From Bacteroidales bacterium (GTDB taxonomy: Bacteria; Bacteroidota; Bacteroidia; Bacteroidales; Muribaculaceae), in NCBI GenBank assembly GCA_910575545.1, contig CAJTFH010000014.1, forward strand, positions 1-64,000: a DNA stretch of 64,000 bases, written 5' to 3'. Under the pieces are notes generated by a model, which saw only the letters and a program-made list of their open reading frames with translations, did not search any database and had not been told where the DNA came from. This document shows, one piece after another, positions 1 through 64,000 of the stretch (its first letter is position 1; every line of letters begins with the position of its first letter). The translations under genes and the position numbers were made by a program.

Positions 1-4
1 GGGT

Positions 5-12
5 GCAAAATT
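5..12 (-). promoter_or_regulatory. Bacteroidota -7 promoter word pointing out of the window
   Basis: On the minus strand this reads TAATTTTG followed by C, the -7 form seen before many genes here. It would drive a gene to the left of the window, past the fcl stop. No clear -33 TTTG is visible. Confidence 0.4.
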
Positions 13-154
13 ACGCATTCCAACTCTCACCTCCAAATTTTTCGAGCACTTTTTTCAGCCAATTTCCGCAACCATCAAACATAAAACACACCAAACAGAC
101 ACATAAACCGCTGCAATACAACATATTGCCGCCAAAACTTCATTTCAAAAAAAG

Positions 155-1099
155 TCATCTTTCTGCCCGCATAGGATTCGATAAAAAATCCGCATAGGTA
201 AGACGTATACCATCCAAAAGCTCGGTCTTATATGTCCAACCGAGAGCTGTGGCCTTTGACACATCAAGAAGTTTGCGCGGAGTGCCATTCGGCATATCCT
301 TATCCCATTCAATCGCTCCTTTATATCCAACAACACCTGCAACAAGCTCGGTAAGTTCTTTTATACTCAGCTCCTTCCCGGTACCGGCATTGACGGTTTC
401 ATTCCCCGAATAGTTGTTCATCAGAAACACACAAAGATTGGCCAAATCATCAACATAAAGGAACTCCCGCAAAGGAGAACCGTCGCCCCAGCAGACCACA
501 GAGGCAAGCCCCTGAATTTTGGCCTCATGGAAACGCCGTATCAAAGCCGGAAGAACGTGGGAATGCGATGGATGATAATTGTCATTCGGGCCATAAAGGT
601 TGGTAGGCATCACAGAAATATAGTCGGTGCCATATTGCCGGTTAAGAAATTCGCAATATTTCAAGCCGGAAATTTTCGCCAAGGCATAAGCCTCATTGGT
701 TTTTTCAAGTTCGGACGTCAACAAACATGACTCTGGCATAGGTTGAGGCGCCATCCGCGGATAAATACATGAAGAACCGAGGAATTCCAGCTTTTTCACA
801 CCATTTTTCCAAGCAGAATTGATAACATTCATTTCAAGCATCATGTTATCATACATAAAATCGGCCAACGCCATCCGGTTAGCCTCTATCCCCCCCACTT
901 TAGCCGCAGCAAGAAACACATATTCAGGCTTTTCGGAAGCGAAAAAATCAGCCACCGCTTTCTGGTCGATAAGATCAAGCTGCTTATGGGTGCGTGTTAT
1001 TATATTGGTATACCCCTGCCGGAGCAGTTCACGAACTATTGCAGAACCAACCATACCCCGATGGCCGGCCACATAGATTTTAGAATCCTTTTCCATCAT
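155..1099 (-). CDS. fcl: GDP-L-fucose synthase
   Basis: This enzyme makes GDP-L-fucose from GDP-4-keto-6-deoxy-mannose by epimerisation and NADPH-dependent reduction, in the cytoplasm. The 314-residue product is the usual length. It has an N-terminal Rossmann motif (G12-H-R-G15-M-V-G18), the SSCIYP segment typical of the family, and the short-chain dehydrogenase dyad Tyr138/Lys142 in YALAK. The start overlaps the stop of gmd by 4 bases, so the two are translationally coupled and in pathway order. GDP-fucose supplies capsule and glycoprotein fucosylation in Bacteroidales. The identification is secure; the start could be Met1 or Met2. Confidence 0.96.
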
Positions 1100-2184
1100 T
1101 TCACAATACCCTTTTCGAGATATTCAACCAAATTCGTGCGCACACTTTCTCCGGCGCGTTCCACGGCGACTTTCGCCATATCGGCATAAGTCATTATCTT
1201 CACAAGCTCTTCAAAGGACGTTTTCTGCGGATTCCACCCCAGTTTGGCACGGGCTTTTGTCGGGTCGCCCCAAAGGTTAACCACATCTGTAGGGCGGTAG
1301 AAATCGGGCGACACCTCAATCAACACACGTCCGTCAGAAGCATCAATCCCTTTTTCCTCGGCCCCCTCACCTTCCCAACGCAATTCAATGCCTACATTGT
1401 GGAAAGCAAGTTGCGCGAACTCACGCACCGAATGCTGCTCGCCTGTGGCAATAACGAAATCCTCGGGAGTGTCATGCTGGAGAATCAGCCACATGCATTC
1501 AACATAATCTTTAGCATACCCCCAGTCGCGCAACGACGATAAATTGCCGAGATAGAGACGGTCTTGCTTTCCTTGGGCGATACGGGCCGCCGCCAGCGTT
1601 ATCTTGCGTGTAACAAACGTTTCGCCACGGCGCTCCGACTCATGATTGAAAAGTATGCCCGAACAACAGAACATACCATATGCCTCCCTGTATTCCTTTA
1701 CAATCCAATAGCCATATTGTTTCGCAACAGCATAAGGGCTGTAAGGATGGAACGGCGTGTTCTCATTCTGAGGCACCTCCTCAACTTTACCGTAAAGTTC
1801 CGAAGTGGATGCCTGGTAGATTCTGCAGCTGTCTTTCAATCCGGAGAGCCTGACGGCCTCAAGCACACGGAGCACCCCCAACGCATCAACGTCGGCGGTG
1901 AATTCCGGAGAATCAAACGACACCTGCACATGGCTCTGGGCTGCCAGATTATATATCTCATCAGGGCGCACCTTCCCTACCACCTGCAGAATCGACATTG
2001 AATCGCCGAGATCGGCATAATGGAGGTGGAAATTACGATGGCCTTCAAGATGGGCTATCCGCTCACGGAAATCAACCGACGACCTGCGTATAGTGCCATG
2101 CACATCATATCCTTTATCCAAAAGAAACTCGGCGAGATATGAACCATCCTGCCCTGTAATCCCAGTTATAAGTGCTGTTTTCAT
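1096..2184 (-). CDS. gmd: GDP-mannose 4,6-dehydratase
   Basis: It converts GDP-D-mannose to GDP-4-keto-6-deoxy-D-mannose, the first step toward GDP-fucose. The chosen start gives 362 residues and puts the Rossmann motif at the N-terminus ([14 protein letters not shown], glycines 8, 11 and 14). An upstream in-frame ATG at 2223 would add 13 residues unlike the family. The catalytic Tyr151/Lys155 pair lies in YSPYAVAK, and a TSE segment precedes it. The downstream partner fcl overlaps the stop by 4 bases. A minus-strand -7 word at 2279-2286 lies about 95 bases upstream. Confidence 0.96.
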
Positions 2185-2278
2185 CAAAACGTATTTTTGT
2201 CTAAATCCAAAACCTGGAGCCATTCCGACAGGTATAAGTCGTTACAGACCATACCCGCGCAAAGCCCCCTGGCCTCTG

Positions 2279-2286
2279 CAAAATTA
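2279..2286 (-). promoter_or_regulatory. -7 promoter word for gmd-fcl
   Basis: The minus strand reads TAATTTTGC. It sits between the pit stop at 2320 and the gmd start at 2184, correctly oriented. No good -33 TTTG is visible at 17-23 bases. Confidence 0.45.
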
Positions 2287-2319
2287 ATGAAAATATCCAA
2301 TCCCCGACTTATGGCAACG

Positions 2320-4605
2320 TTATTTTTGCCAAACGCCACCCGGCAATGCCCGCGCATTAAAATTCGTATCACGTAATTTTGCGAAAGCACGCAGATATTT
2401 ACGCAATGCCGAAACCATCTCCTGGGTCTCCTGAAGGATATTCATATACACATACAACACCGTCATATTTCCGGTATCACCCTCGCGCAACTGGTCATGT
2501 ATCCTATGATATGTGTCGGAAATCACATCTTTGATTTCATCGCAATGTCTGCGCAACATAGGCACCGTTGCCGTATCACCCGATTGCGACATCGCAACTA
2601 TATCATCAAACACAACAGAGATACGTGTCCGTAGCAACTCAAGCTCCTCGGCTTGCGTCTGCGGCAAAGGCATGAAATTATTTCCCACATGCTCTTTACA
2701 AACCTCATCTATACGGCCAAGGTTATACAATACCGACATGCAGCTGTTATTGCTCAGATGAAACCATGCACTCTTCTCGATAGCGGTCTCGCGAGAAATC
2801 CGGCGCAGACACAGCGTCTCTTTCCTTCGCACGCTCTTCAACATATTCTTCCGGTCATTCAGAATCTTACCCATCTTATTCAGGGTGCGCACGTCTTCTT
2901 TTATGAATGCCTGCGTGACTGCGTTATAACTTTCTTCTGCAAAAACAAGGAACCGGCTCTGCTGCTCAGTCACAAACTGAAGCAACAAAGGCCAACGCTC
3001 GGTTTCATCATCCGATTGTAGAATCGCCTGGAACAGCACGTCACCTTTATCTTCAGCCTTCCTGGCTCTGAAGCGCCGGTTGCTGCGGATAATCAACCCG
3101 ATGGTCAACACAGCAAACGCGAACATAACCCATTGTCCGCCCCAATGCATCAGGGCAACAATGATTCCCGCTCCGATAAAAGCGACCCCGGCCGTAAGAA
3201 ACCAACCTCCAATAACCGATATAACACCTGTTATACGGAACACTGCGCTCTCACGCCCCCAGGCACGGTCGGCCAGCGACGTTCCCATCGCCACCATGAA
3301 TGTAACGAATGTCGTAGACAGAGGCAGTTTCATCGACGTGCCAAGCGCTATCAATGCCCCGGCAAGCACAAGATTTACCGAACCTCTCACAAGATCGAAA
3401 GCCGCACCCTGCTCCATTATTGTCTCATCAACATTAAACCGCCTGTTGAACCAAGCCTTCACCCTGACTGGAGTAACTCTACGAACCCACTCTATCAGCG
3501 ACAACGACCATCTGACAAGCCGACGGGCAATACGCGACGAACCGAACATTTCATCCCCTCCACCCTGGCTACCAAGGCCTATTTCTGTCTGGGCAACTTT
3601 CTGAGCCTTTTTTGAAGTGGCAAGCGACACCACCATTATCACACCCGCACCAATCAAGAAATATAACGGCGTATCCCCCTGCTCATTAAGGGAGCCCATC
3701 AGAAAGCCGCCGGCATCCCCTCCCCCATTCGCCGTGTAATCCTGAAAAGATGCCAGCCCGGCCAAAGGCACTCCGATGAAATTAACAAGGTCATTACCCG
3801 CGAAAGCCATGGCCAAAGCGAAGGTTCCCATAAGCACCACAACTTTCAGCACATTCACCCCCAGGATATGAAGCAACTGCATCAACAGTGTGAAAAAAAA
3901 CATCGATCCGCCGATAATCAGCAATGTGTGGCCATCAATCCACCCTTTCACATCTGCTGTCATAAACGACATATCCTTAGCACCCTTAATCAGCAGGAAA
4001 TAAACTATGGCCGTTGCACACAATCCTCCGAAAACACCGATTTTCCATTTCAGCCGGCTTTTATAATTAAACGTGAAAATCATGCGCGACAGAAACTGGA
4101 CCAGTGTGCCGAACACAAACGCAATCGCAACCGACAGAAAAATGCCAATTATCACCGACAAGGCCTTTTCAGTGTTAAGCAGGTCATTTATGCCAAGGCC
4201 GGCCGTGTCTCCGGCGATTTTCAGCAGCGACACCACAAACGTGGCACCCAACAGCTCGAACACCATCGACACTGTGGTAGAGGTAGGCATCCCCAGCGAA
4301 TTAAACACATCAAGCAGTATTATGTCGGTCACCATAACCGCCATAAAAATGCAGATCAACTCATAAAACGAAAAATGTTCGGGTCTGAAAATACCATGCC
4401 TCGCTATATCCATCATCCCGTTGCTCATCGCCGCCCCGATAAACACCCCTATGGCGGCTACAATCAGGATACGCCGGAACGAAGCGGCTTTTGAACCTAT
4501 CGCTGAATTCAGAAAATTCACAGCATCATTACTTACGCCAACCGACAGGTCAAAAACTGCAAGCAGAAACAGGAACACAACAACACAAAGAAACAAAATA
4601 TCCAT
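2320..4605 (-). CDS. PiT-family inorganic phosphate transporter with PhoU-like C-terminal part
   Basis: This is a predicted ion-coupled phosphate permease of the inner membrane, 761 residues. The PiT signature near residues 22-38 (SVGVSNDAVNFLNSAIGS) replaces the common GANDVAN form, and a second conserved block (GNDLVNFIGVPLAG) appears in the middle, as expected for the duplicated PiT fold. About ten hydrophobic segments fill residues 1-530. The last roughly 220 residues are soluble, charged and helical, and resemble the PhoU-like domains fused to large PiT proteins. No pst or pho gene is adjacent, so substrate rests on family alone. Sodium or proton coupling cannot be decided. Confidence 0.88.
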   Translation of the reverse strand: MDILFLCVVVFLFLLAVFDLSVGVSNDAVNFLNSAIGSKAASFRRILIVAAIGVFIGAAMSNGMMDIARHGIFRPEHFSFYELICIFMAVMVTDIILLDVFNSLGMPTSTTVSMVFELLGATFVVSLLKIAGDTAGLGINDLLNTEKALSVIIGIFLSVAIAFVFGTLVQFLSRMIFTFNYKSRLKWKIGVFGGLCATAIVYFLLIKGAKDMSFMTADVKGWIDGHTLLIIGGSMFFFTLLMQLLHILGVNVLKVVVLMGTFALAMAFAGNDLVNFIGVPLAGLASFQDYTANGGGDAGGFLMGSLNEQGDTPLYFLIGAGVIMVVSLATSKKAQKVAQTEIGLGSQGGGDEMFGSSRIARRLVRWSLSLIEWVRRVTPVRVKAWFNRRFNVDETIMEQGAAFDLVRGSVNLVLAGALIALGTSMKLPLSTTFVTFMVAMGTSLADRAWGRESAVFRITGVISVIGGWFLTAGVAFIGAGIIVALMHWGGQWVMFAFAVLTIGLIIRSNRRFRARKAEDKGDVLFQAILQSDDETERWPLLLQFVTEQQSRFLVFAEESYNAVTQAFIKEDVRTLNKMGKILNDRKNMLKSVRRKETLCLRRISRETAIEKSAWFHLSNNSCMSVLYNLGRIDEVCKEHVGNNFMPLPQTQAEELELLRTRISVVFDDIVAMSQSGDTATVPMLRRHCDEIKDVISDTYHRIHDQLREGDTGNMTVLYVYMNILQETQEMVSALRKYLRAFAKLRDTNFNARALPGGVWQK

Positions 4606-4935
4606 AAATATAAGATTGATAAATATTAGTTTGCAATTTTAGTAATATCCACAACATGATTCAGAATTTATAACATCTGAAAACGCCCTATTTTTCATTT
4701 CACAACAACATTTTTTCATTGTGGAGAATACGGATATTGCACAAATAGATTTCACCAAAACGAACATCTCAAAAAAATGCATAATCAACATCCGATTATC
4801 AGCCCAGGGTCAAGAACAATTTCGTAATTTTGCACGTTATAAACGAAAGTACAGTGCCAATAGGCCATAATACACTATCACACATTATGTTTATCCCCAT
4901 GCAGAAACGGGGTTCATCACTTTATAGCGACACTT
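4606..4935. other. Divergent intergenic region between the PiT gene and the efflux operon
   Basis: About 330 AT-rich bases separate the divergent genes. A plus-strand -7 word is at 4825-4832. I see no clear minus-strand -7 word for the PiT gene, no strong hairpin and no small ORF with convincing coding character. Confidence 0.6.
4825..4832 (+). promoter_or_regulatory. -7 promoter word for the RND efflux operon
   Basis: The plus strand reads TAATTTTG followed by C, about 104 bases before the adaptor start, leaving a long 5' leader. The -33 TTTG is not recognisable. Confidence 0.5.
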
Positions 4936-6201
4936 ATGAATATGAAAAAACTGCATCCTGTAATTTCCAGAAACATAAAGACCGCTGCTACCGGCTGCGC
5001 CACTAAATTTTCGCAAATGCCGTTACGCACACGCATCCTCATAATCGTGGGCGCCATAATAATTGCAGCCGCCATGGTAGCGGCCGTCATCATGCTCAGG
5101 CCGAAACCCGCCCAGACACCGCCTCCGGTGGTAGCGGTCGAGAAAGTAAAGACAGAAGATGTCAACATCTATGGCGAATATGTCGGGCGCGTGCGTGCCC
5201 AGCAATTCGTTGAAATACGCGCCCGTGTCGAAGGCTACCTCGAAAAAATGCTTTTCGCCGAAGGCACATTCATCGACAAAGGGCAGACACTTTTTATAAT
5301 CGACCCGCGCATCTATCAGGCACGCGTAAACAAGGCTAAAGCACAGCTTAATAAAGCCAAAGCACAGGAGCTGAAAGCCAAACGCGACCTAAACCGCATC
5401 AAACCGCTATATGCCGAAAACGCGGCCAGCCAGCTCGACCTCGACAATGCCACTGCTGCCTATGAAAGCGCAGCTGCCGACGTGGTTGTATGCCAGGCCG
5501 ACCTCACCCAAGCTGAGATGACCCTCGGCTACACCGCCGTCAAATCACCGATTGCAGGCTATATCTCGGAAAGGAATGCGGATATCGGAGCACTGGTAGG
5601 CCCCGGAGGGCAGTCCTTGCTCGCAACGGTGGTCAAAAGCGACACCGTCAGAATCGATTTCAGCATGACATCTCTCGACTACCTGCGCTCCAAAGAACGC
5701 AACGTGAATCTCGGCCAGCGTGATTCAACACGCCGCTGGAATCCGTTCATAACAGTCACTCTCGCCGACGGCTCCCAATACCCTTATCAGGGGCCGGTCG
5801 ACTTTGCAGACCCTCAGGTCGACTCTAAAACCGGCACATTCTCCGTACGTGCCGAAATGCCAAACCCCGACCACACGCTCCTTCCAGGCCAGTTCACAAA
5901 AGTAAAACTTCTGATGGATGTCAGGGAAAAAGCTGTGGTAGTGCCTACAAAAGCGCTTGAAATCGAAAACGGAGGCGCATACATCTATGTGGTGCGGCCC
6001 GACAAAGTGGTTGAACGCCGATTCGTTGAGACCGGCCCCGAGACAGGCAACAACACAGTCATTGAACGCGGCCTTTCCGCCGGGGAAATGATTGTGGTCG
6101 AAGGGATGCACAAACTGTCACACGGCATGAAAGTCCGGTTGGCAGACATTCAACCCGCCTCATCCGCATCCGGCAACAACACCACAGAACCAGATAAATA
6201 A
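4936..6201 (+). CDS. RND efflux periplasmic adaptor (MexA/AcrA type)
   Basis: This is the membrane-fusion subunit that links the inner-membrane RND pump to the outer-membrane channel. The 421-residue protein has one membrane anchor at about residues 34-56 and no lipobox. A first lipoyl half follows (VEIRARVEGYLEKMLFAEG), then an Ala/Lys-rich alpha-hairpin (about residues 135-195), a second lipoyl half (VKSPIAGYISERN), a beta-barrel domain and a membrane-proximal C-terminus. Start codons at 4936 and 4942 are both possible. The pump gene follows after 20 bases. Substrates cannot be read from sequence; neighbours give no regulator. Confidence 0.93.
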   Translation: MNMKKLHPVISRNIKTAATGCATKFSQMPLRTRILIIVGAIIIAAAMVAAVIMLRPKPAQTPPPVVAVEKVKTEDVNIYGEYVGRVRAQQFVEIRARVEGYLEKMLFAEGTFIDKGQTLFIIDPRIYQARVNKAKAQLNKAKAQELKAKRDLNRIKPLYAENAASQLDLDNATAAYESAAADVVVCQADLTQAEMTLGYTAVKSPIAGYISERNADIGALVGPGGQSLLATVVKSDTVRIDFSMTSLDYLRSKERNVNLGQRDSTRRWNPFITVTLADGSQYPYQGPVDFADPQVDSKTGTFSVRAEMPNPDHTLLPGQFTKVKLLMDVREKAVVVPTKALEIENGGAYIYVVRPDKVVERRFVETGPETGNNTVIERGLSAGEMIVVEGMHKLSHGMKVRLADIQPASSASGNNTTEPDK

Positions 6202-6221
6202 CGACCATTATCCCTCCTGTT

Positions 6222-9200
6222 ATGAAAAAGAACTTTTTCCTCGACCATCCGGTATTCTCCACCGTGATGTCAATCGTAATAGTGATTGTGGGGGCAATCG
6301 GTCTTATGATGCTTCCGATTGACCAATACCCCCAGATAGTCCCACCTGTGGTCAGAATCGCAGCCTCATATCCTGGGGCAAACGCTCAGACTGTAACACA
6401 GGCCGTGGCCACCCCCATCGAGCAGGAACTCAACGGCACACCCGGCATGATCTACATGGAATCGACCTGCACCAATTCAGGAGGGTTCTCTTGTGTGGTC
6501 ACATTCGACATATCCGTCGATCCCGACCTCGCAGCCGTCGACATACAGAACCGCATAAAAAAAGCCGAATCCCGGCTTCCGACAGAAGTAGTGCAGAACG
6601 GACTGACGGTTGAAAAACAGGCCGCAAGCAAACTGTTGACAATCACTATCCAGTCGTCCGACCCTAAATACGACGAGATATACCTGTCAAACTATGCCAC
6701 ACTCAACGTGCTCGACCTCCTCCGGCGCGTGCCGGGTGTCGGCAGCGTGTCTAATGTCGGCAGCCGTTATTATGCAATGCGGATATGGGTAGAACCGGAT
6801 AAGCTCGCAAATCTGGGATTAACGGTAAAAGACCTCCAGAACGTGCTCAAAGACCAGAACCGCGAATCCGCCGCCGGTGTTTTGGGCGACGCCCCCATAA
6901 ACGGCATCGATGTGACCCTCCCGATAACAGCCCGCGGACGCCTGTCTTCGGTTGAGGAATTCGAACAGATAGTAGTACGCGCCAATCCCGACGGATCAAT
7001 CATCCGTCTGAAAGATGTGGCACGCATATCACTCGAAGCATCGAGCTACTCAACCGAGAGCGGCATCGACGGAGGAAACGCCGCCGTGCTCAACATCAAC
7101 ATGCTCCCGGGTGCAAACGCCATAGAGGTGGCAGATGCTGTGAAGAAAACGATGGAGGAAATCAGCGCATCATTCCCTTCAGGCATCTCATATTCAGTGC
7201 CATTCGATGCCACTACTTATATAACAGCCTCTATCCACCATGTCTACCGAACTCTTTTTGAAGCTCTTGCGCTCGTCATACTGGTAGTCTACCTGTCGCT
7301 GCAAAGCTGGCGCGCCACACTGATCCCACTGGTTGCAGTGCCGATTTCTCTGATAGGCACTTTCGGTGTGATGCTGCTGTTCGGCTTCTCTCTCAACCTT
7401 ATGACACTGCTGGGGCTCATCCTGGCCATCGGCATAGTGGTCGACGACGCCATTGTTGTGGTTGAGAATGTAGACCGGATAATGAACGAGGAACACCTCA
7501 CCCCATACGAGGCAACCCGTAAAGCCATGAGCAACCTGTCGGGAGCGTTGATAGCAATGTCGCTGGTGCTCTGCGCCGTCTTTGTGCCGGTCAGCTTCCT
7601 CGGCGGCATAACCGGCCAGCTCTACCGACAGTTCACAGTCACCATCGCCGTGTCTGTGATAATCTCAACAATCGTAGCGCTCACACTCAGCCCCGTGATG
7701 TGTGCCAAATTCCTCAAACCCGACAGTGGAAAACGCAAGAACAAGCTGTTCCGCTCAATCAATTATGCCCTGCTCAGAAGCAACCGGTTCTATGGAGGCC
7801 TGGTACGTTGGACTTTCCGTCATTCACGCCGCATGCTTGCCGCTTTCGGCCTGGTATTGGTGGCCATCTACGTAATGAACCGCCTGGTACCCCAGAGCTT
7901 CATGCCACAGGAAGACCAAGGCTACTTCACTGTGGAGCTCGAACTTCCTGAGGGAGCCACCATTGAACGCACCCGCACCGTGACCGACCGCGCCATGGAT
8001 TATCTCATTGCCCAGCCCGAAGTCGACCATGTGCTCAACGTCACCGGTTCAAGCCCCCGCGTGGGCAGCAGCCAGTCGCGCAGCCAGCTCACAGTGATTC
8101 TTAAACCATGGGGAGAACGCGAAAGCGGCAGCATCAATAACCTTATGGATCGCGTGCGCCAGGAATTCAGCCGCTATCCCGAATCCAAAGTCTACCTTTC
8201 AACCCCGCCGATTATTCCGGGTCTCGGCACATCAGGCGGATTTGAAATGGTGCTTGAAGCCCGTGGCGACGCCACATATGCCGACCTGCAGCATGCCGTC
8301 GACACCCTGATGTCCTATGCATCCAAACGTCCCGAATTCCTTCGGTTGTCATCAACGATGCAAGGAAACATCCCACAGCTCTACTACAATGTCGACCGCG
8401 ACAAAGCACGCCTGCACGGAGTGCCGCTTTCCGACATATTCACAACGATGAAAGCGTTCACCGGCTCGCTTTATATCAACGACTTCAACATGTTCAACCG
8501 CATCTACCGAGTATATGTGCAGGCCGAAGCCCCCTACCGTGCCTACCAGGATAACCTAAACCTCTTTTTCGTAAGAGGTGCCGACGGCACAATGGTTCCT
8601 GTCACCGCTCTCGGCAGCACAAGCTACACAACAGGCACCGGCACGATGAAACGCTTCAACATGTTCAACGCTGCAACAATCACCGGGGAAGCCCACAACG
8701 GTTACAGCTCCGGCCAGGCCATGGAGGCCTTGCAGAAAATAGTCGATGAAAAACTGCCCGACATAATCGGAGTGGAATGGAGCGGCCTGTCATATCAGGA
8801 AAAACATGAAAACGGCAAAACCGGTCTTGTGTTGTCGCTGGCATTCCTGTTCGTATTCCTGTTCCTTGCCGCCCAGTATGAAAGCTGGACTGTGCCTATG
8901 GCCGTAATCCTCTCATTACCCGTCGCCGGCATCGGCGCATACCTCGGCATCTGGATATGCGGGTTAGAAAACAACATCTACTTCCAGATCGGACTGGTAA
9001 TGCTCGTAGGTCTTGTGGCCAAAAACGCAATTCTTATTGTAGAATTTGCCAAAGAAGCTGTCGATAAAGGTGAAAAGCCACAGACCGCCGCATTAAATGC
9101 CATGAAGCTCCGCTTCAGGCCTATAGTGATGACCTCGCTCGCATTCATGCTCGGCCTCATCCCGCTGGTGTTCGCCTCCGGCCCCGGATCGGCCAGCCGA

Positions 9201-9335
9201 CAGGGAATCGGCACAGGTGTATTCTTCGGTATGCTGATAGCCATAACAATAGGCATAATATTCGTGCCGTTCTTCTTCGTATGGATCTACCGGCTTGTCA
9301 ACAAAATCAAACTAAAAAAGAATCTGCCAAGATGA
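6222..9335 (+). CDS. RND efflux inner-membrane pump (HAE1/AcrB type)
   Basis: This is the proton-driven transporter of a tripartite pump, 1037 residues, normal for the HAE1 family. The N-terminus (NFFLDHPVFSTVMSIVIVIV) is the canonical first helix. Large periplasmic loops follow TM1 and TM7. The proton-relay aspartate pair is in TM4 (GIVVDDAIVVVENV), and the C-terminal repeat has its usual lysine helix (GLVAKNAILIVEFAKEA). The stop codon overlaps the start of the outer-membrane factor, so adaptor, pump and channel form one operon. The family exports drugs, bile salts or other hydrophobic compounds; the specific substrate here is unknown. Confidence 0.96.
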   Translation: MKKNFFLDHPVFSTVMSIVIVIVGAIGLMMLPIDQYPQIVPPVVRIAASYPGANAQTVTQAVATPIEQELNGTPGMIYMESTCTNSGGFSCVVTFDISVDPDLAAVDIQNRIKKAESRLPTEVVQNGLTVEKQAASKLLTITIQSSDPKYDEIYLSNYATLNVLDLLRRVPGVGSVSNVGSRYYAMRIWVEPDKLANLGLTVKDLQNVLKDQNRESAAGVLGDAPINGIDVTLPITARGRLSSVEEFEQIVVRANPDGSIIRLKDVARISLEASSYSTESGIDGGNAAVLNINMLPGANAIEVADAVKKTMEEISASFPSGISYSVPFDATTYITASIHHVYRTLFEALALVILVVYLSLQSWRATLIPLVAVPISLIGTFGVMLLFGFSLNLMTLLGLILAIGIVVDDAIVVVENVDRIMNEEHLTPYEATRKAMSNLSGALIAMSLVLCAVFVPVSFLGGITGQLYRQFTVTIAVSVIISTIVALTLSPVMCAKFLKPDSGKRKNKLFRSINYALLRSNRFYGGLVRWTFRHSRRMLAAFGLVLVAIYVMNRLVPQSFMPQEDQGYFTVELELPEGATIERTRTVTDRAMDYLIAQPEVDHVLNVTGSSPRVGSSQSRSQLTVILKPWGERESGSINNLMDRVRQEFSRYPESKVYLSTPPIIPGLGTSGGFEMVLEARGDATYADLQHAVDTLMSYASKRPEFLRLSSTMQGNIPQLYYNVDRDKARLHGVPLSDIFTTMKAFTGSLYINDFNMFNRIYRVYVQAEAPYRAYQDNLNLFFVRGADGTMVPVTALGSTSYTTGTGTMKRFNMFNAATITGEAHNGYSSGQAMEALQKIVDEKLPDIIGVEWSGLSYQEKHENGKTGLVLSLAFLFVFLFLAAQYESWTVPMAVILSLPVAGIGAYLGIWICGLENNIYFQIGLVMLVGLVAKNAILIVEFAKEAVDKGEKPQTAALNAMKLRFRPIVMTSLAFMLGLIPLVFASGPGSASRQGIGTGVFFGMLIAITIGIIFVPFFFVWIYRLVNKIKLKKNLPR

Positions 9336-10708
9336 AAAAACTTCATATTCTATTATCCATGTTCCCGGCCATCCTGCTGGCCGCCTCCTGCTCGGGAGTG
9401 AGAGACTGCGCCCCCGCGCAGCTGAATCTCCCGGCTGAGATTGCGGAAAACGCCGGCGACACCCTCACTGCCGCCGACATTGAATGGTGGAAATTCTATG
9501 GCGACAGCGCCCTGTGCACCCTCATAAGCAGAACCCTTGAGCATAACAAAGACCTTCTCGCAGCCACAGCCCGCATCGAAGAGCTACAGCAGGTCTATCG
9601 CATCAACCGCAGCGCGCTCTTCCCCGAAGTGGGCATAAACATCGGCGCCAATCACGAAACCAACGATTACTACGGGAAATCATACATCCCCGACCCGCAA
9701 TTCGACCTCAAAGCAACCCTGCGCTGGGAAGCTGACCTGTGGGGAAAACTGACCTGGGCCAAGCGTGAAGGCCACGCCATGTGGATGTCGACAGTTGAAG
9801 ACCGGCGGGCAATGAAAATATCGCTCATTGCCGAAGTGGCCACCGCATATTTCAACCTGATTGCCCTCGACAACGAGCTGGCCATTGTCAGGCGCACTCT
9901 CGAAAACCGCAAAGAAGGTATGGCGAAAGCAAAACTACGTTTTGAAGGCGGATTGACTTCGGAACTCGTTTACCAACAGACGAAAGTGGAATATGCCACA
10001 GCCGCCGCGATGGTGCCGAATCTCGAAGCCCGCATAGGCATGACCGAAAATGCACTGTCCTTGCTGATGGGTGAATATCCCGGCTCAATCATCACACGTG
10101 CCGACACGATCGCCGCCATGGCAACATCATCAAACATCCCGATAGGCCTGCCGTCGACACTGCTGAAACGCCGCCCTGACCTCCGCTCGGCCCAGCTTAA
10201 GCTGAAAGCTGCCATGGCAAAGGTGGGTATTGCACATGCCGAGAGATTCCCCTCACTGACATTCTCGCTGCAAGGCGGCCTTGAAAACGACGACCTGACA
10301 AACCTGCTCAAATCCCCATTCTCATATGTTGCCGGAGCCATAGCCGGCCCTGTATTCCAGTTCGGCAAGAAAAAGGCCAGATACAAAGCCGCCATCGCCG
10401 CCTATGACCAGGCCCGGCTCGGATATGAGCAACGGGTGCTCGATGCTTTCCGTGAAACCAACGACGCAGTGGTCAACTATAACAATGCCCGAGAGACCAC
10501 TTCTCTAAAAGCCGACTCACGCAATGCCGCTAAAAAATATGTGGAACTCGCCGAGCTTCAATACCGCGCCGGAAGCATAAACTACATCGAAGTGCTTGAT
10601 GCCCAGCGCCGATATCTCGATGCCCAGATCGGACTGACCACCGCCCTGCGCAACCAGAACATAGCACTCGTAAATCTCTACAAAGCCATCGGAGGCGGAT
10701 GGCAATAA
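9332..10708 (+). CDS. Outer-membrane efflux channel lipoprotein (TolC/NodT type)
   Basis: This is the outer-membrane exit duct of the RND pump. The ATG at 9332 overlaps the pump stop (ATGA) and gives a 458-residue lipoprotein with a lipobox ending at Cys20 (LLAASC). An upstream in-frame ATG at 9281 would lie inside the pump gene and destroy the signal peptide. The body shows the repeated OEP halves, with long amphipathic helices and the conserved region around ELQYRAGSINYIEVLDAQR. The hairpin just after the stop probably ends the operon. Confidence 0.94.
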   Translation: MKKLHILLSMFPAILLAASCSGVRDCAPAQLNLPAEIAENAGDTLTAADIEWWKFYGDSALCTLISRTLEHNKDLLAATARIEELQQVYRINRSALFPEVGINIGANHETNDYYGKSYIPDPQFDLKATLRWEADLWGKLTWAKREGHAMWMSTVEDRRAMKISLIAEVATAYFNLIALDNELAIVRRTLENRKEGMAKAKLRFEGGLTSELVYQQTKVEYATAAAMVPNLEARIGMTENALSLLMGEYPGSIITRADTIAAMATSSNIPIGLPSTLLKRRPDLRSAQLKLKAAMAKVGIAHAERFPSLTFSLQGGLENDDLTNLLKSPFSYVAGAIAGPVFQFGKKKARYKAAIAAYDQARLGYEQRVLDAFRETNDAVVNYNNARETTSLKADSRNAAKKYVELAELQYRAGSINYIEVLDAQRRYLDAQIGLTTALRNQNIALVNLYKAIGGGWQ

Positions 10709-10720
10709 TCAACCCACAAA

Positions 10721-10748
10721 ACAATAGGAACGGCGCCGTTCCGTTCTA
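10721..10748 (+). terminator. Hairpin after the efflux operon
   Basis: The stem can form as AATAG/AACGG paired with CCGTT/CTATT around a CGCCGTT loop, or as the 16-base palindrome at 10727-10742 (GGAACGGCGCCGTTCC). It lies 12 bases after the channel stop. A weak A/T tail follows. Confidence 0.6.
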
Positions 10749-10928
10749 TTATCAGATAGTTATAAATTTAGTAGTGTACTGATGGTGTACTAATTAGTTG
10801 GATAAATCGAAAATGGGAGACCCGATTTTGGAATTTTTAAGTGGCGTTAGTTATATTTAAGTCGATTCTTTTTCGCAATATCACTCCAAATTTGAGGTTG
10901 TGAATAGCAAGACATTGAGAAAAATCGT

Positions 10929-10936
10929 TAATTTTG
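10929..10936 (+). promoter_or_regulatory. -7 promoter word for the TonB-C-like gene
   Basis: The plus strand reads TAATTTTG followed by C. A start near 10943 would give a leader of about 255 bases that contains three hairpins. No -33 word is clear. Confidence 0.5.
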
Positions 10937-10942
10937 CAGTCG

Positions 10943-11198
10943 GATAGCCCTCGGGCTGTTCACGACATTTTGGAAAAATAATAAGCGTTATGCTTATCTT
11001 GTAGTTTGAGAACGTAGGAAATTCAAAAAACGCACAAGGATAGCATAGTGGTTCTCACGCGCATAGCGTGGGCTGCTATTGTTACATCTGTGCAAATGGT
11101 TTCCTACGACCTTCAAACTACGACGTGGCATAGTTGGCTCACGTTTTCTTTTTGTAACGAATCTCTCTTTTGAGCCGATGGAGATACTAATAAATAAT
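10943..11198 (+). ncRNA. Long structured 5' leader or embedded structured RNA
   Basis: Three hairpins occur in order. The first is AGCCC-tc-GGGCT at 10946-10957. The second is ATAAGC-gttat-GCTTAT at 10981-10997. The third is a 121-base rod at 11001-11121, with stems GTAGTTTGA/TCAAACTAC, GTAGGAAA/TTTCCTAC, GCACA/TGTGC, ATAGCA/TGCTAT and CACGC/GCGTG separated by internal loops. Such a long nested pairing is very unlikely by chance. On the minus strand the second hairpin is followed by TATTTTT and could act as a terminator, so a minus-strand RNA is also possible. I have an unverified impression that similar leaders recur in Bacteroidales genomes. Confidence 0.6.
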
Positions 11199-12203
11199 AT
11201 GAAGAATCTTCTTATTATTGTTTCTTTGATTCTCACGCAGTCGTGCATTGCGTTCGCACAGAATTACTGCGTGAACGACACCATTGTCCGCGAAATTCAG
11301 TTCCCTCTTACTCTGGACGACAAAACCGAATTCTTCTATTTCAATGATGAATGGATTCCGGGGGCACACCCCGGTCTGGTAGAGGTCGAAGCCATTCAAA
11401 AGGCGGAGGTAAAAAACGACGAGTATGGAAATCGCGCTATCTTTCTGACCGTATCGCCCGAAACTCTTGCACAAATAAAGGCGGAAGCGCGAAAAATCTG
11501 GGTAAACCTTGACACTCGCTGCGAGTTCCCTGGAGGCAACGGAAAGCTCAAAGAATGGATTGAGGAGAATATCCGTATTCCCGAAGGATTCAAGGGCAGT
11601 GAACGAGTATTTGTCAAATTCACCGTTCATCCCGACGGCTCAATCAGCGACCCGACGATTTTTCGACGCCCGAGCAAAAACGAAGCTGTCAACCAAGAGG
11701 CAATAAGGCTTGTAAATGCGCTACCCAAATTCCGCGTTAAATACTATACTCCCCAAAAGAAAAACTTTCATCTTACCCTTCCGATAACATTCAAAGAGCC
11801 GGGCGTGATATTTATAAGAGGAGGAGAAAGCTCTTTTATAAATCAGTTTTCCGAAATTGAACCCAAAATCAAGCAATTATATGAGAATTTGGTATTTGCC
11901 ACTGCCAAAGACCCGGATTTCAATATTACTGACATTTGTACTGCCGATTTTATCGAGCGTCTGGAGAAAGCCAATGACTCCGATTCCAAAGGTTATGCAA
12001 CGTGGCTTTTAAGGTCGGGTATGCAAGATGGTGACGACACCCCTTCTCGTATTATATCTATAGTCCCCAGCGCCGACAACACAGTAATAGTAAATTGGTC
12101 GGATATGGGACACAAAGGTTCTACAAACTTTACATTGGTTAAGTCCGATGGAGAGTGGAAAATCAATAATGCCACTGTTCCTGAGGGATATAATCCATTA
12201 TAA
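11199..12203 (+). CDS. Secreted protein with TonB C-terminal-like domain
   Basis: The function is unknown. The ATG at 11199 starts a clear signal peptide (MKNLLIIVSLILTQSCIAFAQ); longer in-frame starts at 11178 and 11079 run back into the structured leader and are unlikely. Of 334 residues, about 105-210 match the TonB_C pattern: a FPGGNGKLKEWIEENIRIPE block, then VFVKFTVHPDGSISDPTI, a NQEAIRLVNALPKF helix and a final LPITF strand. The last 110 residues (YENLVFATAKDPDF, then VNWSDMGHKGS and EWKINN) look like a secreted NTF2-like (DUF3828-type) domain. It has no membrane anchor or proline-rich spacer, so it is not a classical TonB energy transducer. Codon use looks more AT-rich than in the flanking operons, which fits an acquired island. 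Confidence 0.75.
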   Translation: MKNLLIIVSLILTQSCIAFAQNYCVNDTIVREIQFPLTLDDKTEFFYFNDEWIPGAHPGLVEVEAIQKAEVKNDEYGNRAIFLTVSPETLAQIKAEARKIWVNLDTRCEFPGGNGKLKEWIEENIRIPEGFKGSERVFVKFTVHPDGSISDPTIFRRPSKNEAVNQEAIRLVNALPKFRVKYYTPQKKNFHLTLPITFKEPGVIFIRGGESSFINQFSEIEPKIKQLYENLVFATAKDPDFNITDICTADFIERLEKANDSDSKGYATWLLRSGMQDGDDTPSRIISIVPSADNTVIVNWSDMGHKGSTNFTLVKSDGEWKINNATVPEGYNPL

Positions 12204-12228
12204 AATTGTTCTAAACTTAATTCAGTAT

Positions 12229-12264
12229 AAAGGAGCCACAAGTGATAAGCCTGTGGCTCCTTTT
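12229..12264 (+). terminator. Strong intrinsic terminator, probably bidirectional
   Basis: The arms AAAGGAGCCACA and TGTGGCTCCTTT are perfectly complementary around an 11-12-base loop and are followed by a T run on the plus strand. The A-rich 5' flank gives a T run on the minus strand too, so it can also end the integrase remnant. Confidence 0.85.
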
Positions 12265-12267
12265 GTA

Positions 12268-12690
12268 TCATCTAATTCCGAAGCCTCGTTTGACTGACTG
12301 TTTCAGTGCTTGCCACTTTTCTTTGAACCATTGGAACACTCTCTTGCCACCGAGATGAAGACGGAAATTGTTGTCATCGGTCGGGTCTTGCTTGATTTGC
12401 ACCTCTACATTCCCAACATCTACATCTTTCTCCTTATCGGGGGCATACAGAGTTGCGCCGGACTTGAATGACCTTGGTTTTCCATCAAGTAACGTTGTTA
12501 TAACATTGGAGAATGTAAGGGCCGAAACATCGCAGTAACGCAATCCTGTGAATCAGCAGAATATAAAAGCCCGCTGTACCTCCCGGAGCTCTCCTTCATA
12601 GCGAAATGTGGCAAGGCGGCTGATTTCTTTCGGGGTCAGGATTTCTTTCAATACCACGTTTGAGTAATAGACAATCCTTGCCATATGGTA
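12268..12690 (-). pseudogene. Decayed tyrosine integrase fused to an unrelated C-terminal fragment
   Basis: Reading the minus strand from about 12690 gives an integrase-like stretch with LKEILTPKEISRLA, then ELREVQRAFIFC, a TGA stop, and FTGLRYCDVSALTFSNV in the same frame. This is the start of the catalytic domain of Bacteroidales site-specific integrases. The reading then switches at about 12500 to a sequence with no catalytic His-x-x-Arg or Tyr (TLYAPDKEKDVDVGNVEV, FQWFKEKWQALKQSVKRG), which I do not recognise but which looks like the tail of another mobile-element protein. One nonsense codon plus the chimeric junction means it is not functional. It marks the 10.75-12.87 kb stretch as the scar of a mobile element. 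Confidence 0.72.
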
Positions 12691-12868
12691 GAAACCACAT
12701 CGGCCTCTACACCATCAAACCCATCCATATCATGATAAGCCTATCTGTTGCAGTTGATGACTTTGCCGGTGCGACCATATGCCTTTTTCTTAAGTAAAGC
12801 TTTGAGATGCCCTCGAGGTATTCCACAATTATTACATGATACATGCTTTTTATATAAGACGTTTTTCG

Positions 12869-12876
12869 TAAATTTG
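12869..12876 (+). promoter_or_regulatory. -7 promoter word for the GH31 gene
   Basis: The plus strand reads TAAATTTG, matching TAnnTTTG, about 95 bases before the gene start. A weak CTTT lies about 20 bases upstream. Confidence 0.45.
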
Positions 12877-12970
12877 AAAAGCGAAACAATAAACATTGGT
12901 CGCGAATCCATTACATCTCATTGATAACCAAAACAATATCCTAAATATCATTCAAAAACAACCCATGCCC

Positions 12971-15280
12971 ATGAAAAAATTGATGACTGCGTCCATACTG
13001 GCCGCCGCCACGGTGTTGACATGCACTGCCGACAATCCGAAAGCCAATGATAAGGCAACGGTAACCCAAGGCAACGCTCGATTCACAGTGCTCACACCCG
13101 AAATGATACGCATTGAATACAGCCCCAGCGGGCAGTTTGAAGACCGCGCCACATTCTCGGTAATCAACCGTGAACTCCCTGTGCCGAAATTCTCTAAAAC
13201 AGACGACGGAGAGTTTCTGACAATAACCACCGATGCCCTGTCGCTACGCTATCGCAAAGGCTCCAACCCCATGACAAATCCGGCCTCACCGGAAAATCTG
13301 ACGGTAGTGCTTCCGGTAAACGGCAAACCTGTGACATGGTATCCCGGCCTGAAAGACCCTCTGAACCTCAAAGGCACCTACCGCACACTCGACGGCAATA
13401 ACGGCGACAGCCACCGTCGAATGCTCGAAGACGGCACAATCTCACGCTCAGGATGGGCTGTCATAAACGACTCTCCATCGGCCACACGTCCCGACGGAAG
13501 CCGCTCACTGGCCCTGACAGCAGAACCCGACGGAATCGACTGGGTGGCAACACGTGCCGACAACGACGCCCTCGACCTCTACTTCCTCGGTTATGGCCAT
13601 GACTACAAACGCGCCCTGAAAGACTTCACTCTGATAGCCGGAAAAATACCCCTGCCCCCCGATTATGTTTTCGGCTACTGGTATTCTAAATATGAAAACT
13701 ATACCGCCGACGATTTCCGCAACATAGCCAAATCACTCAAAGACAACGACCTCAACACCGATGTGATGATCCTTGACATGGACTGGCACTGGAACGGCGA
13801 ACAAGGTGTGTCAGGCGGTCGCGGAGGGTGGACAGGATGGAGCTGGAACACCAACCTGATTCCCGATCCCGATAAACTGCTGGCCGACATACACGACAGC
13901 AATCTGCATATCGCCCTGAATCTGCACCCGGCCGACGGGGTTGACCCTCATGAAGACATCTACCATGCCATGGCCGAAGACTTAGGCATCAATCCCGACA
14001 AAAAAGAGCGCATCGCATGGAACCTCGAAGACAAAAAGTTTGCCAAAGCATTCTTCAAAAACTTCATCCGTCCATTTGAAAAACAGGGTGTAGACTTCTG
14101 GTGGCTCGACTGGCAGCAATATCTCACAAGCCCGTTCATCGACGGCCTCGGTGAGACATTCTGGTGCAACCACGTGTTTTTCAATGAAATGAAACATAAC
14201 CGGCCCGACCGCCGTCCGGTAATCTTCCACCGTTGGGGAGGATTGGGCAGCCACCGCTATCAAATCGGATTCTCCGGCGACACATTCATCAACTACCCCA
14301 CTTTGGCATTCCTGCCTTATTTCACCGCCACAGCATCAAACGTGGGCTACGGCTATTGGGGACACGATGTCGGAGGCCACCAGTCTGACCACCGGCAAGA
14401 CGTCAACGACCCCGAGCTCCTGCTCCGCTGGGTACAGGCCGGCGTTTTCACCCCGATTTTCCGCACCCATGCCACCAAAGGGACATACATCAACCGTATG
14501 CTCTGGACCTACGACAACTTCCCGATGATGAACCAGGCCGTAAAGCTACGCTACGCCATTTTCCCATACCTCTACACCATGGCACGCAAAGCCTACGACA
14601 CAGGTATAAGCCTCTGCCGCCCCATGTATTACGAATATCCCGAACAGCAGGAAGCCTACGACCGTGAAGGCCAGTATTTCTTCGGCGACGACATACTTGT
14701 TGCCCCGGTTGTCGAGCCATCGGCCAACGGTATAAGCCGCAAAGAAATCTGGTTCCCAGAAGGAAACTGGTGGTCGGTGGCACACAACAAGCTCATCAAA
14801 GGCAATTCGGTACAGACTCTCGACTATACCCTCCAGCAGATTCCTTATTTTTATCGCGAAGGAGCGATTATCGTCAACAACCCAGCAACTGTGAAAAGCG
14901 TAACCGAGCGCCCCGACAACCTTATTATAAATGTTGTGGCAGCTCCTGAAGGGAGCACCGATTTCTATGAAGACTCAGGCGACAGCAACAACTACGACAC
15001 CGAATATGCCACAACCGCAATAACACAGAAACACAGAGGTAACAAAGGCACCTACACTATCCAACCTCGAAAGGGCTCTTACGAAGGAATGCCGGCAAAC
15101 CGCTCCTATACATTGAAAATCTTCAACACCCCGGCTCCTGTGCCAGGTAAACTCAACATCAACGGCAGTTCCGATGTCGTCCCGGGCTACGATGCAGCCA
15201 CCCGCTGCACCATTGTGGAAATTCCCTCTTCAGCATGCGACAAACAAGTGAAAGTCTCCCTTGAATACGAGGCCGAATAA
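12971..15280 (+). CDS. Secreted glycoside hydrolase family 31 (alpha-glycosidase)
   Basis: A retaining alpha-glycosidase of GH31, probably alpha-glucosidase or alpha-xylosidase, acting in the periplasm or on the surface. The start at 12971 (or 12965) gives a signal peptide (MKKLMTASILAAATVLTCTA); the ORF extends back to 12896 without signal character. There is an N-terminal beta-sandwich (to about residue 220), then a TIM barrel with DVMILDMDWHW, the probable nucleophile Asp380 in FWWLDWQQ, and the probable acid/base Asp437 in GFSGDTF. Beta-domains follow (DILVAPVVEP, then a DUF5110-like FYEDSGDSNNYDTEYA). It stands alone, with no SusC/SusD partner nearby. Substrate is not predictable from context. 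Confidence 0.9.
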   Translation: MKKLMTASILAAATVLTCTADNPKANDKATVTQGNARFTVLTPEMIRIEYSPSGQFEDRATFSVINRELPVPKFSKTDDGEFLTITTDALSLRYRKGSNPMTNPASPENLTVVLPVNGKPVTWYPGLKDPLNLKGTYRTLDGNNGDSHRRMLEDGTISRSGWAVINDSPSATRPDGSRSLALTAEPDGIDWVATRADNDALDLYFLGYGHDYKRALKDFTLIAGKIPLPPDYVFGYWYSKYENYTADDFRNIAKSLKDNDLNTDVMILDMDWHWNGEQGVSGGRGGWTGWSWNTNLIPDPDKLLADIHDSNLHIALNLHPADGVDPHEDIYHAMAEDLGINPDKKERIAWNLEDKKFAKAFFKNFIRPFEKQGVDFWWLDWQQYLTSPFIDGLGETFWCNHVFFNEMKHNRPDRRPVIFHRWGGLGSHRYQIGFSGDTFINYPTLAFLPYFTATASNVGYGYWGHDVGGHQSDHRQDVNDPELLLRWVQAGVFTPIFRTHATKGTYINRMLWTYDNFPMMNQAVKLRYAIFPYLYTMARKAYDTGISLCRPMYYEYPEQQEAYDREGQYFFGDDILVAPVVEPSANGISRKEIWFPEGNWWSVAHNKLIKGNSVQTLDYTLQQIPYFYREGAIIVNNPATVKSVTERPDNLIINVVAAPEGSTDFYEDSGDSNNYDTEYATTAITQKHRGNKGTYTIQPRKGSYEGMPANRSYTLKIFNTPAPVPGKLNINGSSDVVPGYDAATRCTIVEIPSSACDKQVKVSLEYEAE

Positions 15281-15445
15281 CAACCTCACACCATCTCAAT
15301 AATATGCAACCAGGCGGTATGTGGAATTCAGCATACCGCCTGTTCGCATACATTAAGCTTGTCACAAATTACCCTGAATCTGTTCCGATCCGACTAATTA
15401 CGAGAAAAAATCAGACCATACAAACTCTGTTTGCCATTTTTTTCG

Positions 15446-15453
15446 TAATTTTG
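15446..15453 (+). promoter_or_regulatory. -7 promoter word for the serine palmitoyltransferase gene
   Basis: TAATTTTG followed by C, about 130 bases before the start codon. Transcription from about 15460 would include four successive hairpins. Confidence 0.5.
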
Positions 15454-15459
15454 CGGTCA

Positions 15460-15583
15460 GTTTTTATCGGTGAAACACCGCTACATTCAAGTGAATAAGA
15501 ATGGACTCCTATTGACCGGTCAATAGGATACAAGCCAACGGCTTGTATGCCAACAGGTAACAATTACAACTCTTCAGACAGTT
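15460..15583 (+). promoter_or_regulatory. Multi-hairpin leader or operator region upstream of spt
   Basis: Four dyads follow one another: CGGTG-aaa-CACCG (15468-15480), ATTCA-ag-TGAAT (15485-15496), a 22-base perfect palindrome at 15507-15528 centred on GACCGGTC, and ATACAAGCC-aac-GGCTTGTAT (15528-15548). The loop-less palindrome suits a dimeric repressor; the looped ones suit RNA hairpins. None is followed by a T run, so they are not simple terminators. No known riboswitch consensus is recognised. Confidence 0.6.
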
Positions 15584-16771
15584 ATGAAGCTCTTACAAGA
15601 AAAGCTCGCCAAATACACCGCTCCGCAGGAAGCCAAAGCGGCAGGCGTCTACCCCTATTTCCGCGCAATATCTTCCGAGCAGGAGCCCGAGGTCATAATC
15701 AACGGCAAAAAAGTGCTGATGTTCGGCTCTAACTGCTATTCTGGCCTCGTTTCCGACCCAAGAATCAAAGAAGCCGCGATTGAAGCAATCAGGAAATATG
15801 GAACAGGATGCGCCGGTTCCCCTTTCCTCAACGGCACACTCGACCTACACAAGCAGCTTGAACACCGCATCGCCGAATACATCGGCAAAGAAGACGTGAT
15901 GATTTACTCCACCGGCTTTGAGGTAAACCTCGGAGTTGTTTCCTGCCTCACCGGTCGCGAAGACTACATCCTTTGGGACGAGCAAGACCACGCATCCATT
16001 ATCGAAGGGCGCCGTCTGAGCTTCTCGAACTCGCTAAAATACAAGCATAACGACATGGCTTCGCTGGAGAAACAACTCCAGAAATGCGCTCCAGACAAAG
16101 TCAAGCTAATCGTCACCGACGGAGTGTTCTCAATGGAAGGCGACGTGGCAAACCTCCCTGAGATTGTGCGCCTTGCAAAAAAATATGATGCACAGATAAT
16201 GGTCGACGAAGCCCACGGAATAGGCGTATTCGGCAAAGGAGGCCGAGGCACATGTGACCATTATGGCGTGACCAATGATGTCGACCTCATAATGGGCACT
16301 TTCTCCAAATCGTTTGCATCACTCGGCGGCTTCATCGCCACCGACAAGGAAATCACCAACTTCCTGCGCCACCACTCTCGCTCCTATATATTCACAGCCT
16401 CAATCACACCCGCTTCAACCGCCGCTGCCCTCAAAGCAATCGACATAATGGAGCAGGAACCCGAGCGCCAGGAACACCTGTGGGAAATGACGAATTTCGC
16501 TCTTGAAGGCTTCCGCAACATGGGCTGTGAGATAGGCCACACATCAACACCCATCATCCCGCTCTTCATCCGCGACGACTTCAAGACATTTGCCATCACC
16601 CGCGACCTTTTCGAGGAAGGCATCTTCGTCAACCCCGTAGTGACACCAGCCGTAGCACCGCATGACACCCTGATCCGCTTCAGCCTCATGGCAACCCACA
16701 CACGCGAACAGGTGCAACAGGCCCTCGACAAAATTCAGAAAGTATTCCGCGCCCACAACCTTATCCCGTAA
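15584..16771 (+). CDS. spt: Serine palmitoyltransferase (sphingolipid synthesis)
   Basis: A PLP-dependent alpha-oxoamine synthase that condenses serine with a fatty acyl-CoA or acyl-ACP to 3-ketodihydrosphingosine. The 395-residue size fits Bacteroides Spt. The PLP lysine is Lys242 in GTFSKSFASLGGF; this SKSFAS form is typical of serine palmitoyltransferases, whereas 2-amino-3-ketobutyrate ligases usually carry a GKALGG form. The cofactor-contacting VDEAHGIGVFG and the substrate-site CAGSPFLNGT are intact. Bacteroidales use this enzyme for sphingolipids that affect host contact and stress survival. A kbl-like activity is the alternative but less likely. Confidence 0.9.
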   Translation: MKLLQEKLAKYTAPQEAKAAGVYPYFRAISSEQEPEVIINGKKVLMFGSNCYSGLVSDPRIKEAAIEAIRKYGTGCAGSPFLNGTLDLHKQLEHRIAEYIGKEDVMIYSTGFEVNLGVVSCLTGREDYILWDEQDHASIIEGRRLSFSNSLKYKHNDMASLEKQLQKCAPDKVKLIVTDGVFSMEGDVANLPEIVRLAKKYDAQIMVDEAHGIGVFGKGGRGTCDHYGVTNDVDLIMGTFSKSFASLGGFIATDKEITNFLRHHSRSYIFTASITPASTAAALKAIDIMEQEPERQEHLWEMTNFALEGFRNMGCEIGHTSTPIIPLFIRDDFKTFAITRDLFEEGIFVNPVVTPAVAPHDTLIRFSLMATHTREQVQQALDKIQKVFRAHNLIP

Positions 16772-16802
16772 GGTTGTTGCGCCGGCAACCAGACATATAT
16801 CC

Positions 16803-18800
16803 ATGAAAAAAACAACCACAAAAACCGTAGCCGCACTCTTTGTGCTGGCCACGGTTTTGTCATCTGCAGAAACCTCAGTTGCAGAGCAGACTCCACGTTA
16901 CGCCACCCGGCTGATAGAATACCGCCCAGCCCCGGGGCAGTTCATGAATCTCGACATAACACTCGACTCCACTGCGGTGCTCGGTCCGGTCAACCCTGCC
17001 GCCACTGAAACACCCGGCGACGCCCAGACCTCCGGGCTGGTATCACTCGGCTCTTTCGGCGGATATATAATCCTCGGTTTCGACCGGCCCGTTGAAAACA
17101 ACCCGCAGAATCCCTACGGAGTTGACTTCACCATCTTCGGAAACGCAATGGGCACAGGGTCATCGTGCGAACCCGCAGCCGTCCAGGTCATGAAAGACCT
17201 CAACGGCAACGGACTCCCCGACGACGGCCCCTGGCTTGAACTCGCCGGAAGCGACTATTGGCTCGAAACAACACGACGCAACATAGCAGCCACATATTCA
17301 AACCCCGGCTACAACACCTCACATGCCGTTGCTTTCAAAACCTCCGACGGCACATCAGGCGCAGTTCTACCCGTAGCGGCACACACTCAGCAATATTACC
17401 CCGACCCATACCTGTTTCCATCCATCCCACCCGACAATTACACCCTAACCGGCAACATAATAAAGGGCGCGATTGACCCACGGAATCCCAAAAACCTCTC
17501 CTTTTTCCGCACACCGGCATTCGGCTATGCTGATTCAAGGCTCACTCCTGCGGCAATAGCCACAACCTCACCACGCAACCCCTACCACACAGACAGCAAT
17601 GGCACACCCGCCGACGGATTCGACATATCATGGGCCGTAGATGCCGAAGGAAACCATGTGGAACTCGACCAAATCGACTTCATCAGAATCTACACGGCCA
17701 TGTCGGCCAATATGGGATGGCTCGGCGAGATATCCCCAGAAATCGCAGGTGTATCGGTAACAATTCCCGACCCTGACTATATCCCACGGGATTTTTATAT
17801 CCATTACATCGGCGCGCAATCGCCACAGGTAATCGTCGGCACAACAACGCGGTTCCAGGGCATATTATTCAAAAACGGACATCCATGCAGCGAAGGGACG
17901 CCCCACTACACCATATCAGACCCGTCGATAGGCACTATCGACGCCAACGGCAACTTCACCGCCCTAAAAAACGGGAAAACAACCCTGAGCTACTCCCAAA
18001 GCGACAAAGCTGAACCCGACGAAATCGAAATATACGTCACAACCCTCACCGGAGTGGGCATAGACATTAACGCCACGGCTTCTGCAACAGCGTCAGCTAA
18101 ATGCATCGTCGGCGAGAACCTGTTCATTCCGGTTGTCAGCCTCGACAATGGCAAAGAGGTCATCCCCGGAGTGAGCGGCAACAGGTTCGCCAACGACACA
18201 TACAAGTGGTACAATTCAAATCCGAAAACAGGAATAGTCGACGACTGCGGCACTTTCACAGCCCTGGCCGCCGGAAACACAGTCTTGACAGTGGAGTCAC
18301 AGACCGACCCATCACTATATGCCGAAATCAAAATCACGGTAGAAAACGCCGCCTCACCCACCCTACGAAACGAATCAATCAGCATCACACCCGACAACAA
18401 ATCTGGCGTGTGGGCAAACACCAACCTGTTCCGCACAGCCGACCGGTCCACCGTGTTCATCAAACAGGCAACACCGCGTAATGGCAAACTCCCCGTCCTG
18501 CTCCAAGGCAACCGCATCATCTACGATTGCACAGGCCTTGAGCCATTCTCCGACATACTCGACCTTGAAATAACCCATCATGGCAACAATGCCACATTCT
18601 CCATCCCGGTGGATTTCTCAGGCGACACCTCCCTGCTCCCTTCCATTACGGAAAACGGCAACGCCGCAACAGACCAGTCCAATGCCCCCATCCTGATCTA
18701 CAATCTCACAGGCACACCTGTAAATACCGGCCACCTGTCGCCCGGTATCTACATCATACGCCGTGGCTCCCGCACAACAAAAATCCACATCAACCAATGA
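16803..18800 (+). CDS. Secreted surface protein with Ig-like domains and probable T9SS sorting tail
   Basis: A 665-residue exported protein of unknown ligand. A signal peptide (about 1-27) is followed by a domain with GSFGGYIILGFDRPVENN, a VDFTIFGNAMGTGSSCEPAAV block and a calcium-loop-like DLNGNGLPDDG; this combination occurs in Bacteroidales cell-surface proteins. Two bacterial Ig-like (BIG2-type) repeats follow at about 340-415 and 430-515, each with the DxxGxFTAL pattern. The last 35 residues (IYNLTGTPVN, LSPGIYIIRRG, TKIHI) look like a type IX secretion sorting domain, consistent with porW and porX in this window. It starts 31 bases after spt and may be cotranscribed; a functional link is not evident. 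Confidence 0.78.
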   Translation: MKKTTTKTVAALFVLATVLSSAETSVAEQTPRYATRLIEYRPAPGQFMNLDITLDSTAVLGPVNPAATETPGDAQTSGLVSLGSFGGYIILGFDRPVENNPQNPYGVDFTIFGNAMGTGSSCEPAAVQVMKDLNGNGLPDDGPWLELAGSDYWLETTRRNIAATYSNPGYNTSHAVAFKTSDGTSGAVLPVAAHTQQYYPDPYLFPSIPPDNYTLTGNIIKGAIDPRNPKNLSFFRTPAFGYADSRLTPAAIATTSPRNPYHTDSNGTPADGFDISWAVDAEGNHVELDQIDFIRIYTAMSANMGWLGEISPEIAGVSVTIPDPDYIPRDFYIHYIGAQSPQVIVGTTTRFQGILFKNGHPCSEGTPHYTISDPSIGTIDANGNFTALKNGKTTLSYSQSDKAEPDEIEIYVTTLTGVGIDINATASATASAKCIVGENLFIPVVSLDNGKEVIPGVSGNRFANDTYKWYNSNPKTGIVDDCGTFTALAAGNTVLTVESQTDPSLYAEIKITVENAASPTLRNESISITPDNKSGVWANTNLFRTADRSTVFIKQATPRNGKLPVLLQGNRIIYDCTGLEPFSDILDLEITHHGNNATFSIPVDFSGDTSLLPSITENGNAATDQSNAPILIYNLTGTPVNTGHLSPGIYIIRRGSRTTKIHINQ

Positions 18801-18807
18801 CCGGCCG

Positions 18808-18841
18808 AAAACCGCCCACAACTATCTGTAGGCGGTTTTTT
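18808..18841 (+). terminator. Intrinsic terminator after the surface protein gene
   Basis: AAAACCGCC pairs with GGCGGTTTT around a 14-base loop, and six T bases follow. It lies 8 bases after the stop and separates this unit from the CHASE2 cluster. Confidence 0.85.
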
Positions 18842-18858
18842 AATTACAACACATTACT

Positions 18859-18867
18859 CCCCCCCCC
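18859..18867. repeat. C9 homopolymer upstream of the CHASE2-caspase cluster
   Basis: Nine C bases lie about 64 bases upstream of the -7 word. A similar run stands by the promoter of the second caspase operon at 61931-61939. Such tracts can change length by slippage. Confidence 0.7.
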
Positions 18868-18930
18868 ATCATACTTGTTAAATCCGCACCACTTCAACAA
18901 AATATATTTTCATTTGTCACAAAAATCACT

Positions 18931-18938
18931 TATCTTTG
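18931..18938 (+). promoter_or_regulatory. -7 promoter word for the CHASE2-caspase cluster
   Basis: TATCTTTG is a full match to TAnnTTTG. A TTTG at 18913-18916 is only 14 bases away, shorter than the usual 17-23. The leader to the ATG would be about 40 bases. Confidence 0.55.
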
Positions 18939-18984
18939 CATATCATTTGAAAAGACACCTGTGAAAGCACCTGTGAAAGCATCC

Positions 18985-20157
18985 ATGAAAACACTCAAGC
19001 ATATGGCACCCAAACTCTTGAAGGCTTTGGGAATCACAATTCTTGCGTTCATACTTTCCACGGTGCTAATGCGGCCGTTTTCATTTTCAGCATCGGCTTT
19101 CCTATCAAATCCCGAAAAGAGCGACTTTGCAATCACCGACTTCTATAGCATCGTTGCCGACTCCCGTCCGGTGCGCACAATCGACGACGACATAGTTGTC
19201 ATAAACCTCAACGGCCTCGACCGGGAAGGTATAGCACAGGTGCTTGAACTGATGCCGCTGCTCTCTCCGGCCGCCGTAGGCCTCGATGTGGCGTTTGTCG
19301 AGCCGCGCGACAACGATTCCCGTCTGCTTGCTGCAATAGCCGGTTGCCCCAACCTCGTGATGCCAGTAGCGCTAAACCAAAACAGCGGCAATGGGAAATT
19401 CTCTTTAGGGGAGATTTCATTTTTCGCCGATTCAACAGCACGCCACGTCCCGCTCGGAGCCACCAACCTCCCCGCCCGCTACGCAAAAAGCACAATCCGC
19501 GAGTTCCGCACATTCTTCCCAATCAACCATAGCATCGTCAACTACACCGACTCTATCCCGTCGTTTGTAGTAGCCGTTGCACAAACCGCCCGCCCTTCCC
19601 TCGCCGAAGTTCTGGCCAGACGCGGCAACACCCTGGAGATGATTAACTACCCTTCGCGCAGCTTCCGCATCTTCAACCCCGAGGAAATTGTCGGCAACGC
19701 CCATCTGATGGCCGGGAAGATACTGCTTCTGGGCGACACCGACGACCTTGCCGACATGCATGCAACCCCGGTCACCTCAACCATGTCCGGAGTCATGATT
19801 CATGCCCATGCCCTCTCCACCATTATACATAATGGGTATCTCGACTCATTCACCAAAGCCCAAAACCTAACTTTAGCATTCGCATTATGCCTCATCATCG
19901 TGCTCACAAGCGTGATGCTCCCCATAGGTATCAAAGGGCTGATAATGCGTATAACGCAGGTGGCCCTCCTCTACTTCGTAGTACGCCTTGGCTACTCGCT
20001 ATTTCTCGACCACAACATGGTAATCGACTTTTCATATGCCTTGCTGATGCTCGCCTTCGGGTTATTTGCTTGCGACATATGGATAGGTCTGACGAACATA
20101 TGGCTGGGTCTGCGCAGACGTTACCGCAAATTGGTTGCGGCACGCGCACAACTCTGA
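18985..20157 (+). CDS. CHASE2-domain membrane sensor lacking an output domain
   Basis: A 390-residue inner-membrane protein. One N-terminal helix (about 13-34) leads to an extracytoplasmic CHASE2 domain (about 40-275) with the family's VVINLNGLDREGIAQVLELM and AAVGLDVAFVEPRDND segments and a GKILLLGDTDDLADMH core. Three membrane helices follow and then a 20-residue basic tail. CHASE2 domains usually carry a cyclase, kinase or phosphatase on the cytoplasmic side; none is present here, so signalling must go through a partner. The start is ATG 18985; GTG 18961 is possible in the same frame. It is the first of seven plus-strand genes. Confidence 0.85.
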   Translation: MKTLKHMAPKLLKALGITILAFILSTVLMRPFSFSASAFLSNPEKSDFAITDFYSIVADSRPVRTIDDDIVVINLNGLDREGIAQVLELMPLLSPAAVGLDVAFVEPRDNDSRLLAAIAGCPNLVMPVALNQNSGNGKFSLGEISFFADSTARHVPLGATNLPARYAKSTIREFRTFFPINHSIVNYTDSIPSFVVAVAQTARPSLAEVLARRGNTLEMINYPSRSFRIFNPEEIVGNAHLMAGKILLLGDTDDLADMHATPVTSTMSGVMIHAHALSTIIHNGYLDSFTKAQNLTLAFALCLIIVLTSVMLPIGIKGLIMRITQVALLYFVVRLGYSLFLDHNMVIDFSYALLMLAFGLFACDIWIGLTNIWLGLRRRYRKLVAARAQL

Positions 20158-20214
20158 AACCTCTACATCAAACATCAAACCAAATCTTTAACCCCGCCCG
20201 TTAATCCAATCATT

Positions 20215-21060
20215 ATGAAAAAATTGCTACTCGTTTCCATCATATCGGCACTGGGATCATTGGTTGCAGTCGCACAATATTCCATACACTCCCTTTCAGG
20301 CGATGTAAAGCTGAAAAAAGGTATGCAGTTTGTGCCCGTAGCCAAAGGCACGTCCCTGACGGCCGCCGACGTGCTCGAACTCGGAGAAGGGGCATCAATA
20401 GAAATTTTCAACACCACAAACTCTCAGACCTACAAATGCGTCAAACCCGGCCTGTCGAGTGTGTCAGGCATAATAATCAGCGCAACCTCCTTGGCCTCAA
20501 ACAAAGGGAAAAGCATCCGCGACAACATGAATTTCTCACGCTCATCAGCATCAGGAACCGGCCATGTCTACGTTGAATCAGGCATGGTGAAACGCACCAT
20601 GGCCACCTACGACCCCGAAGCACGTAACATCGAAGTCGACCCACGTGAGCTGTCGCGTTTCGTTGTCAACGCATTGCGTAACCCCGATGCAGTGAAGGAT
20701 ACTGAATGTCCGGCTGCTTTCACCCACACACCAAACCCACACGGAGGCCTCAGCTTCTCAATCGGCAACACCCTCTCATCACCGATTTATTTCAACGTAA
20801 TCAAAGTGGCTGATAACGCCATATCGAAAGTCTGCATTTCCGAACTCGGCCAGCCCTCCGGCAGCTACGTTCTCCTCCCTGCCCAGACAATATCGCGCGA
20901 GCACCTGTCGCCCATGGCCGCTAACGAGCGCCATATCCTCATAATGACACATTTCAACTTCGATGTCGACAAACTGATCGAGCAAATCGAAACCACCGTT
21001 CAGTCTGGTGACAATTCAATCCCCGACAGCTCTCTCAACGTTTATTTCTCCATCCTTTAA
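20215..21060 (+). CDS. Secreted FecR-like protein
   Basis: A 281-residue exported protein with signal peptide MKKLLLVSIISALGSLVAVAQ. Residues 22-110 have the FecR/iron-dicitrate-regulator beta pattern: SLSGDVKLKKG, then VAKGTSLTAADVLELGEGASIEI. There is no membrane helix and no DNA- or sigma-binding part, so it is not a classical anti-sigma factor. The second half (FSIGNTLSSPIYFNVIKV, then YVLLPAQTISREHLSPM) looks like a beta-sandwich I cannot name. It lies 57 bases after the CHASE2 gene; pairing with CHASE2 suggests a periplasmic accessory role, which is inference. Confidence 0.68.
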   Translation: MKKLLLVSIISALGSLVAVAQYSIHSLSGDVKLKKGMQFVPVAKGTSLTAADVLELGEGASIEIFNTTNSQTYKCVKPGLSSVSGIIISATSLASNKGKSIRDNMNFSRSSASGTGHVYVESGMVKRTMATYDPEARNIEVDPRELSRFVVNALRNPDAVKDTECPAAFTHTPNPHGGLSFSIGNTLSSPIYFNVIKVADNAISKVCISELGQPSGSYVLLPAQTISREHLSPMAANERHILIMTHFNFDVDKLIEQIETTVQSGDNSIPDSSLNVYFSIL

Positions 21061-21184
21061 AAACCACTGATGTACCGGCTTCCCTTAAAGACCTTTGCGA
21101 CCTTAAAGCCCTTGGTGGCCTCCTCCCTCTTTTGAATTCAACCTGCCCCCAATAAGCCTTTTATAAACCATTCATATCTATTTT

Positions 21185-23257
21185 ATGCACTTTAATTCTT
21201 TTTGCAAACAGAGCTTAATGGCAATCGCCGTTCTGGCCTTATGCTATTCAACCGCAGACGCACAACGCACTGATTACCACTACAAACGCACTAACACACC
21301 TGAAGGCATCGCTACCAAAGACATGATTATCTACGACTGGGCCGGCGATGGCGTGCAGACCCTGCGCGGCGAACATATGCTGAATCTCGGCAAAGCAATC
21401 CGCAAAGTCAAAATAAATCCTACCGGAACCAGTCTCATCGTCCTCGCCGATGAAAAGAAAGCCCCAGTGCTCGCGGTTTTCGCCACTGACGCAGTCAACC
21501 ACCAACTCCACAAATTCAATAACAAAAAAGAAGGCATCCCCTCTGCCATGGCCTACACCGCAGATGCCCGCCGGTTGGTCGTTACTTCCGGCAACAATGC
21601 CAACGTCTACGACCCCCGTGCCTTCGTACGCCTCGACCAGTTCGAGCTCCCATACACCCCCACAGAAATAACCATAAGCTCAAACGGCTATTTCCTGGCA
21701 ATCACCGACGGCCACAATGTCAATGTGTTCAACTTTGAAGGGCGCAACCAACGCAAAGCATGGAACTTCGACGCCAATGTGACCGACATGGCTTTCTCAG
21801 CTGATAACGACGAATTCGCCATACTCACCGACGACGGAGTTGTCAACATCTACGACACCCGCAGCTTCCTCACCAAAAAAGCTATCGACGACGCCGGCCA
21901 GGGTCTTTCAATGGCATATAACTTCGACGGAAAATATCTGGCAGTGGCAACATCGCCCGAAGTTGTCACAATCTACAACCTCCTCGACAACGAAGACCGC
22001 GACACTTTCGCCGTAGAAAACGGTGGCATGAGCCAACTGGCTTTCATCTCAGACATCCACTACAACACACTGTTGGCCTACAACACCCAAAACGCAGTAC
22101 ACGTTAAACGAATGACAAAACTCGCCCCATACTACGGCAAACTTATCAACGAGCAACTAAACGAGCGCATGGACGAATGGATGAAGATGCTCCCCGGCGA
22201 AACTCTCGAACAATACCAGACCCGTGTCAACGACACCACCCGCGACGCCCAGCGTAAACTCTTCGAAGCCGAAATTTCAACATCATTCGCCAACGACCTG
22301 GTAAACATGGCAACCGTGTCGCTCGGCAACTACGACCGCTCCAACGGAGTGCTCGCCGTAGCATTCGACAACATGCCGACCATCTTCCTAAACGTGCCCG
22401 AAACAGACCTGACATCATTCAACAATGCCGACGACCTCCAGTTCAAAAACGCCAAATACGGTGTGATGCCAAACGACCACTTCGAGATGATATATGCCGA
22501 AGTCCACAATAACGCCGACGGCAAAACATACATCTTCAGCAATCTCGACCGCGTCAACCTCAACTATATGACATCCGACGACAATGTAGTTTCGCTCGAC
22601 ATCATCCAGCAGCAGAAGATGGAAGAACTCCGCCTGCAGGAACTCCGCGAAAAAATCATAGCCGAGGCAAAAAGCAGCAACGTTATATCAGACCATACTA
22701 ACATCACAGTCGACTCACGCGTAGTGCCCGATTATGATGCCGACGGCAACAAAATCCTAAACTACCTTGTGAGCTTCACCTACCAGGTCGAACCTGAATT
22801 CTCAGCCGTTGAAGACTTCGCCCCCGGAAAATACCGCATCTCTGAATCAGGCGCCGCAAGTGCCATGCTGAAAATCGTGAAAGAAGCCTTTGAAGGCGAC
22901 TTCGCCCAATATTTCAAACCCGGCAAAAAACTGCTTGTGAAACTCTCCGGAACCGCCGACGCAACACCAATCCACCGTGGAATAGCCTACGATGGTGTTT
23001 ACGGCGAATTTGAAAACGAACCGGTTTACCAGAACGGACGCCTTACCGGCATGACCGTCACCAGCAAAGACGGCATCAAGGAAAACGAACAGCTCGCTTT
23101 CATACGTGCATGTGCCGTTAAAGACTTCCTATCCAACAATGTGACCAACATCAACGACATGAACACCGAGTATTCCCACCATGTGGCTGTCAGCGAAGAC
23201 AAAGGAAGCGAATTCCGCCGCATCACGGCTGAATTCACCTTCGTTGACGCCTTCTAA
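21185..23257 (+). CDS. Periplasmic beta-propeller (WD40-like) with OmpA-like C-terminus
   Basis: A 690-residue exported protein. After a signal peptide (1-27) come WD40-like strands at about 60-330, each with hydrophobic beta pairs and an NVYD, NVFNF, NIYDTR or TIYNL blade end. Residues about 335-480 form a helical-beta module (EQYQTRVNDTTRDAQ, then IFLNVPETDL) that recurs in the next protein. The C-terminal 140 residues resemble a divergent OmpA domain: KKLLVKLSGTADATP, NEQLAFIRACAVKDFL and FRRITAEFTFVD keep the Asp, Asn and Arg positions used for peptidoglycan contact. It may tether the assembly to the wall. The exact function is unknown. Confidence 0.75.
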   Translation: MHFNSFCKQSLMAIAVLALCYSTADAQRTDYHYKRTNTPEGIATKDMIIYDWAGDGVQTLRGEHMLNLGKAIRKVKINPTGTSLIVLADEKKAPVLAVFATDAVNHQLHKFNNKKEGIPSAMAYTADARRLVVTSGNNANVYDPRAFVRLDQFELPYTPTEITISSNGYFLAITDGHNVNVFNFEGRNQRKAWNFDANVTDMAFSADNDEFAILTDDGVVNIYDTRSFLTKKAIDDAGQGLSMAYNFDGKYLAVATSPEVVTIYNLLDNEDRDTFAVENGGMSQLAFISDIHYNTLLAYNTQNAVHVKRMTKLAPYYGKLINEQLNERMDEWMKMLPGETLEQYQTRVNDTTRDAQRKLFEAEISTSFANDLVNMATVSLGNYDRSNGVLAVAFDNMPTIFLNVPETDLTSFNNADDLQFKNAKYGVMPNDHFEMIYAEVHNNADGKTYIFSNLDRVNLNYMTSDDNVVSLDIIQQQKMEELRLQELREKIIAEAKSSNVISDHTNITVDSRVVPDYDADGNKILNYLVSFTYQVEPEFSAVEDFAPGKYRISESGAASAMLKIVKEAFEGDFAQYFKPGKKLLVKLSGTADATPIHRGIAYDGVYGEFENEPVYQNGRLTGMTVTSKDGIKENEQLAFIRACAVKDFLSNNVTNINDMNTEYSHHVAVSEDKGSEFRRITAEFTFVDAF

Positions 23258-23258
23258 C

Positions 23259-23287
23259 AGATTGTCTGAAACTGCTTTAGACAATCT
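23259..23287 (+). other. Intra-operon hairpin between propeller and caspase genes
   Basis: AGATTGTCT and AGACAATCT form a perfect 9-bp stem with an 11-base loop, 2 bases after the propeller stop. The tail TTTAACC is a weak T run, so it may attenuate transcription or stabilise the upstream mRNA. Confidence 0.5.
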
Positions 23288-23320
23288 TTAACCCCAAACA
23301 TGAGGTATACAACATCAGAT

Positions 23321-25990
23321 ATGAAACGAAACATAAAAACACTGCTTCTACTCTCATTCGCAACTGCAGCTTCGCTCTGCAGCATAAACCTTTTAGCTGA
23401 CGACGACATCTCCATGCCCGGCATGGAGATGCCTCTCGGCATTCCATCGCTGACACCTGTCAATGCAGCCTCGACAGACTCTCTGACTGCCACAGAAGAA
23501 AACACCGACAGCCTTATGGCTGTGCGACGCCAGCAAGCATTCGACCTGGCTGCTACCGATTATGAGAATGTAACACGTCTGCGGTCTCAAGGCGAACCGG
23601 AAGAAAGCTATTTTCCCGAAGTATACCGCTGCTTCAACCTTAGCGTCGAAGCCCTCAAACTCATCGAACCGGGGCAACCTGAATATGCTCGGCTTAAAGG
23701 GATTCTGCGTGACATCCACCGCTATCTCGAAGAGGGAGCCTTCTATTATTCCGGCAAAAACAACTCGGCCGGAATGGTGAAATTCGCACGCGCTTTCGTT
23801 GATATAAAAACCATGGATGAATTCGCCGACGACAACCTGCAGGTCAATGCCAACTACTATCCGTCGTTGGTTTATTGTGCAGCTTCCGGCGCATATAACG
23901 AAAAAGACTACGACGGGGCAATCAGATATTTCAAGGAATATTTCGCCACCGGCGACCCCCGCTACCGCGAACAGATCCACATCTTCATGGGACAGGCCTG
24001 CCTGAACTCCCAGAACTATAACCTCGCGGTCACAACCCTGAACGAGGGGGTCAAACAATTCCCCCAGAACTTCTCCATGCTCCAACTCGCCATACAGGCT
24101 TGTATCGACGGCGGCATGGCAGAATACATGCAAGACTTCCTCGACAAAGCCATCGCTCTGCGGCCCAACGACGAAACCCTTCTCAACATCCAGGGGAAAC
24201 TATATGAAGACCGGGGCGAATACCAGAAGGCCCTCGACCTGTTCAGCCGTCTCGACATGCTCCACCCCAACAACCTGTCCGTGACCAAACACATCGCCCT
24301 GTGCTACTACAACATAGCCTCAAACTACTCGAACATGGCCGTCGGCGAAACCGACGAGAAAACCGAGAAGAAATACCGCCGACAGGCAAAAAATTATTTC
24401 TCCGACGCTGTGATGAAACTATCACAGGTCACAGCCTCAGACCCCACTGCGGTGAAATACCTGAAAGCATTGGCCGTAAGCCACCTATTCCTCGACAACA
24501 AAGACATGTTCAAAGAGGTGAACACCCGTCTGCAGGCACTCGGCGAAGACCCTCTCGACGAAATGTATATGCCCCCTACTGTCAGCTACAACGAAAAAGG
24601 CAACCGCAACTATGAAATGGCAGGAAACTCGGTGCTTGCAACCGAAGACACCCCGTCATATTCCCAGTTCGCCAAACCGTTTATAGAAGACAACCTCGCG
24701 AAATGGACCCGTCGCGGAGAATTTGAAAAACTCTCCGACTACCAGGTGCGCGTCAACGACCAGACTATCCAGGCCGAATATGAGCGTCTGAGCCAACAGG
24801 CACAGAAAGACTACCTCGACCTGTTCAGCCACAAACTACGCATCAACGACCTGCGTCTGCAGCCTTATGATGCCAACAACGAAGTCTACAAAATCGAATC
24901 GGCCTACGGCCCGATTCTTCTCAATGTGCCGCTGAAAAACAATGAGGCAGAACTATTCCGCGCCAACTGGAACAACGTGCGCTTCAAAGCCCCGCGCTAC
25001 TACATCAAAAACGACAAGGTGCAGCTCTCGTCAATCACATTCGTGACACCGGCAAACAAAACCTACACCTACAACGTCAACGACGAGATAACCTACGCCA
25101 ACACACGCGTGGACATCGACTTTGAAGCCATACTCCGAAAAGCCAACGCCGACATGGCCGGCAACTCCGCGCCAACCGATGGAGGAAAAGTGCGCATAAC
25201 CCTGAAATCCGATGTCGACACCGACATTCCGGAAACCAACAAACGTGCGCCCAACACAGTGGCCGTAATCATCGCCAACGAAGATTATGCCAATGTGTCG
25301 CAAGTTAAATCGGCGCTCAACGATGGTGAAGCATTCCGCCTGTATTGCACCAGGACACTCGGCATTCCCGAGCAGAACGTCAGGTTCTACAGCAACGCCA
25401 CCCTCGGTTCGATGCTACGCTCGATTGCCGACCTGCGCCACACCGTCGACGCTCTCGGACCCGACTCAGACGTAATTTTTTACTACGCCGGACATGGTAT
25501 GCCAGATGAAAGCACCCACGACGCCTTCCTGCTTCCGGTCGATGCCGACGGCATGATCACCGAAAGCTGCTATCCCCTCAGCAGACTCTACAAAGAGCTC
25601 GCCGACCTGAAAGCATCTTCCGTGATGGTGTTCCTCGACGCATGTTTCAGCGGTGCACAACGCGACGGAGGCATGCTTATGGCCGCCCGTGGCGTGGCCA
25701 TCAAGCCGAAAACCACCGCACCGGCAGGCAACATGTTCGTGCTCAGCGCGGCTTCCGACAAAGAGACTGCGCTCCCGTATGCAGAGAAGAACCACGGCAT
25801 GTTCACCTACTTCCTGCTCAAAAAGCTCCAGGAAACAAAAGGAAACGCCACTCTGAAGGAAATCAGCGATTACGTAATCGACAAGGTAAAAGTGCAGTCT
25901 AACCTCGTGAACAAAAAGCCGCAGACACCGTCTGTGACAACATCTGGAACCATGACCCGCAACTATACCAAAAAGAAACTACGTCCCTGA
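23321..25990 (+). CDS. Secreted TPR protein with C-terminal caspase-family peptidase
   Basis: An 889-residue exported protein, start ATG 23321 (MKRNIKTLLLLSFATAAS); the in-frame ATG at 23300 adds 7 residues. TPR-like helices span about 55-410. Residues about 455-610 repeat the module of the propeller protein (DYQVRVNDQTIQAEYERL, then ILLNVPLKNNEAELF). A caspase/peptidase C14 domain fills about 640-880, with VAVIIANEDYANV, the catalytic His725 in YYAGHGMPD and Cys775 in FLDACFSGAQ, so it should be active. Caspase-like peptidases cut after basic or acidic residues; specificity is unknown. Its export means it acts outside the cytoplasm, unlike bacterial caspases of abortive infection. Confidence 0.87.
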   Translation: MKRNIKTLLLLSFATAASLCSINLLADDDISMPGMEMPLGIPSLTPVNAASTDSLTATEENTDSLMAVRRQQAFDLAATDYENVTRLRSQGEPEESYFPEVYRCFNLSVEALKLIEPGQPEYARLKGILRDIHRYLEEGAFYYSGKNNSAGMVKFARAFVDIKTMDEFADDNLQVNANYYPSLVYCAASGAYNEKDYDGAIRYFKEYFATGDPRYREQIHIFMGQACLNSQNYNLAVTTLNEGVKQFPQNFSMLQLAIQACIDGGMAEYMQDFLDKAIALRPNDETLLNIQGKLYEDRGEYQKALDLFSRLDMLHPNNLSVTKHIALCYYNIASNYSNMAVGETDEKTEKKYRRQAKNYFSDAVMKLSQVTASDPTAVKYLKALAVSHLFLDNKDMFKEVNTRLQALGEDPLDEMYMPPTVSYNEKGNRNYEMAGNSVLATEDTPSYSQFAKPFIEDNLAKWTRRGEFEKLSDYQVRVNDQTIQAEYERLSQQAQKDYLDLFSHKLRINDLRLQPYDANNEVYKIESAYGPILLNVPLKNNEAELFRANWNNVRFKAPRYYIKNDKVQLSSITFVTPANKTYTYNVNDEITYANTRVDIDFEAILRKANADMAGNSAPTDGGKVRITLKSDVDTDIPETNKRAPNTVAVIIANEDYANVSQVKSALNDGEAFRLYCTRTLGIPEQNVRFYSNATLGSMLRSIADLRHTVDALGPDSDVIFYYAGHGMPDESTHDAFLLPVDADGMITESCYPLSRLYKELADLKASSVMVFLDACFSGAQRDGGMLMAARGVAIKPKTTAPAGNMFVLSAASDKETALPYAEKNHGMFTYFLLKKLQETKGNATLKEISDYVIDKVKVQSNLVNKKPQTPSVTTSGTMTRNYTKKKLRP

Positions 25991-26022
25991 CAAAACATCC
26001 ACCTACAAGAAACATAGAAAAG

Positions 26023-26895
26023 ATGAAACTGAGGAAAATGATACTGGCCCTGGCAATCACGCTCACCCCTTTCAGCGGCTTCGCCCTGAAAGAGATGAGC
26101 GTCAATGGGGAATACACCTTCTATGGCGACGGATCCCATTCACGCGACGAATGTAAACGTCTCGCCCTTGAAGGAGCTCGTATTGAAGCCCTGAAATCTG
26201 CATTCGGCACAATCGTCTCTCAAGACATAGTGCAACACGACATGGTTAACGATGGCGGAGAATCAACCTATTTCTCTGCAATGAGCGCAACAGAAGTAAA
26301 AGGCGAATGGATTGCCGACGACGGAGAGCCACAGTTCACCTACTCTGTCGACAACGACGGCAACCTCGTTGTGAAATGCTCAATCAAAGGCCGCGCCAGG
26401 GAACTCTCAAACGAATCAACCGATTTCCAGACTCTAGTGCTGCGCAACGGCAATGAAGCCCGCTTCGCCGACACTACATTTGCCAACGGCGACGATCTGA
26501 AACTGCTGGTAAAAGCTCCCGTCGACGGATTCCTGGCAGTTTTCCTTGTGGGAGAAGACCGGCAGACATATGCGCTCCTCCCCTACCTCAACGACCCCGA
26601 CGGTGAGGTGAAAATCAAACGCGGAAAAGAATACGTGTTTTTCGACACCGAAAAAGCCGACAGCAAACACGGCCCGGTCGACCAGCTCGTTTTAACATCG
26701 GAATCGCCAAGTGAATATAACCGAATCTACGTGGTGTTCTCACCCAACAAATTCTCACGGGCCGTCGACACCTACACCGACGAGCTTACACCTCGATCCC
26801 TCAGCTTCGACAGCTTCAACCGTTGGCTGGCGAAATGCCGGAAAATAGACCCCAAAATGGGAGTGAAAATCATCAACCTCCAGATTAAAGGATGA
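26023..26895 (+). CDS. Secreted DUF4384-domain protein
   Basis: A 290-residue exported protein. The signal peptide precedes an N-terminal alpha/beta region (CKRLALEGARIEALKSAFG) that recalls LPP20/FlgO-type envelope proteins. Residues about 150-240 fit DUF4384 (LKLLVKAPVDGFLAVFLVG, then YALLPYLNDPDG), a beta domain frequently found together with caspase domains in bacteria. It starts 32 bases after the caspase gene. Its role as a ligand-binding or substrate partner of the caspase is inference. Start could also be ATG 26038. Confidence 0.75.
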   Translation: MKLRKMILALAITLTPFSGFALKEMSVNGEYTFYGDGSHSRDECKRLALEGARIEALKSAFGTIVSQDIVQHDMVNDGGESTYFSAMSATEVKGEWIADDGEPQFTYSVDNDGNLVVKCSIKGRARELSNESTDFQTLVLRNGNEARFADTTFANGDDLKLLVKAPVDGFLAVFLVGEDRQTYALLPYLNDPDGEVKIKRGKEYVFFDTEKADSKHGPVDQLVLTSESPSEYNRIYVVFSPNKFSRAVDTYTDELTPRSLSFDSFNRWLAKCRKIDPKMGVKIINLQIKG

Positions 26896-26997
26896 CAACC
26901 AGCCCACCCGGCTCCGGTCTGTCATACATCTCTGACCCATCCACACCCCTCTCCGCCTAACCCTGATTTCATTAACCCCAAATTAAATCATATGATT

Positions 26998-27636
26998 ATG
27001 AAAAAACTGATTATGCTAATCATGGCATGTGTGCTTATGGCGCCCGCCATCAACGCCAAAAACGACGTCAACAAAGAATTGCAGAAAGCCATCAAGAAAG
27101 AGAAAAAAGAAAAAATGAAAGAATACAAAAAAGAGGGCTGGAAGCTCTTCGGCTCCTCTCGTTCTCTTGAAGTGGCTCTGCTCACACACTACGACAAACT
27201 GGAAAAACTCGGCGAAGACGGCCGCGAAGTTGCCGGTGTAGCTTCTAAATTCAAATCGAAAAGCATCGGCCACCAGATGGCCATCAACGACGCCTGCCTC
27301 ACATACTCACAGCAGGCCGGAAGCTCTCTCAAAGGCCGGGTAATCTCCGACATGTCTGGCGACGGAACAGATGCCGTGGCTGAATTCGACCACTTCTTTG
27401 CAGCCTACGAGCGCCTCGTAGAGAAAGAAATCAAAGGCGAAATGGAAGAATCATACTCCATAATACGCGATAAAGGCGACGGTACATCTGAGATGCAGAC
27501 ATTCTTCATCGTCAGCGAAAGCGCCGCATCGAAAGCACGCATACGCGCCCTTGAAGACGCAATGAAAGAAAGTGAAGCAGCCCAGCGCCATGCCGATAAA
27601 ATCGCCTCTTTCGTGCGCGACGGCTTCGCCGAATAA
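26998..27636 (+). CDS. Small secreted helical protein, function unknown
   Basis: I do not recognise this family with certainty. It has 212 residues from ATG 26998 (ATG 26992 is equally close), a signal peptide ending near INAK, and a very Lys/Glu-rich stretch (LQKAIKKEKKEKMKEYKKEG) likely to form a helix. The rest is alpha/beta, with YSIIRDKGDGTSEMQTFFIV resembling the envelope LPP20-like fold. It stands 102 bases after the DUF4384 gene on the same strand and belongs to the caspase cluster by position. Confidence 0.6.
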   Translation: MKKLIMLIMACVLMAPAINAKNDVNKELQKAIKKEKKEKMKEYKKEGWKLFGSSRSLEVALLTHYDKLEKLGEDGREVAGVASKFKSKSIGHQMAINDACLTYSQQAGSSLKGRVISDMSGDGTDAVAEFDHFFAAYERLVEKEIKGEMEESYSIIRDKGDGTSEMQTFFIVSESAASKARIRALEDAMKESEAAQRHADKIASFVRDGFAE

Positions 27637-27689
27637 CTCCCCGACACCCTCTAAGACTTATAAATACTCCAGGTGGTTCTCCTCTCTTC

Positions 27690-27735
27690 TTTTCTCATTA
27701 CTTCTTACTTCTTATTTCTCGCTTCTCACTTCTCT
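27690..27735. repeat. Simple pyrimidine repeat (ACTTCTT words) before the transglutaminase-like gene
   Basis: The run is made of ACTTCTTACTTCTTATTTCTC-like words. The same words recur at 42420-42460 and 48216-48295. It lies directly upstream of the start at 27749. Confidence 0.6.
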
Positions 27736-27748
27736 TCCACCGAATAAC

Positions 27749-29284
27749 ATGAAAATCTCAGGTCGATTTTTAGCTGCAGCAATCCTCATAGCGGCCATAT
27801 GCCCTTCAACCGAAGCTCAATCAGAGTCCTTCGCAGACTTTCGCAATAAGGTGTTGAATGAATTCAACGAATTCCGCTCCTCTATTCTGGAAAACTACGA
27901 TAAATTCCTTGAAGGAGCATGGAAAGACTACGACCAGATTAAAGGGGTAAAGAGTAACCCTGTGCCAAAACCACGCACCGCCCCAACTGTCAGCAACCCC
28001 GATGCACCTGTAACCAAGACCTCACCGGCAGTGTCAACTCCGGTGGCCTCAAAGCCGCAGGCAAACGTCTACCCCAACAAAACAAAGACACCGGAATCAC
28101 AGACACAGGCGCAACCTGACAATTACACACAAAAAACACCGGTAGCCAAACCTACTACAGCTGCAGATGACCTGCCTGCATCCGCCAACGGAACCGACCG
28201 TTTCAACATGGCGGGCATACAACTTGAAGTTCCTCACATCGAATATAATATTTCCCGCCGACTGGCCAATACCCACGAATTCGGAGCCCATTGGCGCGGA
28301 CTCGCAAAAACATCATTGGCCTCACAGTTGATACCAGAATTCCGCAACCTGGCTGAAAAACACGGATTCAACGACTATCTGACATTCATGGCTGTCAATG
28401 CCTATGTCGACAACCGTTTCCCCCAGGCCCACTCGTCAAGCCGGAAATCACTGGTGCACTTCCTGATGGCGAATATGGGCTATGATGTACGACTCGGAAC
28501 AAACCAGACCGGCACCGCCATGCTTCTAATCCCATTCAACCAGATGGTTTTCGCACATCCCTACCTGAATATCAACGGCAAAAAATATTTCATTTTCGCC
28601 GATGAAAACGTCGACCTTACCAAACCCGACAACCTTCGGATAAGCACATGCGCCCTCCCCTCAGATGCCGATGCAGGAAAGCCTCTCGACCTTCTGCTGA
28701 AGGAATTACGCCTCCCGGAAAAGCCCTACCGCTATAACATCTCTTTCGGAAACATAACCTTGACAGGAGAACTCAACCAGGCCGTAATGCCTTTGCTCTA
28801 CCGCTATCCGCAAATGCCAACAGCCGATTTTGCCAAATCTGCAATCCTGCCCGACGTGCGCCGCCAGATTGTCAGCCAACTCAAAACCCAACTGTCGGGA
28901 ATGGAAGAAAAGACAGCCGTAAACACCCTGTTACAGTTCGTCCAAAAAGGCTTTGAATATTCAACCGATGAAGACTTCCACGGTTTTGAGAAGCCATATT
29001 TCCTCGAGGAAACCCTGTTCTACCCCAAAAACGACTGCGAGGACCGTGCAATTTTCTACACCTACCTGCTGTGGGAAGTGCTTGGCATACCAAACCAGCT
29101 CATATGCTATCCTGGCCACGAAAGCGCCTCAGTATCACTCTCCACACCCGTCAAAGGCATATCATATTCACATTCCGGAAAAACATTCTACATCTCTGAT
29201 CCGACCTACATAGGCTCTGTAACCGGCCAATGTATGCCCGACTTCGAGCAGACCGCCCCCGAAATCGACTTCACCTACAAATAA
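27749..29284 (+). CDS. Secreted transglutaminase-like (papain-fold) protein
   Basis: A 511-residue exported protein; ATG 27749 starts a clean signal peptide (MKISGRFLAAAILIAAICPS), while the longer ORF from 27572 reads through an intergenic repeat. A Pro/Thr/Lys-rich linker (about 65-145) follows a short helical segment. The C-terminal part has a transglutaminase-like triad: Cys430 in NDCEDRAIFY, His457 in YPGHESA and Asp484 in ISDPTYIG, evenly spaced. It could be a peptidase or amidase rather than a crosslinker. It is the last gene of the cluster, before a strong hairpin. A second thiol enzyme in a caspase cluster is notable. Confidence 0.78.
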   Translation: MKISGRFLAAAILIAAICPSTEAQSESFADFRNKVLNEFNEFRSSILENYDKFLEGAWKDYDQIKGVKSNPVPKPRTAPTVSNPDAPVTKTSPAVSTPVASKPQANVYPNKTKTPESQTQAQPDNYTQKTPVAKPTTAADDLPASANGTDRFNMAGIQLEVPHIEYNISRRLANTHEFGAHWRGLAKTSLASQLIPEFRNLAEKHGFNDYLTFMAVNAYVDNRFPQAHSSSRKSLVHFLMANMGYDVRLGTNQTGTAMLLIPFNQMVFAHPYLNINGKKYFIFADENVDLTKPDNLRISTCALPSDADAGKPLDLLLKELRLPEKPYRYNISFGNITLTGELNQAVMPLLYRYPQMPTADFAKSAILPDVRRQIVSQLKTQLSGMEEKTAVNTLLQFVQKGFEYSTDEDFHGFEKPYFLEETLFYPKNDCEDRAIFYTYLLWEVLGIPNQLICYPGHESASVSLSTPVKGISYSHSGKTFYISDPTYIGSVTGQCMPDFEQTAPEIDFTYK

Positions 29285-29312
29285 TCCGTTAGGATACATA
29301 ACCCCGCTAAAA

Positions 29313-29361
29313 CGGCCAACAAAATTAATCTACGCATAATACTGGTTAATTTTGTTGGCCG
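29313..29361. terminator. 16-bp perfect hairpin between convergent genes
   Basis: CGGCCAACAAAATTAA and its exact complement TTAATTTTGTTGGCCG enclose a 17-base loop. It ends the caspase cluster on the plus strand and cinA on the minus strand, where TTTT follows. Each arm contains a TAATTTTG word, probably by coincidence. Confidence 0.8.
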
Positions 29362-29414
29362 ACCTGTATAAATACATCATCCCAGACACCACAAGCCCCG
29401 CCTTCCTGATAATA

Positions 29415-30668
29415 CTATCTGACACTCTCTTTCCTTAGCCACTGCACCATACGTATCAGAGCCATCGTGCTCGCACGGTCAATCACTCGGCCACGGTCGC
29501 CGGGAAAACGGAACGTCTCCGTATGAACCCCCTCAGGCATGGCAAATGCCATACAGACCATCCCCACAGGCTTATCGGCACTTCCTCCGGAAGGCCCGGC
29601 TATGCCCGAAGTAGCCACCGCGCAATCAGCGCCCAACTTCCGACACGCTCCACTGGCCATCTGCGAGGCTACCTGTTCCGAAACAGCGCCATTAGCCTCT
29701 ATAACAGACCTATCAACCCCCAGCACACCGGCTTTCACCTCATTTGAGTAACTGACAACCCCACCTTGGAAGACCTCCGACACACCCGCCAGCATTGTCA
29801 TTCGGTGGGCTATATTCCCGCCGGTGCAGCTCTCGGCTGTGGCAAAAGTCCGGCCAAGCCGTTTCAACTCCCCGGTCAGCAACTGTTCCGGAGTAGAATC
29901 TTCTGTGGCAAGAACATGCACGTTTAAATTACGGCAAAGCCACTCCACGGCCTCATCGAGTTCCCGGCAAAGCGCACCACGGTCGCGTCCCATCCCGTCG
30001 ATACGAAGCCTGATATATCCGGCCTGTGGCAGATAGGCAAGATGCAGATGTGCGGGCAGTGAATCTTCCCATGAAGCTATCCGCTCGGCAAGATCGCTTT
30101 CAGTGATGTCAACCAACACCAACGTGCGGTGTTCTATAACGCTGCGGTCGGCGAAGCGTTCCAATAAACGTGGCAGCACCTCATGGCGCATCGCATAACG
30201 TGTCTCGAAAGGCACACCGGGCATCGACACCAAAACCTTCCCGTCACGTTCAAACCACATCACTGGTGCCGTGCCAAGCTCATTATGAATAACCTTGCAG
30301 CTGTCGGGCACCATGGCCTGGCTCTCTGTGAGCCGGTTCATATTCAAACCCCTGCGCTTGAAAACATCTTTCACATGATTCAACACCCCCCGGTCAAGCA
30401 CCATCTCTCCCCCGAAAATATCACGCAGGGTAGCTTTCGTAATGTCATCCTTCGTCGGGCCGAGGCCGCCGGTTGTCAGCACTATGTCAGCCTTTGACAT
30501 GGCATCATCAATAGCCTCGCGTATCGCAGCGGCATCATCATGCACCGTAGTGACACATCTGACCGTCCATCCCGCAGGCGCCACCATCCGTGCTATATCC
30601 CCCGAATTCGTGTCAACCACCTGCCCTATAAGCAATTCATCGCCGATTACAACAACAGCTATCTCCAT
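29415..30668 (-). CDS. cinA: CinA family protein (nicotinamide-nucleotide amidase type)
   Basis: A 417-residue cytoplasmic two-domain protein. The N-terminal MoCF-like half (VIGDELLIGQVVDTNS, TGGLGPTKDD) belongs to the COG1058/ADP-ribose pyrophosphatase type. The C-terminal half (TAESCTGGNIAHRM, VATSGIAGPSGG) is the PncC nicotinamide-mononucleotide deamidase. Together they salvage pyridine nucleotides. It lies downstream of tsaD and dinD on the same strand. Confidence 0.94.
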   Translation of the reverse strand: MEIAVVVIGDELLIGQVVDTNSGDIARMVAPAGWTVRCVTTVHDDAAAIREAIDDAMSKADIVLTTGGLGPTKDDITKATLRDIFGGEMVLDRGVLNHVKDVFKRRGLNMNRLTESQAMVPDSCKVIHNELGTAPVMWFERDGKVLVSMPGVPFETRYAMRHEVLPRLLERFADRSVIEHRTLVLVDITESDLAERIASWEDSLPAHLHLAYLPQAGYIRLRIDGMGRDRGALCRELDEAVEWLCRNLNVHVLATEDSTPEQLLTGELKRLGRTFATAESCTGGNIAHRMTMLAGVSEVFQGGVVSYSNEVKAGVLGVDRSVIEANGAVSEQVASQMASGACRKLGADCAVATSGIAGPSGGSADKPVGMVCMAFAMPEGVHTETFRFPGDRGRVIDRASTMALIRMVQWLRKESVR

Positions 30669-30711
30669 AAATAGTGCAAATCATTTATAACCATTAAATA
30701 AGTACGTAATT

Positions 30712-31563
30712 TTAATTTCCATCAAGCGGTTTCTGCTTTTTGAGAAGGCGTCTTTGCTTGCTCTCCAACCGCTTGATGCTTTCCGGAGTAGGCAAATCCT
30801 CTGGCATTGTTCCACCAAGTTCTGCGATAGTTTCTCTTACTTTCCTGCCTACATCAAAGTGAGTCCGATTTGCATTCGCTTTCCCCTTGATACCCTCGCG
30901 CCTGAGTTTATCCTCGGTCTGAGTAGCCCGGAAGAGATTTGCGGCAAGTTCCGTACTCCCCATATGGTCGAGTATCTCCTGATTTTTTGTCAATCCCTTG
31001 CGGTCATGGATGTCTTCCCGGTCAAGTCCTCCATACAGCCCTTTATAACCGGCATTTTGAAAAATCCCGTAATCTTTGTTTGTCACAACGCCGGCTTCCT
31101 TGGCTGCACTTGCAAGACGCTGGTTGTGCTTTTTCATTTCTCCACGAAGCATCAGGCGTTTTTCATCCTCTTCTGTAAACGGCGAATCAAGATATTTTTC
31201 CGCTCTGCGAACCTGAACAGCGAAATACGTCTGAGCTTGAGCTACAATTGTTTTGGATGGATTTGCGTTCTGCACGGCAAGATAACACGCATACCGCGAC
31301 ATTCTGACTGTATCTACCTGTCTTTCAGAGTTAGAACCAATGGGAACCATTTCGTTGTAAACAACAAAATGGTCTTTTGGATTTATGCCGCTGTTTCTAC
31401 ATGCCTCCCATGCCTTGTTGCCTACCTCTTTGAAATAGCGATAATCAGTGTAGCCCAACACCCGCGCCAAATCTCTCGACGACCACCATTCCTGTCCATT
31501 TTCATCAATCCGTTTGATTTTTTCGAATGTTTCCTTCGCTTTCTTTGTCAGTCTGGTACTCAT
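30712..31563 (-). CDS. dinD: DNA-damage-inducible protein D homologue
   Basis: A 283-residue protein with a Bro-N-like N-terminal half (WWSSRDLARVLGYTDYRYF, then VRMSRYACYLAVQNANPSK) and the DinD-specific C-terminal half (YKGLYGGLDREDIHDRKGL, LDHMGSTELAANLFRATQT). In E. coli DinD is SOS-induced and inhibits RecA filament growth. It starts 15 bases after the tsaD stop and is followed by cinA, so it is inserted inside a housekeeping unit. AT-rich codons suggest acquisition. No LexA-type operator is recognised upstream. Confidence 0.88.
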   Translation of the reverse strand: MSTRLTKKAKETFEKIKRIDENGQEWWSSRDLARVLGYTDYRYFKEVGNKAWEACRNSGINPKDHFVVYNEMVPIGSNSERQVDTVRMSRYACYLAVQNANPSKTIVAQAQTYFAVQVRRAEKYLDSPFTEEDEKRLMLRGEMKKHNQRLASAAKEAGVVTNKDYGIFQNAGYKGLYGGLDREDIHDRKGLTKNQEILDHMGSTELAANLFRATQTEDKLRREGIKGKANANRTHFDVGRKVRETIAELGGTMPEDLPTPESIKRLESKQRRLLKKQKPLDGN

Positions 31564-31578
31564 AGCTCCATCAATTTA

Positions 31579-32604
31579 TCACACCCCCACACGCGCATAC
31601 GGTGCCAGGTCATAGGGGCAGAACTCCCCTTTAAGATACTTGAAATATCCGGCAATAGCCACCATAGCGGCATTGTCGGTAGTGAAAGCCCGCTCTGGTA
31701 TAAACGCCTTCAGATTATGCCGTTCACAATAATCCGCCACGGCTGCACGAACCCCTGAATTGGCCGAAACACCCCCTCCGATAGCCACGGTTCTGACACC
31801 GGTCTGCTTCACAGCCTTATCGAGCTTGTCAAGGAGTATCTCTATTATGGTGCGCTGCAACGACGCTGCAAGGTCGGCCTTGTTTTCCTCAACAAAGTCG
31901 GGGTTTAATTTCACTTCATCACGCAACGTATAGAGAAATGACGTTTTCAATCCGCTGAAACTGTAATCAAGTCCCGGAATATGAGGCTTGGCGAACTTGA
32001 ACCGTTTCGGGTCACCCTCACAAGCAAGCCTGTCGATATGCGGGCCGCCCGGATAAGGAAGCCCCATCACCTTGGCGCACTTGTCGAAAGCCTCCCCTGC
32101 GGCATCGTCGATGGTCTGACCCAATATCTCCATATCATCGTAGTTCCTCACCAGAATAAGCTGAGAGTTCCCACCGGAAATCAGCAGACAGAGAAACGGA
32201 TATTGCGGCACTTCGTCATCTTCCTTCCTCCTCACGAAATGGCTCAATACATGGCCATGCAGGTGGTTGACATCAACAATCGGCACACGCAGCCCCAGCG
32301 ACAGCCCTTTGGCAAACGATGTGCCCACCAACAGCGAACCCAACAGACCCGGCCCACGGGTAAAAGCGATTGCAGAAAGATCCTGCTTGTCAATCCCCGC
32401 CCTCTTTATTGCGGCATCAACCACAGGCACTATATTCTGCTGATGGGCACGTGACGCCAGTTCAGGCACCACCCCTCCGTATTCCTCATGCACCTTCTGC
32501 GATGCAATCACATTCGACAGCAGCAAACCATCGCATATCACAGCTGCAGACGTATCATCGCAACTCGACTCTATCCCCAGCACAACTATTGATTTTTTAT
32601 CCAT
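31579..32604 (-). CDS. tsaD: tRNA N6-adenosine threonylcarbamoyltransferase
   Basis: The catalytic subunit of t6A synthesis at position 37 of ANN-decoding tRNAs, 341 residues. The ASKHA start (VLGIESSCDDTSAAV), the metal site in VDVNHLHGHVLSH, and the GGGVSANSGVR nucleotide loop are intact. The tsaE ATPase partner is at 56897. A -7 word lies at 32625-32632, giving a very short leader. Confidence 0.97.
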   Translation of the reverse strand: MDKKSIVVLGIESSCDDTSAAVICDGLLLSNVIASQKVHEEYGGVVPELASRAHQQNIVPVVDAAIKRAGIDKQDLSAIAFTRGPGLLGSLLVGTSFAKGLSLGLRVPIVDVNHLHGHVLSHFVRRKEDDEVPQYPFLCLLISGGNSQLILVRNYDDMEILGQTIDDAAGEAFDKCAKVMGLPYPGGPHIDRLACEGDPKRFKFAKPHIPGLDYSFSGLKTSFLYTLRDEVKLNPDFVEENKADLAASLQRTIIEILLDKLDKAVKQTGVRTVAIGGGVSANSGVRAAVADYCERHNLKAFIPERAFTTDNAAMVAIAGYFKYLKGEFCPYDLAPYARVGV

Positions 32605-32624
32605 ATTCTTCTCGATTTTCGATA

Positions 32625-32632
32625 CAAAGATA
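32625..32632 (-). promoter_or_regulatory. -7 promoter word for tsaD-dinD-cinA
   Basis: The minus strand reads TATCTTTG, matching TAnnTTTG, about 20 bases upstream of the tsaD ATG. Confidence 0.5.
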
Positions 32633-32692
32633 CAACATATTCACTGAAGCACATACCCTAAAAAACGGTTTAAACACCCACTAAAAATCCGA

Positions 32693-32724
32693 ATTGTTCG
32701 GTTACGGGAATTTTAGTAATTTTG
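32693..32724 (+). promoter_or_regulatory. Promoter for ugd (-33 ATTG and -7 TAATTTTG)
   Basis: ATTG at 32693-32696 is 20 bases from TAATTTTGC at 32717-32724, close to the Bacteroides pattern of TTTG, 17-23 bases, TAnnTTTG. The leader would be about 20 bases. Confidence 0.6.
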
Positions 32725-32749
32725 CTGTCAAAACACAAAATATCCATAC

Positions 32750-34072
32750 ATGAATATCGCAATAGTTGGAACAGGCTATGTCGGTCTGGTGTCGGGAACA
32801 TGTTTCGCCGAAATGGGTGTTAACGTGACATGCGTCGACATCGACGAGAACAAAATTGAACGCCTCAAAAAAGGTGAGGTTCCAATCTATGAACCCGGAC
32901 TCGACGAAATGGTGCTACGCAACAACCGCGAAGGCCGTTTGAATTTCACCACCGACCTTGCTCAAATCATCGACGATGTTGAAGTGGTATTCAGCGCCGT
33001 AGGAACCCCTCCCGACGAAGACGGCAGCGCCGACCTGCAATATGTTCTGGCCGTTGCACGCACTTTCGGCCGCAACATCAAGAAATACACCGTTCTGGTA
33101 ACAAAATCTACCGTGCCGGTAGGAACGGCCGCAAAGGTCAAAGCCGCAATCACGGAAGAACTGGCCAAAAGGGGTGAGGAAATCCCATTCGACGTGGCCT
33201 CAAACCCCGAATTCCTCAAAGAAGGCGCCGCCATCAAAGACTTCATGAGCCCCGACCGGGTGGTCGTAGGCGTTGAAAGCGAAGAGGCCCGCCAGATTAT
33301 GAGCCGCCTCTACCGCCCCTTCCTGCTCAACAATTTCCGCGTCATCTTCACCGACATCCCCTCGGCTGAAATGATCAAATATGCGGCAAACTCCATGTTG
33401 GCGACACGAATCTCGTTCATGAACGACATTGCCAACCTTTGCGAACTCGTCGGCGCCGACGTCAACATGGTGCGTAAAGGCATCGGTTCCGACTCCCGCA
33501 TCGGCGCCAAGTTCCTCTATCCCGGCTGCGGCTATGGCGGAAGCTGTTTCCCGAAAGATGTGAAGGCGCTGATTAAGACCGCCGAAAAAAACGGCTACAA
33601 AATGAGAGTGCTCAAAGCTGTTGAAGAAGTAAACGAGCATCAGAAAACAGTGCTGTTTGAAAAACTATGCCGTTGCCTCGGAGGTGAAGAGAACCTTAAA
33701 GGCAAACACATAGCCATTTGGGGGCTTGCCTTCAAGCCTGAGACCGACGACATGCGCGAAGCCACATCTCTGGTAACAATCAAACTCCTCACAAATGCAG
33801 GGGCGACCGTCAAAGTCTTCGACCCGGTGGCAATGGACGAATGCCGCCGACGTGTCGGCGATGCCGTGGAATATGCAACAGACATGTACGATGCCGTGCT
33901 CGACGCCGATGCCCTGCTGATGCTCACAGAATGGAAACAGTTCCGTCTCCCCTCGTGGGGCGTCATAACCCGATCTATGAAAGCTCCGCTTGTCATTGAC
34001 GGGCGCAATATATACGACCCCGAAGACCTCGCCCACCAAGGCATAGACTATCACTGCATCGGTCGGCGATAA
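32750..34072 (+). CDS. ugd: UDP-glucose 6-dehydrogenase
   Basis: It oxidises UDP-glucose to UDP-glucuronate with two NAD+, for capsule and surface polysaccharide precursors. The 440-residue protein has the Rossmann motif GTGYVGLVSGTCFAEMG at the N-terminus and the thiolate nucleophile Cys266 in GCGYGGSCFPKD. The C-terminal UDP-binding domain (GLAFKPETDDMREATS) is complete. It is followed 14 bases later by ispD. A UDP-mannosamine dehydrogenase is excluded mainly by the motif pattern. Confidence 0.95.
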   Translation: MNIAIVGTGYVGLVSGTCFAEMGVNVTCVDIDENKIERLKKGEVPIYEPGLDEMVLRNNREGRLNFTTDLAQIIDDVEVVFSAVGTPPDEDGSADLQYVLAVARTFGRNIKKYTVLVTKSTVPVGTAAKVKAAITEELAKRGEEIPFDVASNPEFLKEGAAIKDFMSPDRVVVGVESEEARQIMSRLYRPFLLNNFRVIFTDIPSAEMIKYAANSMLATRISFMNDIANLCELVGADVNMVRKGIGSDSRIGAKFLYPGCGYGGSCFPKDVKALIKTAEKNGYKMRVLKAVEEVNEHQKTVLFEKLCRCLGGEENLKGKHIAIWGLAFKPETDDMREATSLVTIKLLTNAGATVKVFDPVAMDECRRRVGDAVEYATDMYDAVLDADALLMLTEWKQFRLPSWGVITRSMKAPLVIDGRNIYDPEDLAHQGIDYHCIGRR

Positions 34073-34086
34073 AACCTCACATCGAC

Positions 34087-34803
34087 ATGACTCCACCCAT
34101 TGTCATAATAGTGGCGGCAGGCTCCGGGACACGCTTCGGCTCGGAGTTGCCCAAACAGTTCCTGCCTCTATGCGGACAGCCGGTGCTGGCCCATGCTATC
34201 GACGCATTCCGTAAGGCGCTACCTGAAGCCCGCATAATCACGGTTCTTTCAAGTTCCATGACACCCCTTTGGAACAACCTGTGCCTAAGCCATGGAATAG
34301 AGCCTACGGAAATCGTAGCGGGAGGCGAGTCCAGGTGGGAGTCTGTAAAAAATGCCATCGAAGCCATCGCCGATGCTCCGCCTTCGTCAATAGTCCTTAT
34401 CCACGACGGGGCGCGTCCACTCGTTGACAACGGCATAATAACGCGGGCTGTTGCCGCCGCACGCAACACTGACGGCGCAATACCAGCTATTCCTGTCACC
34501 GATTCCCTCCGCCGCCTCAACAGCGATGAAGTGCATTCCGAGCCGGTCGACCGCGCCCCGTTCCGCGCCGTCCAGACCCCACAGGCATTCTCCCTGTGGC
34601 GATTGCGCGAAGCCTACAAGCTCCCTTATCAGCCCGGATTCACCGACGATGCCTCAGTGCTCGCCGAAGCCGGATTCTCAAACATAGTGCTTGTAGAAGG
34701 CTCTCCGCGAAACATAAAAATCACAACTCCTGTCGACATGCTCCTGGCCGAAGCCATAATAAAGGCCTACGGCAGCGCAAATCCCACAACACTTCAGCGT
34801 TGA
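34087..34803 (+). CDS. ispD: 2-C-methyl-D-erythritol 4-phosphate cytidylyltransferase
   Basis: It attaches CMP to methylerythritol phosphate in the MEP isoprenoid pathway. The 238-residue enzyme has the nucleotide loop VAAGSGTRFGSELPKQFLPL at the N-terminus, the HDGARP motif, and the C-terminal NIKITTPVDMLLAEA block. Its stop codon overlaps the TTG start of recG. Confidence 0.95.
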   Translation: MTPPIVIIVAAGSGTRFGSELPKQFLPLCGQPVLAHAIDAFRKALPEARIITVLSSSMTPLWNNLCLSHGIEPTEIVAGGESRWESVKNAIEAIADAPPSSIVLIHDGARPLVDNGIITRAVAAARNTDGAIPAIPVTDSLRRLNSDEVHSEPVDRAPFRAVQTPQAFSLWRLREAYKLPYQPGFTDDASVLAEAGFSNIVLVEGSPRNIKITTPVDMLLAEAIIKAYGSANPTTLQR

Positions 34804-36881
34804 ACAACCCTGAATTGAAATATATCAAAGGGGTCGGCCCCGCACGTGCGAAACTCCTCGAAGAGGAGCTTCACATAAAGTCGTGTGCCGACCTGATTCG
34901 GCATTACCCTTCCCACTACATCGACCGCTCACGCAGCTATCCGCTGGCCGAGCTATCGGGCGACATGCCCGCAGTTCAGGTGCGTGGCCGCTTCGTAACG
35001 TTCACAACCCAGGGCGAAGGGGCGAAAATGAGGCTCGTGGGTCTCTTTACCGACGGCACTGCCACCATCGAAGTCGTGTGGTTCCGGCGCATAAAAGCAC
35101 TCAAGGAGCTCTACCAGACCGGCCGCGAATACATCCTTTTCGGCAAACCGCAGGCATTCAACAACCGGTGGAGCATGGTGCATCCTGAGGTTGACCCGCC
35201 AGATGCACCTGGCGCAGCCGAAGGCCTCCGGGGAGTTTACCCCCTCACTGAAAAACTGCGAAACCGGGGCGTCTCCTCCCGCAACATATTCACCTGGATA
35301 CAAAACGCCCTCAAAATCGCAGGCCATCTTCCCGAAACCCTACCTGCATCGCTTATAAGCCGCTACAGGATGATGAGTGCCGACCAGGCCATGAGGGTCA
35401 TACACAATCCTCCAGATAACGCCCGGTTGCAACAGGCCCGTCAACGATTGAAATTCGAGGAACTCTTCTACCTTCAGCTCAACATCCGACGCTACAGCAA
35501 CAGACGCACTGCAGCCGTTCAAGGAATCAGGTTCCCTAAAATCGGACGATTCTTCAACACCTTCTATTCCGACATTCTGCCCTTTCCGCTGACCGGCGCC
35601 CAGAAGCGGGTGCTCCGCGAAATCCGCGCCGACGTCGGATCGGGCCGACAGATGAACCGGCTTCTCCAGGGAGATGTCGGCTCAGGGAAAACCATAGTGG
35701 CACTGATGTCTATGCTGATTGCTATCGACAACGGCAAACAGGCCTGTCTGATGGCTCCGACCGAAATCCTCGCCCAGCAGCACTATGAATCGCTACGCTC
35801 ATTGGCGGCCCCCCTCGGCATCAACGTCAGGCTGCTAACCGGCTCTACACGGAAAAAAGATCGCGACGAAATCCACGCCCAGCTCTCCGACGGCTCACTC
35901 CATATCACCATCGGAACACACGCCCTGATTGAAAACTCCGTGCAGTTCCACGACCTCGGAATGGTAATAATCGACGAGCAACACCGGTTCGGCGTAATGC
36001 AACGCGCCAGGTTATGGAGCAAAAATGCGACTTTGCCACATGTGCTGGTCATGACGGCCACGCCCATACCCCGCACACTGGCCATGACCGTCTACGGCGA
36101 CCTCGATGTGTCAGTCATTGACGAACTCCCTCCGGGTCGCAAGCCGATAACCACCCTACTGCGCTACGACGACCAGCGCATGCAGGTCTACCGTGCCATC
36201 GGTCGTGAACTCGCCCAAGGACGGCAGGTCTACATCGTCTACCCTCTGATTCAGGAAAGCGAAAAGCTCGACCTCAAAAGCCTTGAAGAAGGTTATGAAC
36301 TGGTGCGCGACACCTTCCCTTCCTACCGCACGGCCTTCGTCCATGGGAAAATGAAACCTGCAGAAAAAGACCATCAGATGCACCTCTTCGCCAACCACGA
36401 TGCCCACATCCTGGTGGCAACAACAGTCATAGAGGTCGGGGTCAATGTCCCCAACGCCTCTGTCATGGTCATTGAGAACGCTGAAAGGTTCGGTCTGTCG
36501 CAGCTCCACCAGCTCCGTGGCCGTGTAGGCCGTGGAGCAGCGCAAAGCTATTGCATACTCATGTCGAAACGGAAAATAGCTGCCGACACCCGCAAACGCC
36601 TCGAACTGATGACCACCACCACCGACGGATTCGCCATCGCAGAAGCCGACCTTAAAATGCGCGGCCCAGGCGACCTTGAAGGAACCCTGCAGAGCGGCAT
36701 CCCTTTCGACCTTCATATCGCCAACCTCGCCACCGACGGCCAGCTCGTGCAGCTTGCCCGCAACTGCGCAGAAGAAATCCTCGATGCAGACCCCCCACTA
36801 TCCCTACCCCAACACTCAATGCTCCTGCCCGAACTCCGCCGCCTCTATTACCGCCCGCTTGACCTATCCCGAATCTCCTGA
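34800..36881 (+). CDS. recG: ATP-dependent DNA helicase RecG
   Basis: It remodels stalled forks and branched DNA. I place the start at TTG 34800, which overlaps the ispD stop (TTGA) and gives 693 residues starting NNPELKYIKGVGPARA, the normal RecG N-terminus. The longer reading from 34596 overlaps ispD by 200 bases and translates it out of frame. The wedge OB domain occupies about 60-150. The helicase core has Walker A LLQGDVGSGKTIVAL, IIDEQHRFGV as DEAH-type box, and VIEVGVNVPNASVMVIENAE plus QLHQLRGRVGRG. Confidence 0.94.
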   Translation: MNNPELKYIKGVGPARAKLLEEELHIKSCADLIRHYPSHYIDRSRSYPLAELSGDMPAVQVRGRFVTFTTQGEGAKMRLVGLFTDGTATIEVVWFRRIKALKELYQTGREYILFGKPQAFNNRWSMVHPEVDPPDAPGAAEGLRGVYPLTEKLRNRGVSSRNIFTWIQNALKIAGHLPETLPASLISRYRMMSADQAMRVIHNPPDNARLQQARQRLKFEELFYLQLNIRRYSNRRTAAVQGIRFPKIGRFFNTFYSDILPFPLTGAQKRVLREIRADVGSGRQMNRLLQGDVGSGKTIVALMSMLIAIDNGKQACLMAPTEILAQQHYESLRSLAAPLGINVRLLTGSTRKKDRDEIHAQLSDGSLHITIGTHALIENSVQFHDLGMVIIDEQHRFGVMQRARLWSKNATLPHVLVMTATPIPRTLAMTVYGDLDVSVIDELPPGRKPITTLLRYDDQRMQVYRAIGRELAQGRQVYIVYPLIQESEKLDLKSLEEGYELVRDTFPSYRTAFVHGKMKPAEKDHQMHLFANHDAHILVATTVIEVGVNVPNASVMVIENAERFGLSQLHQLRGRVGRGAAQSYCILMSKRKIAADTRKRLELMTTTTDGFAIAEADLKMRGPGDLEGTLQSGIPFDLHIANLATDGQLVQLARNCAEEILDADPPLSLPQHSMLLPELRRLYYRPLDLSRIS

Positions 36882-37244
36882 AAATTTATCGCTTTTATCT
36901 TTATTCCTGTTAATCTATATAAACACATGCAAATGTTAATTTCGGAAAATGTTCAAAACATGCTTTAAAACACATTTTCATTATTCCGTCTGAATATCAG
37001 GCCATTGCGCCATATTCTCACTTCTACCATCAATCAGTTAGGATAATTTAATACAGCATAATTTCCTCAAAAGCGTTATTTTTCATATCTTTGAGCAACT
37101 GAACCGGACTGAGTTAAAGCCTTCTAATCAGCGTTTTCCTTATTCGGATTCCTTGAATCACAGGCCAACGCACTGTCCCGTTTATTGAAAAGCCAATTCT
37201 CCCGCTCCTTCCTATGCAGCTTGGGGTGATAAAATATTTGTTTG
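36882..37244. other. Intergenic region before ndk
   Basis: About 360 AT-rich bases. A -7 word (TATCTTTG) lies at 37086-37093. The preceding 200 bases carry neither a coding frame nor a strong hairpin. The transcribed leader of ndk would be about 145 bases with no recognised riboswitch. Confidence 0.5.
37086..37093 (+). promoter_or_regulatory. -7 promoter word for ndk
   Basis: TATCTTTG matches TAnnTTTG; no clear -33 word. The distance to the ndk ATG is 150 bases. Confidence 0.45.
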
Positions 37245-37706
37245 ATGGAAACTACACTTGTACTCATAAAGCCCTCAGGCGTTCAACGCGGCCTTGCCGG
37301 TAAAATCATTGCCCGTTTTGAGCAGAAAGGCCTGATTATCGCTGGAACGAAAATGATGCAGCTCAACGATTCTATACTCCGCGAGCACTATGCCCATTTG
37401 GTCGACCGCCCGTTTTTCCCATCCCTCGAGCGCTCCATGCAGTCTTCTCCGATAATCGCACTCGCCCTGCGCGGTGTCGACGCTGTTGCTGTTGTCAGGG
37501 CGATGACAGGCGTAACCAACTCACGCAACGCCGCTCCAGGCACCATACGCGGCGATTTCGGCATGAGCGGACAAGAAAACATCGTTCACGCTTCAGATTC
37601 TCCAGAGAATGCAGCAATCGAAGTAGCCCGTTTCTTCAAGCCTGAAGAAGTTTTCGACTACAACCCCTGCACAATAGCCTCAATTTACGCGCCCGACGAG
37701 AAATAA
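37245..37706 (+). CDS. ndk: Nucleoside diphosphate kinase
   Basis: It transfers the gamma-phosphate of ATP to nucleoside diphosphates through a phosphohistidine. The 153-residue protein starts at ATG 37245 (a TTG just before is not needed) and has the family's TLVLIKPSGVQRGLAGKII start and the active His115 in NIVHASDS. The GTIRGDFG segment binds the nucleotide. It is monocistronic, followed by a hairpin. Confidence 0.96.
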   Translation: METTLVLIKPSGVQRGLAGKIIARFEQKGLIIAGTKMMQLNDSILREHYAHLVDRPFFPSLERSMQSSPIIALALRGVDAVAVVRAMTGVTNSRNAAPGTIRGDFGMSGQENIVHASDSPENAAIEVARFFKPEEVFDYNPCTIASIYAPDEK

Positions 37707-37726
37707 CTCCATAACAGCGCCACAAC

Positions 37727-37752
37727 GCCTGATTAGCCCCGGCCAATCAGGC
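37727..37752 (+). terminator. Hairpin after ndk
   Basis: GCCTGATT pairs with AATCAGGC around a 10-base loop, 20 bases after the stop. No strong T run follows. Confidence 0.55.
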
Positions 37753-37918
37753 TTCAACAAAAACAGACCGATAATGTAAGTCGTCAAAACAACTTACTTA
37801 AAAATTAACCATAGCCATACTAACCACAGCGGCTTCTCAGGATAAGCGACTGTCCACCAGGCAAATCCGCCAATCTCTCCATGGAGCCACCCCAAATCTC
37901 TCTCCGGAGAAACAAAAC

Positions 37919-38896
37919 ATGCTTCAAAAAATATTTAAAACTCTATCACTCCTCTCAATAACGGCATTGTCAGCATTAAGCGCATCCGCCCAGACCTACC
38001 GTCTACCCGGCGCACACGCTGCCGAACACCAGGATCTCATTGCCAGACAGGAAAATATCGGAAACCAGATTTCTGTTAAAGACACCCAGGAATTCCTCGA
38101 CAACCTCTTTAAAGACGAAGAAGAACCTGAACTCGACATCTACACCGAAGCCTGGAACTCAAAGAGCGTTAACGCCTATGCAGGAATGCAGATTCCTGAC
38201 ACCAAAACCATTGACGTCAGCGAATTTGCAATGCCTTGTCCTGGCTACGTTACATCACCCTACGGCTACCGTCCGCGGTTCCGCCGCGAACATAAAGGCA
38301 TCGACCTAAAACTTCAGACCGGCGACACCGTCTATGCAGCATTCAGCGGTCGAGTACGCCTCACCAACTTCGAGCGCCGTGGATATGGCTACTACGTAAT
38401 CCTACGCCATCCCAACGGCCTGGAAACAGTCTACGGCCACCTATCCAAATTCCTTGTCGAACCAGACCAGGATGTTAAAGTCGGCGACCCAATCGCCCTC
38501 GGCGGGAACACCGGACGCAGCTTCGGCTCCCATCTCCACTTTGAGACCCGCTTCATGGGCACACCAATCAACCCTGCGGCCATCTTCGACTTCGCAAACC
38601 AGACCGTCCACACTGACACATACACATTCGACAAACACACATATAAGAAAGCGCGCAACTTCGACCCGGCTGCAAACACCGAATATGCCCGCCAATACCG
38701 GGCAACCCATCCCGCTCGGCCCACTGCCTCAACAGGCTCATCGAAATCAGCCGCCGCTTCCTATACCATCCGCCGTGGCGACACCCTCAGCCGCATAGCC
38801 TCGCGCAACGGTGTCACCGTGCGCCAGCTCTGCCGCCTCAACGGTCTGACCACCAAATCGAAGCTCCAGCCCGGCAAAAAACTCCGCCTCCGCTAA
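37919..38896 (+). CDS. Secreted M23 peptidase (LytM fold) with C-terminal LysM
   Basis: A 325-residue exported cell-wall endopeptidase or an activator of amidases. The signal peptide ends near residue 24. The M23 domain (about 108-215) has the zinc ligands His125/Asp129 in HKGIDL and His205-x-His207 in SHLHFE, so it should be catalytic. A basic, Ala/Thr-rich linker precedes one LysM (about 281-325; YTIRRGDTLSRIASRNGV). It probably cleaves peptide crosslinks. Confidence 0.92.
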   Translation: MLQKIFKTLSLLSITALSALSASAQTYRLPGAHAAEHQDLIARQENIGNQISVKDTQEFLDNLFKDEEEPELDIYTEAWNSKSVNAYAGMQIPDTKTIDVSEFAMPCPGYVTSPYGYRPRFRREHKGIDLKLQTGDTVYAAFSGRVRLTNFERRGYGYYVILRHPNGLETVYGHLSKFLVEPDQDVKVGDPIALGGNTGRSFGSHLHFETRFMGTPINPAAIFDFANQTVHTDTYTFDKHTYKKARNFDPAANTEYARQYRATHPARPTASTGSSKSAAASYTIRRGDTLSRIASRNGVTVRQLCRLNGLTTKSKLQPGKKLRLR

Positions 38897-38920
38897 TCCA
38901 ACAGCATAACAAATACAACA

Positions 38921-38954
38921 AAGGCGTTGTGTCGAAATTCGACCAACGCCTTTT
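38921..38954 (+). terminator. Terminator formed by the 5' end of repeat copy 1
   Basis: AAGGCGTTgTGTCGAA pairs with TTCGACcAACGCCTT, followed by TTT. It is 24 bases after the M23 stop. The second repeat copy carries the same hairpin at 39466-39499. Confidence 0.75.
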
Positions 38955-39097
38955 TGGCATCCGGATGGAGAGGGTGCTGTCAGAATGGTTCAGATGGTAG
39001 GAGCCTGAGGGTGAGGGTGAAGGGAGTTGACTAAGGTCAATGACCGAACCCGAAGCCCTCGGGCGACGACCCAGATGAGCCATTATGACACACCCTC
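38921..39097. repeat. 177-bp intergenic repeat, copy 1
   Basis: This segment matches 39466-39642 at all but two positions, in direct orientation. It begins with a terminator-like hairpin and ends with ATTATGACACACCCTC. It contains no convincing gene; the minus-strand ORF inside is conserved only because the DNA is. Confidence 0.92.
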
Positions 39098-39465
39098 TTG
39101 TCATGCATCTCCCGCCCCACCATTCTTATCAACCTCACCATCCAATTTCCGGCCGCCCCTTCTGTGTTCCGATTCAAAATTGTAGACAAGCACATCACCT
39201 CGACATCACCTCGACATCACCTCGAGATAACGCCCGCCCTCCGGCAACATTCGGCACTACCACCTTGACAGTCCCGCTTACCGGCGATGCCGAAAAATCA
39301 CTAATTATTTGCCGCCAAATTGATGCACGAGCGGTGCATCCCTACAATCCGGAGTTTTGCAACACCTACCCAACAAAACGATGTGCATTTATCAATGATG
39401 CCCAATTGTGACACGCCCTCACCACACCAGTGATTGCCCAGGTTCGATTTATATCGACACAAAAA
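39098..39465. other. Spacer between the two 177-bp repeats
   Basis: An 11-bp unit ATCACCTCGAC occurs three times in tandem at 39194-39226, the last with one change. A degenerate third copy of the repeat's 3' end (CAATTGTGACACGCCCTC) is at 39403-39420. I see no gene. Confidence 0.65.
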
Positions 39466-39642
39466 AAGGCGCTGTGTCGAAATTCGACCAACGCCTTTTT
39501 TGCATCCGGATGGAGAGGGTGCTGTCAGAATGGTTCAGATGGTAGGAGCCTGAGGGTGAGGGTGAAGGGAGTTGACTAAGGTCAATGACCGAACCCGAAG
39601 CCCTCGGGCGACGACCCAGATGAGCCATTATGACACACCCTC
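39466..39642. repeat. 177-bp intergenic repeat, copy 2
   Basis: Near-identical copy of 38921-39097, with T to C in the hairpin stem and G to T in the T run. It ends 31 bases from the fabF stop. Confidence 0.92.
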
Positions 39643-39673
39643 GCATATATAACCTAATTGTTATTGCTGACCA

Positions 39674-40939
39674 TTATTCCTCATACTTTTTCAAGATAAC
39701 AGTGGCATTATGGCCGCCGAATCCGAAAGAGTTGCTCAGAGCTGCGCGCACCGGGCGTCTCTCAGCCTTGTTGAATGTGAAATTGAGGGTATAGTCAATT
39801 TCCTCATCCTCATCACCCTCTTCGTGGTTGATGGTCGGGGGAACGATGTCGTTCTGGATGGCCAATGTGCAGAACAGAGCCTCAAGAGCCGCTGTTGCAC
39901 CCAGCAGATGACCTGTCATTGATTTGGTCGAGCTAATGTTGAGTTTCTTCACATCATCGCCAAACACCTTAACAATGGCCTTGACTTCTGAAACGTCGCC
40001 TACGGGAGTTGATGTGCCGTGAGTGTTGATATAGTCGATATCCGACGGCTTCATGCCCGCATCTTCAAGCGCACTCTCCATCGAGATGATTGCGCCCAGG
40101 CCTTCAGGATGGGTAGCCGTGAGGTGATAGGCATCAGCCGACATGCCGCCACCGGCAACCTCGGCATAAATCTTGGCGCCGCGTGCTTTTGCATGTTCCA
40201 GCTCCTCGAGAACCAGCACAACCGAACCCTCGCCGATAACGAAGCCGTCGCGGCTCTTGCTGAACGGACGTGATGCTGTGGCCGGAGAATCGTTGCGGGT
40301 CGAAAGGGCGTGCATCGAGTTGAAACCACCCACACCTGCGGGATAAACGGCTGCCTCAGCACCGCCTGTTAGAATAGCGTCGGCCTTACCCAGACGAATA
40401 AGGTTGAACGCATCAATAATAGCATTATTCGACGAAGCGCAAGCTGAAACCACACCGTAGTTGGGGCCATGGTAAGCATACTCCATCGAAATATGACCCG
40501 ATGCGATGTCGGCAATCATCTTGGGGATGAAGAACGGGTTGTATTTCGGACCCTGCTCGGCATGCATCGCATAATATCCGGCTTCCTCCTCAAAAGTGTG
40601 AAGACCGCCGATACCGGCCGCCACAATCACTCCCACACGGTTACGGTTGAGATTGTCGGCTTTTTCAATACCGGAATCCTCAACTGCCTGACGGGCTGCC
40701 ACCATGGCATATTGAGCATACAGGTCAAGCTGACGGAGCTTTTTGCGGTCAAAGTGATCTTCACCTTTAAAGTCTTTAACCTCGCAGGCAAATTGTGTCT
40801 TGAACAGCGACGCATCGAAATGCGTGATCGGTCCGGCTCCGCTGACCCCTTCCAATGCGTTTTTCCACGTTGTTTCAACGTCGTTGCCTATTGGGGTCAC
40901 GGCTCCAAGACCGGTTATAACTACTCTTTTAAGTTCCAT
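39674..40939 (-). CDS. fabF: 3-oxoacyl-ACP synthase II
   Basis: The condensing enzyme of fatty acid elongation. From ATG 40939 it has 421 residues (MELKRVVITGLGAVTPIG); an upstream ATG at 40969 adds 10 residues unlike the family. The catalytic Cys is in VVSACASSNNA and the histidines in NTHGTSTPVGD and SMTGHLLGA. Its substrate carrier acpP is 290 bases upstream on the same strand, the usual acpP-fabF order. Confidence 0.96.
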   Translation of the reverse strand: MELKRVVITGLGAVTPIGNDVETTWKNALEGVSGAGPITHFDASLFKTQFACEVKDFKGEDHFDRKKLRQLDLYAQYAMVAARQAVEDSGIEKADNLNRNRVGVIVAAGIGGLHTFEEEAGYYAMHAEQGPKYNPFFIPKMIADIASGHISMEYAYHGPNYGVVSACASSNNAIIDAFNLIRLGKADAILTGGAEAAVYPAGVGGFNSMHALSTRNDSPATASRPFSKSRDGFVIGEGSVVLVLEELEHAKARGAKIYAEVAGGGMSADAYHLTATHPEGLGAIISMESALEDAGMKPSDIDYINTHGTSTPVGDVSEVKAIVKVFGDDVKKLNISSTKSMTGHLLGATAALEALFCTLAIQNDIVPPTINHEEGDEDEEIDYTLNFTFNKAERRPVRAALSNSFGFGGHNATVILKKYEE

Positions 40940-41183
40940 TTCTCTATTGCGTGATAAGAGTGATATCATCTCCGCCTACGCCCCCCGTTCATTCCTGCAC
41001 ACCTACATATGCTATAAGAGAGACTCACAAGAATGGACAATGGAGGAATCTTGTTGCGGAGAAGTTATAGGATTGTCGGTTTAGACCCGGCTGCAATAAG
41101 CGGGAAGCAACTGCAACACACAACCGCAGCCTCAGCTAATACTCTAAAAACCAACAAAATATACCTCCTATAAATGTTTAAAT

Positions 41184-41206
41184 AGCCCCGGAAAATCCGG
41201 GGCTTT
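41184..41206 (-). terminator. Hairpin between acpP and fabF
   Basis: AGCCCCGG pairs with CCGGGGCT around a 5-base loop. It stands 25 bases after the acpP stop. Partial termination here would let acpP be made in excess over fabF. No strong T run follows on the minus strand. Confidence 0.65.
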
Positions 41207-41230
41207 ATGTCTCTTAAGTCCTAATTTGAC

Positions 41231-41467
41231 TTAGGCCTGAGCTGCTTCGATATAAGAGATAGCATCGCCAACGGTTGCGATACCTTCAGCCTTGTCATCG
41301 GGAATTGTAATGCCGAACTCTTTCTCAAATTCCATGATAAGCTCCACAGTGTCAAGGCTATCTGCGCCGAGGTCGGTGGTGAAAGCGGCTGTTTCGGTCA
41401 CTTGGTTTTCATCTACGCCCAGTTTGTCAACGATGATGGCTTTAACACGAGATGCAATTTCTGACAT
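41231..41467 (-). CDS. acpP: Acyl carrier protein
   Basis: A 78-residue acidic carrier for fatty acid synthesis. The phosphopantetheine site is Ser37 in [10 protein letters not shown]. The length and four-helix pattern are canonical. Two minus-strand -7 words lie upstream, at 41513-41520 and 41556-41563. Confidence 0.97.
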
Positions 41468-41512
41468 AATAATTTAGTTTTTGTGATTTTTGATTATTCT
41501 GATTTTGCGGTG

Positions 41513-41563
41513 CAAAGTTAAGCAATTCCTGAGAATCACATCGTCATTTGCGCCACAAAATTA
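41513..41563 (-). promoter_or_regulatory. Tandem -7 promoter words for acpP
   Basis: The minus strand reads TAACTTTG at 41520-41513 and TAATTTTG at 41563-41556. Either fits transcription into acpP, so two start sites are possible. Confidence 0.45.
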
Positions 41564-41639
41564 CAAAAACTATTTGGATATATTGGCATTAATTGGAGAA
41601 AAATTTCCTTATTCACCTTATATCCACTCCATATGCCCC

Positions 41640-42407
41640 TCATTCAACATACGGATATGTCACATCATGCAAGAACAATGGCCCCGCCGGCATCGACGTA
41701 CCGGCCGCACAACGGTCTTTCTTTTCTATAATTTCCCGGAAACGGTCAATATCAATCTTCCCGCGCCCCACATCAACCAAGGTGCCCACTACAGCCCTTA
41801 CCATATTACGCAAAAAACGGTCGGCCGTTATTTCAAACACCCATTCAGCCCCTCCGGGAAACGCCTCGCTTGACGGCAGACGCCTCCATTCAGCCTTGGT
41901 CACATGACATATATTGGTTTTCACATCAGTGTGGAGCTTGGAAAACGAAGTGAAGTCCTCTGTTTCGCATAACACCTGCGCAGCCTCGTTCATAGCCCCG
42001 AAATCGAGATTTTCGGGTGCTTTCCACGAAAGGCCTCCCGAAAACGGGTTCTTATTCGTATGGGCATAATAATGATATGTGCGGCTCGTGGCATCGAAAC
42101 GGGCATGAGCACCATCATGCACCGGCCACACCCGGCGCACAGCTATCGTCGGGCCAAGAATCGAGTTAAGCGCCCTGACAACATGCCTGTCATCGTCTAC
42201 GCACCAAGGCAAATCGAAATGCGCCACCATTTTGCTGGCGTTAACCCCCGCGTCAGTGCGCCCGGCACCGGTAATCGCCACCGGCACCCGCATCAGCGTT
42301 GAAAGCCCCCGTTCAACCGTCTCCTGCACACTAACCGCATTCGGCTGCGTCTGCCACCCGTGGTAAGGCCCGCCGATATACGCCAGCTCCATGAAATGCC
42401 TATTCAT
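41640..42407 (-). CDS. truA: tRNA pseudouridine synthase A
   Basis: It converts uridines 38-40 in tRNA anticodon arms to pseudouridine. The 255-residue enzyme has the catalytic Asp52 in GAGRTDAGV and the YIGGPYHGWQ start. The C-terminal FLRNMVRAVVGTLVDVG block is complete. It follows speA on the same strand after 56 bases containing a simple repeat. Confidence 0.95.
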   Translation of the reverse strand: MNRHFMELAYIGGPYHGWQTQPNAVSVQETVERGLSTLMRVPVAITGAGRTDAGVNASKMVAHFDLPWCVDDDRHVVRALNSILGPTIAVRRVWPVHDGAHARFDATSRTYHYYAHTNKNPFSGGLSWKAPENLDFGAMNEAAQVLCETEDFTSFSKLHTDVKTNICHVTKAEWRRLPSSEAFPGGAEWVFEITADRFLRNMVRAVVGTLVDVGRGKIDIDRFREIIEKKDRCAAGTSMPAGPLFLHDVTYPYVE

Positions 42408-42414
42408 ACCACCT

Positions 42415-42460
42415 TCCTTACGACTTACGACTTCTTACTTCTCAATTCCTACCTCTCACC
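42415..42460. repeat. Simple ACGACTTCTTACTTCT repeat between speA and truA
   Basis: Words TTACGACTTACGACTTCTTA and ACTTCT repeat here. They match those at 27690-27735 and 48216-48295. Confidence 0.6.
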
Positions 42461-42463
42461 CCA

Positions 42464-44362
42464 TCAATTCTTCTCCAAATAAGTATATCCATACAATCCT
42501 GAGCGGTAATTACTCAGAAATTCCCGCCCTTCTTCAGGGGTTATTTTTCCATCTTTCATCGCTTTCGTAACCCAGGTCTCAACATTCCTGACAAGTTTCT
42601 TAGGATTGAATTGCACATAGTCGAGAACCTCTGCAACCGTTTCTCCATCGATAATCCTGTCAATCTCATAATGGTCTTTATAACATGAGATATGCACCGC
42701 GTTAGTATCGCCGAACAGATTATGCATATCACCGAGAATCTCCTGATATGCACCCACAAGGAACACACCTATATAGTAAGGTTCACCGGGTTTCAGCGGA
42801 TGCACGGGCAACGACGACGATGTGCCGCCCGAAACTATGAAATTATCTATTTTCCCGTCTGAGTCACACGTCATATCCTGAAGAGTCGCCATGCGGGTCG
42901 GTTTCTCGTCAAGACGAGTGATAGGTATAACCGGAAACACCTGGTCAACAGCCCATGAATCCGGCAGGGACTGGAACAGCGAGAAGTTGCAGAAATATTT
43001 GTCGGGCAGCATTTTCGACACCTTCCGAAGCTCCTCAGGCGGATGCTTCATCTGCGCACCGATGTTGCCTACTTCGCGGGCTATCTCCCAGAACAGTTTC
43101 TCCGCCAACGCACGGTTGCGCAAATCTATTATTCCCAACGAGAACATGTCGAGCACTTCCTCTCGAATCTGAAGCGCATCATGCCAGCTCTCGAAAATGG
43201 TCTGTTGGTCAAGACGGTCCCATATCTCATAAAGTTCCTTCACCAGCTCATGCTCGTCACCCTTAAGGTCTTCACTATCCTTCCATGTAGGCAGCGAAGT
43301 GGTTTCAAGCACCTCGGTAATCAACACCGAATGATGGGCAGTCAGCGAGCGGCCGCTTTCAGTCACTATATTAGGTTGCCGCAAACCGTTCTTCTCACAG
43401 GCATCAACTATTGAATAGATGGCATCGTTGGCATATTCCTGTATTGAATAGTTCATCGAGCTTTCGCTGGCACTGGAACGGGTTCCGTCATAGTCCACCC
43501 CAAGACCTCCCCCTATGTCAACATAGTCAATCTCGAATCCAAGCTTGCTAAGCTGCACATAAAACTGCATAGCCTCGCGCAATGCGTTCTTTATGCGGCG
43601 GATTTTAGTAATCTGGCTGCCGATATGGAAATGGATAAGTTTGAGCCATCCGTTCATACCGTTCTTCCGCAGATAATCGAGAGCTTCGAGAAGCTCCGAC
43701 GAATTGAGTCCGAACTTCGACGAATCACCACCCGATTCCTCCCATTTCCCCGAGCCGGAATTGGCCAGTTTTATGCGTATACCGATAGCAGGGGTTATTT
43801 TCAGTCTTGTAGCAACCTCATAGATGGTTCTCAGCTCGTTGAGTTTCTCTACCACCAGAATGATGCGACGCCCCATCTTGTGGGCCAGCAATGCCAGCTC
43901 AACATAATTCTCATCTTTATAGCCATTGCAGACTATCAGCGCATTCTCATCTATATTGGTGGCGAGCACGGCATGGAGTTCAGGTTTCGACCCAGCCTCC
44001 AGACCAATGTTGAATTTCTTCCCATGGCTGACAATCTCCTCGACCACAGGGCGCATCTGGTTGACCTTAATCGGATATACTATGAAATTCTTAGCCTCAT
44101 AGCCATACTGCTCCGAAGCCTGTTTGAAACAATTTGAAATCTTCTCAACCCGGTTGTCGAGAATATCTGGAAAGCGCAGCAAAACCGGTGCCGTTATATC
44201 TTTCACCTGGAGTTCATCGAGAACTTCCCTGAGATCCACAGGAGCAAAACCCTCGCGGGGGGTCACCGTCACATTACCCTTATCATTGATGGAAAAATAC
44301 TGACGACCCCAACCGCTTATATTATATAGCTCAGCGCTATCTTCCACTCTCCACTTTCTCAT
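42464..44362 (-). CDS. speA: Biosynthetic arginine decarboxylase
   Basis: A PLP enzyme that makes agmatine for polyamine synthesis. The 632 residues match the long biosynthetic type. The Schiff-base lysine is Lys99 in FIVYPIKVNQ. A glycine-rich loop (VDIGGGLGVDYDG) contacts the phosphate, and the second active site contributes the C-terminal barrel. A well-formed promoter lies upstream. No agmatine-processing gene is adjacent. Confidence 0.95.
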   Translation of the reverse strand: MRKWRVEDSAELYNISGWGRQYFSINDKGNVTVTPREGFAPVDLREVLDELQVKDITAPVLLRFPDILDNRVEKISNCFKQASEQYGYEAKNFIVYPIKVNQMRPVVEEIVSHGKKFNIGLEAGSKPELHAVLATNIDENALIVCNGYKDENYVELALLAHKMGRRIILVVEKLNELRTIYEVATRLKITPAIGIRIKLANSGSGKWEESGGDSSKFGLNSSELLEALDYLRKNGMNGWLKLIHFHIGSQITKIRRIKNALREAMQFYVQLSKLGFEIDYVDIGGGLGVDYDGTRSSASESSMNYSIQEYANDAIYSIVDACEKNGLRQPNIVTESGRSLTAHHSVLITEVLETTSLPTWKDSEDLKGDEHELVKELYEIWDRLDQQTIFESWHDALQIREEVLDMFSLGIIDLRNRALAEKLFWEIAREVGNIGAQMKHPPEELRKVSKMLPDKYFCNFSLFQSLPDSWAVDQVFPVIPITRLDEKPTRMATLQDMTCDSDGKIDNFIVSGGTSSSLPVHPLKPGEPYYIGVFLVGAYQEILGDMHNLFGDTNAVHISCYKDHYEIDRIIDGETVAEVLDYVQFNPKKLVRNVETWVTKAMKDGKITPEEGREFLSNYRSGLYGYTYLEKN

Positions 44363-44425
44363 TCTTTAGCTGTTTTCAGTTCTGTTTTGTGGTTTACGCA
44401 ATCTCTCGCCGAGATTTGCAACTCA

Positions 44426-44454
44426 CAAAGATACGAAATATTAGCGTCATCAAA
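44426..44454 (-). promoter_or_regulatory. Complete Bacteroidota promoter for speA (-33 and -7)
   Basis: The minus strand has TTTG at 44454-44451, 17 bases, then TATCTTTG at 44433-44426. This fits the TTTG / TAnnTTTG consensus better than any other site here. Confidence 0.7.
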
Positions 44455-44465
44455 ACCAAAATAGT

Positions 44466-44473
44466 TAACTTTG
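44466..44473 (+). promoter_or_regulatory. -7 promoter word for apbE
   Basis: TAACTTTG matches TAnnTTTG, 41 bases before the ATG. It is back-to-back with the speA promoter. Confidence 0.5.
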
Positions 44474-44513
44474 TGCCTTACAGGCCACATCAAACACATC
44501 AAACATCATACAC

Positions 44514-45569
44514 ATGAAGACAAGAATAAGCGCACTCCATACATCGCGCATAGAGGCAACAATCGCAGCCGTCATAATCGCAGCATCCATTTTCACCCCC
44601 TCGTGCCGCCGGTCAGACCACTGGCGCATCACAGAAGGCTCTGTGTGGCGAACAACCTACCGCATCGTCTACGACTCGCCCATAAACCTCGACGACTCCG
44701 TCATCATCGAACTTAACCGCATCGAGCAGTCCCTATCCCCCTTCAACCCCGAGTCACTCATATCGCGCATAAACGACAACCGCACCGACTTCACAGACTC
44801 ACTTATCGACAGCGTTTTCGCAGTCTCAAGCCATGTCAGCGCCCAATCAAAAGGCCGCTTCGACCCAACCGTATCACCCCTCGTCAACATCTGGGGGTTC
44901 GGCACCGACGCTTCAGCGCGCCGGCGCGCTGAAGCAGACTCCGACACAGCACGGTTCACAGTCGCCCCCCAGCTCATCGACAGCGCAATGCAACTCGTGG
45001 GCATCAGCCAATGCCACATAACAGACGGTCGCATCATAAAAAAACATCCAGCCACCACTTTCAACTTCAGCGCAGTCACCAAAGGCTTCGCATGTGATAT
45101 AATCAACTCAATGTTCCGCCGCAACTCAGTCTGCAATTTCATGGTGGAAATCGGAGGAGAAGTGGTCGCCTCAGGCCATAATCCCGATAACAAACCGTGG
45201 CGCATACAAATCGATGCCCCCGATTTGTCATCCCCGGCCACCCACAACGCACTTCGCATAATACCTTTGGACAACTGCGCTGTAGCCACCTCCGGCAACT
45301 ACCGCAACTACCACAACACCCTGGCCTATGGCCGCGTCGGACACACAATCGACCCTGCAACAGGCCTCCCTTTCAACACCCCCACCCTCTCCGCAACCGT
45401 CATAGCCCCCACCGGCGCTCTTGCCGACGCATGGGCAACAGCCTGCATGGCCTCACACCCAGACTCCGCCATCGCCGCCATCTCCCGCCAACCCCACATC
45501 GAATGCCTCCTGGCAATCTCCACCCCCGACTCCATCCGGATAGCATCCACCCCACATTTCCCCCGATGA
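44514..45569 (+). CDS. apbE: FAD:protein FMN transferase lipoprotein (ApbE)
   Basis: It attaches FMN covalently to threonines of exported flavoproteins such as Rnf and Nqr subunits, in the periplasm. The 351-residue product has a signal sequence with a lipobox ending at Cys31 (FTPSC). Family motifs are present: SPFNPESLISRIN, AVTKGFACDI, VEIGGEVVASG, the FAD-contacting TSGNYRNYH and HTIDPATGLP. No Rnf or Nqr operon is in the window. Confidence 0.93.
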   Translation: MKTRISALHTSRIEATIAAVIIAASIFTPSCRRSDHWRITEGSVWRTTYRIVYDSPINLDDSVIIELNRIEQSLSPFNPESLISRINDNRTDFTDSLIDSVFAVSSHVSAQSKGRFDPTVSPLVNIWGFGTDASARRRAEADSDTARFTVAPQLIDSAMQLVGISQCHITDGRIIKKHPATTFNFSAVTKGFACDIINSMFRRNSVCNFMVEIGGEVVASGHNPDNKPWRIQIDAPDLSSPATHNALRIIPLDNCAVATSGNYRNYHNTLAYGRVGHTIDPATGLPFNTPTLSATVIAPTGALADAWATACMASHPDSAIAAISRQPHIECLLAISTPDSIRIASTPHFPR

Positions 45570-45619
45570 TTAAAAAACCGTTTAAATTTGATTAAAATTC
45601 AAACAGTTTCTAAGCATAA

Positions 45620-45691
45620 TAACGAATAAGGCTGTCTCACGACAGCCTTATCCTTTTATCTTTAACCTTAAATCTAATACCATGAAAAAAC
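45620..45691 (-). ncRNA. Candidate small RNA antisense to the apbE downstream region
   Basis: A minus-strand TATATTTG (45705-45698) would start an RNA near 45691. It would contain the A/U-rich segment with CATGGTATTAGATTTAAGG and end after a strong hairpin at 45651-45626 (ATAAGGCTGTC-gtga-GACAGCCTTAT). The size would be about 70 bases. The same hairpin can terminate apbE on the plus strand. I have an unverified memory of similar segments in other Bacteroidales. Nothing here shows it is transcribed. Confidence 0.4.
45626..45651. terminator. Terminator after apbE
   Basis: ATAAGGCTGTC and GACAGCCTTAT form an 11-bp perfect stem with a 4-base loop, followed on the plus strand by CCTTTT. Confidence 0.75.
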
Positions 45692-45697
45692 ACAGTG

Positions 45698-45705
45698 CAA
45701 ATATA
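45698..45705 (-). promoter_or_regulatory. -7 promoter word for the candidate small RNA
   Basis: TATATTTG on the minus strand, matching TAnnTTTG, with a suitable hairpin about 50 bases downstream. Confidence 0.4.
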
Positions 45706-45868
45706 GTAATTATACCTACTAAACATCCCCCACGGTTGTTTGTTCAGGGCAACATACACTTTAACACGCTTTAACATCTGTAACATTTCTATATCTCCCT
45801 AATAAATCGTACCTTTATATCCAAAATAAAAATAGTGAAAGATTACCATTAAAACATCACGAACTATT

Positions 45869-46579
45869 ATGAGAATCCGCATTTTAGTCATCGACGACGA
45901 AGAATCTTATTGCGAAATACTGAAATACAACCTCGAAAAGGAAGGCTATGAAGTCGACACGGCCGACAGCGCCGAGACAGCCCTCGGCTACGACCTGTCG
46001 CTCTACCAGCTGATGATTGTCGACATCATGATGGAACGCCTCAGCGGATTCGATTTCGCAAAAAGGGTGCGCAACAATCCAGCCACCGAAACAACACCAA
46101 TAATATTCTGCTCGGCTCTCAACGGAGAAGACGAAACCGTAATGGGACTTAACATCGGTGCCGATGACTATATCACCAAACCTTTCACCATCGGAGAGGT
46201 CATAGCCCGCGTGCGCGCAGTGCTCCGCCGCACCCACGCCCCACAGCAGGTTGTTTATAATGTGTCGAAAACAACCTATGAGCCCGACATAACCTTTAAG
46301 ACAATGCGAATCAACCGCAACGAAAAAGCATGTTATATCAACGGCACAGAAATTCCTCTCAGCAGAAAGGAATTCGACCTGCTCCTATTCTTCCTGACAC
46401 ATCGCGAGCGAATCCACTCGCGCGATGAAATCATGAGCCAGGTGTGGGGTAACGTAGAAGTAACCAACCGCGCCATAGACACCAACATCACCCGTCTGCG
46501 CAAAAAAATCGCCCCTTACGGCGAAAACATAGTGACACGCCTCGGGTTCGGCTACGGATTCAAGGCCGACCTAAACTGA
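45869..46579 (+). CDS. OmpR-family response regulator
   Basis: A 236-residue two-component regulator. The receiver domain has acidic residues D9-D10, the phospho-acceptor Asp52 in LMIVDIMME, and Lys in ITKPF. The winged-helix output domain (about 140-234) is complete, with RAIDTNITRLRKKI as recognition helix and GFGYGF at the end. The kinase partner follows 53 bases later. The stimulus is unknown. Confidence 0.93.
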   Translation: MRIRILVIDDEESYCEILKYNLEKEGYEVDTADSAETALGYDLSLYQLMIVDIMMERLSGFDFAKRVRNNPATETTPIIFCSALNGEDETVMGLNIGADDYITKPFTIGEVIARVRAVLRRTHAPQQVVYNVSKTTYEPDITFKTMRINRNEKACYINGTEIPLSRKEFDLLLFFLTHRERIHSRDEIMSQVWGNVEVTNRAIDTNITRLRKKIAPYGENIVTRLGFGYGFKADLN

Positions 46580-46632
46580 CACACCCCTGGCTATAAACCG
46601 TAAACATCTGGACATACCAGCTCCACAAAACG

Positions 46633-48138
46633 ATGGTGCTCTCTAAAACAAGAATCAAATACCAATATCGGATGTTCCTCATGGCAAGCTTGTGTATATG
46701 GTTTGTCATGGGGTGTGTCGGATATTTCGAGTATCAGAACAAAAAGCAATATCTCACCACACTAATAACCAACCGGGTGGAATTCGCGGTGGGCAACATA
46801 TTCATGAACCATGAGAGAGGGCGCGACATAAAACCCTTCATGGACTTCATGGAATCAGCTTTTGTCAATACCGAGTTTGAAGACCTATGCATATCAATCT
46901 ACAACGCAAACAACGGGAGACTACTCTATTCAATCGGAGAACTCCACAACACATTGCCTGAAGAATTCGACGAACTCGAATTCGACACCCTTTACGACGG
47001 CTCACGCACCCAGAGGAAACACTACGTCAAACTCCCCACAGGCGAAAAGATGTTTTTCTGTTCACGACGCATATCAACCGACGGGGAACTCGCCGCAAAA
47101 GTATACCTGCCGTTAAACTCAAGCGTTGAAAAACACCTGGATGTAGGCCTCCCTTTCTGGATTATCATTTTCGGAGCCGGAATATTCGGAACAATACTCG
47201 CCTTCATAATAACAGCACATCAGGCAAAAAATGTAGTACTGCTCCACGACTTCGCCCAACGCGCAGCCGAAGACCGCGACTTTATCCCAATGGGCGATTT
47301 TCCCGCCGACGAAATCGGAGACATTTCCCGCCAGATTGTGGCAATCTACAACGCACGTATGCAAGCCAACGTGCGCCGCGAGCGGGAGCACGTAATTGCC
47401 CTGAAAGCCACCGAAGAGAAAAACCGCACCAAAAGGATGCTGACCGATAACATCAGCCACGAGCTGAAAACCCCTATCGGAATCATCCGCGCCTACATCG
47501 ACATGCTAATCAACCAGCCCGACATGCCAGAAGCCGACAGGCAGCATTTCCTGCAAAAAGCCCAGCAAAATGTTGAGCGCCTGGTGTCGATGCTCGCCGA
47601 CCTCTCCACAATGACACGCCTTGAAGAATCGAAATCAAACATCCCCATGAAAGAAATCGATTTCCACAACATGGCTACCACATTCGTCGAGGAAACCCTC
47701 CTGTCAGGAATAACCAAAGAAATGCAGCTGATATGCAACATTCCCGATGACTGCGTCATATTCGGAAACGAAGGCCTGCTGAACTCCGTGCTAAATAACC
47801 TGGTGAAAAACAGCGTAGCCTACTCACAGGGCACTGAAATGGGAATCGAATTCATCGGACGCTCACCAAGCTACTACACCTTCTCATTCTACGACAACGG
47901 AAACGGCGTTGCCGAAGAGCACCTCCCGCGACTGTTCGACCGCTTCTACCGCATCGACACAGGCCGTTCTCGGAAAGCCGGAGGCACCGGCCTAGGCCTG
48001 CCAATCGTCAAAAGCTCAATCAACACAATGGGCGGTTCAATCAGCGTGCGCAACCGCCGCAGCGGCGGCCTCGAATTCATATTCACCCTCCCCCGTCCAA
48101 AAAAACAGGCGGAAGCAGAAGCGATAAGTAAGAAATAA
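46633..48138 (+). CDS. Membrane sensor histidine kinase
   Basis: A 501-residue kinase. Membrane helices at about 14-31 and 172-195 bracket a periplasmic sensor domain of 140 residues. A HAMP-like linker and the dimerisation domain follow, with His276 in NISHELKTPIG. The ATP-binding domain has N box (LNSVLNNLVKNSVAY), DNGNGV and GGTGLGLPIVKS. The gene partners the upstream response regulator. The last residues (AEAISKK) lie in a simple repeat. Confidence 0.93.
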   Translation: MVLSKTRIKYQYRMFLMASLCIWFVMGCVGYFEYQNKKQYLTTLITNRVEFAVGNIFMNHERGRDIKPFMDFMESAFVNTEFEDLCISIYNANNGRLLYSIGELHNTLPEEFDELEFDTLYDGSRTQRKHYVKLPTGEKMFFCSRRISTDGELAAKVYLPLNSSVEKHLDVGLPFWIIIFGAGIFGTILAFIITAHQAKNVVLLHDFAQRAAEDRDFIPMGDFPADEIGDISRQIVAIYNARMQANVRREREHVIALKATEEKNRTKRMLTDNISHELKTPIGIIRAYIDMLINQPDMPEADRQHFLQKAQQNVERLVSMLADLSTMTRLEESKSNIPMKEIDFHNMATTFVEETLLSGITKEMQLICNIPDDCVIFGNEGLLNSVLNNLVKNSVAYSQGTEMGIEFIGRSPSYYTFSFYDNGNGVAEEHLPRLFDRFYRIDTGRSRKAGGTGLGLPIVKSSINTMGGSISVRNRRSGGLEFIFTLPRPKKQAEAEAISKK

Positions 48139-48297
48139 GCAGTCGTTTAGACTGAGATAATAAGTTGACAAAGTAAACAAAAGAAGCCGTAAGTTGCCAT
48201 ACAATTTGCAATCTACGACTTCTTACGTTCTATTTCCTACTACACGACTTCTTATTTCGTACTACACGACTTCTTATTTCGTACTTCTTACTTCTAT
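48139..48297. repeat. Repeat-rich region between convergent kinase and DUF389 genes
   Basis: A 22-bp unit TACTACACGACTTCTTATTTCG occurs twice in tandem (48238-48259, 48260-48281). Related words run outward and enter the last codons of both genes. AGAAGcCGTA at about 48183-48192 can pair with TACGaCTTCT near 48214-48223, which may terminate both transcripts. Confidence 0.6.
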
Positions 48298-49650
48298 CAA
48301 CCTTATATCATTCACCCTCAGGCGGGCTTCAAGATAGCGGACAAATTCCGTCTGCTGGGCCATATTCATCGGACGTCCGTATTGCACCAATGCAATATTA
48401 ACCGTATCAAGGCCTCCCGTTGCAATATCACCGAACACAGCCTTGGTGATAGCTATCTCAGACACCTGCGGGAACACCACCTTCAATTCCGGCGCCAGAC
48501 GCGATGCTATCGAATCATGCTCCTGACGGGTGGCAAGAATCTGCCGTAAAGAATCGATAGCCTCCTGTTTCTGCACAAGCGAGTTTTGTGCAATCTCATA
48601 TATCTGCCTAACAGAATGTCCCACCATCTCGACACTATTGTCGAACCTTCCTCCGTCACCCTGCACAATGTTGAGCTTAGCCCCCTGCAAGCCATAAAAA
48701 GGCATCTTCGCACCAAGGGCAAGCTCCAATGAATCCTGCGGCAAAGTTTTCCCAATCAGCGTCACCGTAATGGTCTTAACCCCTTTCTGCACCGTAGCCG
48801 AATGGCTCAGAACCTGTGTCGACTGAAAACGGAACTCGTCATTGACAAACCTCGTCACATTCATTTCAAAACGTTCCTTGGTCAGCATATTATAAGTCAG
48901 ATATATGCTTGGAAGAAGTGTAAGCACTGCAACAGTATATACAATCCGCTTCATTTTCTTTGCCCGCTGAGGCACAGCCGACTGTATCTTACTGAATTTC
49001 ATCAGCTTCACACCAATAAAAGTAGCCAGGCAGATATATATCGAATTAATCAGAAACAGATAAAGCGCTCCGAAAAAATAACTCAGCTGCCATGTGGCAA
49101 GACCATAACCTACAGTGCAGAGCGGCGGCATAAGCGCCGTGGCTATCGCAACACCCGGAATCACATTCCCTTTGTTCTTCGACGCTATCGCAAAAATCCC
49201 CGCACCACCTCCGAAAAAGCCGATAAACACATCATAGATCGTAGGCGAAGTGCGGGCCAGAAGCTCACTATGACCCTCGCTGACTGGCGAAAGCAGGAAA
49301 TAAAGACACGAGGCAAGCACCGAAAAAGCCGCAGCAACAGTCAGATTGCGCATCGACCTTTTCACAAGCTCGAAATCTTCAACTCCTATACCAAGCCCCA
49401 GCCCTATGATTGGCCCCATAAGAGGCGATATAAGCATCGCTCCTATAATCACAGCCGTTGAATTAGTGTTCAGACCAAGCGACGCAATCAAAATGGCAAA
49501 CACCAGAATGATGATGTTAGTGCCTTTAAAAGTGACGCCCTCACGAATTGACTGCTCGGCCTCCTGCTCTGGCACCAGAAATCCCGACAGGGAAAAATAA
49601 CCCTTCAGACCATCTCCTAAAACCTGAAAAAACTTATTAGAGTTTCCCAT
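48274..49650 (-). CDS. DUF389 membrane protein
   Basis: A 458-residue protein of the uncharacterised DUF389/TIGR00341 type. A short N-terminus leads to about five or six membrane helices with the conserved NTNSTAVIIGAMLISPLMGP and GNVIPGVAIATALMPPLCTV stretches, then a coiled, soluble C-terminal part (about 260-458). No biochemical role is established for the family. The C-terminal VRSTK lies in the 48.2 kb repeat, so the end may be altered. A -7 word sits only about 12 bases before the ATG. Confidence 0.85.
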   Translation of the reverse strand: MGNSNKFFQVLGDGLKGYFSLSGFLVPEQEAEQSIREGVTFKGTNIIILVFAILIASLGLNTNSTAVIIGAMLISPLMGPIIGLGLGIGVEDFELVKRSMRNLTVAAAFSVLASCLYFLLSPVSEGHSELLARTSPTIYDVFIGFFGGGAGIFAIASKNKGNVIPGVAIATALMPPLCTVGYGLATWQLSYFFGALYLFLINSIYICLATFIGVKLMKFSKIQSAVPQRAKKMKRIVYTVAVLTLLPSIYLTYNMLTKERFEMNVTRFVNDEFRFQSTQVLSHSATVQKGVKTITVTLIGKTLPQDSLELALGAKMPFYGLQGAKLNIVQGDGGRFDNSVEMVGHSVRQIYEIAQNSLVQKQEAIDSLRQILATRQEHDSIASRLAPELKVVFPQVSEIAITKAVFGDIATGGLDTVNIALVQYGRPMNMAQQTEFVRYLEARLRVNDIRLIEVRSTK

Positions 49651-49661
49651 AAGTAAGTTGT

Positions 49662-49669
49662 CAAAATTA
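49662..49669 (-). promoter_or_regulatory. -7 promoter word for the DUF389 gene
   Basis: TAATTTTG on the minus strand. It is only 12 bases from the ATG, so the leader would be about 5 bases or the real promoter lies elsewhere. Confidence 0.35.
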
Positions 49670-49849
49670 TTTTATATTATCGGAGAGAGATTTCTTGAGG
49701 GATTTTAGCCTGAGGATGAAGGAGCGTAATTGTCTACACGAATGAAGATAACGGCCAAAAGCGCAGAAAAAGCTCCACCGATAATATAAAGTCTGAAGAT
49801 TCATAATATGCGTAATAATTTTGATGACTTATTATACATAAAATTGCTC

Positions 49850-50770
49850 CTATATTCCCTTCTTAGCGGCCTCCAGCCTACTTATAACCTCCCCGGCAAG
49901 GTCTTCACAATGCGCGTCGAGCCATACCACCGAATCATCCTTCTTAAGCCATGTCAGTTGCTTTTTCGCAAAAACGCGAGTGTTTTTCTGCAACCGTGCC
50001 ACAGCCGTAGCCAAATCCCACTCCCCGTCAAGATAGCGGAACATCTCCTTATATCCCACCGTATTAAGTGAATTCAGCCGGCGCTTTCCGATAACCGAGC
50101 GGGCCTCGTCAAGCAATCCATGTTCAACCATATCCTCAACCCTCACGTTAATCCGTCTGAAAAGCTCCTCCCTTTCATAAGCAATGGCGAATTTCATGAC
50201 CTTGAACCCGCGCGTTTTCCTGGCTCCGGTTCGCAGTTCGGAATAAGGGCGCCCGGCCTCCAGGCATATTTCAACAGCATGAACCAGCCTTTTGTGGTTA
50301 TTCTGGTCTACTTGCCCATAATAAACCGGATCGAGTTCTTCAAGCCGCTGTCTCACACCCTCAATCCCCTTTTTTTCAAGCAAACCGTAAGCCTCCTTCC
50401 TGACCTCTTCCGAAATTGTGGGAAGTTCATCAATCCCATTGGTCACAGCATCCACATAAAGCATCGATCCCCCGCAAAGAATCGCATAATCGCTCCGGCT
50501 GAACAGCTCCGGCAGCAACGCCATGACATCGGTCTCAAACCTGGCTGCACTATAATAGTCTTCCAGTTCCAGACACCCGACAAAATGATGCCTTGCCGCA
50601 GCAAGTTCGTCGGCATCAGGCGCAGCCGTGCCTATCGGCAATGCCTTGAATAGCTGGCGCGAATCGGCCGAGATGATTTCACATCCGAGCCGTCGCGCCA
50701 GATCTATGCTCAATTTGGTTTTGCCACTACCGGTCGGCCCGGTAACGACAATCAGTGTCTTCTCAGCCAT
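49850..50770 (-). CDS. miaA: tRNA dimethylallyltransferase
   Basis: It adds dimethylallyl to A37 of UNN-decoding tRNAs. The 306-residue enzyme has the P-loop TGPTGSGKTKLSID, the DSRQLFKALPIGTA block and the tRNA-binding TVGYKEMF region. It starts directly after the pepT stop (TGA then ATG), so the two are one unit. Confidence 0.96.
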   Translation of the reverse strand: MAEKTLIVVTGPTGSGKTKLSIDLARRLGCEIISADSRQLFKALPIGTAAPDADELAAARHHFVGCLELEDYYSAARFETDVMALLPELFSRSDYAILCGGSMLYVDAVTNGIDELPTISEEVRKEAYGLLEKKGIEGVRQRLEELDPVYYGQVDQNNHKRLVHAVEICLEAGRPYSELRTGARKTRGFKVMKFAIAYEREELFRRINVRVEDMVEHGLLDEARSVIGKRRLNSLNTVGYKEMFRYLDGEWDLATAVARLQKNTRVFAKKQLTWLKKDDSVVWLDAHCEDLAGEVISRLEAAKKGI

Positions 50771-51994
50771 TCATCTCCCCCGGCCTACAAGACGGACAAT
50801 CTCAACAATAACACGCTCAGCCTTTTCCATCGACTGCACCGGCACAAACTCATAACGCCCGTGGAAATTAAGCCCACCTGCGAAGATATTGGGACAAGGA
50901 AGACCTTTAAACGAAAGCTGCGCACCGTCTGTACCCCCACGGATAGGCTGGACTTTCGGTTTCACACCCGCAAGTTTCATAGCCTCTTCGGCAACATCTA
51001 TGATATGCATCACCGGCTCTATTTTCTCACGCATATTGAAATACTGGTCTTTGATTTCAATCGTGGCGCAACCGGGAAATTCATGATTGGTCTTGCGGGT
51101 CAGATGCTCCAGCTCCTTCTTTCTACGCTCGAAACGGTCGCGGTCATGGTCACGGATTATATACGTCAGCGTAGTCTCCTCAACACTCCCTTCGATATTG
51201 ACCAAATGGTAGAAACCCTCATAACCTTCGGTATGCTCGGGCGTTTCCCAACGCGGAAGCATCAGGATGAACTGGTTTGCGATACGTATGGAATTGACCA
51301 TCTTATGCTTGGCATAACCAGGATGCACGTTGCGCCCTTTAAATGTAACCTTGGCAACAGCGGCATTGAAATTCTCGAATTCCAGTTCACCGACCTCTCC
51401 GCCGTCCATTGTGTATCCCCAGTCGGCGCCGAAACGCTCAACATCAAATTTATGCGCTCCCTGCCCGATCTCCTCATCCGGATTAAACGCGATACGGATT
51501 TTTCCATGCTCGATTTCCGGATGAAGCTGAAGATACTCAACTGCTGTGATGATTTCTGCAACCCCGGCCTTATCGTCAGCACCAAGCAGCGTAGTGCCGT
51601 CGGTAACAATCAAGTCATCACCTATATAATTTAGCATCTCGGGGAACTCTGTAGGACGCAACACAATCCCATCCTTCTCGTTCAACACAATATCCCCGCC
51701 CTCATAATTCTTCACTATGCGGGGATTGACATTCCGCCCAGACATATCGGGCGATGTGTCGAGATGGGCAATGAAACCGACAGTAGGCACATCACGGTCG
51801 ATATTGGCCGGCAATGTCGCCATCAGGTAGCCGTTTTCATCAAGAGTTATATCCTCAAGTCCCATTTCATGCAGTTCCTTTTCAAGAGCCTGCGCAAACA
51901 CCATCTGACCGGGTGTAGACGGTGTCATATTCGTAAGTTCATCACTCTGAGTGTCAAACTTAACATATTTCAGAAATCTTTCAGTCAAATTCAT
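50771..51994 (-). CDS. pepT: Peptidase T (tripeptide aminopeptidase)
   Basis: An M20B zinc exopeptidase that cleaves the N-terminal residue of tripeptides in the cytoplasm. The 407-residue product has the first metal motif [10 protein letters not shown], the bridging Asp in [10 protein letters not shown], the catalytic Glu pair in [10 protein letters not shown], and the C-terminal [16 protein letters not shown]. It is transcribed ahead of miaA. Confidence 0.95.
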
Positions 51995-52041
51995 CTTGCG
52001 TCAGTTTTTCGTGGTCAATATTTTTTTGTGAAATTTTTCTA

Positions 52042-52069
52042 CAAAGTTAACGTTTCTCCCGCAAAATTA
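52042..52069 (-). promoter_or_regulatory. Two -7 promoter words upstream of pepT
   Basis: The minus strand reads TAACTTTG at 52049-52042 and TAATTTTG at 52069-52062. Both point toward pepT-miaA. Confidence 0.5.
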
Positions 52070-52161
52070 CAGAAAGTCACTCCCACTTTCCTATCCTTAA
52101 AATCCGGAAAAAGCAATATTATCCCCCGCACATCGTTTTCCCTATAGGAAAAACGCTTTTT

Positions 52162-55100
52162 TTGAAGAGGTGCATCCACATATCAGCGATAGCAGCCTTG
52201 GCTCTGATAGCCATGGCAATATCTGCATGTTCTCCAAAGAAAAACAATGCGGCAACACGCAACTACCAAGCGTTCATAACCCGCTACAACATCCATTTCA
52301 ACGGCGACACCCACTACAAAGAAACCCTCAAGGAGATGGAAACAGCCTATGAAGACGACTATTCCAGACTCCTTTTCATCCATCCGGCTGCTGCCAAAGC
52401 CGACGAAAAAGCCCCACAGCCATCAGGCAATTTCGACCGCTCAATTGAAAAAGCTCAGAAAGCCATTCAGCTCCGCTCCATAAAAAAGAAGCCTAAAAAG
52501 AAACCGGGGAAAAGTTCCGACCCGGCCTACAAAGCATGGCTCAAACGCGAGGAATACAATCCGTTCCTCCACAACTCATGGCTGATGATGGGGCGCAGCC
52601 AATATCTCAACGGCGACTTCTTAGGCGCCGCTTCAACCTTTTTCTACATTTCGAAGCACTTCCCATGGCTTGAGGCAACAGTAACAGAAGCAAAATTGTG
52701 GGAAGCCCGCGCATACTGCGCCATGGACTGGCTCTTCGAGGCAGAAAACATCCTTTCGCGCATAAAACCCGAACAGCTCTCTTCAAAAACACTTAAAGAG
52801 CTATATTTCACAACCTACGCCGACTTCAACATACGCTCGAAAGAATATGCCGATGCCATACCCCTTCTTGAAAAAGGACTGAAACTATCATCCGGCCCGC
52901 AGAAAACACGTCTCAATTTCCTGCTGGGGCAACTCTACACCCTGACCGGCAACAAAGAAGCCGCATATCTCGCCTACAAAAAAGCCGGAAGCAACTCAAA
53001 CGCAACATACCGCACAAAATTCAACGCCCGCATCAAACAGAGCGAAGTCTACACCGGCGACGACATAACCCCGGAGGTCAACGCACTGCGTCGCATGGTG
53101 CGCTACGACCGCAACAAAGAATACCTCGACCAGGTCTATTATGCCATCGGCAACCTCTACCTATCCCGGCGCGACACCCTCAAAGCCATCGAGAACTACG
53201 AACTCGCAGCAGAGAAATCAACCCGCAACGGCATCGATAAAGCCATCTCGCAACTAACACTCGGAGGCCTCTACTACGACCTTCGGAAATATTCCAAAGC
53301 GCAGCCTTGCTACTCTGAAGCCGTTCCTCTGATTCCCGAAACATATCCCGACTACAAAAAACTGAAAAAGCGTAGCGACCTGCTCGATGAACTGGCTGTT
53401 TACTCCCAGAATGTCGAACTCCAGGATTCGCTTCTGCGCCTTGCCGCAATGACCCCGGAGCAGCAACTCGCCGCAGTCAACAAAATCATCGAAGAACTCA
53501 AGAAAAAAGAGAAAGAAGAAGCCGAAGCGGCAGCACGCGAAGAATTTCTCGCTAACCGCGACGCAATGGGCAACACCATGGGCGGATCATCTTCCAAAGC
53601 TCCCCAGACATTCGCAATGAACACCGGCGACGACTCATGGTACTTCTACAACACCGCCACCAAAAATGCCGGCCGGACCGAGTTCCAGAAACGCTGGGGT
53701 AACCGCAAGCTCGAAGACGATTGGCGTCGGCGGAATAAATCATCATTCAACTTCAACGACTTCGGAAGCTCATCGTCTGACGACGAATCTGAAGAACTTG
53801 CCGACGAATCTGAACCCACAGACTCCGTCGCCACGCCCGACGCCAAAGAAGCCGAAAAAGAAAACGACCCCCATTATCCCGAATATTATCTCAAACAGAT
53901 CCCAAAAACCGACGCCGAAAAACAGACCGCTAACGACGTCATCCAGGAAGGCCTCTATAACATGGGGGTTATCCTCAAAGATAAGCTCGAAGACTTCCCT
54001 GCAGCCGAAACCGAATTTGAGACACTCCTCAACCGATACCCCGACAACATCTACCGCCTCGACGCCTACTATAACCTCTACCTGATGTTCACCCGCGCAG
54101 GCAACATGACCAAGGCCGAGCTTTACCGAAGCCTTATATTATCCGATTTCCCCGATTCGAAATACGGCATCGCAATGCGCGACCCCGACTATATCGGAAA
54201 CCTCCGCCGGATGATGGAAATCGAAAACCGGCTCTACGACGATGCCCTCCAGGCTTATTTCGACAACGACAATGCACGTGTCCATTCGGTCTACAACACC
54301 GTAAGCACTGAATATCCACTTAGCAAACTGATGCCGAAATTCATGTTTCTTGAAGCCCTCGCCTACGTAACCGACCATAACTCCGAAAGTTTCAAAAACA
54401 CCCTCATGCTCATGCTTGAGCGATACCCCGACACAGACCTCTCCCCCTATGCATCCTCCTATCTCAAAGGGATTGCCCAAGGTAAAAAGCTCAATGAAGG
54501 TGCTGCGAACATGCGCGGTATGCTTTGGGATACGCGCCTGTCAAACGACTCTACTGCCGTGGCATCCGACACCCCTGTCGAATTTGAAATAAATGCCGAC
54601 GATGAGCAATACCTGATTCTGCTTTATCCGACCGACATCATTTCTCCAAACGGATTGCTCTACGACGTTGCCCGTCACAACTTCGCATCATTTGTCGTAA
54701 AGGATTTCGATCTCGAACAAATGAATTTCGGCCGTCTCGGGCTATTGATTATCAAGGGATTCGAAAATCTCAACGAAATAAACCACTATCGGAAGGTCAT
54801 GGCCGCATCCCAGTCGATGAAACTCCCGCCGGAAATCAGGCCCGTAGTGATTTCCGCCAAAAACTTCGACACACTGCTTAAAAGCGGCCGGTCATTCGAC
54901 GACTACTTCTCATTCATGCGCGATAAAACCTACCGCAACACCGAAGAGTCAGTTCTCCCGCCTGAATTCTTCGGACCCTCCGAAGGCCTCTCCCCAGAAG
55001 AAGCAGCCGAATCCCCTGTGGTTCCAGCTCCCCAACCATCGTCAACCTCTGACACGTCTGACATGCCTGACACGTCTGACATCTCGGATAAATCAGATAA

Positions 55101-55260
55101 AACCGCTCAGCCCGACAAAGCCGGCGTCTCGGATTCCCAAACCCAGCCTGTCGAAAAATCGCCAAAACCGAATCCGGCCTCAAAACCGGCATCGCCACCC
55201 ACCCCGTCACTTCCCGAATTCGACCCAGGCTCTGAAGGCGACGACCCCCTTCTCGATTAA
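52162..55260 (+). CDS. porW: TPR lipoprotein of the type IX secretion system (PorW/SprE)
   Basis: A 1032-residue outer-membrane-associated lipoprotein. The start is TTG 52162, the only one giving a signal peptide and a lipobox ending at Cys23 (AISAC). The conserved NYQAFITRYNIHFNGDTHY follows. TPR repeats fill about 140-470 and 620-800; between lies a low-complexity acidic linker. A disordered Pro/Ser/Thr/Asp tail with DTSDMPDTSDISDKSDK repeats ends the protein. PorW/SprE links the T9SS ring to PorX signalling. The next gene is porX, which supports the assignment. Confidence 0.85.
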   Translation: MKRCIHISAIAALALIAMAISACSPKKNNAATRNYQAFITRYNIHFNGDTHYKETLKEMETAYEDDYSRLLFIHPAAAKADEKAPQPSGNFDRSIEKAQKAIQLRSIKKKPKKKPGKSSDPAYKAWLKREEYNPFLHNSWLMMGRSQYLNGDFLGAASTFFYISKHFPWLEATVTEAKLWEARAYCAMDWLFEAENILSRIKPEQLSSKTLKELYFTTYADFNIRSKEYADAIPLLEKGLKLSSGPQKTRLNFLLGQLYTLTGNKEAAYLAYKKAGSNSNATYRTKFNARIKQSEVYTGDDITPEVNALRRMVRYDRNKEYLDQVYYAIGNLYLSRRDTLKAIENYELAAEKSTRNGIDKAISQLTLGGLYYDLRKYSKAQPCYSEAVPLIPETYPDYKKLKKRSDLLDELAVYSQNVELQDSLLRLAAMTPEQQLAAVNKIIEELKKKEKEEAEAAAREEFLANRDAMGNTMGGSSSKAPQTFAMNTGDDSWYFYNTATKNAGRTEFQKRWGNRKLEDDWRRRNKSSFNFNDFGSSSSDDESEELADESEPTDSVATPDAKEAEKENDPHYPEYYLKQIPKTDAEKQTANDVIQEGLYNMGVILKDKLEDFPAAETEFETLLNRYPDNIYRLDAYYNLYLMFTRAGNMTKAELYRSLILSDFPDSKYGIAMRDPDYIGNLRRMMEIENRLYDDALQAYFDNDNARVHSVYNTVSTEYPLSKLMPKFMFLEALAYVTDHNSESFKNTLMLMLERYPDTDLSPYASSYLKGIAQGKKLNEGAANMRGMLWDTRLSNDSTAVASDTPVEFEINADDEQYLILLYPTDIISPNGLLYDVARHNFASFVVKDFDLEQMNFGRLGLLIIKGFENLNEINHYRKVMAASQSMKLPPEIRPVVISAKNFDTLLKSGRSFDDYFSFMRDKTYRNTEESVLPPEFFGPSEGLSPEEAAESPVVPAPQPSSTSDTSDMPDTSDISDKSDKTAQPDKAGVSDSQTQPVEKSPKPNPASKPASPPTPSLPEFDPGSEGDDPLLD

Positions 55261-55304
55261 ACCACCACTCTCCTTCAAAAACATATAAGCTAAGAACCGC
55301 CACA

Positions 55305-56888
55305 ATGTCACCCTACTCAATTCTTTGGGCCGACGATGAAATCGACCTCCTGAAGCCCCACATCTTGTTTCTCCGCTCTAAAGGCTACGATCCCGTGACA
55401 GTCAACAACGGCCGCGACGCACTTGAACTTGTGGCCGCAAGGCATTTCGACCTCGTAATACTCGACGAAAACATGCCGGGTCTGACTGGCCTCGAAACCC
55501 TTCAGCGCATCAAAGAAATAGCCCCTCAGACACCGGTAATAATGATTACCAAAAGCGAAGAGGAAAACATTATGGATCAGGCTGTCGGCAACAACATCGC
55601 CGACTACCTGATCAAACCGGTGAATCCAAACCAGATTCTCCTATCCATCAAAAAAAATCTCCACAGCGACAAACTCGTATCGCAGACAGCGGCTGCCGAC
55701 TACCAGCAGGATTTCTCCCGTTTGTCAATGCAAATCAACGATGCACGCACAATCACCGACTTCTACAGTGTCTACGAAAAACTCGTAAACTGGGAATTAC
55801 GCCTGGCATCGACAGAGACCAACATGGATGAAATGCTGAAAATGCAGAAATCCGACGCTGACTCAACTTTTTATAAATTCATAAAACGGAACTACGAAGA
55901 CTGGGTGGCGGCACTTCCATCGGCTCTCGTCCCCACACGCACTGCCAATCCCGGCAACCGGCCTTTGATGAGCCCCGAAGTCTTTCCAAAAACCGTATTT
56001 CCCCTCCTCGACCAAGGCGAGAAAATATTCTTCATACTCATTGACAACTTCCGCCTTGACCTGTGGCTATCAATAAAACCTCTTCTCGCCGACTATTTCA
56101 CCTTCGAAGAGCAACTCTACACATCGATTCTTCCAACAGCAACCCAATATGCCCGCAACTCAATCTTCTCTGGCCTGATGCCGATCGACATCGCCAACCT
56201 CTTCCCTCATCTGTGGGTCGATGAAGATGAAGACGAAGGGAAAAACCTCAATGAAAGCGAACTGGTGCAAACCCTGTTCGAGCGCTTCCGCCGCCGGTGC
56301 AGATTCTCCTACAACAAAATCAACGATTCCAACGGCGGCGAACGCCTGTTGCGCGAGTTTGCCAACCTGGCTCAAAACGACCTGAACATCGTTGTGCTGA
56401 ACTTCATCGACATGCTTTCACACGCCCGCACCGAAAGCCGCATGATTCGCGAACTCGCGCGCACCGATGCCGCCTACCGCTCTCTGGCCGAATCATGGTT
56501 CCGCCATAGTTCCGCCCTTGAACTTTTCCGCCGCATAGCTGAGACCGGAGCAAAGGTCATTGTAACAACCGACCACGGCACAATCCGCGTAGACAGCCCC
56601 GTGAAAGTTGTGGGCGACAAAAACACCAACACAAACCTGCGCTATAAAGTGGGCAAGAACCTCGGATATAACCCTCGTCAGGTCTACGAAATCAAACGCC
56701 CCCAGCAATTCGGGCTACCTGCGCCAAACGTATCTTCTACCTACATATTTGCAGGAAACAACGATTTCTTTGCATACCCCAACAACTACAACTACTACGT
56801 TCAATACTATACCGACACCTTCCAGCACGGCGGCATCTCCCTCGAAGAGATGCTGATTCCGCTGGTAACTTTAACCCCTAAAAAATAA
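55305..56888 (+). CDS. porX: PorX-type response regulator with PglZ phosphatase-like domain
   Basis: A 527-residue two-component effector. The receiver domain has D10-D11 and the phospho-site Asp54 in [10 protein letters not shown], with Lys in YLIKP. A helical linker follows, then a PglZ/alkaline-phosphatase-type domain (about 240-520) with [29 protein letters not shown], and a metal-site-like [13 protein letters not shown]. PorX activates type IX secretion and is proposed to act on nucleotides. It has no DNA-binding domain. The cognate sensor PorY is not recognised here. Confidence 0.92.
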
Positions 56889-56896
56889 CAACGGAA

Positions 56897-57331
56897 ATGA
56901 CCCATACAATCAACATCCCCTCCATCGAATCCCTGCCTCAGGCAGCCAAGGAATTTGCAGCCCTGATGGGCGATGAAACCGTCTACGCTTTCCGGGGCGA
57001 GATGGGTGCGGGCAAAACCACATTCATCCGCGAGCTTTGCCGCGCACTCGGCGTCGAAGACGACCTCGCCAACTCACCATCATTCTCGATTATCAACGAA
57101 TACCGTTCCGACAAAACCGCCGAACTCATCTATCATTTCGACCTCTACCGCCTCGAATCGGTCGATGACGCCCTCGAAATCGGTGTTGAGGACTATTTCG
57201 ACTCAGGCGCACTCTGCCTGCTCGAATGGCCTGAACGGATTGAGCCTCTCCTCCCCGACGATACAGTTACCGTCAACGTCAACGTTAACCCAGACATGTC
57301 ACGCACAATGACTGTCGACATCCCCGACTGA
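56897..57331 (+). CDS. tsaE: tRNA threonylcarbamoyladenosine synthesis ATPase
   Basis: The ATPase that cycles TsaD and TsaB during t6A synthesis. The 144-residue product has the P-loop [16 protein letters not shown], the [10 protein letters not shown] motif and LLEWPERI. It begins 8 bases after porX and is immediately followed by birA. Confidence 0.95.
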
Positions 57332-58093
57332 ATGTCTTTCCCCATGAATCTGATAAAACTGCCTGAAACTGCCTCAACCAACACCTGGCTTAAAGAAAAC
57401 TGCGCCACGCTGCCTCACGGCTCCGTGGCGCTGACCGACAACCAAACCGCCGGTCGCGGGCAGAGAGGAAACTCATGGGAAGCCGAACCGGGCAAAAACC
57501 TCACTTGCTCCATTCTCCTGAGGCCGGTTGCCCTCCACCCCTCCCGGCAGTTCCTCATATCCGAAATCGTATCCCTTGCGGTAGTCGAAACCCTTCGTGA
57601 ACTCCTTTCTCCCCACATTTCACCCGACCGCATTAAAGTGAAATGGCCCAACGACATCTACGTGGATAACCTCAAAATCGCGGGCATACTCATCGAACAC
57701 TCAATAAGCTCCGCCGAAATCATCCACACCATAGCCGGAATCGGGCTAAATGTCAATCAGACCCGTTTCCTCTCCCCGGCACCCAATCCGGTGAGCATGG
57801 CAAACCTTGCGTCACGCCCCTTCCCCATCCCCGACATACTCCGGTCTGTCGCCGGGCCGATAATCTCTCGCCTCTCCAACCCGATTGACGATGCCGCTGC
57901 CAATCAGATACATTCGGCCTACCTCTCTGCCCTATGGCGGGGCGACGGTCGGCAACACCCGTTTCAGACACCCGATGGTAGCAGTTTCCTCGCAGCCATC
58001 CACACCGTCAGCCCATCGGGTCTACTCACTCTCCGTCACTCCGACGGCTCTCTCTCAACCTATGCATTCAAAGAAATTTCATTTACACTTTAA
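57332..58093 (+). CDS. birA: Biotin-[acetyl-CoA-carboxylase] ligase
   Basis: It activates biotin as biotinyl-AMP and attaches it to carboxylase carriers. The 253-residue enzyme lacks the N-terminal winged helix, so it does not repress the bio operon. Motifs are STNTWLKENC, TAGRGQRGNSWEAEPGKNL, VKWPNDIYVDNLKIAGIL and GIGLNVN. It starts right after the tsaE stop (TGA-ATG); Met5 at 57344 is also possible. Confidence 0.95.
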   Translation: MSFPMNLIKLPETASTNTWLKENCATLPHGSVALTDNQTAGRGQRGNSWEAEPGKNLTCSILLRPVALHPSRQFLISEIVSLAVVETLRELLSPHISPDRIKVKWPNDIYVDNLKIAGILIEHSISSAEIIHTIAGIGLNVNQTRFLSPAPNPVSMANLASRPFPIPDILRSVAGPIISRLSNPIDDAAANQIHSAYLSALWRGDGRQHPFQTPDGSSFLAAIHTVSPSGLLTLRHSDGSLSTYAFKEISFTL

Positions 58094-58134
58094 AACCACA
58101 AACCAATTCACCCCCCATCAGTACCATTATCCCG

Positions 58135-59061
58135 ATGAAAATACGCAATATCACATTTCTGCTGACCATCTTCATGGCTTCAATTGCCGCCATGTCTGCT
58201 CAAGATGCCGTTTTTAACGTGGCCACATACAATATCCGCCAGCTCAACGACGGCGACACCCGCGCCGGCAACGGATGGCAACAGCGCGCCCCGATAATCG
58301 CACAGCTCGCCCTCTTCCACGATTTCGACATTTTCGGCACTCAGGAAGGGTTCAAACAGCAGCTCGACGACCTCAAAGCTGCAATGCCCGGTTATGAATA
58401 TATCGGACGCGGACGCGACGACGGCAAAGATGCAGGCGAACACTCAGCAATCTTCTACCGCACAGACCTGTTCTCGCTGCTCGACAGCGGCGATTTCTGG
58501 CTCTCCGAAACACCCGACCGCCCCGGCCTCGGATGGGATGCCGCATGTGTGCGCATCTGCACCTGGGGCAGATTCCTCCATAAACCCTCAGGCAAGCAAT
58601 TCCTCTTCTATAACCTCCACATGGATCATGTAGGCACAACCGCACGCATAGAAAGCGCCAAACTCATCAAACAGAAAATCCATGACCTCGGCCGCGACCT
58701 ACCCGTCTTCGTCACCGGCGACTTCAATGTCGATCAGTTCAGCCCATCATATGCCACAATTACAGAGGGGAACACTCTCGTTGATGCACACTCCGCAGCC
58801 TCACAAGTCTACGAGCTTAACGGAACATTCAACAACTACAGCACCGACGGCTACACCACCTCCCGCATCGACCACATCTTTGTCAGCCCGAATATCAAGG
58901 TAGAAAAATACGGAATCCTGACCGACACATACCGAACACCTGCCTCAACCGCCGACACACAGGATGCCCCCAATGCACCTTCCGAAATCGGGATAACAAC
59001 CGTCATCCCCCGCACCCCCTCCGACCACTTCCCCGTCAAGACCCGCATACATCTCCCCTGA
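58135..59061 (+). CDS. Secreted endonuclease/exonuclease/phosphatase-family hydrolase
   Basis: A 308-residue exported metal-dependent phosphodiesterase or nuclease. The signal peptide ends near SAQ. The EEP motifs are complete: ATYNIRQLND, TQEGFKQQ (metal Glu), YNLHMDHVG, VTGDFNVD, RIDHIFVS and the final PSDHFPVKTRI. Possible substrates are nucleic acid, phospholipid or sugar phosphates; sequence does not decide. It follows birA on the same strand. Confidence 0.87.
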   Translation: MKIRNITFLLTIFMASIAAMSAQDAVFNVATYNIRQLNDGDTRAGNGWQQRAPIIAQLALFHDFDIFGTQEGFKQQLDDLKAAMPGYEYIGRGRDDGKDAGEHSAIFYRTDLFSLLDSGDFWLSETPDRPGLGWDAACVRICTWGRFLHKPSGKQFLFYNLHMDHVGTTARIESAKLIKQKIHDLGRDLPVFVTGDFNVDQFSPSYATITEGNTLVDAHSAASQVYELNGTFNNYSTDGYTTSRIDHIFVSPNIKVEKYGILTDTYRTPASTADTQDAPNAPSEIGITTVIPRTPSDHFPVKTRIHLP

Positions 59062-59170
59062 TTATCCCTCCACCCCTCTCTCCTTCTCTAATCCCCTTCC
59101 TTTCTCCAACCTTTTCACTATCCCTCTGCTCCTCCATCTTCTCTTCCGACCCGTCCCGTCTCCCCCTACC

Positions 59171-59290
59171 CATGCCTCGAAGAGGCTTGATTGTGGTTAA
59201 CCCCACGCTGAGCCGCGTCTGCGGCGGTGCGTGGGGCGTCTGCATCCCTCCCCCTCTCTAATTTACATCGAAGAGGTTAGCTCGTGGTAA
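59171..59290. repeat. REP-like element: 36-base hairpin flanked by imperfect direct repeats
   Basis: CCCCACGC (59201-59208) pairs with GCGTGGGG (59229-59236), with an inner GCCGC/GCGGC stem. The flanks TCGAAGAGGCTT-GTGGTTAAC and TCGAAGAGGTTA-GTGGTAAC are direct repeats. It lies between convergent genes. Confidence 0.65.
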
Positions 59291-59301
59291 CAAATCCCGC
59301 C

Positions 59302-59787
59302 CTATAAATAAGGCTCCTCTGCTCTCCCCTCCTGCCTTACCTTAAACTCTCCTTCAAAGCTATACACCGGCACATCCAGCTCAATATACCCCATCGGCAC
59401 ATCCCCGCCTACATTCGACACCACAACCTTCACCACCCCGCTGCGTGGTTCTTTAGATAGATTCCTCACACATTCCAACTGATATATCCAGTCATAATAC
59501 CATTTGCCAACCTGCAGGCTCTCGTTTCTGTTGATGCTAACCCATTCCGGTTTCTCCACAATCATAAAATAACACGGTGAAAAAGTCGTTATAATCTTCG
59601 GCCACTCATCCTCTGGAGTCAATCTGCTTCCATCGCTGTCAAACTCCATATCATGGAAATCAAACTCCACTCCAATCTCAAAATTCGGTTCTTCAAATAT
59701 AAACTCAGGGTCGCCGCAGCCCCAAAGCCCCGCACAGGCAGCTACGCCAGACACCACACCAACAACAAATTTATATATCGATTTCAT
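59302..59787 (-). CDS. Small lipoprotein of unknown function
   Basis: I do not recognise a family. The 161-residue product has a lipobox ending at Cys24 (GLWGC). The body is beta-rich, and the last stretch (GEFKVRQEGRAEE) resembles the end of BACON-type Ig domains. It follows the LRR-caspase gene by 20 bases on the same strand, so it is probably cotranscribed. A role as surface partner of the caspase is possible but not shown. Confidence 0.6.
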   Translation of the reverse strand: MKSIYKFVVGVVSGVAACAGLWGCGDPEFIFEEPNFEIGVEFDFHDMEFDSDGSRLTPEDEWPKIITTFSPCYFMIVEKPEWVSINRNESLQVGKWYYDWIYQLECVRNLSKEPRSGVVKVVVSNVGGDVPMGYIELDVPVYSFEGEFKVRQEGRAEEPYL

Positions 59788-59807
59788 ATCAATAAATACT
59801 AATCATA

Positions 59808-61229
59808 TCATTTCAGTTTCATCGACTCCCACTGGTCTGACAGCTGCAACGACGCGCTGACCGCCGGCAGCTGGATCTTCCTGTTCACGACCACAGACTG
59901 CTGTGCCACATTCGTCGATAAATGTTCATAGAGGTCGCCCAATGTCACATCACCCTTAGTTTCCTGAAGTTTCTCAAGCAGATAATAGGTGAATATCCCG
60001 TGACCTTTCTCCTTATACGGATAAGCCGTCTGGTCACCAGACGCCGCCGAGAATACAACCATATTACCCTTCGGGCGAACCGAAGCGCTTTTGATTTTAA
60101 CACCGCGCGCAGCCATCAGCATTCCTTCTCCGCGTTGAGAGCCACTGAAGCATGCATCAAGGAACACAACAACCGACCGCGCTCCAAGACCTCCCAGACG
60201 CTCGTAGAGTTTCGCCAGCGGGAAGCACACCTCGGTCATCGAGCCGTCTGCATCAACTGGCATCAGATAGGCAGACCGGTCACGCTCGTCAGGTATACCG
60301 TGGCCCGCATAATAAAACATGATGTCAACGTCACCGCCATATGCCTCCGTTATCGCCGTAATATCTTTCAGCGCTCCCAACATGTCGCCATATGTCGCAT
60401 TCTCATAACGCCGGATATTGCTCTCCGGAAGCCCCAACGTGCGGTGACAGTAATCCGCAAACACCCGGGCATCCTTTGCAGCGAACTCAACCCCGGCAAC
60501 TCCGTTGCGATAATCCTCATTGCCGATTATCACAGCAAAACGGTTACGGCTCTCCGTGGCCGACCTCGGTATGTTACGGTCAACTTCACACTCAGGCACC
60601 TCCTTGGCTTGCGGTTTCGTCCCGTCTGGTGCAGCAACCGGCGCCGAGCTTATTGCCGATGCTGCAGCCAGCAGCACCTCGTCGGGATTCGATGCTTCCA
60701 AAAACGGGATTTCAGCTGCAAACGGCACCTCGGGGCACTTCCTGAATGCCATGGTCAAGGCATACGCCGGATATTCAAGCCTGTTTCCCCTCACCTCGCG
60801 CAACTTAATACAACCCTTAAACGGCCCGTTCCCACCGAACCCATAATTCTCCACCGGAATATCAACCCTTGCCTGGTCAGGCAAAACAATACTCTCCAGG
60901 TTCTCACACCCCTCGAATGCATTCATCCCTATCCGCTTAACTGAATTCGGAAGCTTTACCGACTTCACATACTTTGCCCCTTTGAATCCGCGCCCTTCAA
61001 CCGACGTAACCGAATAAGGTAATCCGTCAATCAAGACCTGTTCCACAACCTCGAGTTCTGCCAGCCCCTTATCGCGAGAATCCGCAATGCAGCAGCTTAC
61101 TTCTGTATTTCCACGTGTGGTATATTTTACACCGTTTACAGTCACCGTTGCCCCATACACCGGAACAAGCATCACAGCGGCAAGCACCACCACAAATATC
61201 CGGTTTCTCATCTCTCTGAAAGTCTCCAT
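59808..61229 (-). CDS. Secreted BspA-type LRR protein with caspase-family peptidase
   Basis: About 473 residues from ATG 61229; ATG 61211 and 61253 are alternatives. The signal peptide is MRNRIFVVVLAAVMLVPVYG. Residues about 60-170 are LRR_5/BspA-like (VKSVKLPNSVKRIGMNAFEG, CENLESIVLP). A Pro/Ala linker leads to a caspase domain with His310 in YYAGHGIPD and Cys360 in FLDACFSGSQ, 50 residues apart as in the protein at 23321. The two caspase domains share many identities (AVIIxNEDY, LLPVDADG/LMPVDADG, GMLMAARGV). It sits in a three-gene minus operon. Confidence 0.85.
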   Translation of the reverse strand: METFREMRNRIFVVVLAAVMLVPVYGATVTVNGVKYTTRGNTEVSCCIADSRDKGLAELEVVEQVLIDGLPYSVTSVEGRGFKGAKYVKSVKLPNSVKRIGMNAFEGCENLESIVLPDQARVDIPVENYGFGGNGPFKGCIKLREVRGNRLEYPAYALTMAFRKCPEVPFAAEIPFLEASNPDEVLLAAASAISSAPVAAPDGTKPQAKEVPECEVDRNIPRSATESRNRFAVIIGNEDYRNGVAGVEFAAKDARVFADYCHRTLGLPESNIRRYENATYGDMLGALKDITAITEAYGGDVDIMFYYAGHGIPDERDRSAYLMPVDADGSMTEVCFPLAKLYERLGGLGARSVVVFLDACFSGSQRGEGMLMAARGVKIKSASVRPKGNMVVFSAASGDQTAYPYKEKGHGIFTYYLLEKLQETKGDVTLGDLYEHLSTNVAQQSVVVNRKIQLPAVSASLQLSDQWESMKLK

Positions 61230-61242
61230 TATTCCAGTCCTT

Positions 61243-61833
61243 TTAAAAATCAACTCCGATGCGCATCAAGAAGCCGAATGCATACTGCCTAACAAGAACC
61301 CGGCCATAATCATCTCTCCAACTGGAGTATGCCGATTTAATCCAATTACCAGTACCGGCCTCAACACGTCTAATTCTGACGCCGAGCGACACATTCAATC
61401 CTGTACGGCCTGTCAGATTGAATCGTACACCTCCGTTTATATTCCCATAAAAACCATTAGCCTTGGCAACCTGATAGCCGGCCCTCACATCAAAAAACGG
61501 AGTTATCTTTCTGCCGAAAAAATCCATACGCCACATGGCATACACCGGTATGCTACCCAGCTCTTCCCAATCTGAAATATCAAGTCGTCTACAGAATTCC
61601 GTCCCTATACCCACATAATGCTGCCTGCTCAACTGCACCCCATGCGTAGTTGACACCGCCATAGCAAATGCCACACCATCATACCCGTATGAGTCCATAG
61701 AGTTACCAGATGCATAAAACTCTTCCTGCAACTCCAATGCGGGAGCAACATCCACCATTCCCCTATAAGTCTGCGCCCTGCCGCTGACACATAACAGACT
61801 AATGCTAACAAGCAATAAACTCAACCTTTTCAT
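61243..61833 (-). CDS. Predicted outer-membrane beta-barrel protein
   Basis: A 196-residue protein with signal peptide MKRLSLLLVSISLLCVSGRAQ (start 61833; an ATG at 61848 is also in frame). Alternating aromatic strands such as GIGTEFCRRLDIS, IPVYAMWRMDFF and FFDVRAGYQVAK, and the C-terminal FGFLMRIGVDF ending in Phe, fit a small eight-stranded barrel. It is first in the LRR-caspase operon; the caspase start follows within 14 bases. Confidence 0.75.
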   Translation of the reverse strand: MKRLSLLLVSISLLCVSGRAQTYRGMVDVAPALELQEEFYASGNSMDSYGYDGVAFAMAVSTTHGVQLSRQHYVGIGTEFCRRLDISDWEELGSIPVYAMWRMDFFGRKITPFFDVRAGYQVAKANGFYGNINGGVRFNLTGRTGLNVSLGVRIRRVEAGTGNWIKSAYSSWRDDYGRVLVRQYAFGFLMRIGVDF

Positions 61834-61907
61834 TGCAACGGATGTCATATCTCAATCATATATTTTTTCATAGCAAATTATAACACACTCCTCCCAACCT
61901 GTAGTCG

Positions 61908-61939
61908 CAAAATTACATATATTTTCTCTACCCCCCCCC
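61908..61939 (-). promoter_or_regulatory. Promoter of the second caspase operon with G9 tract in the -33 region
   Basis: The minus strand reads nine G (61939-61931), 15 bases, then TAATTTTG (61915-61908). The G run covers the place of the -33 element, so slippage would change spacing. Confidence 0.5.
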
Positions 61940-62138
61940 TTTAACACTATTTAACCCAAAAACAGGCTGTAACCATTCAAATCCAGGAACCAAACTCACG
62001 AATTATACTCAGTCTGAAGGGATGCCCCCCTACATCCGCTGCTAATTCAAATCATCATCTCCCGCAATCTTACGGCACCGTGGTTCACCCCACTAAGATA
62101 ATGAGCACTTTATCGGCATTATACGCCTAAATTCCGCC

Positions 62139-62184
62139 ATAAAGCAGCCCCCCTCCGGCATAAACCAAAGGGGGGCTGCTTTAT
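62139..62184. terminator. Strong terminator after nuoN
   Basis: ATAAAGCAGCCCCCCT and AGGGGGGCTGCTTTAT form a 16-bp perfect stem with a 14-base loop, 17 bases beyond the nuoN stop. Confidence 0.85.
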
Positions 62185-62201
62185 GTTTTATCTACCGGCT
62201 G

Positions 62202-63668
62202 TTAGCCTATAAAAGCAAACATCGGGCTGTTGGCTGTGGCTTCGAGAATCGCATCGTAGAAGAAGCTTACAATACCCAAAGCAATCACACCGCCGACACA
62301 AATCCACAAACCAAGACGCTCGCTAAGTGCCGAGCGGAAAGTGGCAATCTGAGGCTCTTCGGGCGAAATATACATTGCCTTCACAACCAACAGATAGTAG
62401 TAGAGCGATGCGATGGTGTTGATCAAAGCGATAAGCACTAACACATATATCGCAATCGAACCCTGGTTGATGGCCGATGTGAAGATGAAGAATTTGCTGA
62501 AGAATCCGGCGAAGGGAGGAATACCTGCAAGCGAGAACATTGCAAGCATCATCGCACATGCAAGCCAGGGATTGGTTTTCGACAGACCGTTATAATCGGT
62601 CATATCAACTTTGCCGGTCTGGTTCTCAATAGCCCCGATAACGCCGAATGCTGCAAGGTTCGAGAAAATGTAAACAAGAATATAATACATCATGGCTGCA
62701 AGTCCCATCTCATTGCATCCCACAACGCCGAGCATGATATATCCGGCCTGTGAAATCGACGAGAACGCCAGGAAACGTTTCATGTTTTTCTGACGGATGG
62801 CAAACAGGTTACCTACCGTTATTGTCAGGATAATCAATGCATAGAGCATCCACTCCCAGGCTGCACTGTAGAACTGGCCGAAAGCCTGCACGAGGATTAC
62901 AAGAAACGCAAACGCTGCGGCGCCCTTTGAGATTACCGACAGATATGATGTCACAGAAGTCGGAGCACCCTGATAAACATCTGCTGTCCACAAGTGGAAC
63001 GGCACGAGCGACAGTTTGAAACCCACACCGGCAATCACAAACGCAAGAGCAACCACCAGCAAAGTGTCAACCTGACTGCCCAACTGCAGCGCGATGTCCT
63101 CAAAATAGAGCGAACCCGCAAGACCATACACAAACGACAGCCCCATCATGAAGATGGCCGATGAGAACACCGCCGTCAGAATATATTTGATAGCGGCCTC
63201 ATGGCTTTCGTAGCGGTTCTTATCCATTGCCACCATCGCAGCCAAAGGAAGTGATGCCGATTCCAGACCGATGACAAACAACAGGAAATGGCGTGCCGAA
63301 ATCATCAGATACATTCCGAAGAGCGTCACAAGCAACAACTCATAGAACTCTCCACGGCGCACAACCATCATATCCCCGTTAGTCCAACGCACCGACTGAA
63401 TCAACACGATGACAACACCCACATTCAATATGTTTTTAATCATCGAGCACACCGGCGATGTGCTATACATCCCGGCAAATGCATCAACGGTGCCAACATT
63501 GCCCCAGACGAAGCTCGCCACGGTAAAAATCGAAAACAATATGGCCGTGAAACCGGCTGTAGCGTTTAGAGCCTTTTTGGGCATGAACGTGTCGTAAAGG
63601 AATACCAGCAGGAAAACGAGCAACACACCGATCTCCTGTCTCATTGCAAGAAATTGAGAATAATCCAT
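62202..63668 (-). CDS. nuoN: NADH-quinone oxidoreductase subunit N
   Basis: A proton-pumping membrane subunit of complex I, 488 residues with about 14 helices. The Mrp-antiporter-like core has the lysine helices (GVGFKLSLVPFHLWTADVYQ, LAFSSISQAGYIMLG) and FSLAGIPPFAGFFSKF. It is the last gene of the nuo operon, ending at a terminator. Confidence 0.95.
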   Translation of the reverse strand: MDYSQFLAMRQEIGVLLVFLLVFLYDTFMPKKALNATAGFTAILFSIFTVASFVWGNVGTVDAFAGMYSTSPVCSMIKNILNVGVVIVLIQSVRWTNGDMMVVRRGEFYELLLVTLFGMYLMISARHFLLFVIGLESASLPLAAMVAMDKNRYESHEAAIKYILTAVFSSAIFMMGLSFVYGLAGSLYFEDIALQLGSQVDTLLVVALAFVIAGVGFKLSLVPFHLWTADVYQGAPTSVTSYLSVISKGAAAFAFLVILVQAFGQFYSAAWEWMLYALIILTITVGNLFAIRQKNMKRFLAFSSISQAGYIMLGVVGCNEMGLAAMMYYILVYIFSNLAAFGVIGAIENQTGKVDMTDYNGLSKTNPWLACAMMLAMFSLAGIPPFAGFFSKFFIFTSAINQGSIAIYVLVLIALINTIASLYYYLLVVKAMYISPEEPQIATFRSALSERLGLWICVGGVIALGIVSFFYDAILEATANSPMFAFIG

Positions 63669-63688
63669 CTTGTTCTGTTATTGGAAAT

Positions 63689-64000
63689 TTAGAGACCTAT
63701 GGCGCGGAAAAGCTCCGGGCTGAAGGTAAACTTGATTAACGACTCGAAGAAATTCGGGAAACAGCCTATGGCCGCAACGCTTACCACCAAGGTGATAACC
63801 GACAGACGCTCCCACCAGGTGGCATCCGTTAGCTGAAGATGGTGTTCATCCTGAACGGGGCCGAACAACAGCTTGCCGACAACGCGCAGGATATAGACTG
63901 CGGTAATAACAATCGAAGCACACGCAATGACAGTGAACACCAGTCGCAGAGAACCTGCCCCTGCAAGGAAATCCTTCATACCGGCCTCAAATGAGCCTAC
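63689..64000 (-). CDS. nuoM: NADH-quinone oxidoreductase subunit M, C-terminal part
   Basis: The frame is open to the window edge, so only about 103 C-terminal residues are present. Helices FTVIACASIVITAVYILRVV and LSVITLVVSVAAIGCFP match the end of NuoM, and the position next to nuoN is standard. An internal ATG at 63979 is not the start. Confidence 0.88.
   Translation of the reverse strand, partial: VGSFEAGMKDFLAGAGSLRLVFTVIACASIVITAVYILRVVGKLLFGPVQDEHHLQLTDATWWERLSVITLVVSVAAIGCFPNFFESLIKFTFSPELFRAIGL

Follow-up and report, generated by a model that had tools for sequence, protein, structure and literature searches.

What would a caspase do when it is encoded with a signal peptide among the envelope genes of a gut bacterium? 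Most work on bacterial caspase homologs concerns cell death and cytoplasmic defence, and a sequence-only reading of a 64,000-nt stretch of a Muribaculaceae contig (hereafter the window) had proposed a different setting, in which an exported caspase, a CHASE2 sensor, a WD40-type propeller and a transglutaminase-like enzyme couple envelope stress sensing to proteolysis. An open-frame check of the window found all seven plus-strand ORFs where that reading had placed them, with both hairpins that were said to enclose them, and our results support the view of a single transcription-unit-like block, laid out as follows:

18808..18839, plus strand: terminator-like hairpin (arms 18808-18820 and 18827-18839, 13 nt, 92% complementary, then a T run) that closes the upstream gene
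18931..18938, plus strand: -7 word TATCTTTG, the sole plus-strand TAnnTTTG in non-coding sequence before any of the seven genes
18961..20157, plus strand: gene 1, predicted inner-membrane CHASE2 protein of 398 aa (Pfam CHASE2 1.2e-20; start GTG 18961, with ATG 18985 also possible)
20215..21060, plus strand: gene 2, predicted exported protein of 281 aa, paired with gene 1 (hydrophobic N-terminus, no Pfam match)
21185..23257, plus strand: gene 3, predicted exported WD40-type propeller with a linker (~305-470) and a MotB/OmpA-like end (~475-690)
23259..23287, plus strand: A+T-rich hairpin in the gap between genes 3 and 4 (12-nt arms, 92% complementary, 5 nt apart)
23300..25990, plus strand: gene 4, predicted exported protein with TPR, linker (~450-620) and C14 caspase (654-882) (Pfam C14 2.2e-21, TPR; ATG 23321 the likelier start)
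26023..26895, plus strand: gene 5, predicted exported DUF4384-type protein (23.2 bits, below the cut-off of 27)
26992..27636, plus strand: gene 6, predicted exported protein of 214 aa (only scattered weak Pfam matches in 19 relatives)
27749..29284, plus strand: gene 7, predicted exported TG-fold thiol protein of 511 aa (nearest solved match LapG; matched domain ~337-511)
29313..29361, no strand assigned: end hairpin, a perfect 16-bp repeat (29313-29328/29346-29361) between gene 7 and a convergent gene

We take TATCTTTG to be a Bacteroidota-type -7 word. The description of it as the one clear word at the front holds insofar as the other plus-strand matches across the unit lie inside gene 5 (26475) and in the end hairpin (29347). 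However, TAnnTTTG is a common word, occurring 46 times over the two strands of the window against a mean of 32.9 in shuffles, and a -33 TTTG was looked for at 18-22 nt from the word and not found, so the evidence for a promoter here is weak. Generic scans returned 12 sigma-70 sites (8.4 +/- 3.1 in shuffles) and 22 terminators (14.7 +/- 4.1 in shuffles), none of which we used. By a crude hydropathy rule, hydrophobic N-termini occur in 86% of gene 1 rows and in 92-99% of rows for genes 2-7, which bears out the signal peptides attributed to the latter six. Inspection of genes 2-7 by eye revealed no lipoprotein-type signal, so their products are probably soluble periplasmic proteins. Pfam recognised CHASE2 in gene 1, beta-propeller families in gene 3 and TPR plus Peptidase_C14 in gene 4, with nothing credible in genes 2, 6 and 7.

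The arrangement extends well beyond this strain. With the caspase as query, matches came from 25 of 41 genomes (its own included), and five of the best caspase loci (L031-L035) had the same neighbours, four of them with all seven genes. Gene 3 was found in 32 of 198 genomes of the window's family, covering 15 of 30 genera, and in 7 of 393 genomes of the order at E 1e-60 (three in the family, four from other families); besides its own genome, a search of 395 genomes of the phylum gave 28 matches to the propeller region only. Scanning named genomes yielded 152 confirmed relatives, and locus patterns were read in the best 80 of these 152. Here the strict 1-2-3-4-5-6-7 order occurs in 22, many contigs being cut, and in three more if one tolerates a gene split into two frames or an additional copy outside; patterns such as 3-4-5-6-7 (9) and 6-3-4-5-7 (7) also occur. 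Gene 4 directly follows gene 3 in 75/78 of these best loci with room for it, and where more than 7.5 kb lies downstream, genes 5, 6 and 7 are present in 58, 56 and 52 of 61. One clade has a 675-aa gene before gene 3, judged by eye to encode a putative alpha-amylase-type enzyme. All seven genes are found in Barnesiella sp. WM24 (L111), and at least genes 3 and 4 in Bacteroides timonensis (L174).

Twenty-four complete seven-gene sets, the window included, have mean identities of 0.37-0.60 per gene, and the distance matrices of the different genes correlate at 0.77-0.96. The genes just outside the unit are homologous in only 2/171 and 2/253 pairs (19 and 23 loci, respectively). Because the matrices correlate and the flanks are unrelated, we place the unit's edges at the two hairpins and regard the seven genes as inherited and diverging together; the proposed check of gene order thus came out as conservation in other genera with unrelated flanks. 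Length limits excluded short or split frames from the seven-gene sets and from the analysis of CHASE2 tails described below.

The caspase of gene 4 is recognised well above threshold (77 bits, cut-off 21.4), and its position behind a signal-peptide-like N-terminus is consistent with the exported caspase that had been proposed. The catalytic pair given as His725/Cys775 is correct and becomes His732/Cys782 when counted from the upstream ATG. Our alignment comprised 109 rows, 5 of them cut before the domain; it included paralogues outside the unit, while the third locus set contributed none of its four gene 4 rows. In the readable rows, H732 is conserved in 104/104, D780 in 104/104 and C782 in 103/104; the caspase of L109 has Ser in place of Cys. 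Regular expressions gave 106/113 for caspases, 83/111 for gene 7 and 74/96 for gene 3, but these patterns, being overly strict, suited distant rows poorly and also scored cut rows as failures, so the alignment counts are preferred. The locus sets partly overlap, and identical protein sequences were counted once in both kinds of count.

What could hold such a protease in place? Two observations new here concern gene 3. Its C-terminus structurally matches the MotB/OmpA wall-binding fold, with the Asp/Arg ligands in place, although Pfam OmpA was not reached above cut-off (matches in 3/15 members, best E 0.04); the OmpA-like partner that had been proposed corresponds to this end of the propeller protein. 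Further, the propeller and caspase proteins have a linker domain in common (hhalign 1.4e-18). The DUF4384 model scores gene 5 below its cut-off. Neither gene 5 nor gene 6 has an LPP20 match in Pfam; in profile comparisons with LPP20-type proteins, the gene 5 N-terminus, which is partly signal peptide, reached 61% and gene 6 reached 17% or 2% with two alignments, against 31% for one control pair.

Gene 7 offers a second candidate protease. A longer frame (27572) overlaps gene 6, while ATG 27749 opens a signal-peptide-like stretch. The protein matches a transglutaminase fold, and its nearest structural match, also new here, is LapG, including the Asp-Cys-Glu motif; elsewhere, LapG is a periplasmic protease that releases adhesins from the cell surface. 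Cys430, His457 and Asp484, the residues named earlier, are conserved in the readable rows of a 72-row alignment (69/69, 68/68 and 67/68, respectively, with one Glu), and DCED, a putative Asp-Cys-Glu calcium motif, is found in 69/69. The description as a transglutaminase-like thiol enzyme fits both fold and residues, with the activity itself predicted. At the sequence level, the Pfam LapG-type model had no match among 22 members at E 0.1, Transglut_core matched 4/22 (best 0.0029), and a sequence search against the PDB gave only proline-rich chance matches. We make no claim of tandem TG folds; the N- and C-lobes compared at an hhalign E of 0.014 and 3% probability.

Relatives of gene 7 occur in 69/295 genomes of the order and 31/247 of the phylum, both counts including the window's genome. 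Among 40 loci read, 20 per search, a gene 4 relative of the caspase type lies close by on the same strand in only three (L284, L286, L287), so gene 7 need not act with a caspase; L295 has such a relative on the other strand, and L296, L312 and L313 have TPR-only matches. A homolog of an LPP20-type protein lies in the same locus in 8/40 cases (two of these proteins matched LPP20 in Pfam, one above cut-off), and two loci also have a PEGA/outer-membrane-barrel-type protein. With relatives so widespread outside the unit, gene 7 has the look of an older envelope enzyme open to reuse, which the unit may have recruited.

Gene 1 carries a CHASE2 domain above cut-off (74.6 bits against 26.3), with four TM-like segments and a 27-aa tail by hydropathy only. 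Also new here is that the protein is output-less: in 32/32 relatives of at least 320 aa, judged by hydropathy only, the tail is at most 42 aa and no cytoplasmic output domain is present. Any CHASE2 signal must then, if the predicted topology holds, pass within the envelope or via other partners. The FecR-like partner of the sequence-only reading found no support: the Pfam FecR model matched 0/14 gene 2 relatives and was silent at gene 2 in 12 genomes, and we rejected this identity. Genes 1 and 2 come and go as a pair in all 60 loci, among the best 80 of 152, that have over 3 kb of upstream sequence: 27 have the two and 33 have neither. Given the absence of CHASE2 from 33/60 loci and of any cytoplasmic output domain, the CHASE2 protein would be an optional input of the unit.

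In a FastTree phylogeny of 81 gene 3 proteins (quick, midpoint-rooted, with several long branches), 16 rows (11 without CHASE2, 5 unscorable) stand apart from 65, which include all 34 CHASE2 carriers; the fewest CHASE2 state changes on this tree is 6. Among the selected inserts scanned, the extra genes after gene 4 in the 16-row clade encode CarboxypepD_reg proteins, which L184 and L190 combine with an outer-membrane barrel; fimbrillin-like Mfa_like_1 genes occur in L153, L158 and L172 (before gene 5) and in L174 (gene 5 not in the locus). The pattern suggests an outer-membrane target or partner, and suggests that the CHASE2 pair was added later. Together with the match of gene 7 to LapG, these neighbours of the caspase gene in one clade speak at least as strongly for a role in processing proteins of the surface or outer membrane as for envelope-stress sensing.

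We therefore prefer, tentatively and as a plausible rather than probable reading, a wall-anchored periplasmic complex built around the caspase and the LapG-like gene 7, with surface or outer-membrane substrates and CHASE2 as an optional input. All seven genes would encode this one envelope complex. Gene 1 would sit in the inner membrane, its CHASE2 sensor on the periplasmic side, and would be coupled to gene 2; the MotB/OmpA-like end would fix gene 3 and its propeller to peptidoglycan. Gene 4 would be the central protease, attached to gene 3 by way of its repeats and the common linker domain; genes 5 and 6 would be small periplasmic partners, and gene 7 a second periplasmic protease, a LapG-like Cys-His-Asp enzyme with an Asp-Cys-Glu calcium/nucleophile motif. 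When an envelope signal arrives, the caspase would cleave after basic residues at P1, as expected from its kin and its Asp-x-Cys motif, and caspase and gene 7, in whichever order, might trim, release or mature an outer-membrane or surface protein. Such a system would operate somewhat like Lap on surface or outer-membrane proteins, although neither a LapD-like receptor nor a large adhesin is among the window's seven genes. If true, a conserved and exported caspase unit, anchored to the wall and equipped with a second, LapG-like protease, would extend caspase biology to the gut-bacterial periplasm. A bolder version, which we consider doubtful, is a new class of envelope signalling: an outward-only CHASE2 receptor without cytoplasmic output would switch on a caspase docked, through the common linker, on the peptidoglycan-anchored propeller, and the caspase would next activate or cooperate with the LapG-like protease, a two-step periplasmic cascade remodelling the outer surface. 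If this holds, the outward CHASE2-caspase cascade would be an extracytoplasmic counterpart of caspase-scaffold signalling. Direct testing is possible in cultured hosts carrying unit genes, Barnesiella sp. WM24 and Bacteroides timonensis.

The same clade-specific genes could instead mean that the caspase serves, with Arg/Lys specificity, to process fimbriae or other outer-membrane assemblies, like gingipain or clostripain for type V pili, with CHASE2 a late addition. Precedents exist, in that RgpA/B are reported to be required for Mfa1 polymerisation (PMC5954841) and a surface clostripain to cut type V pilins (PMC12632263). This assignment of pilin cleavage to clostripain also counts against the idea, as does the ordinary signal peptide of gene 4, which makes the protein look periplasmic rather than surface-exposed. 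Moreover, the window's unit has no fimbrillin gene, and the cases found among the selected inserts scanned come from only four of the best 80 of 152 loci, all of one subclade, and may be incidental; we judge this explanation unlikely. A constitutive housekeeping role without signalling, be it quality control in the periplasm or the scavenging of peptides, would fit the predicted solubility of the proteins, their signal-peptide-like N-termini and their conserved catalytic residues, as well as the loci that lack CHASE2. Scavenging, however, needs no scaffold-like propeller, TPR or common linker, and a gene order that stays fixed while the sensor genes are optional suggests that the complex is regulated, making this role improbable.

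The patchy presence of gene 3 in the family and its changing genomic places could also be those of a conflict or self-killing system, in which a caspase executioner released in the periplasm on attack harms the envelope; bacterial conflict systems are reported to contain caspase domains (PMC8195603, PMC7159879). Yet in the seven genes Pfam found neither an NTPase nor a pore-former, toxin or immunity gene, PADLOC matched there only a caspase model (1.8e-8) and a repeat model (1.2e-5), and a wall anchor and a LapG-like enzyme are ill-suited to a cytoplasmic death switch, so that we think such a system very unlikely.

The complex that we prefer has partial parallels in known systems. Our search of open PubMed Central full text, with most subscription papers and all preprints outside it, found no published description of the seven-gene set, in agreement with the sequence-only reading. 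Metacaspase operons resemble the unit in placing C14 in the company of WD40, TPR or OmpA; the 2012 metacaspase survey (PMC3501461) counts OmpA in 14 caspase operons and notes some signal-peptide-like N-termini, and it may have counted seven-gene members or related arrangements without describing them. The Burkholderia BiofilmReg operon (PMC5192318) likewise sets a CHASE2 membrane protein beside an exported FecR/LysM protein, but in that operon CHASE2 is part of a histidine kinase accompanied by a response regulator, whereas our gene 1 is output-less and gene 2 has no FecR match. PorE (PG1058) of type IX secretion is, like gene 3, an exported beta-propeller with an OmpA_C-like wall-binding end; it has TPR and CRD too, neither of which Pfam matched in gene 3, which has the common linker instead, and Pfam recognised no secretion gene in the unit. 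Fragipain/clostripain and the gingipains are also exported Bacteroidales cysteine proteases, and they are reported to mature surface proteins. They are presumably kin of the gene 4 caspase within clan CD; they are surface-exposed, belong to peptidase families other than C14 and, to our knowledge, have no scaffolded operon. Lap (LapG/LapD/LapA) and DvhG/DvhD share with the unit, as we predict it, a periplasmic TG-fold Cys-His-Asp protease with Asp-Cys-Glu, an inner-membrane receptor with a periplasmic part and a possible outer-membrane target. In contrast to Lap, the seven genes include neither a c-di-GMP receptor domain nor an adhesin or a gene for type 1 secretion, and gene 7 is not matched by the Lap Pfam family; to the shared elements the unit adds a caspase, a propeller and a wall anchor.

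Downstream of the caspase gene, loci L153, L158 and L172 from other genomes, as well as the Bacteroides timonensis locus L174, were found to carry CarboxypepD_reg-type and fimbrillin-like genes; for L158 and L172, the CarboxypepD_reg assignment was made by eye. Wherever the locus includes the DUF4384 gene, these inserted genes precede it. The B. timonensis locus also has an upstream gene that, by eye, is response-regulator-like. In one unit, the gene for the exported small protein (gene 2) and the propeller gene (gene 3) are separated by a gene (L160:8319-9815) that encodes an ATPase domain of the histidine-kinase type, and in the caspase of one unit (L109:6765-9410) the catalytic Cys is replaced by Ser.

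Many relatives of gene 7, the LapG-like protein, from other families (L276 and others) are held in open frames of ~880 aa, so the gene 7-type enzyme in these loci is probably fused to an additional domain. LPP20-type and PEGA/outer-membrane-barrel proteins were observed to accompany the gene 7 relatives at L276 and at further loci in other families.

A second caspase of the window (59808-61253, minus strand) likewise looks exported and carries leucine-rich repeats of the BspA type; the domains LRR_5 and Peptidase_C14 were matched in it. A 467-aa close paralogue is found elsewhere in the same genome, at ~48-49 kb of G000:C2. Two other features were identified in the window, the first of them close to the seven-gene unit:

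30712-31563, minus strand: BRO-N / DinD-type DNA-damage protein, matching NCBIfam PRK11525 and PADLOC PDC-S13
45617-45693, minus strand: FopS, a Bacteroidetes sRNA (Rfam RF04319)
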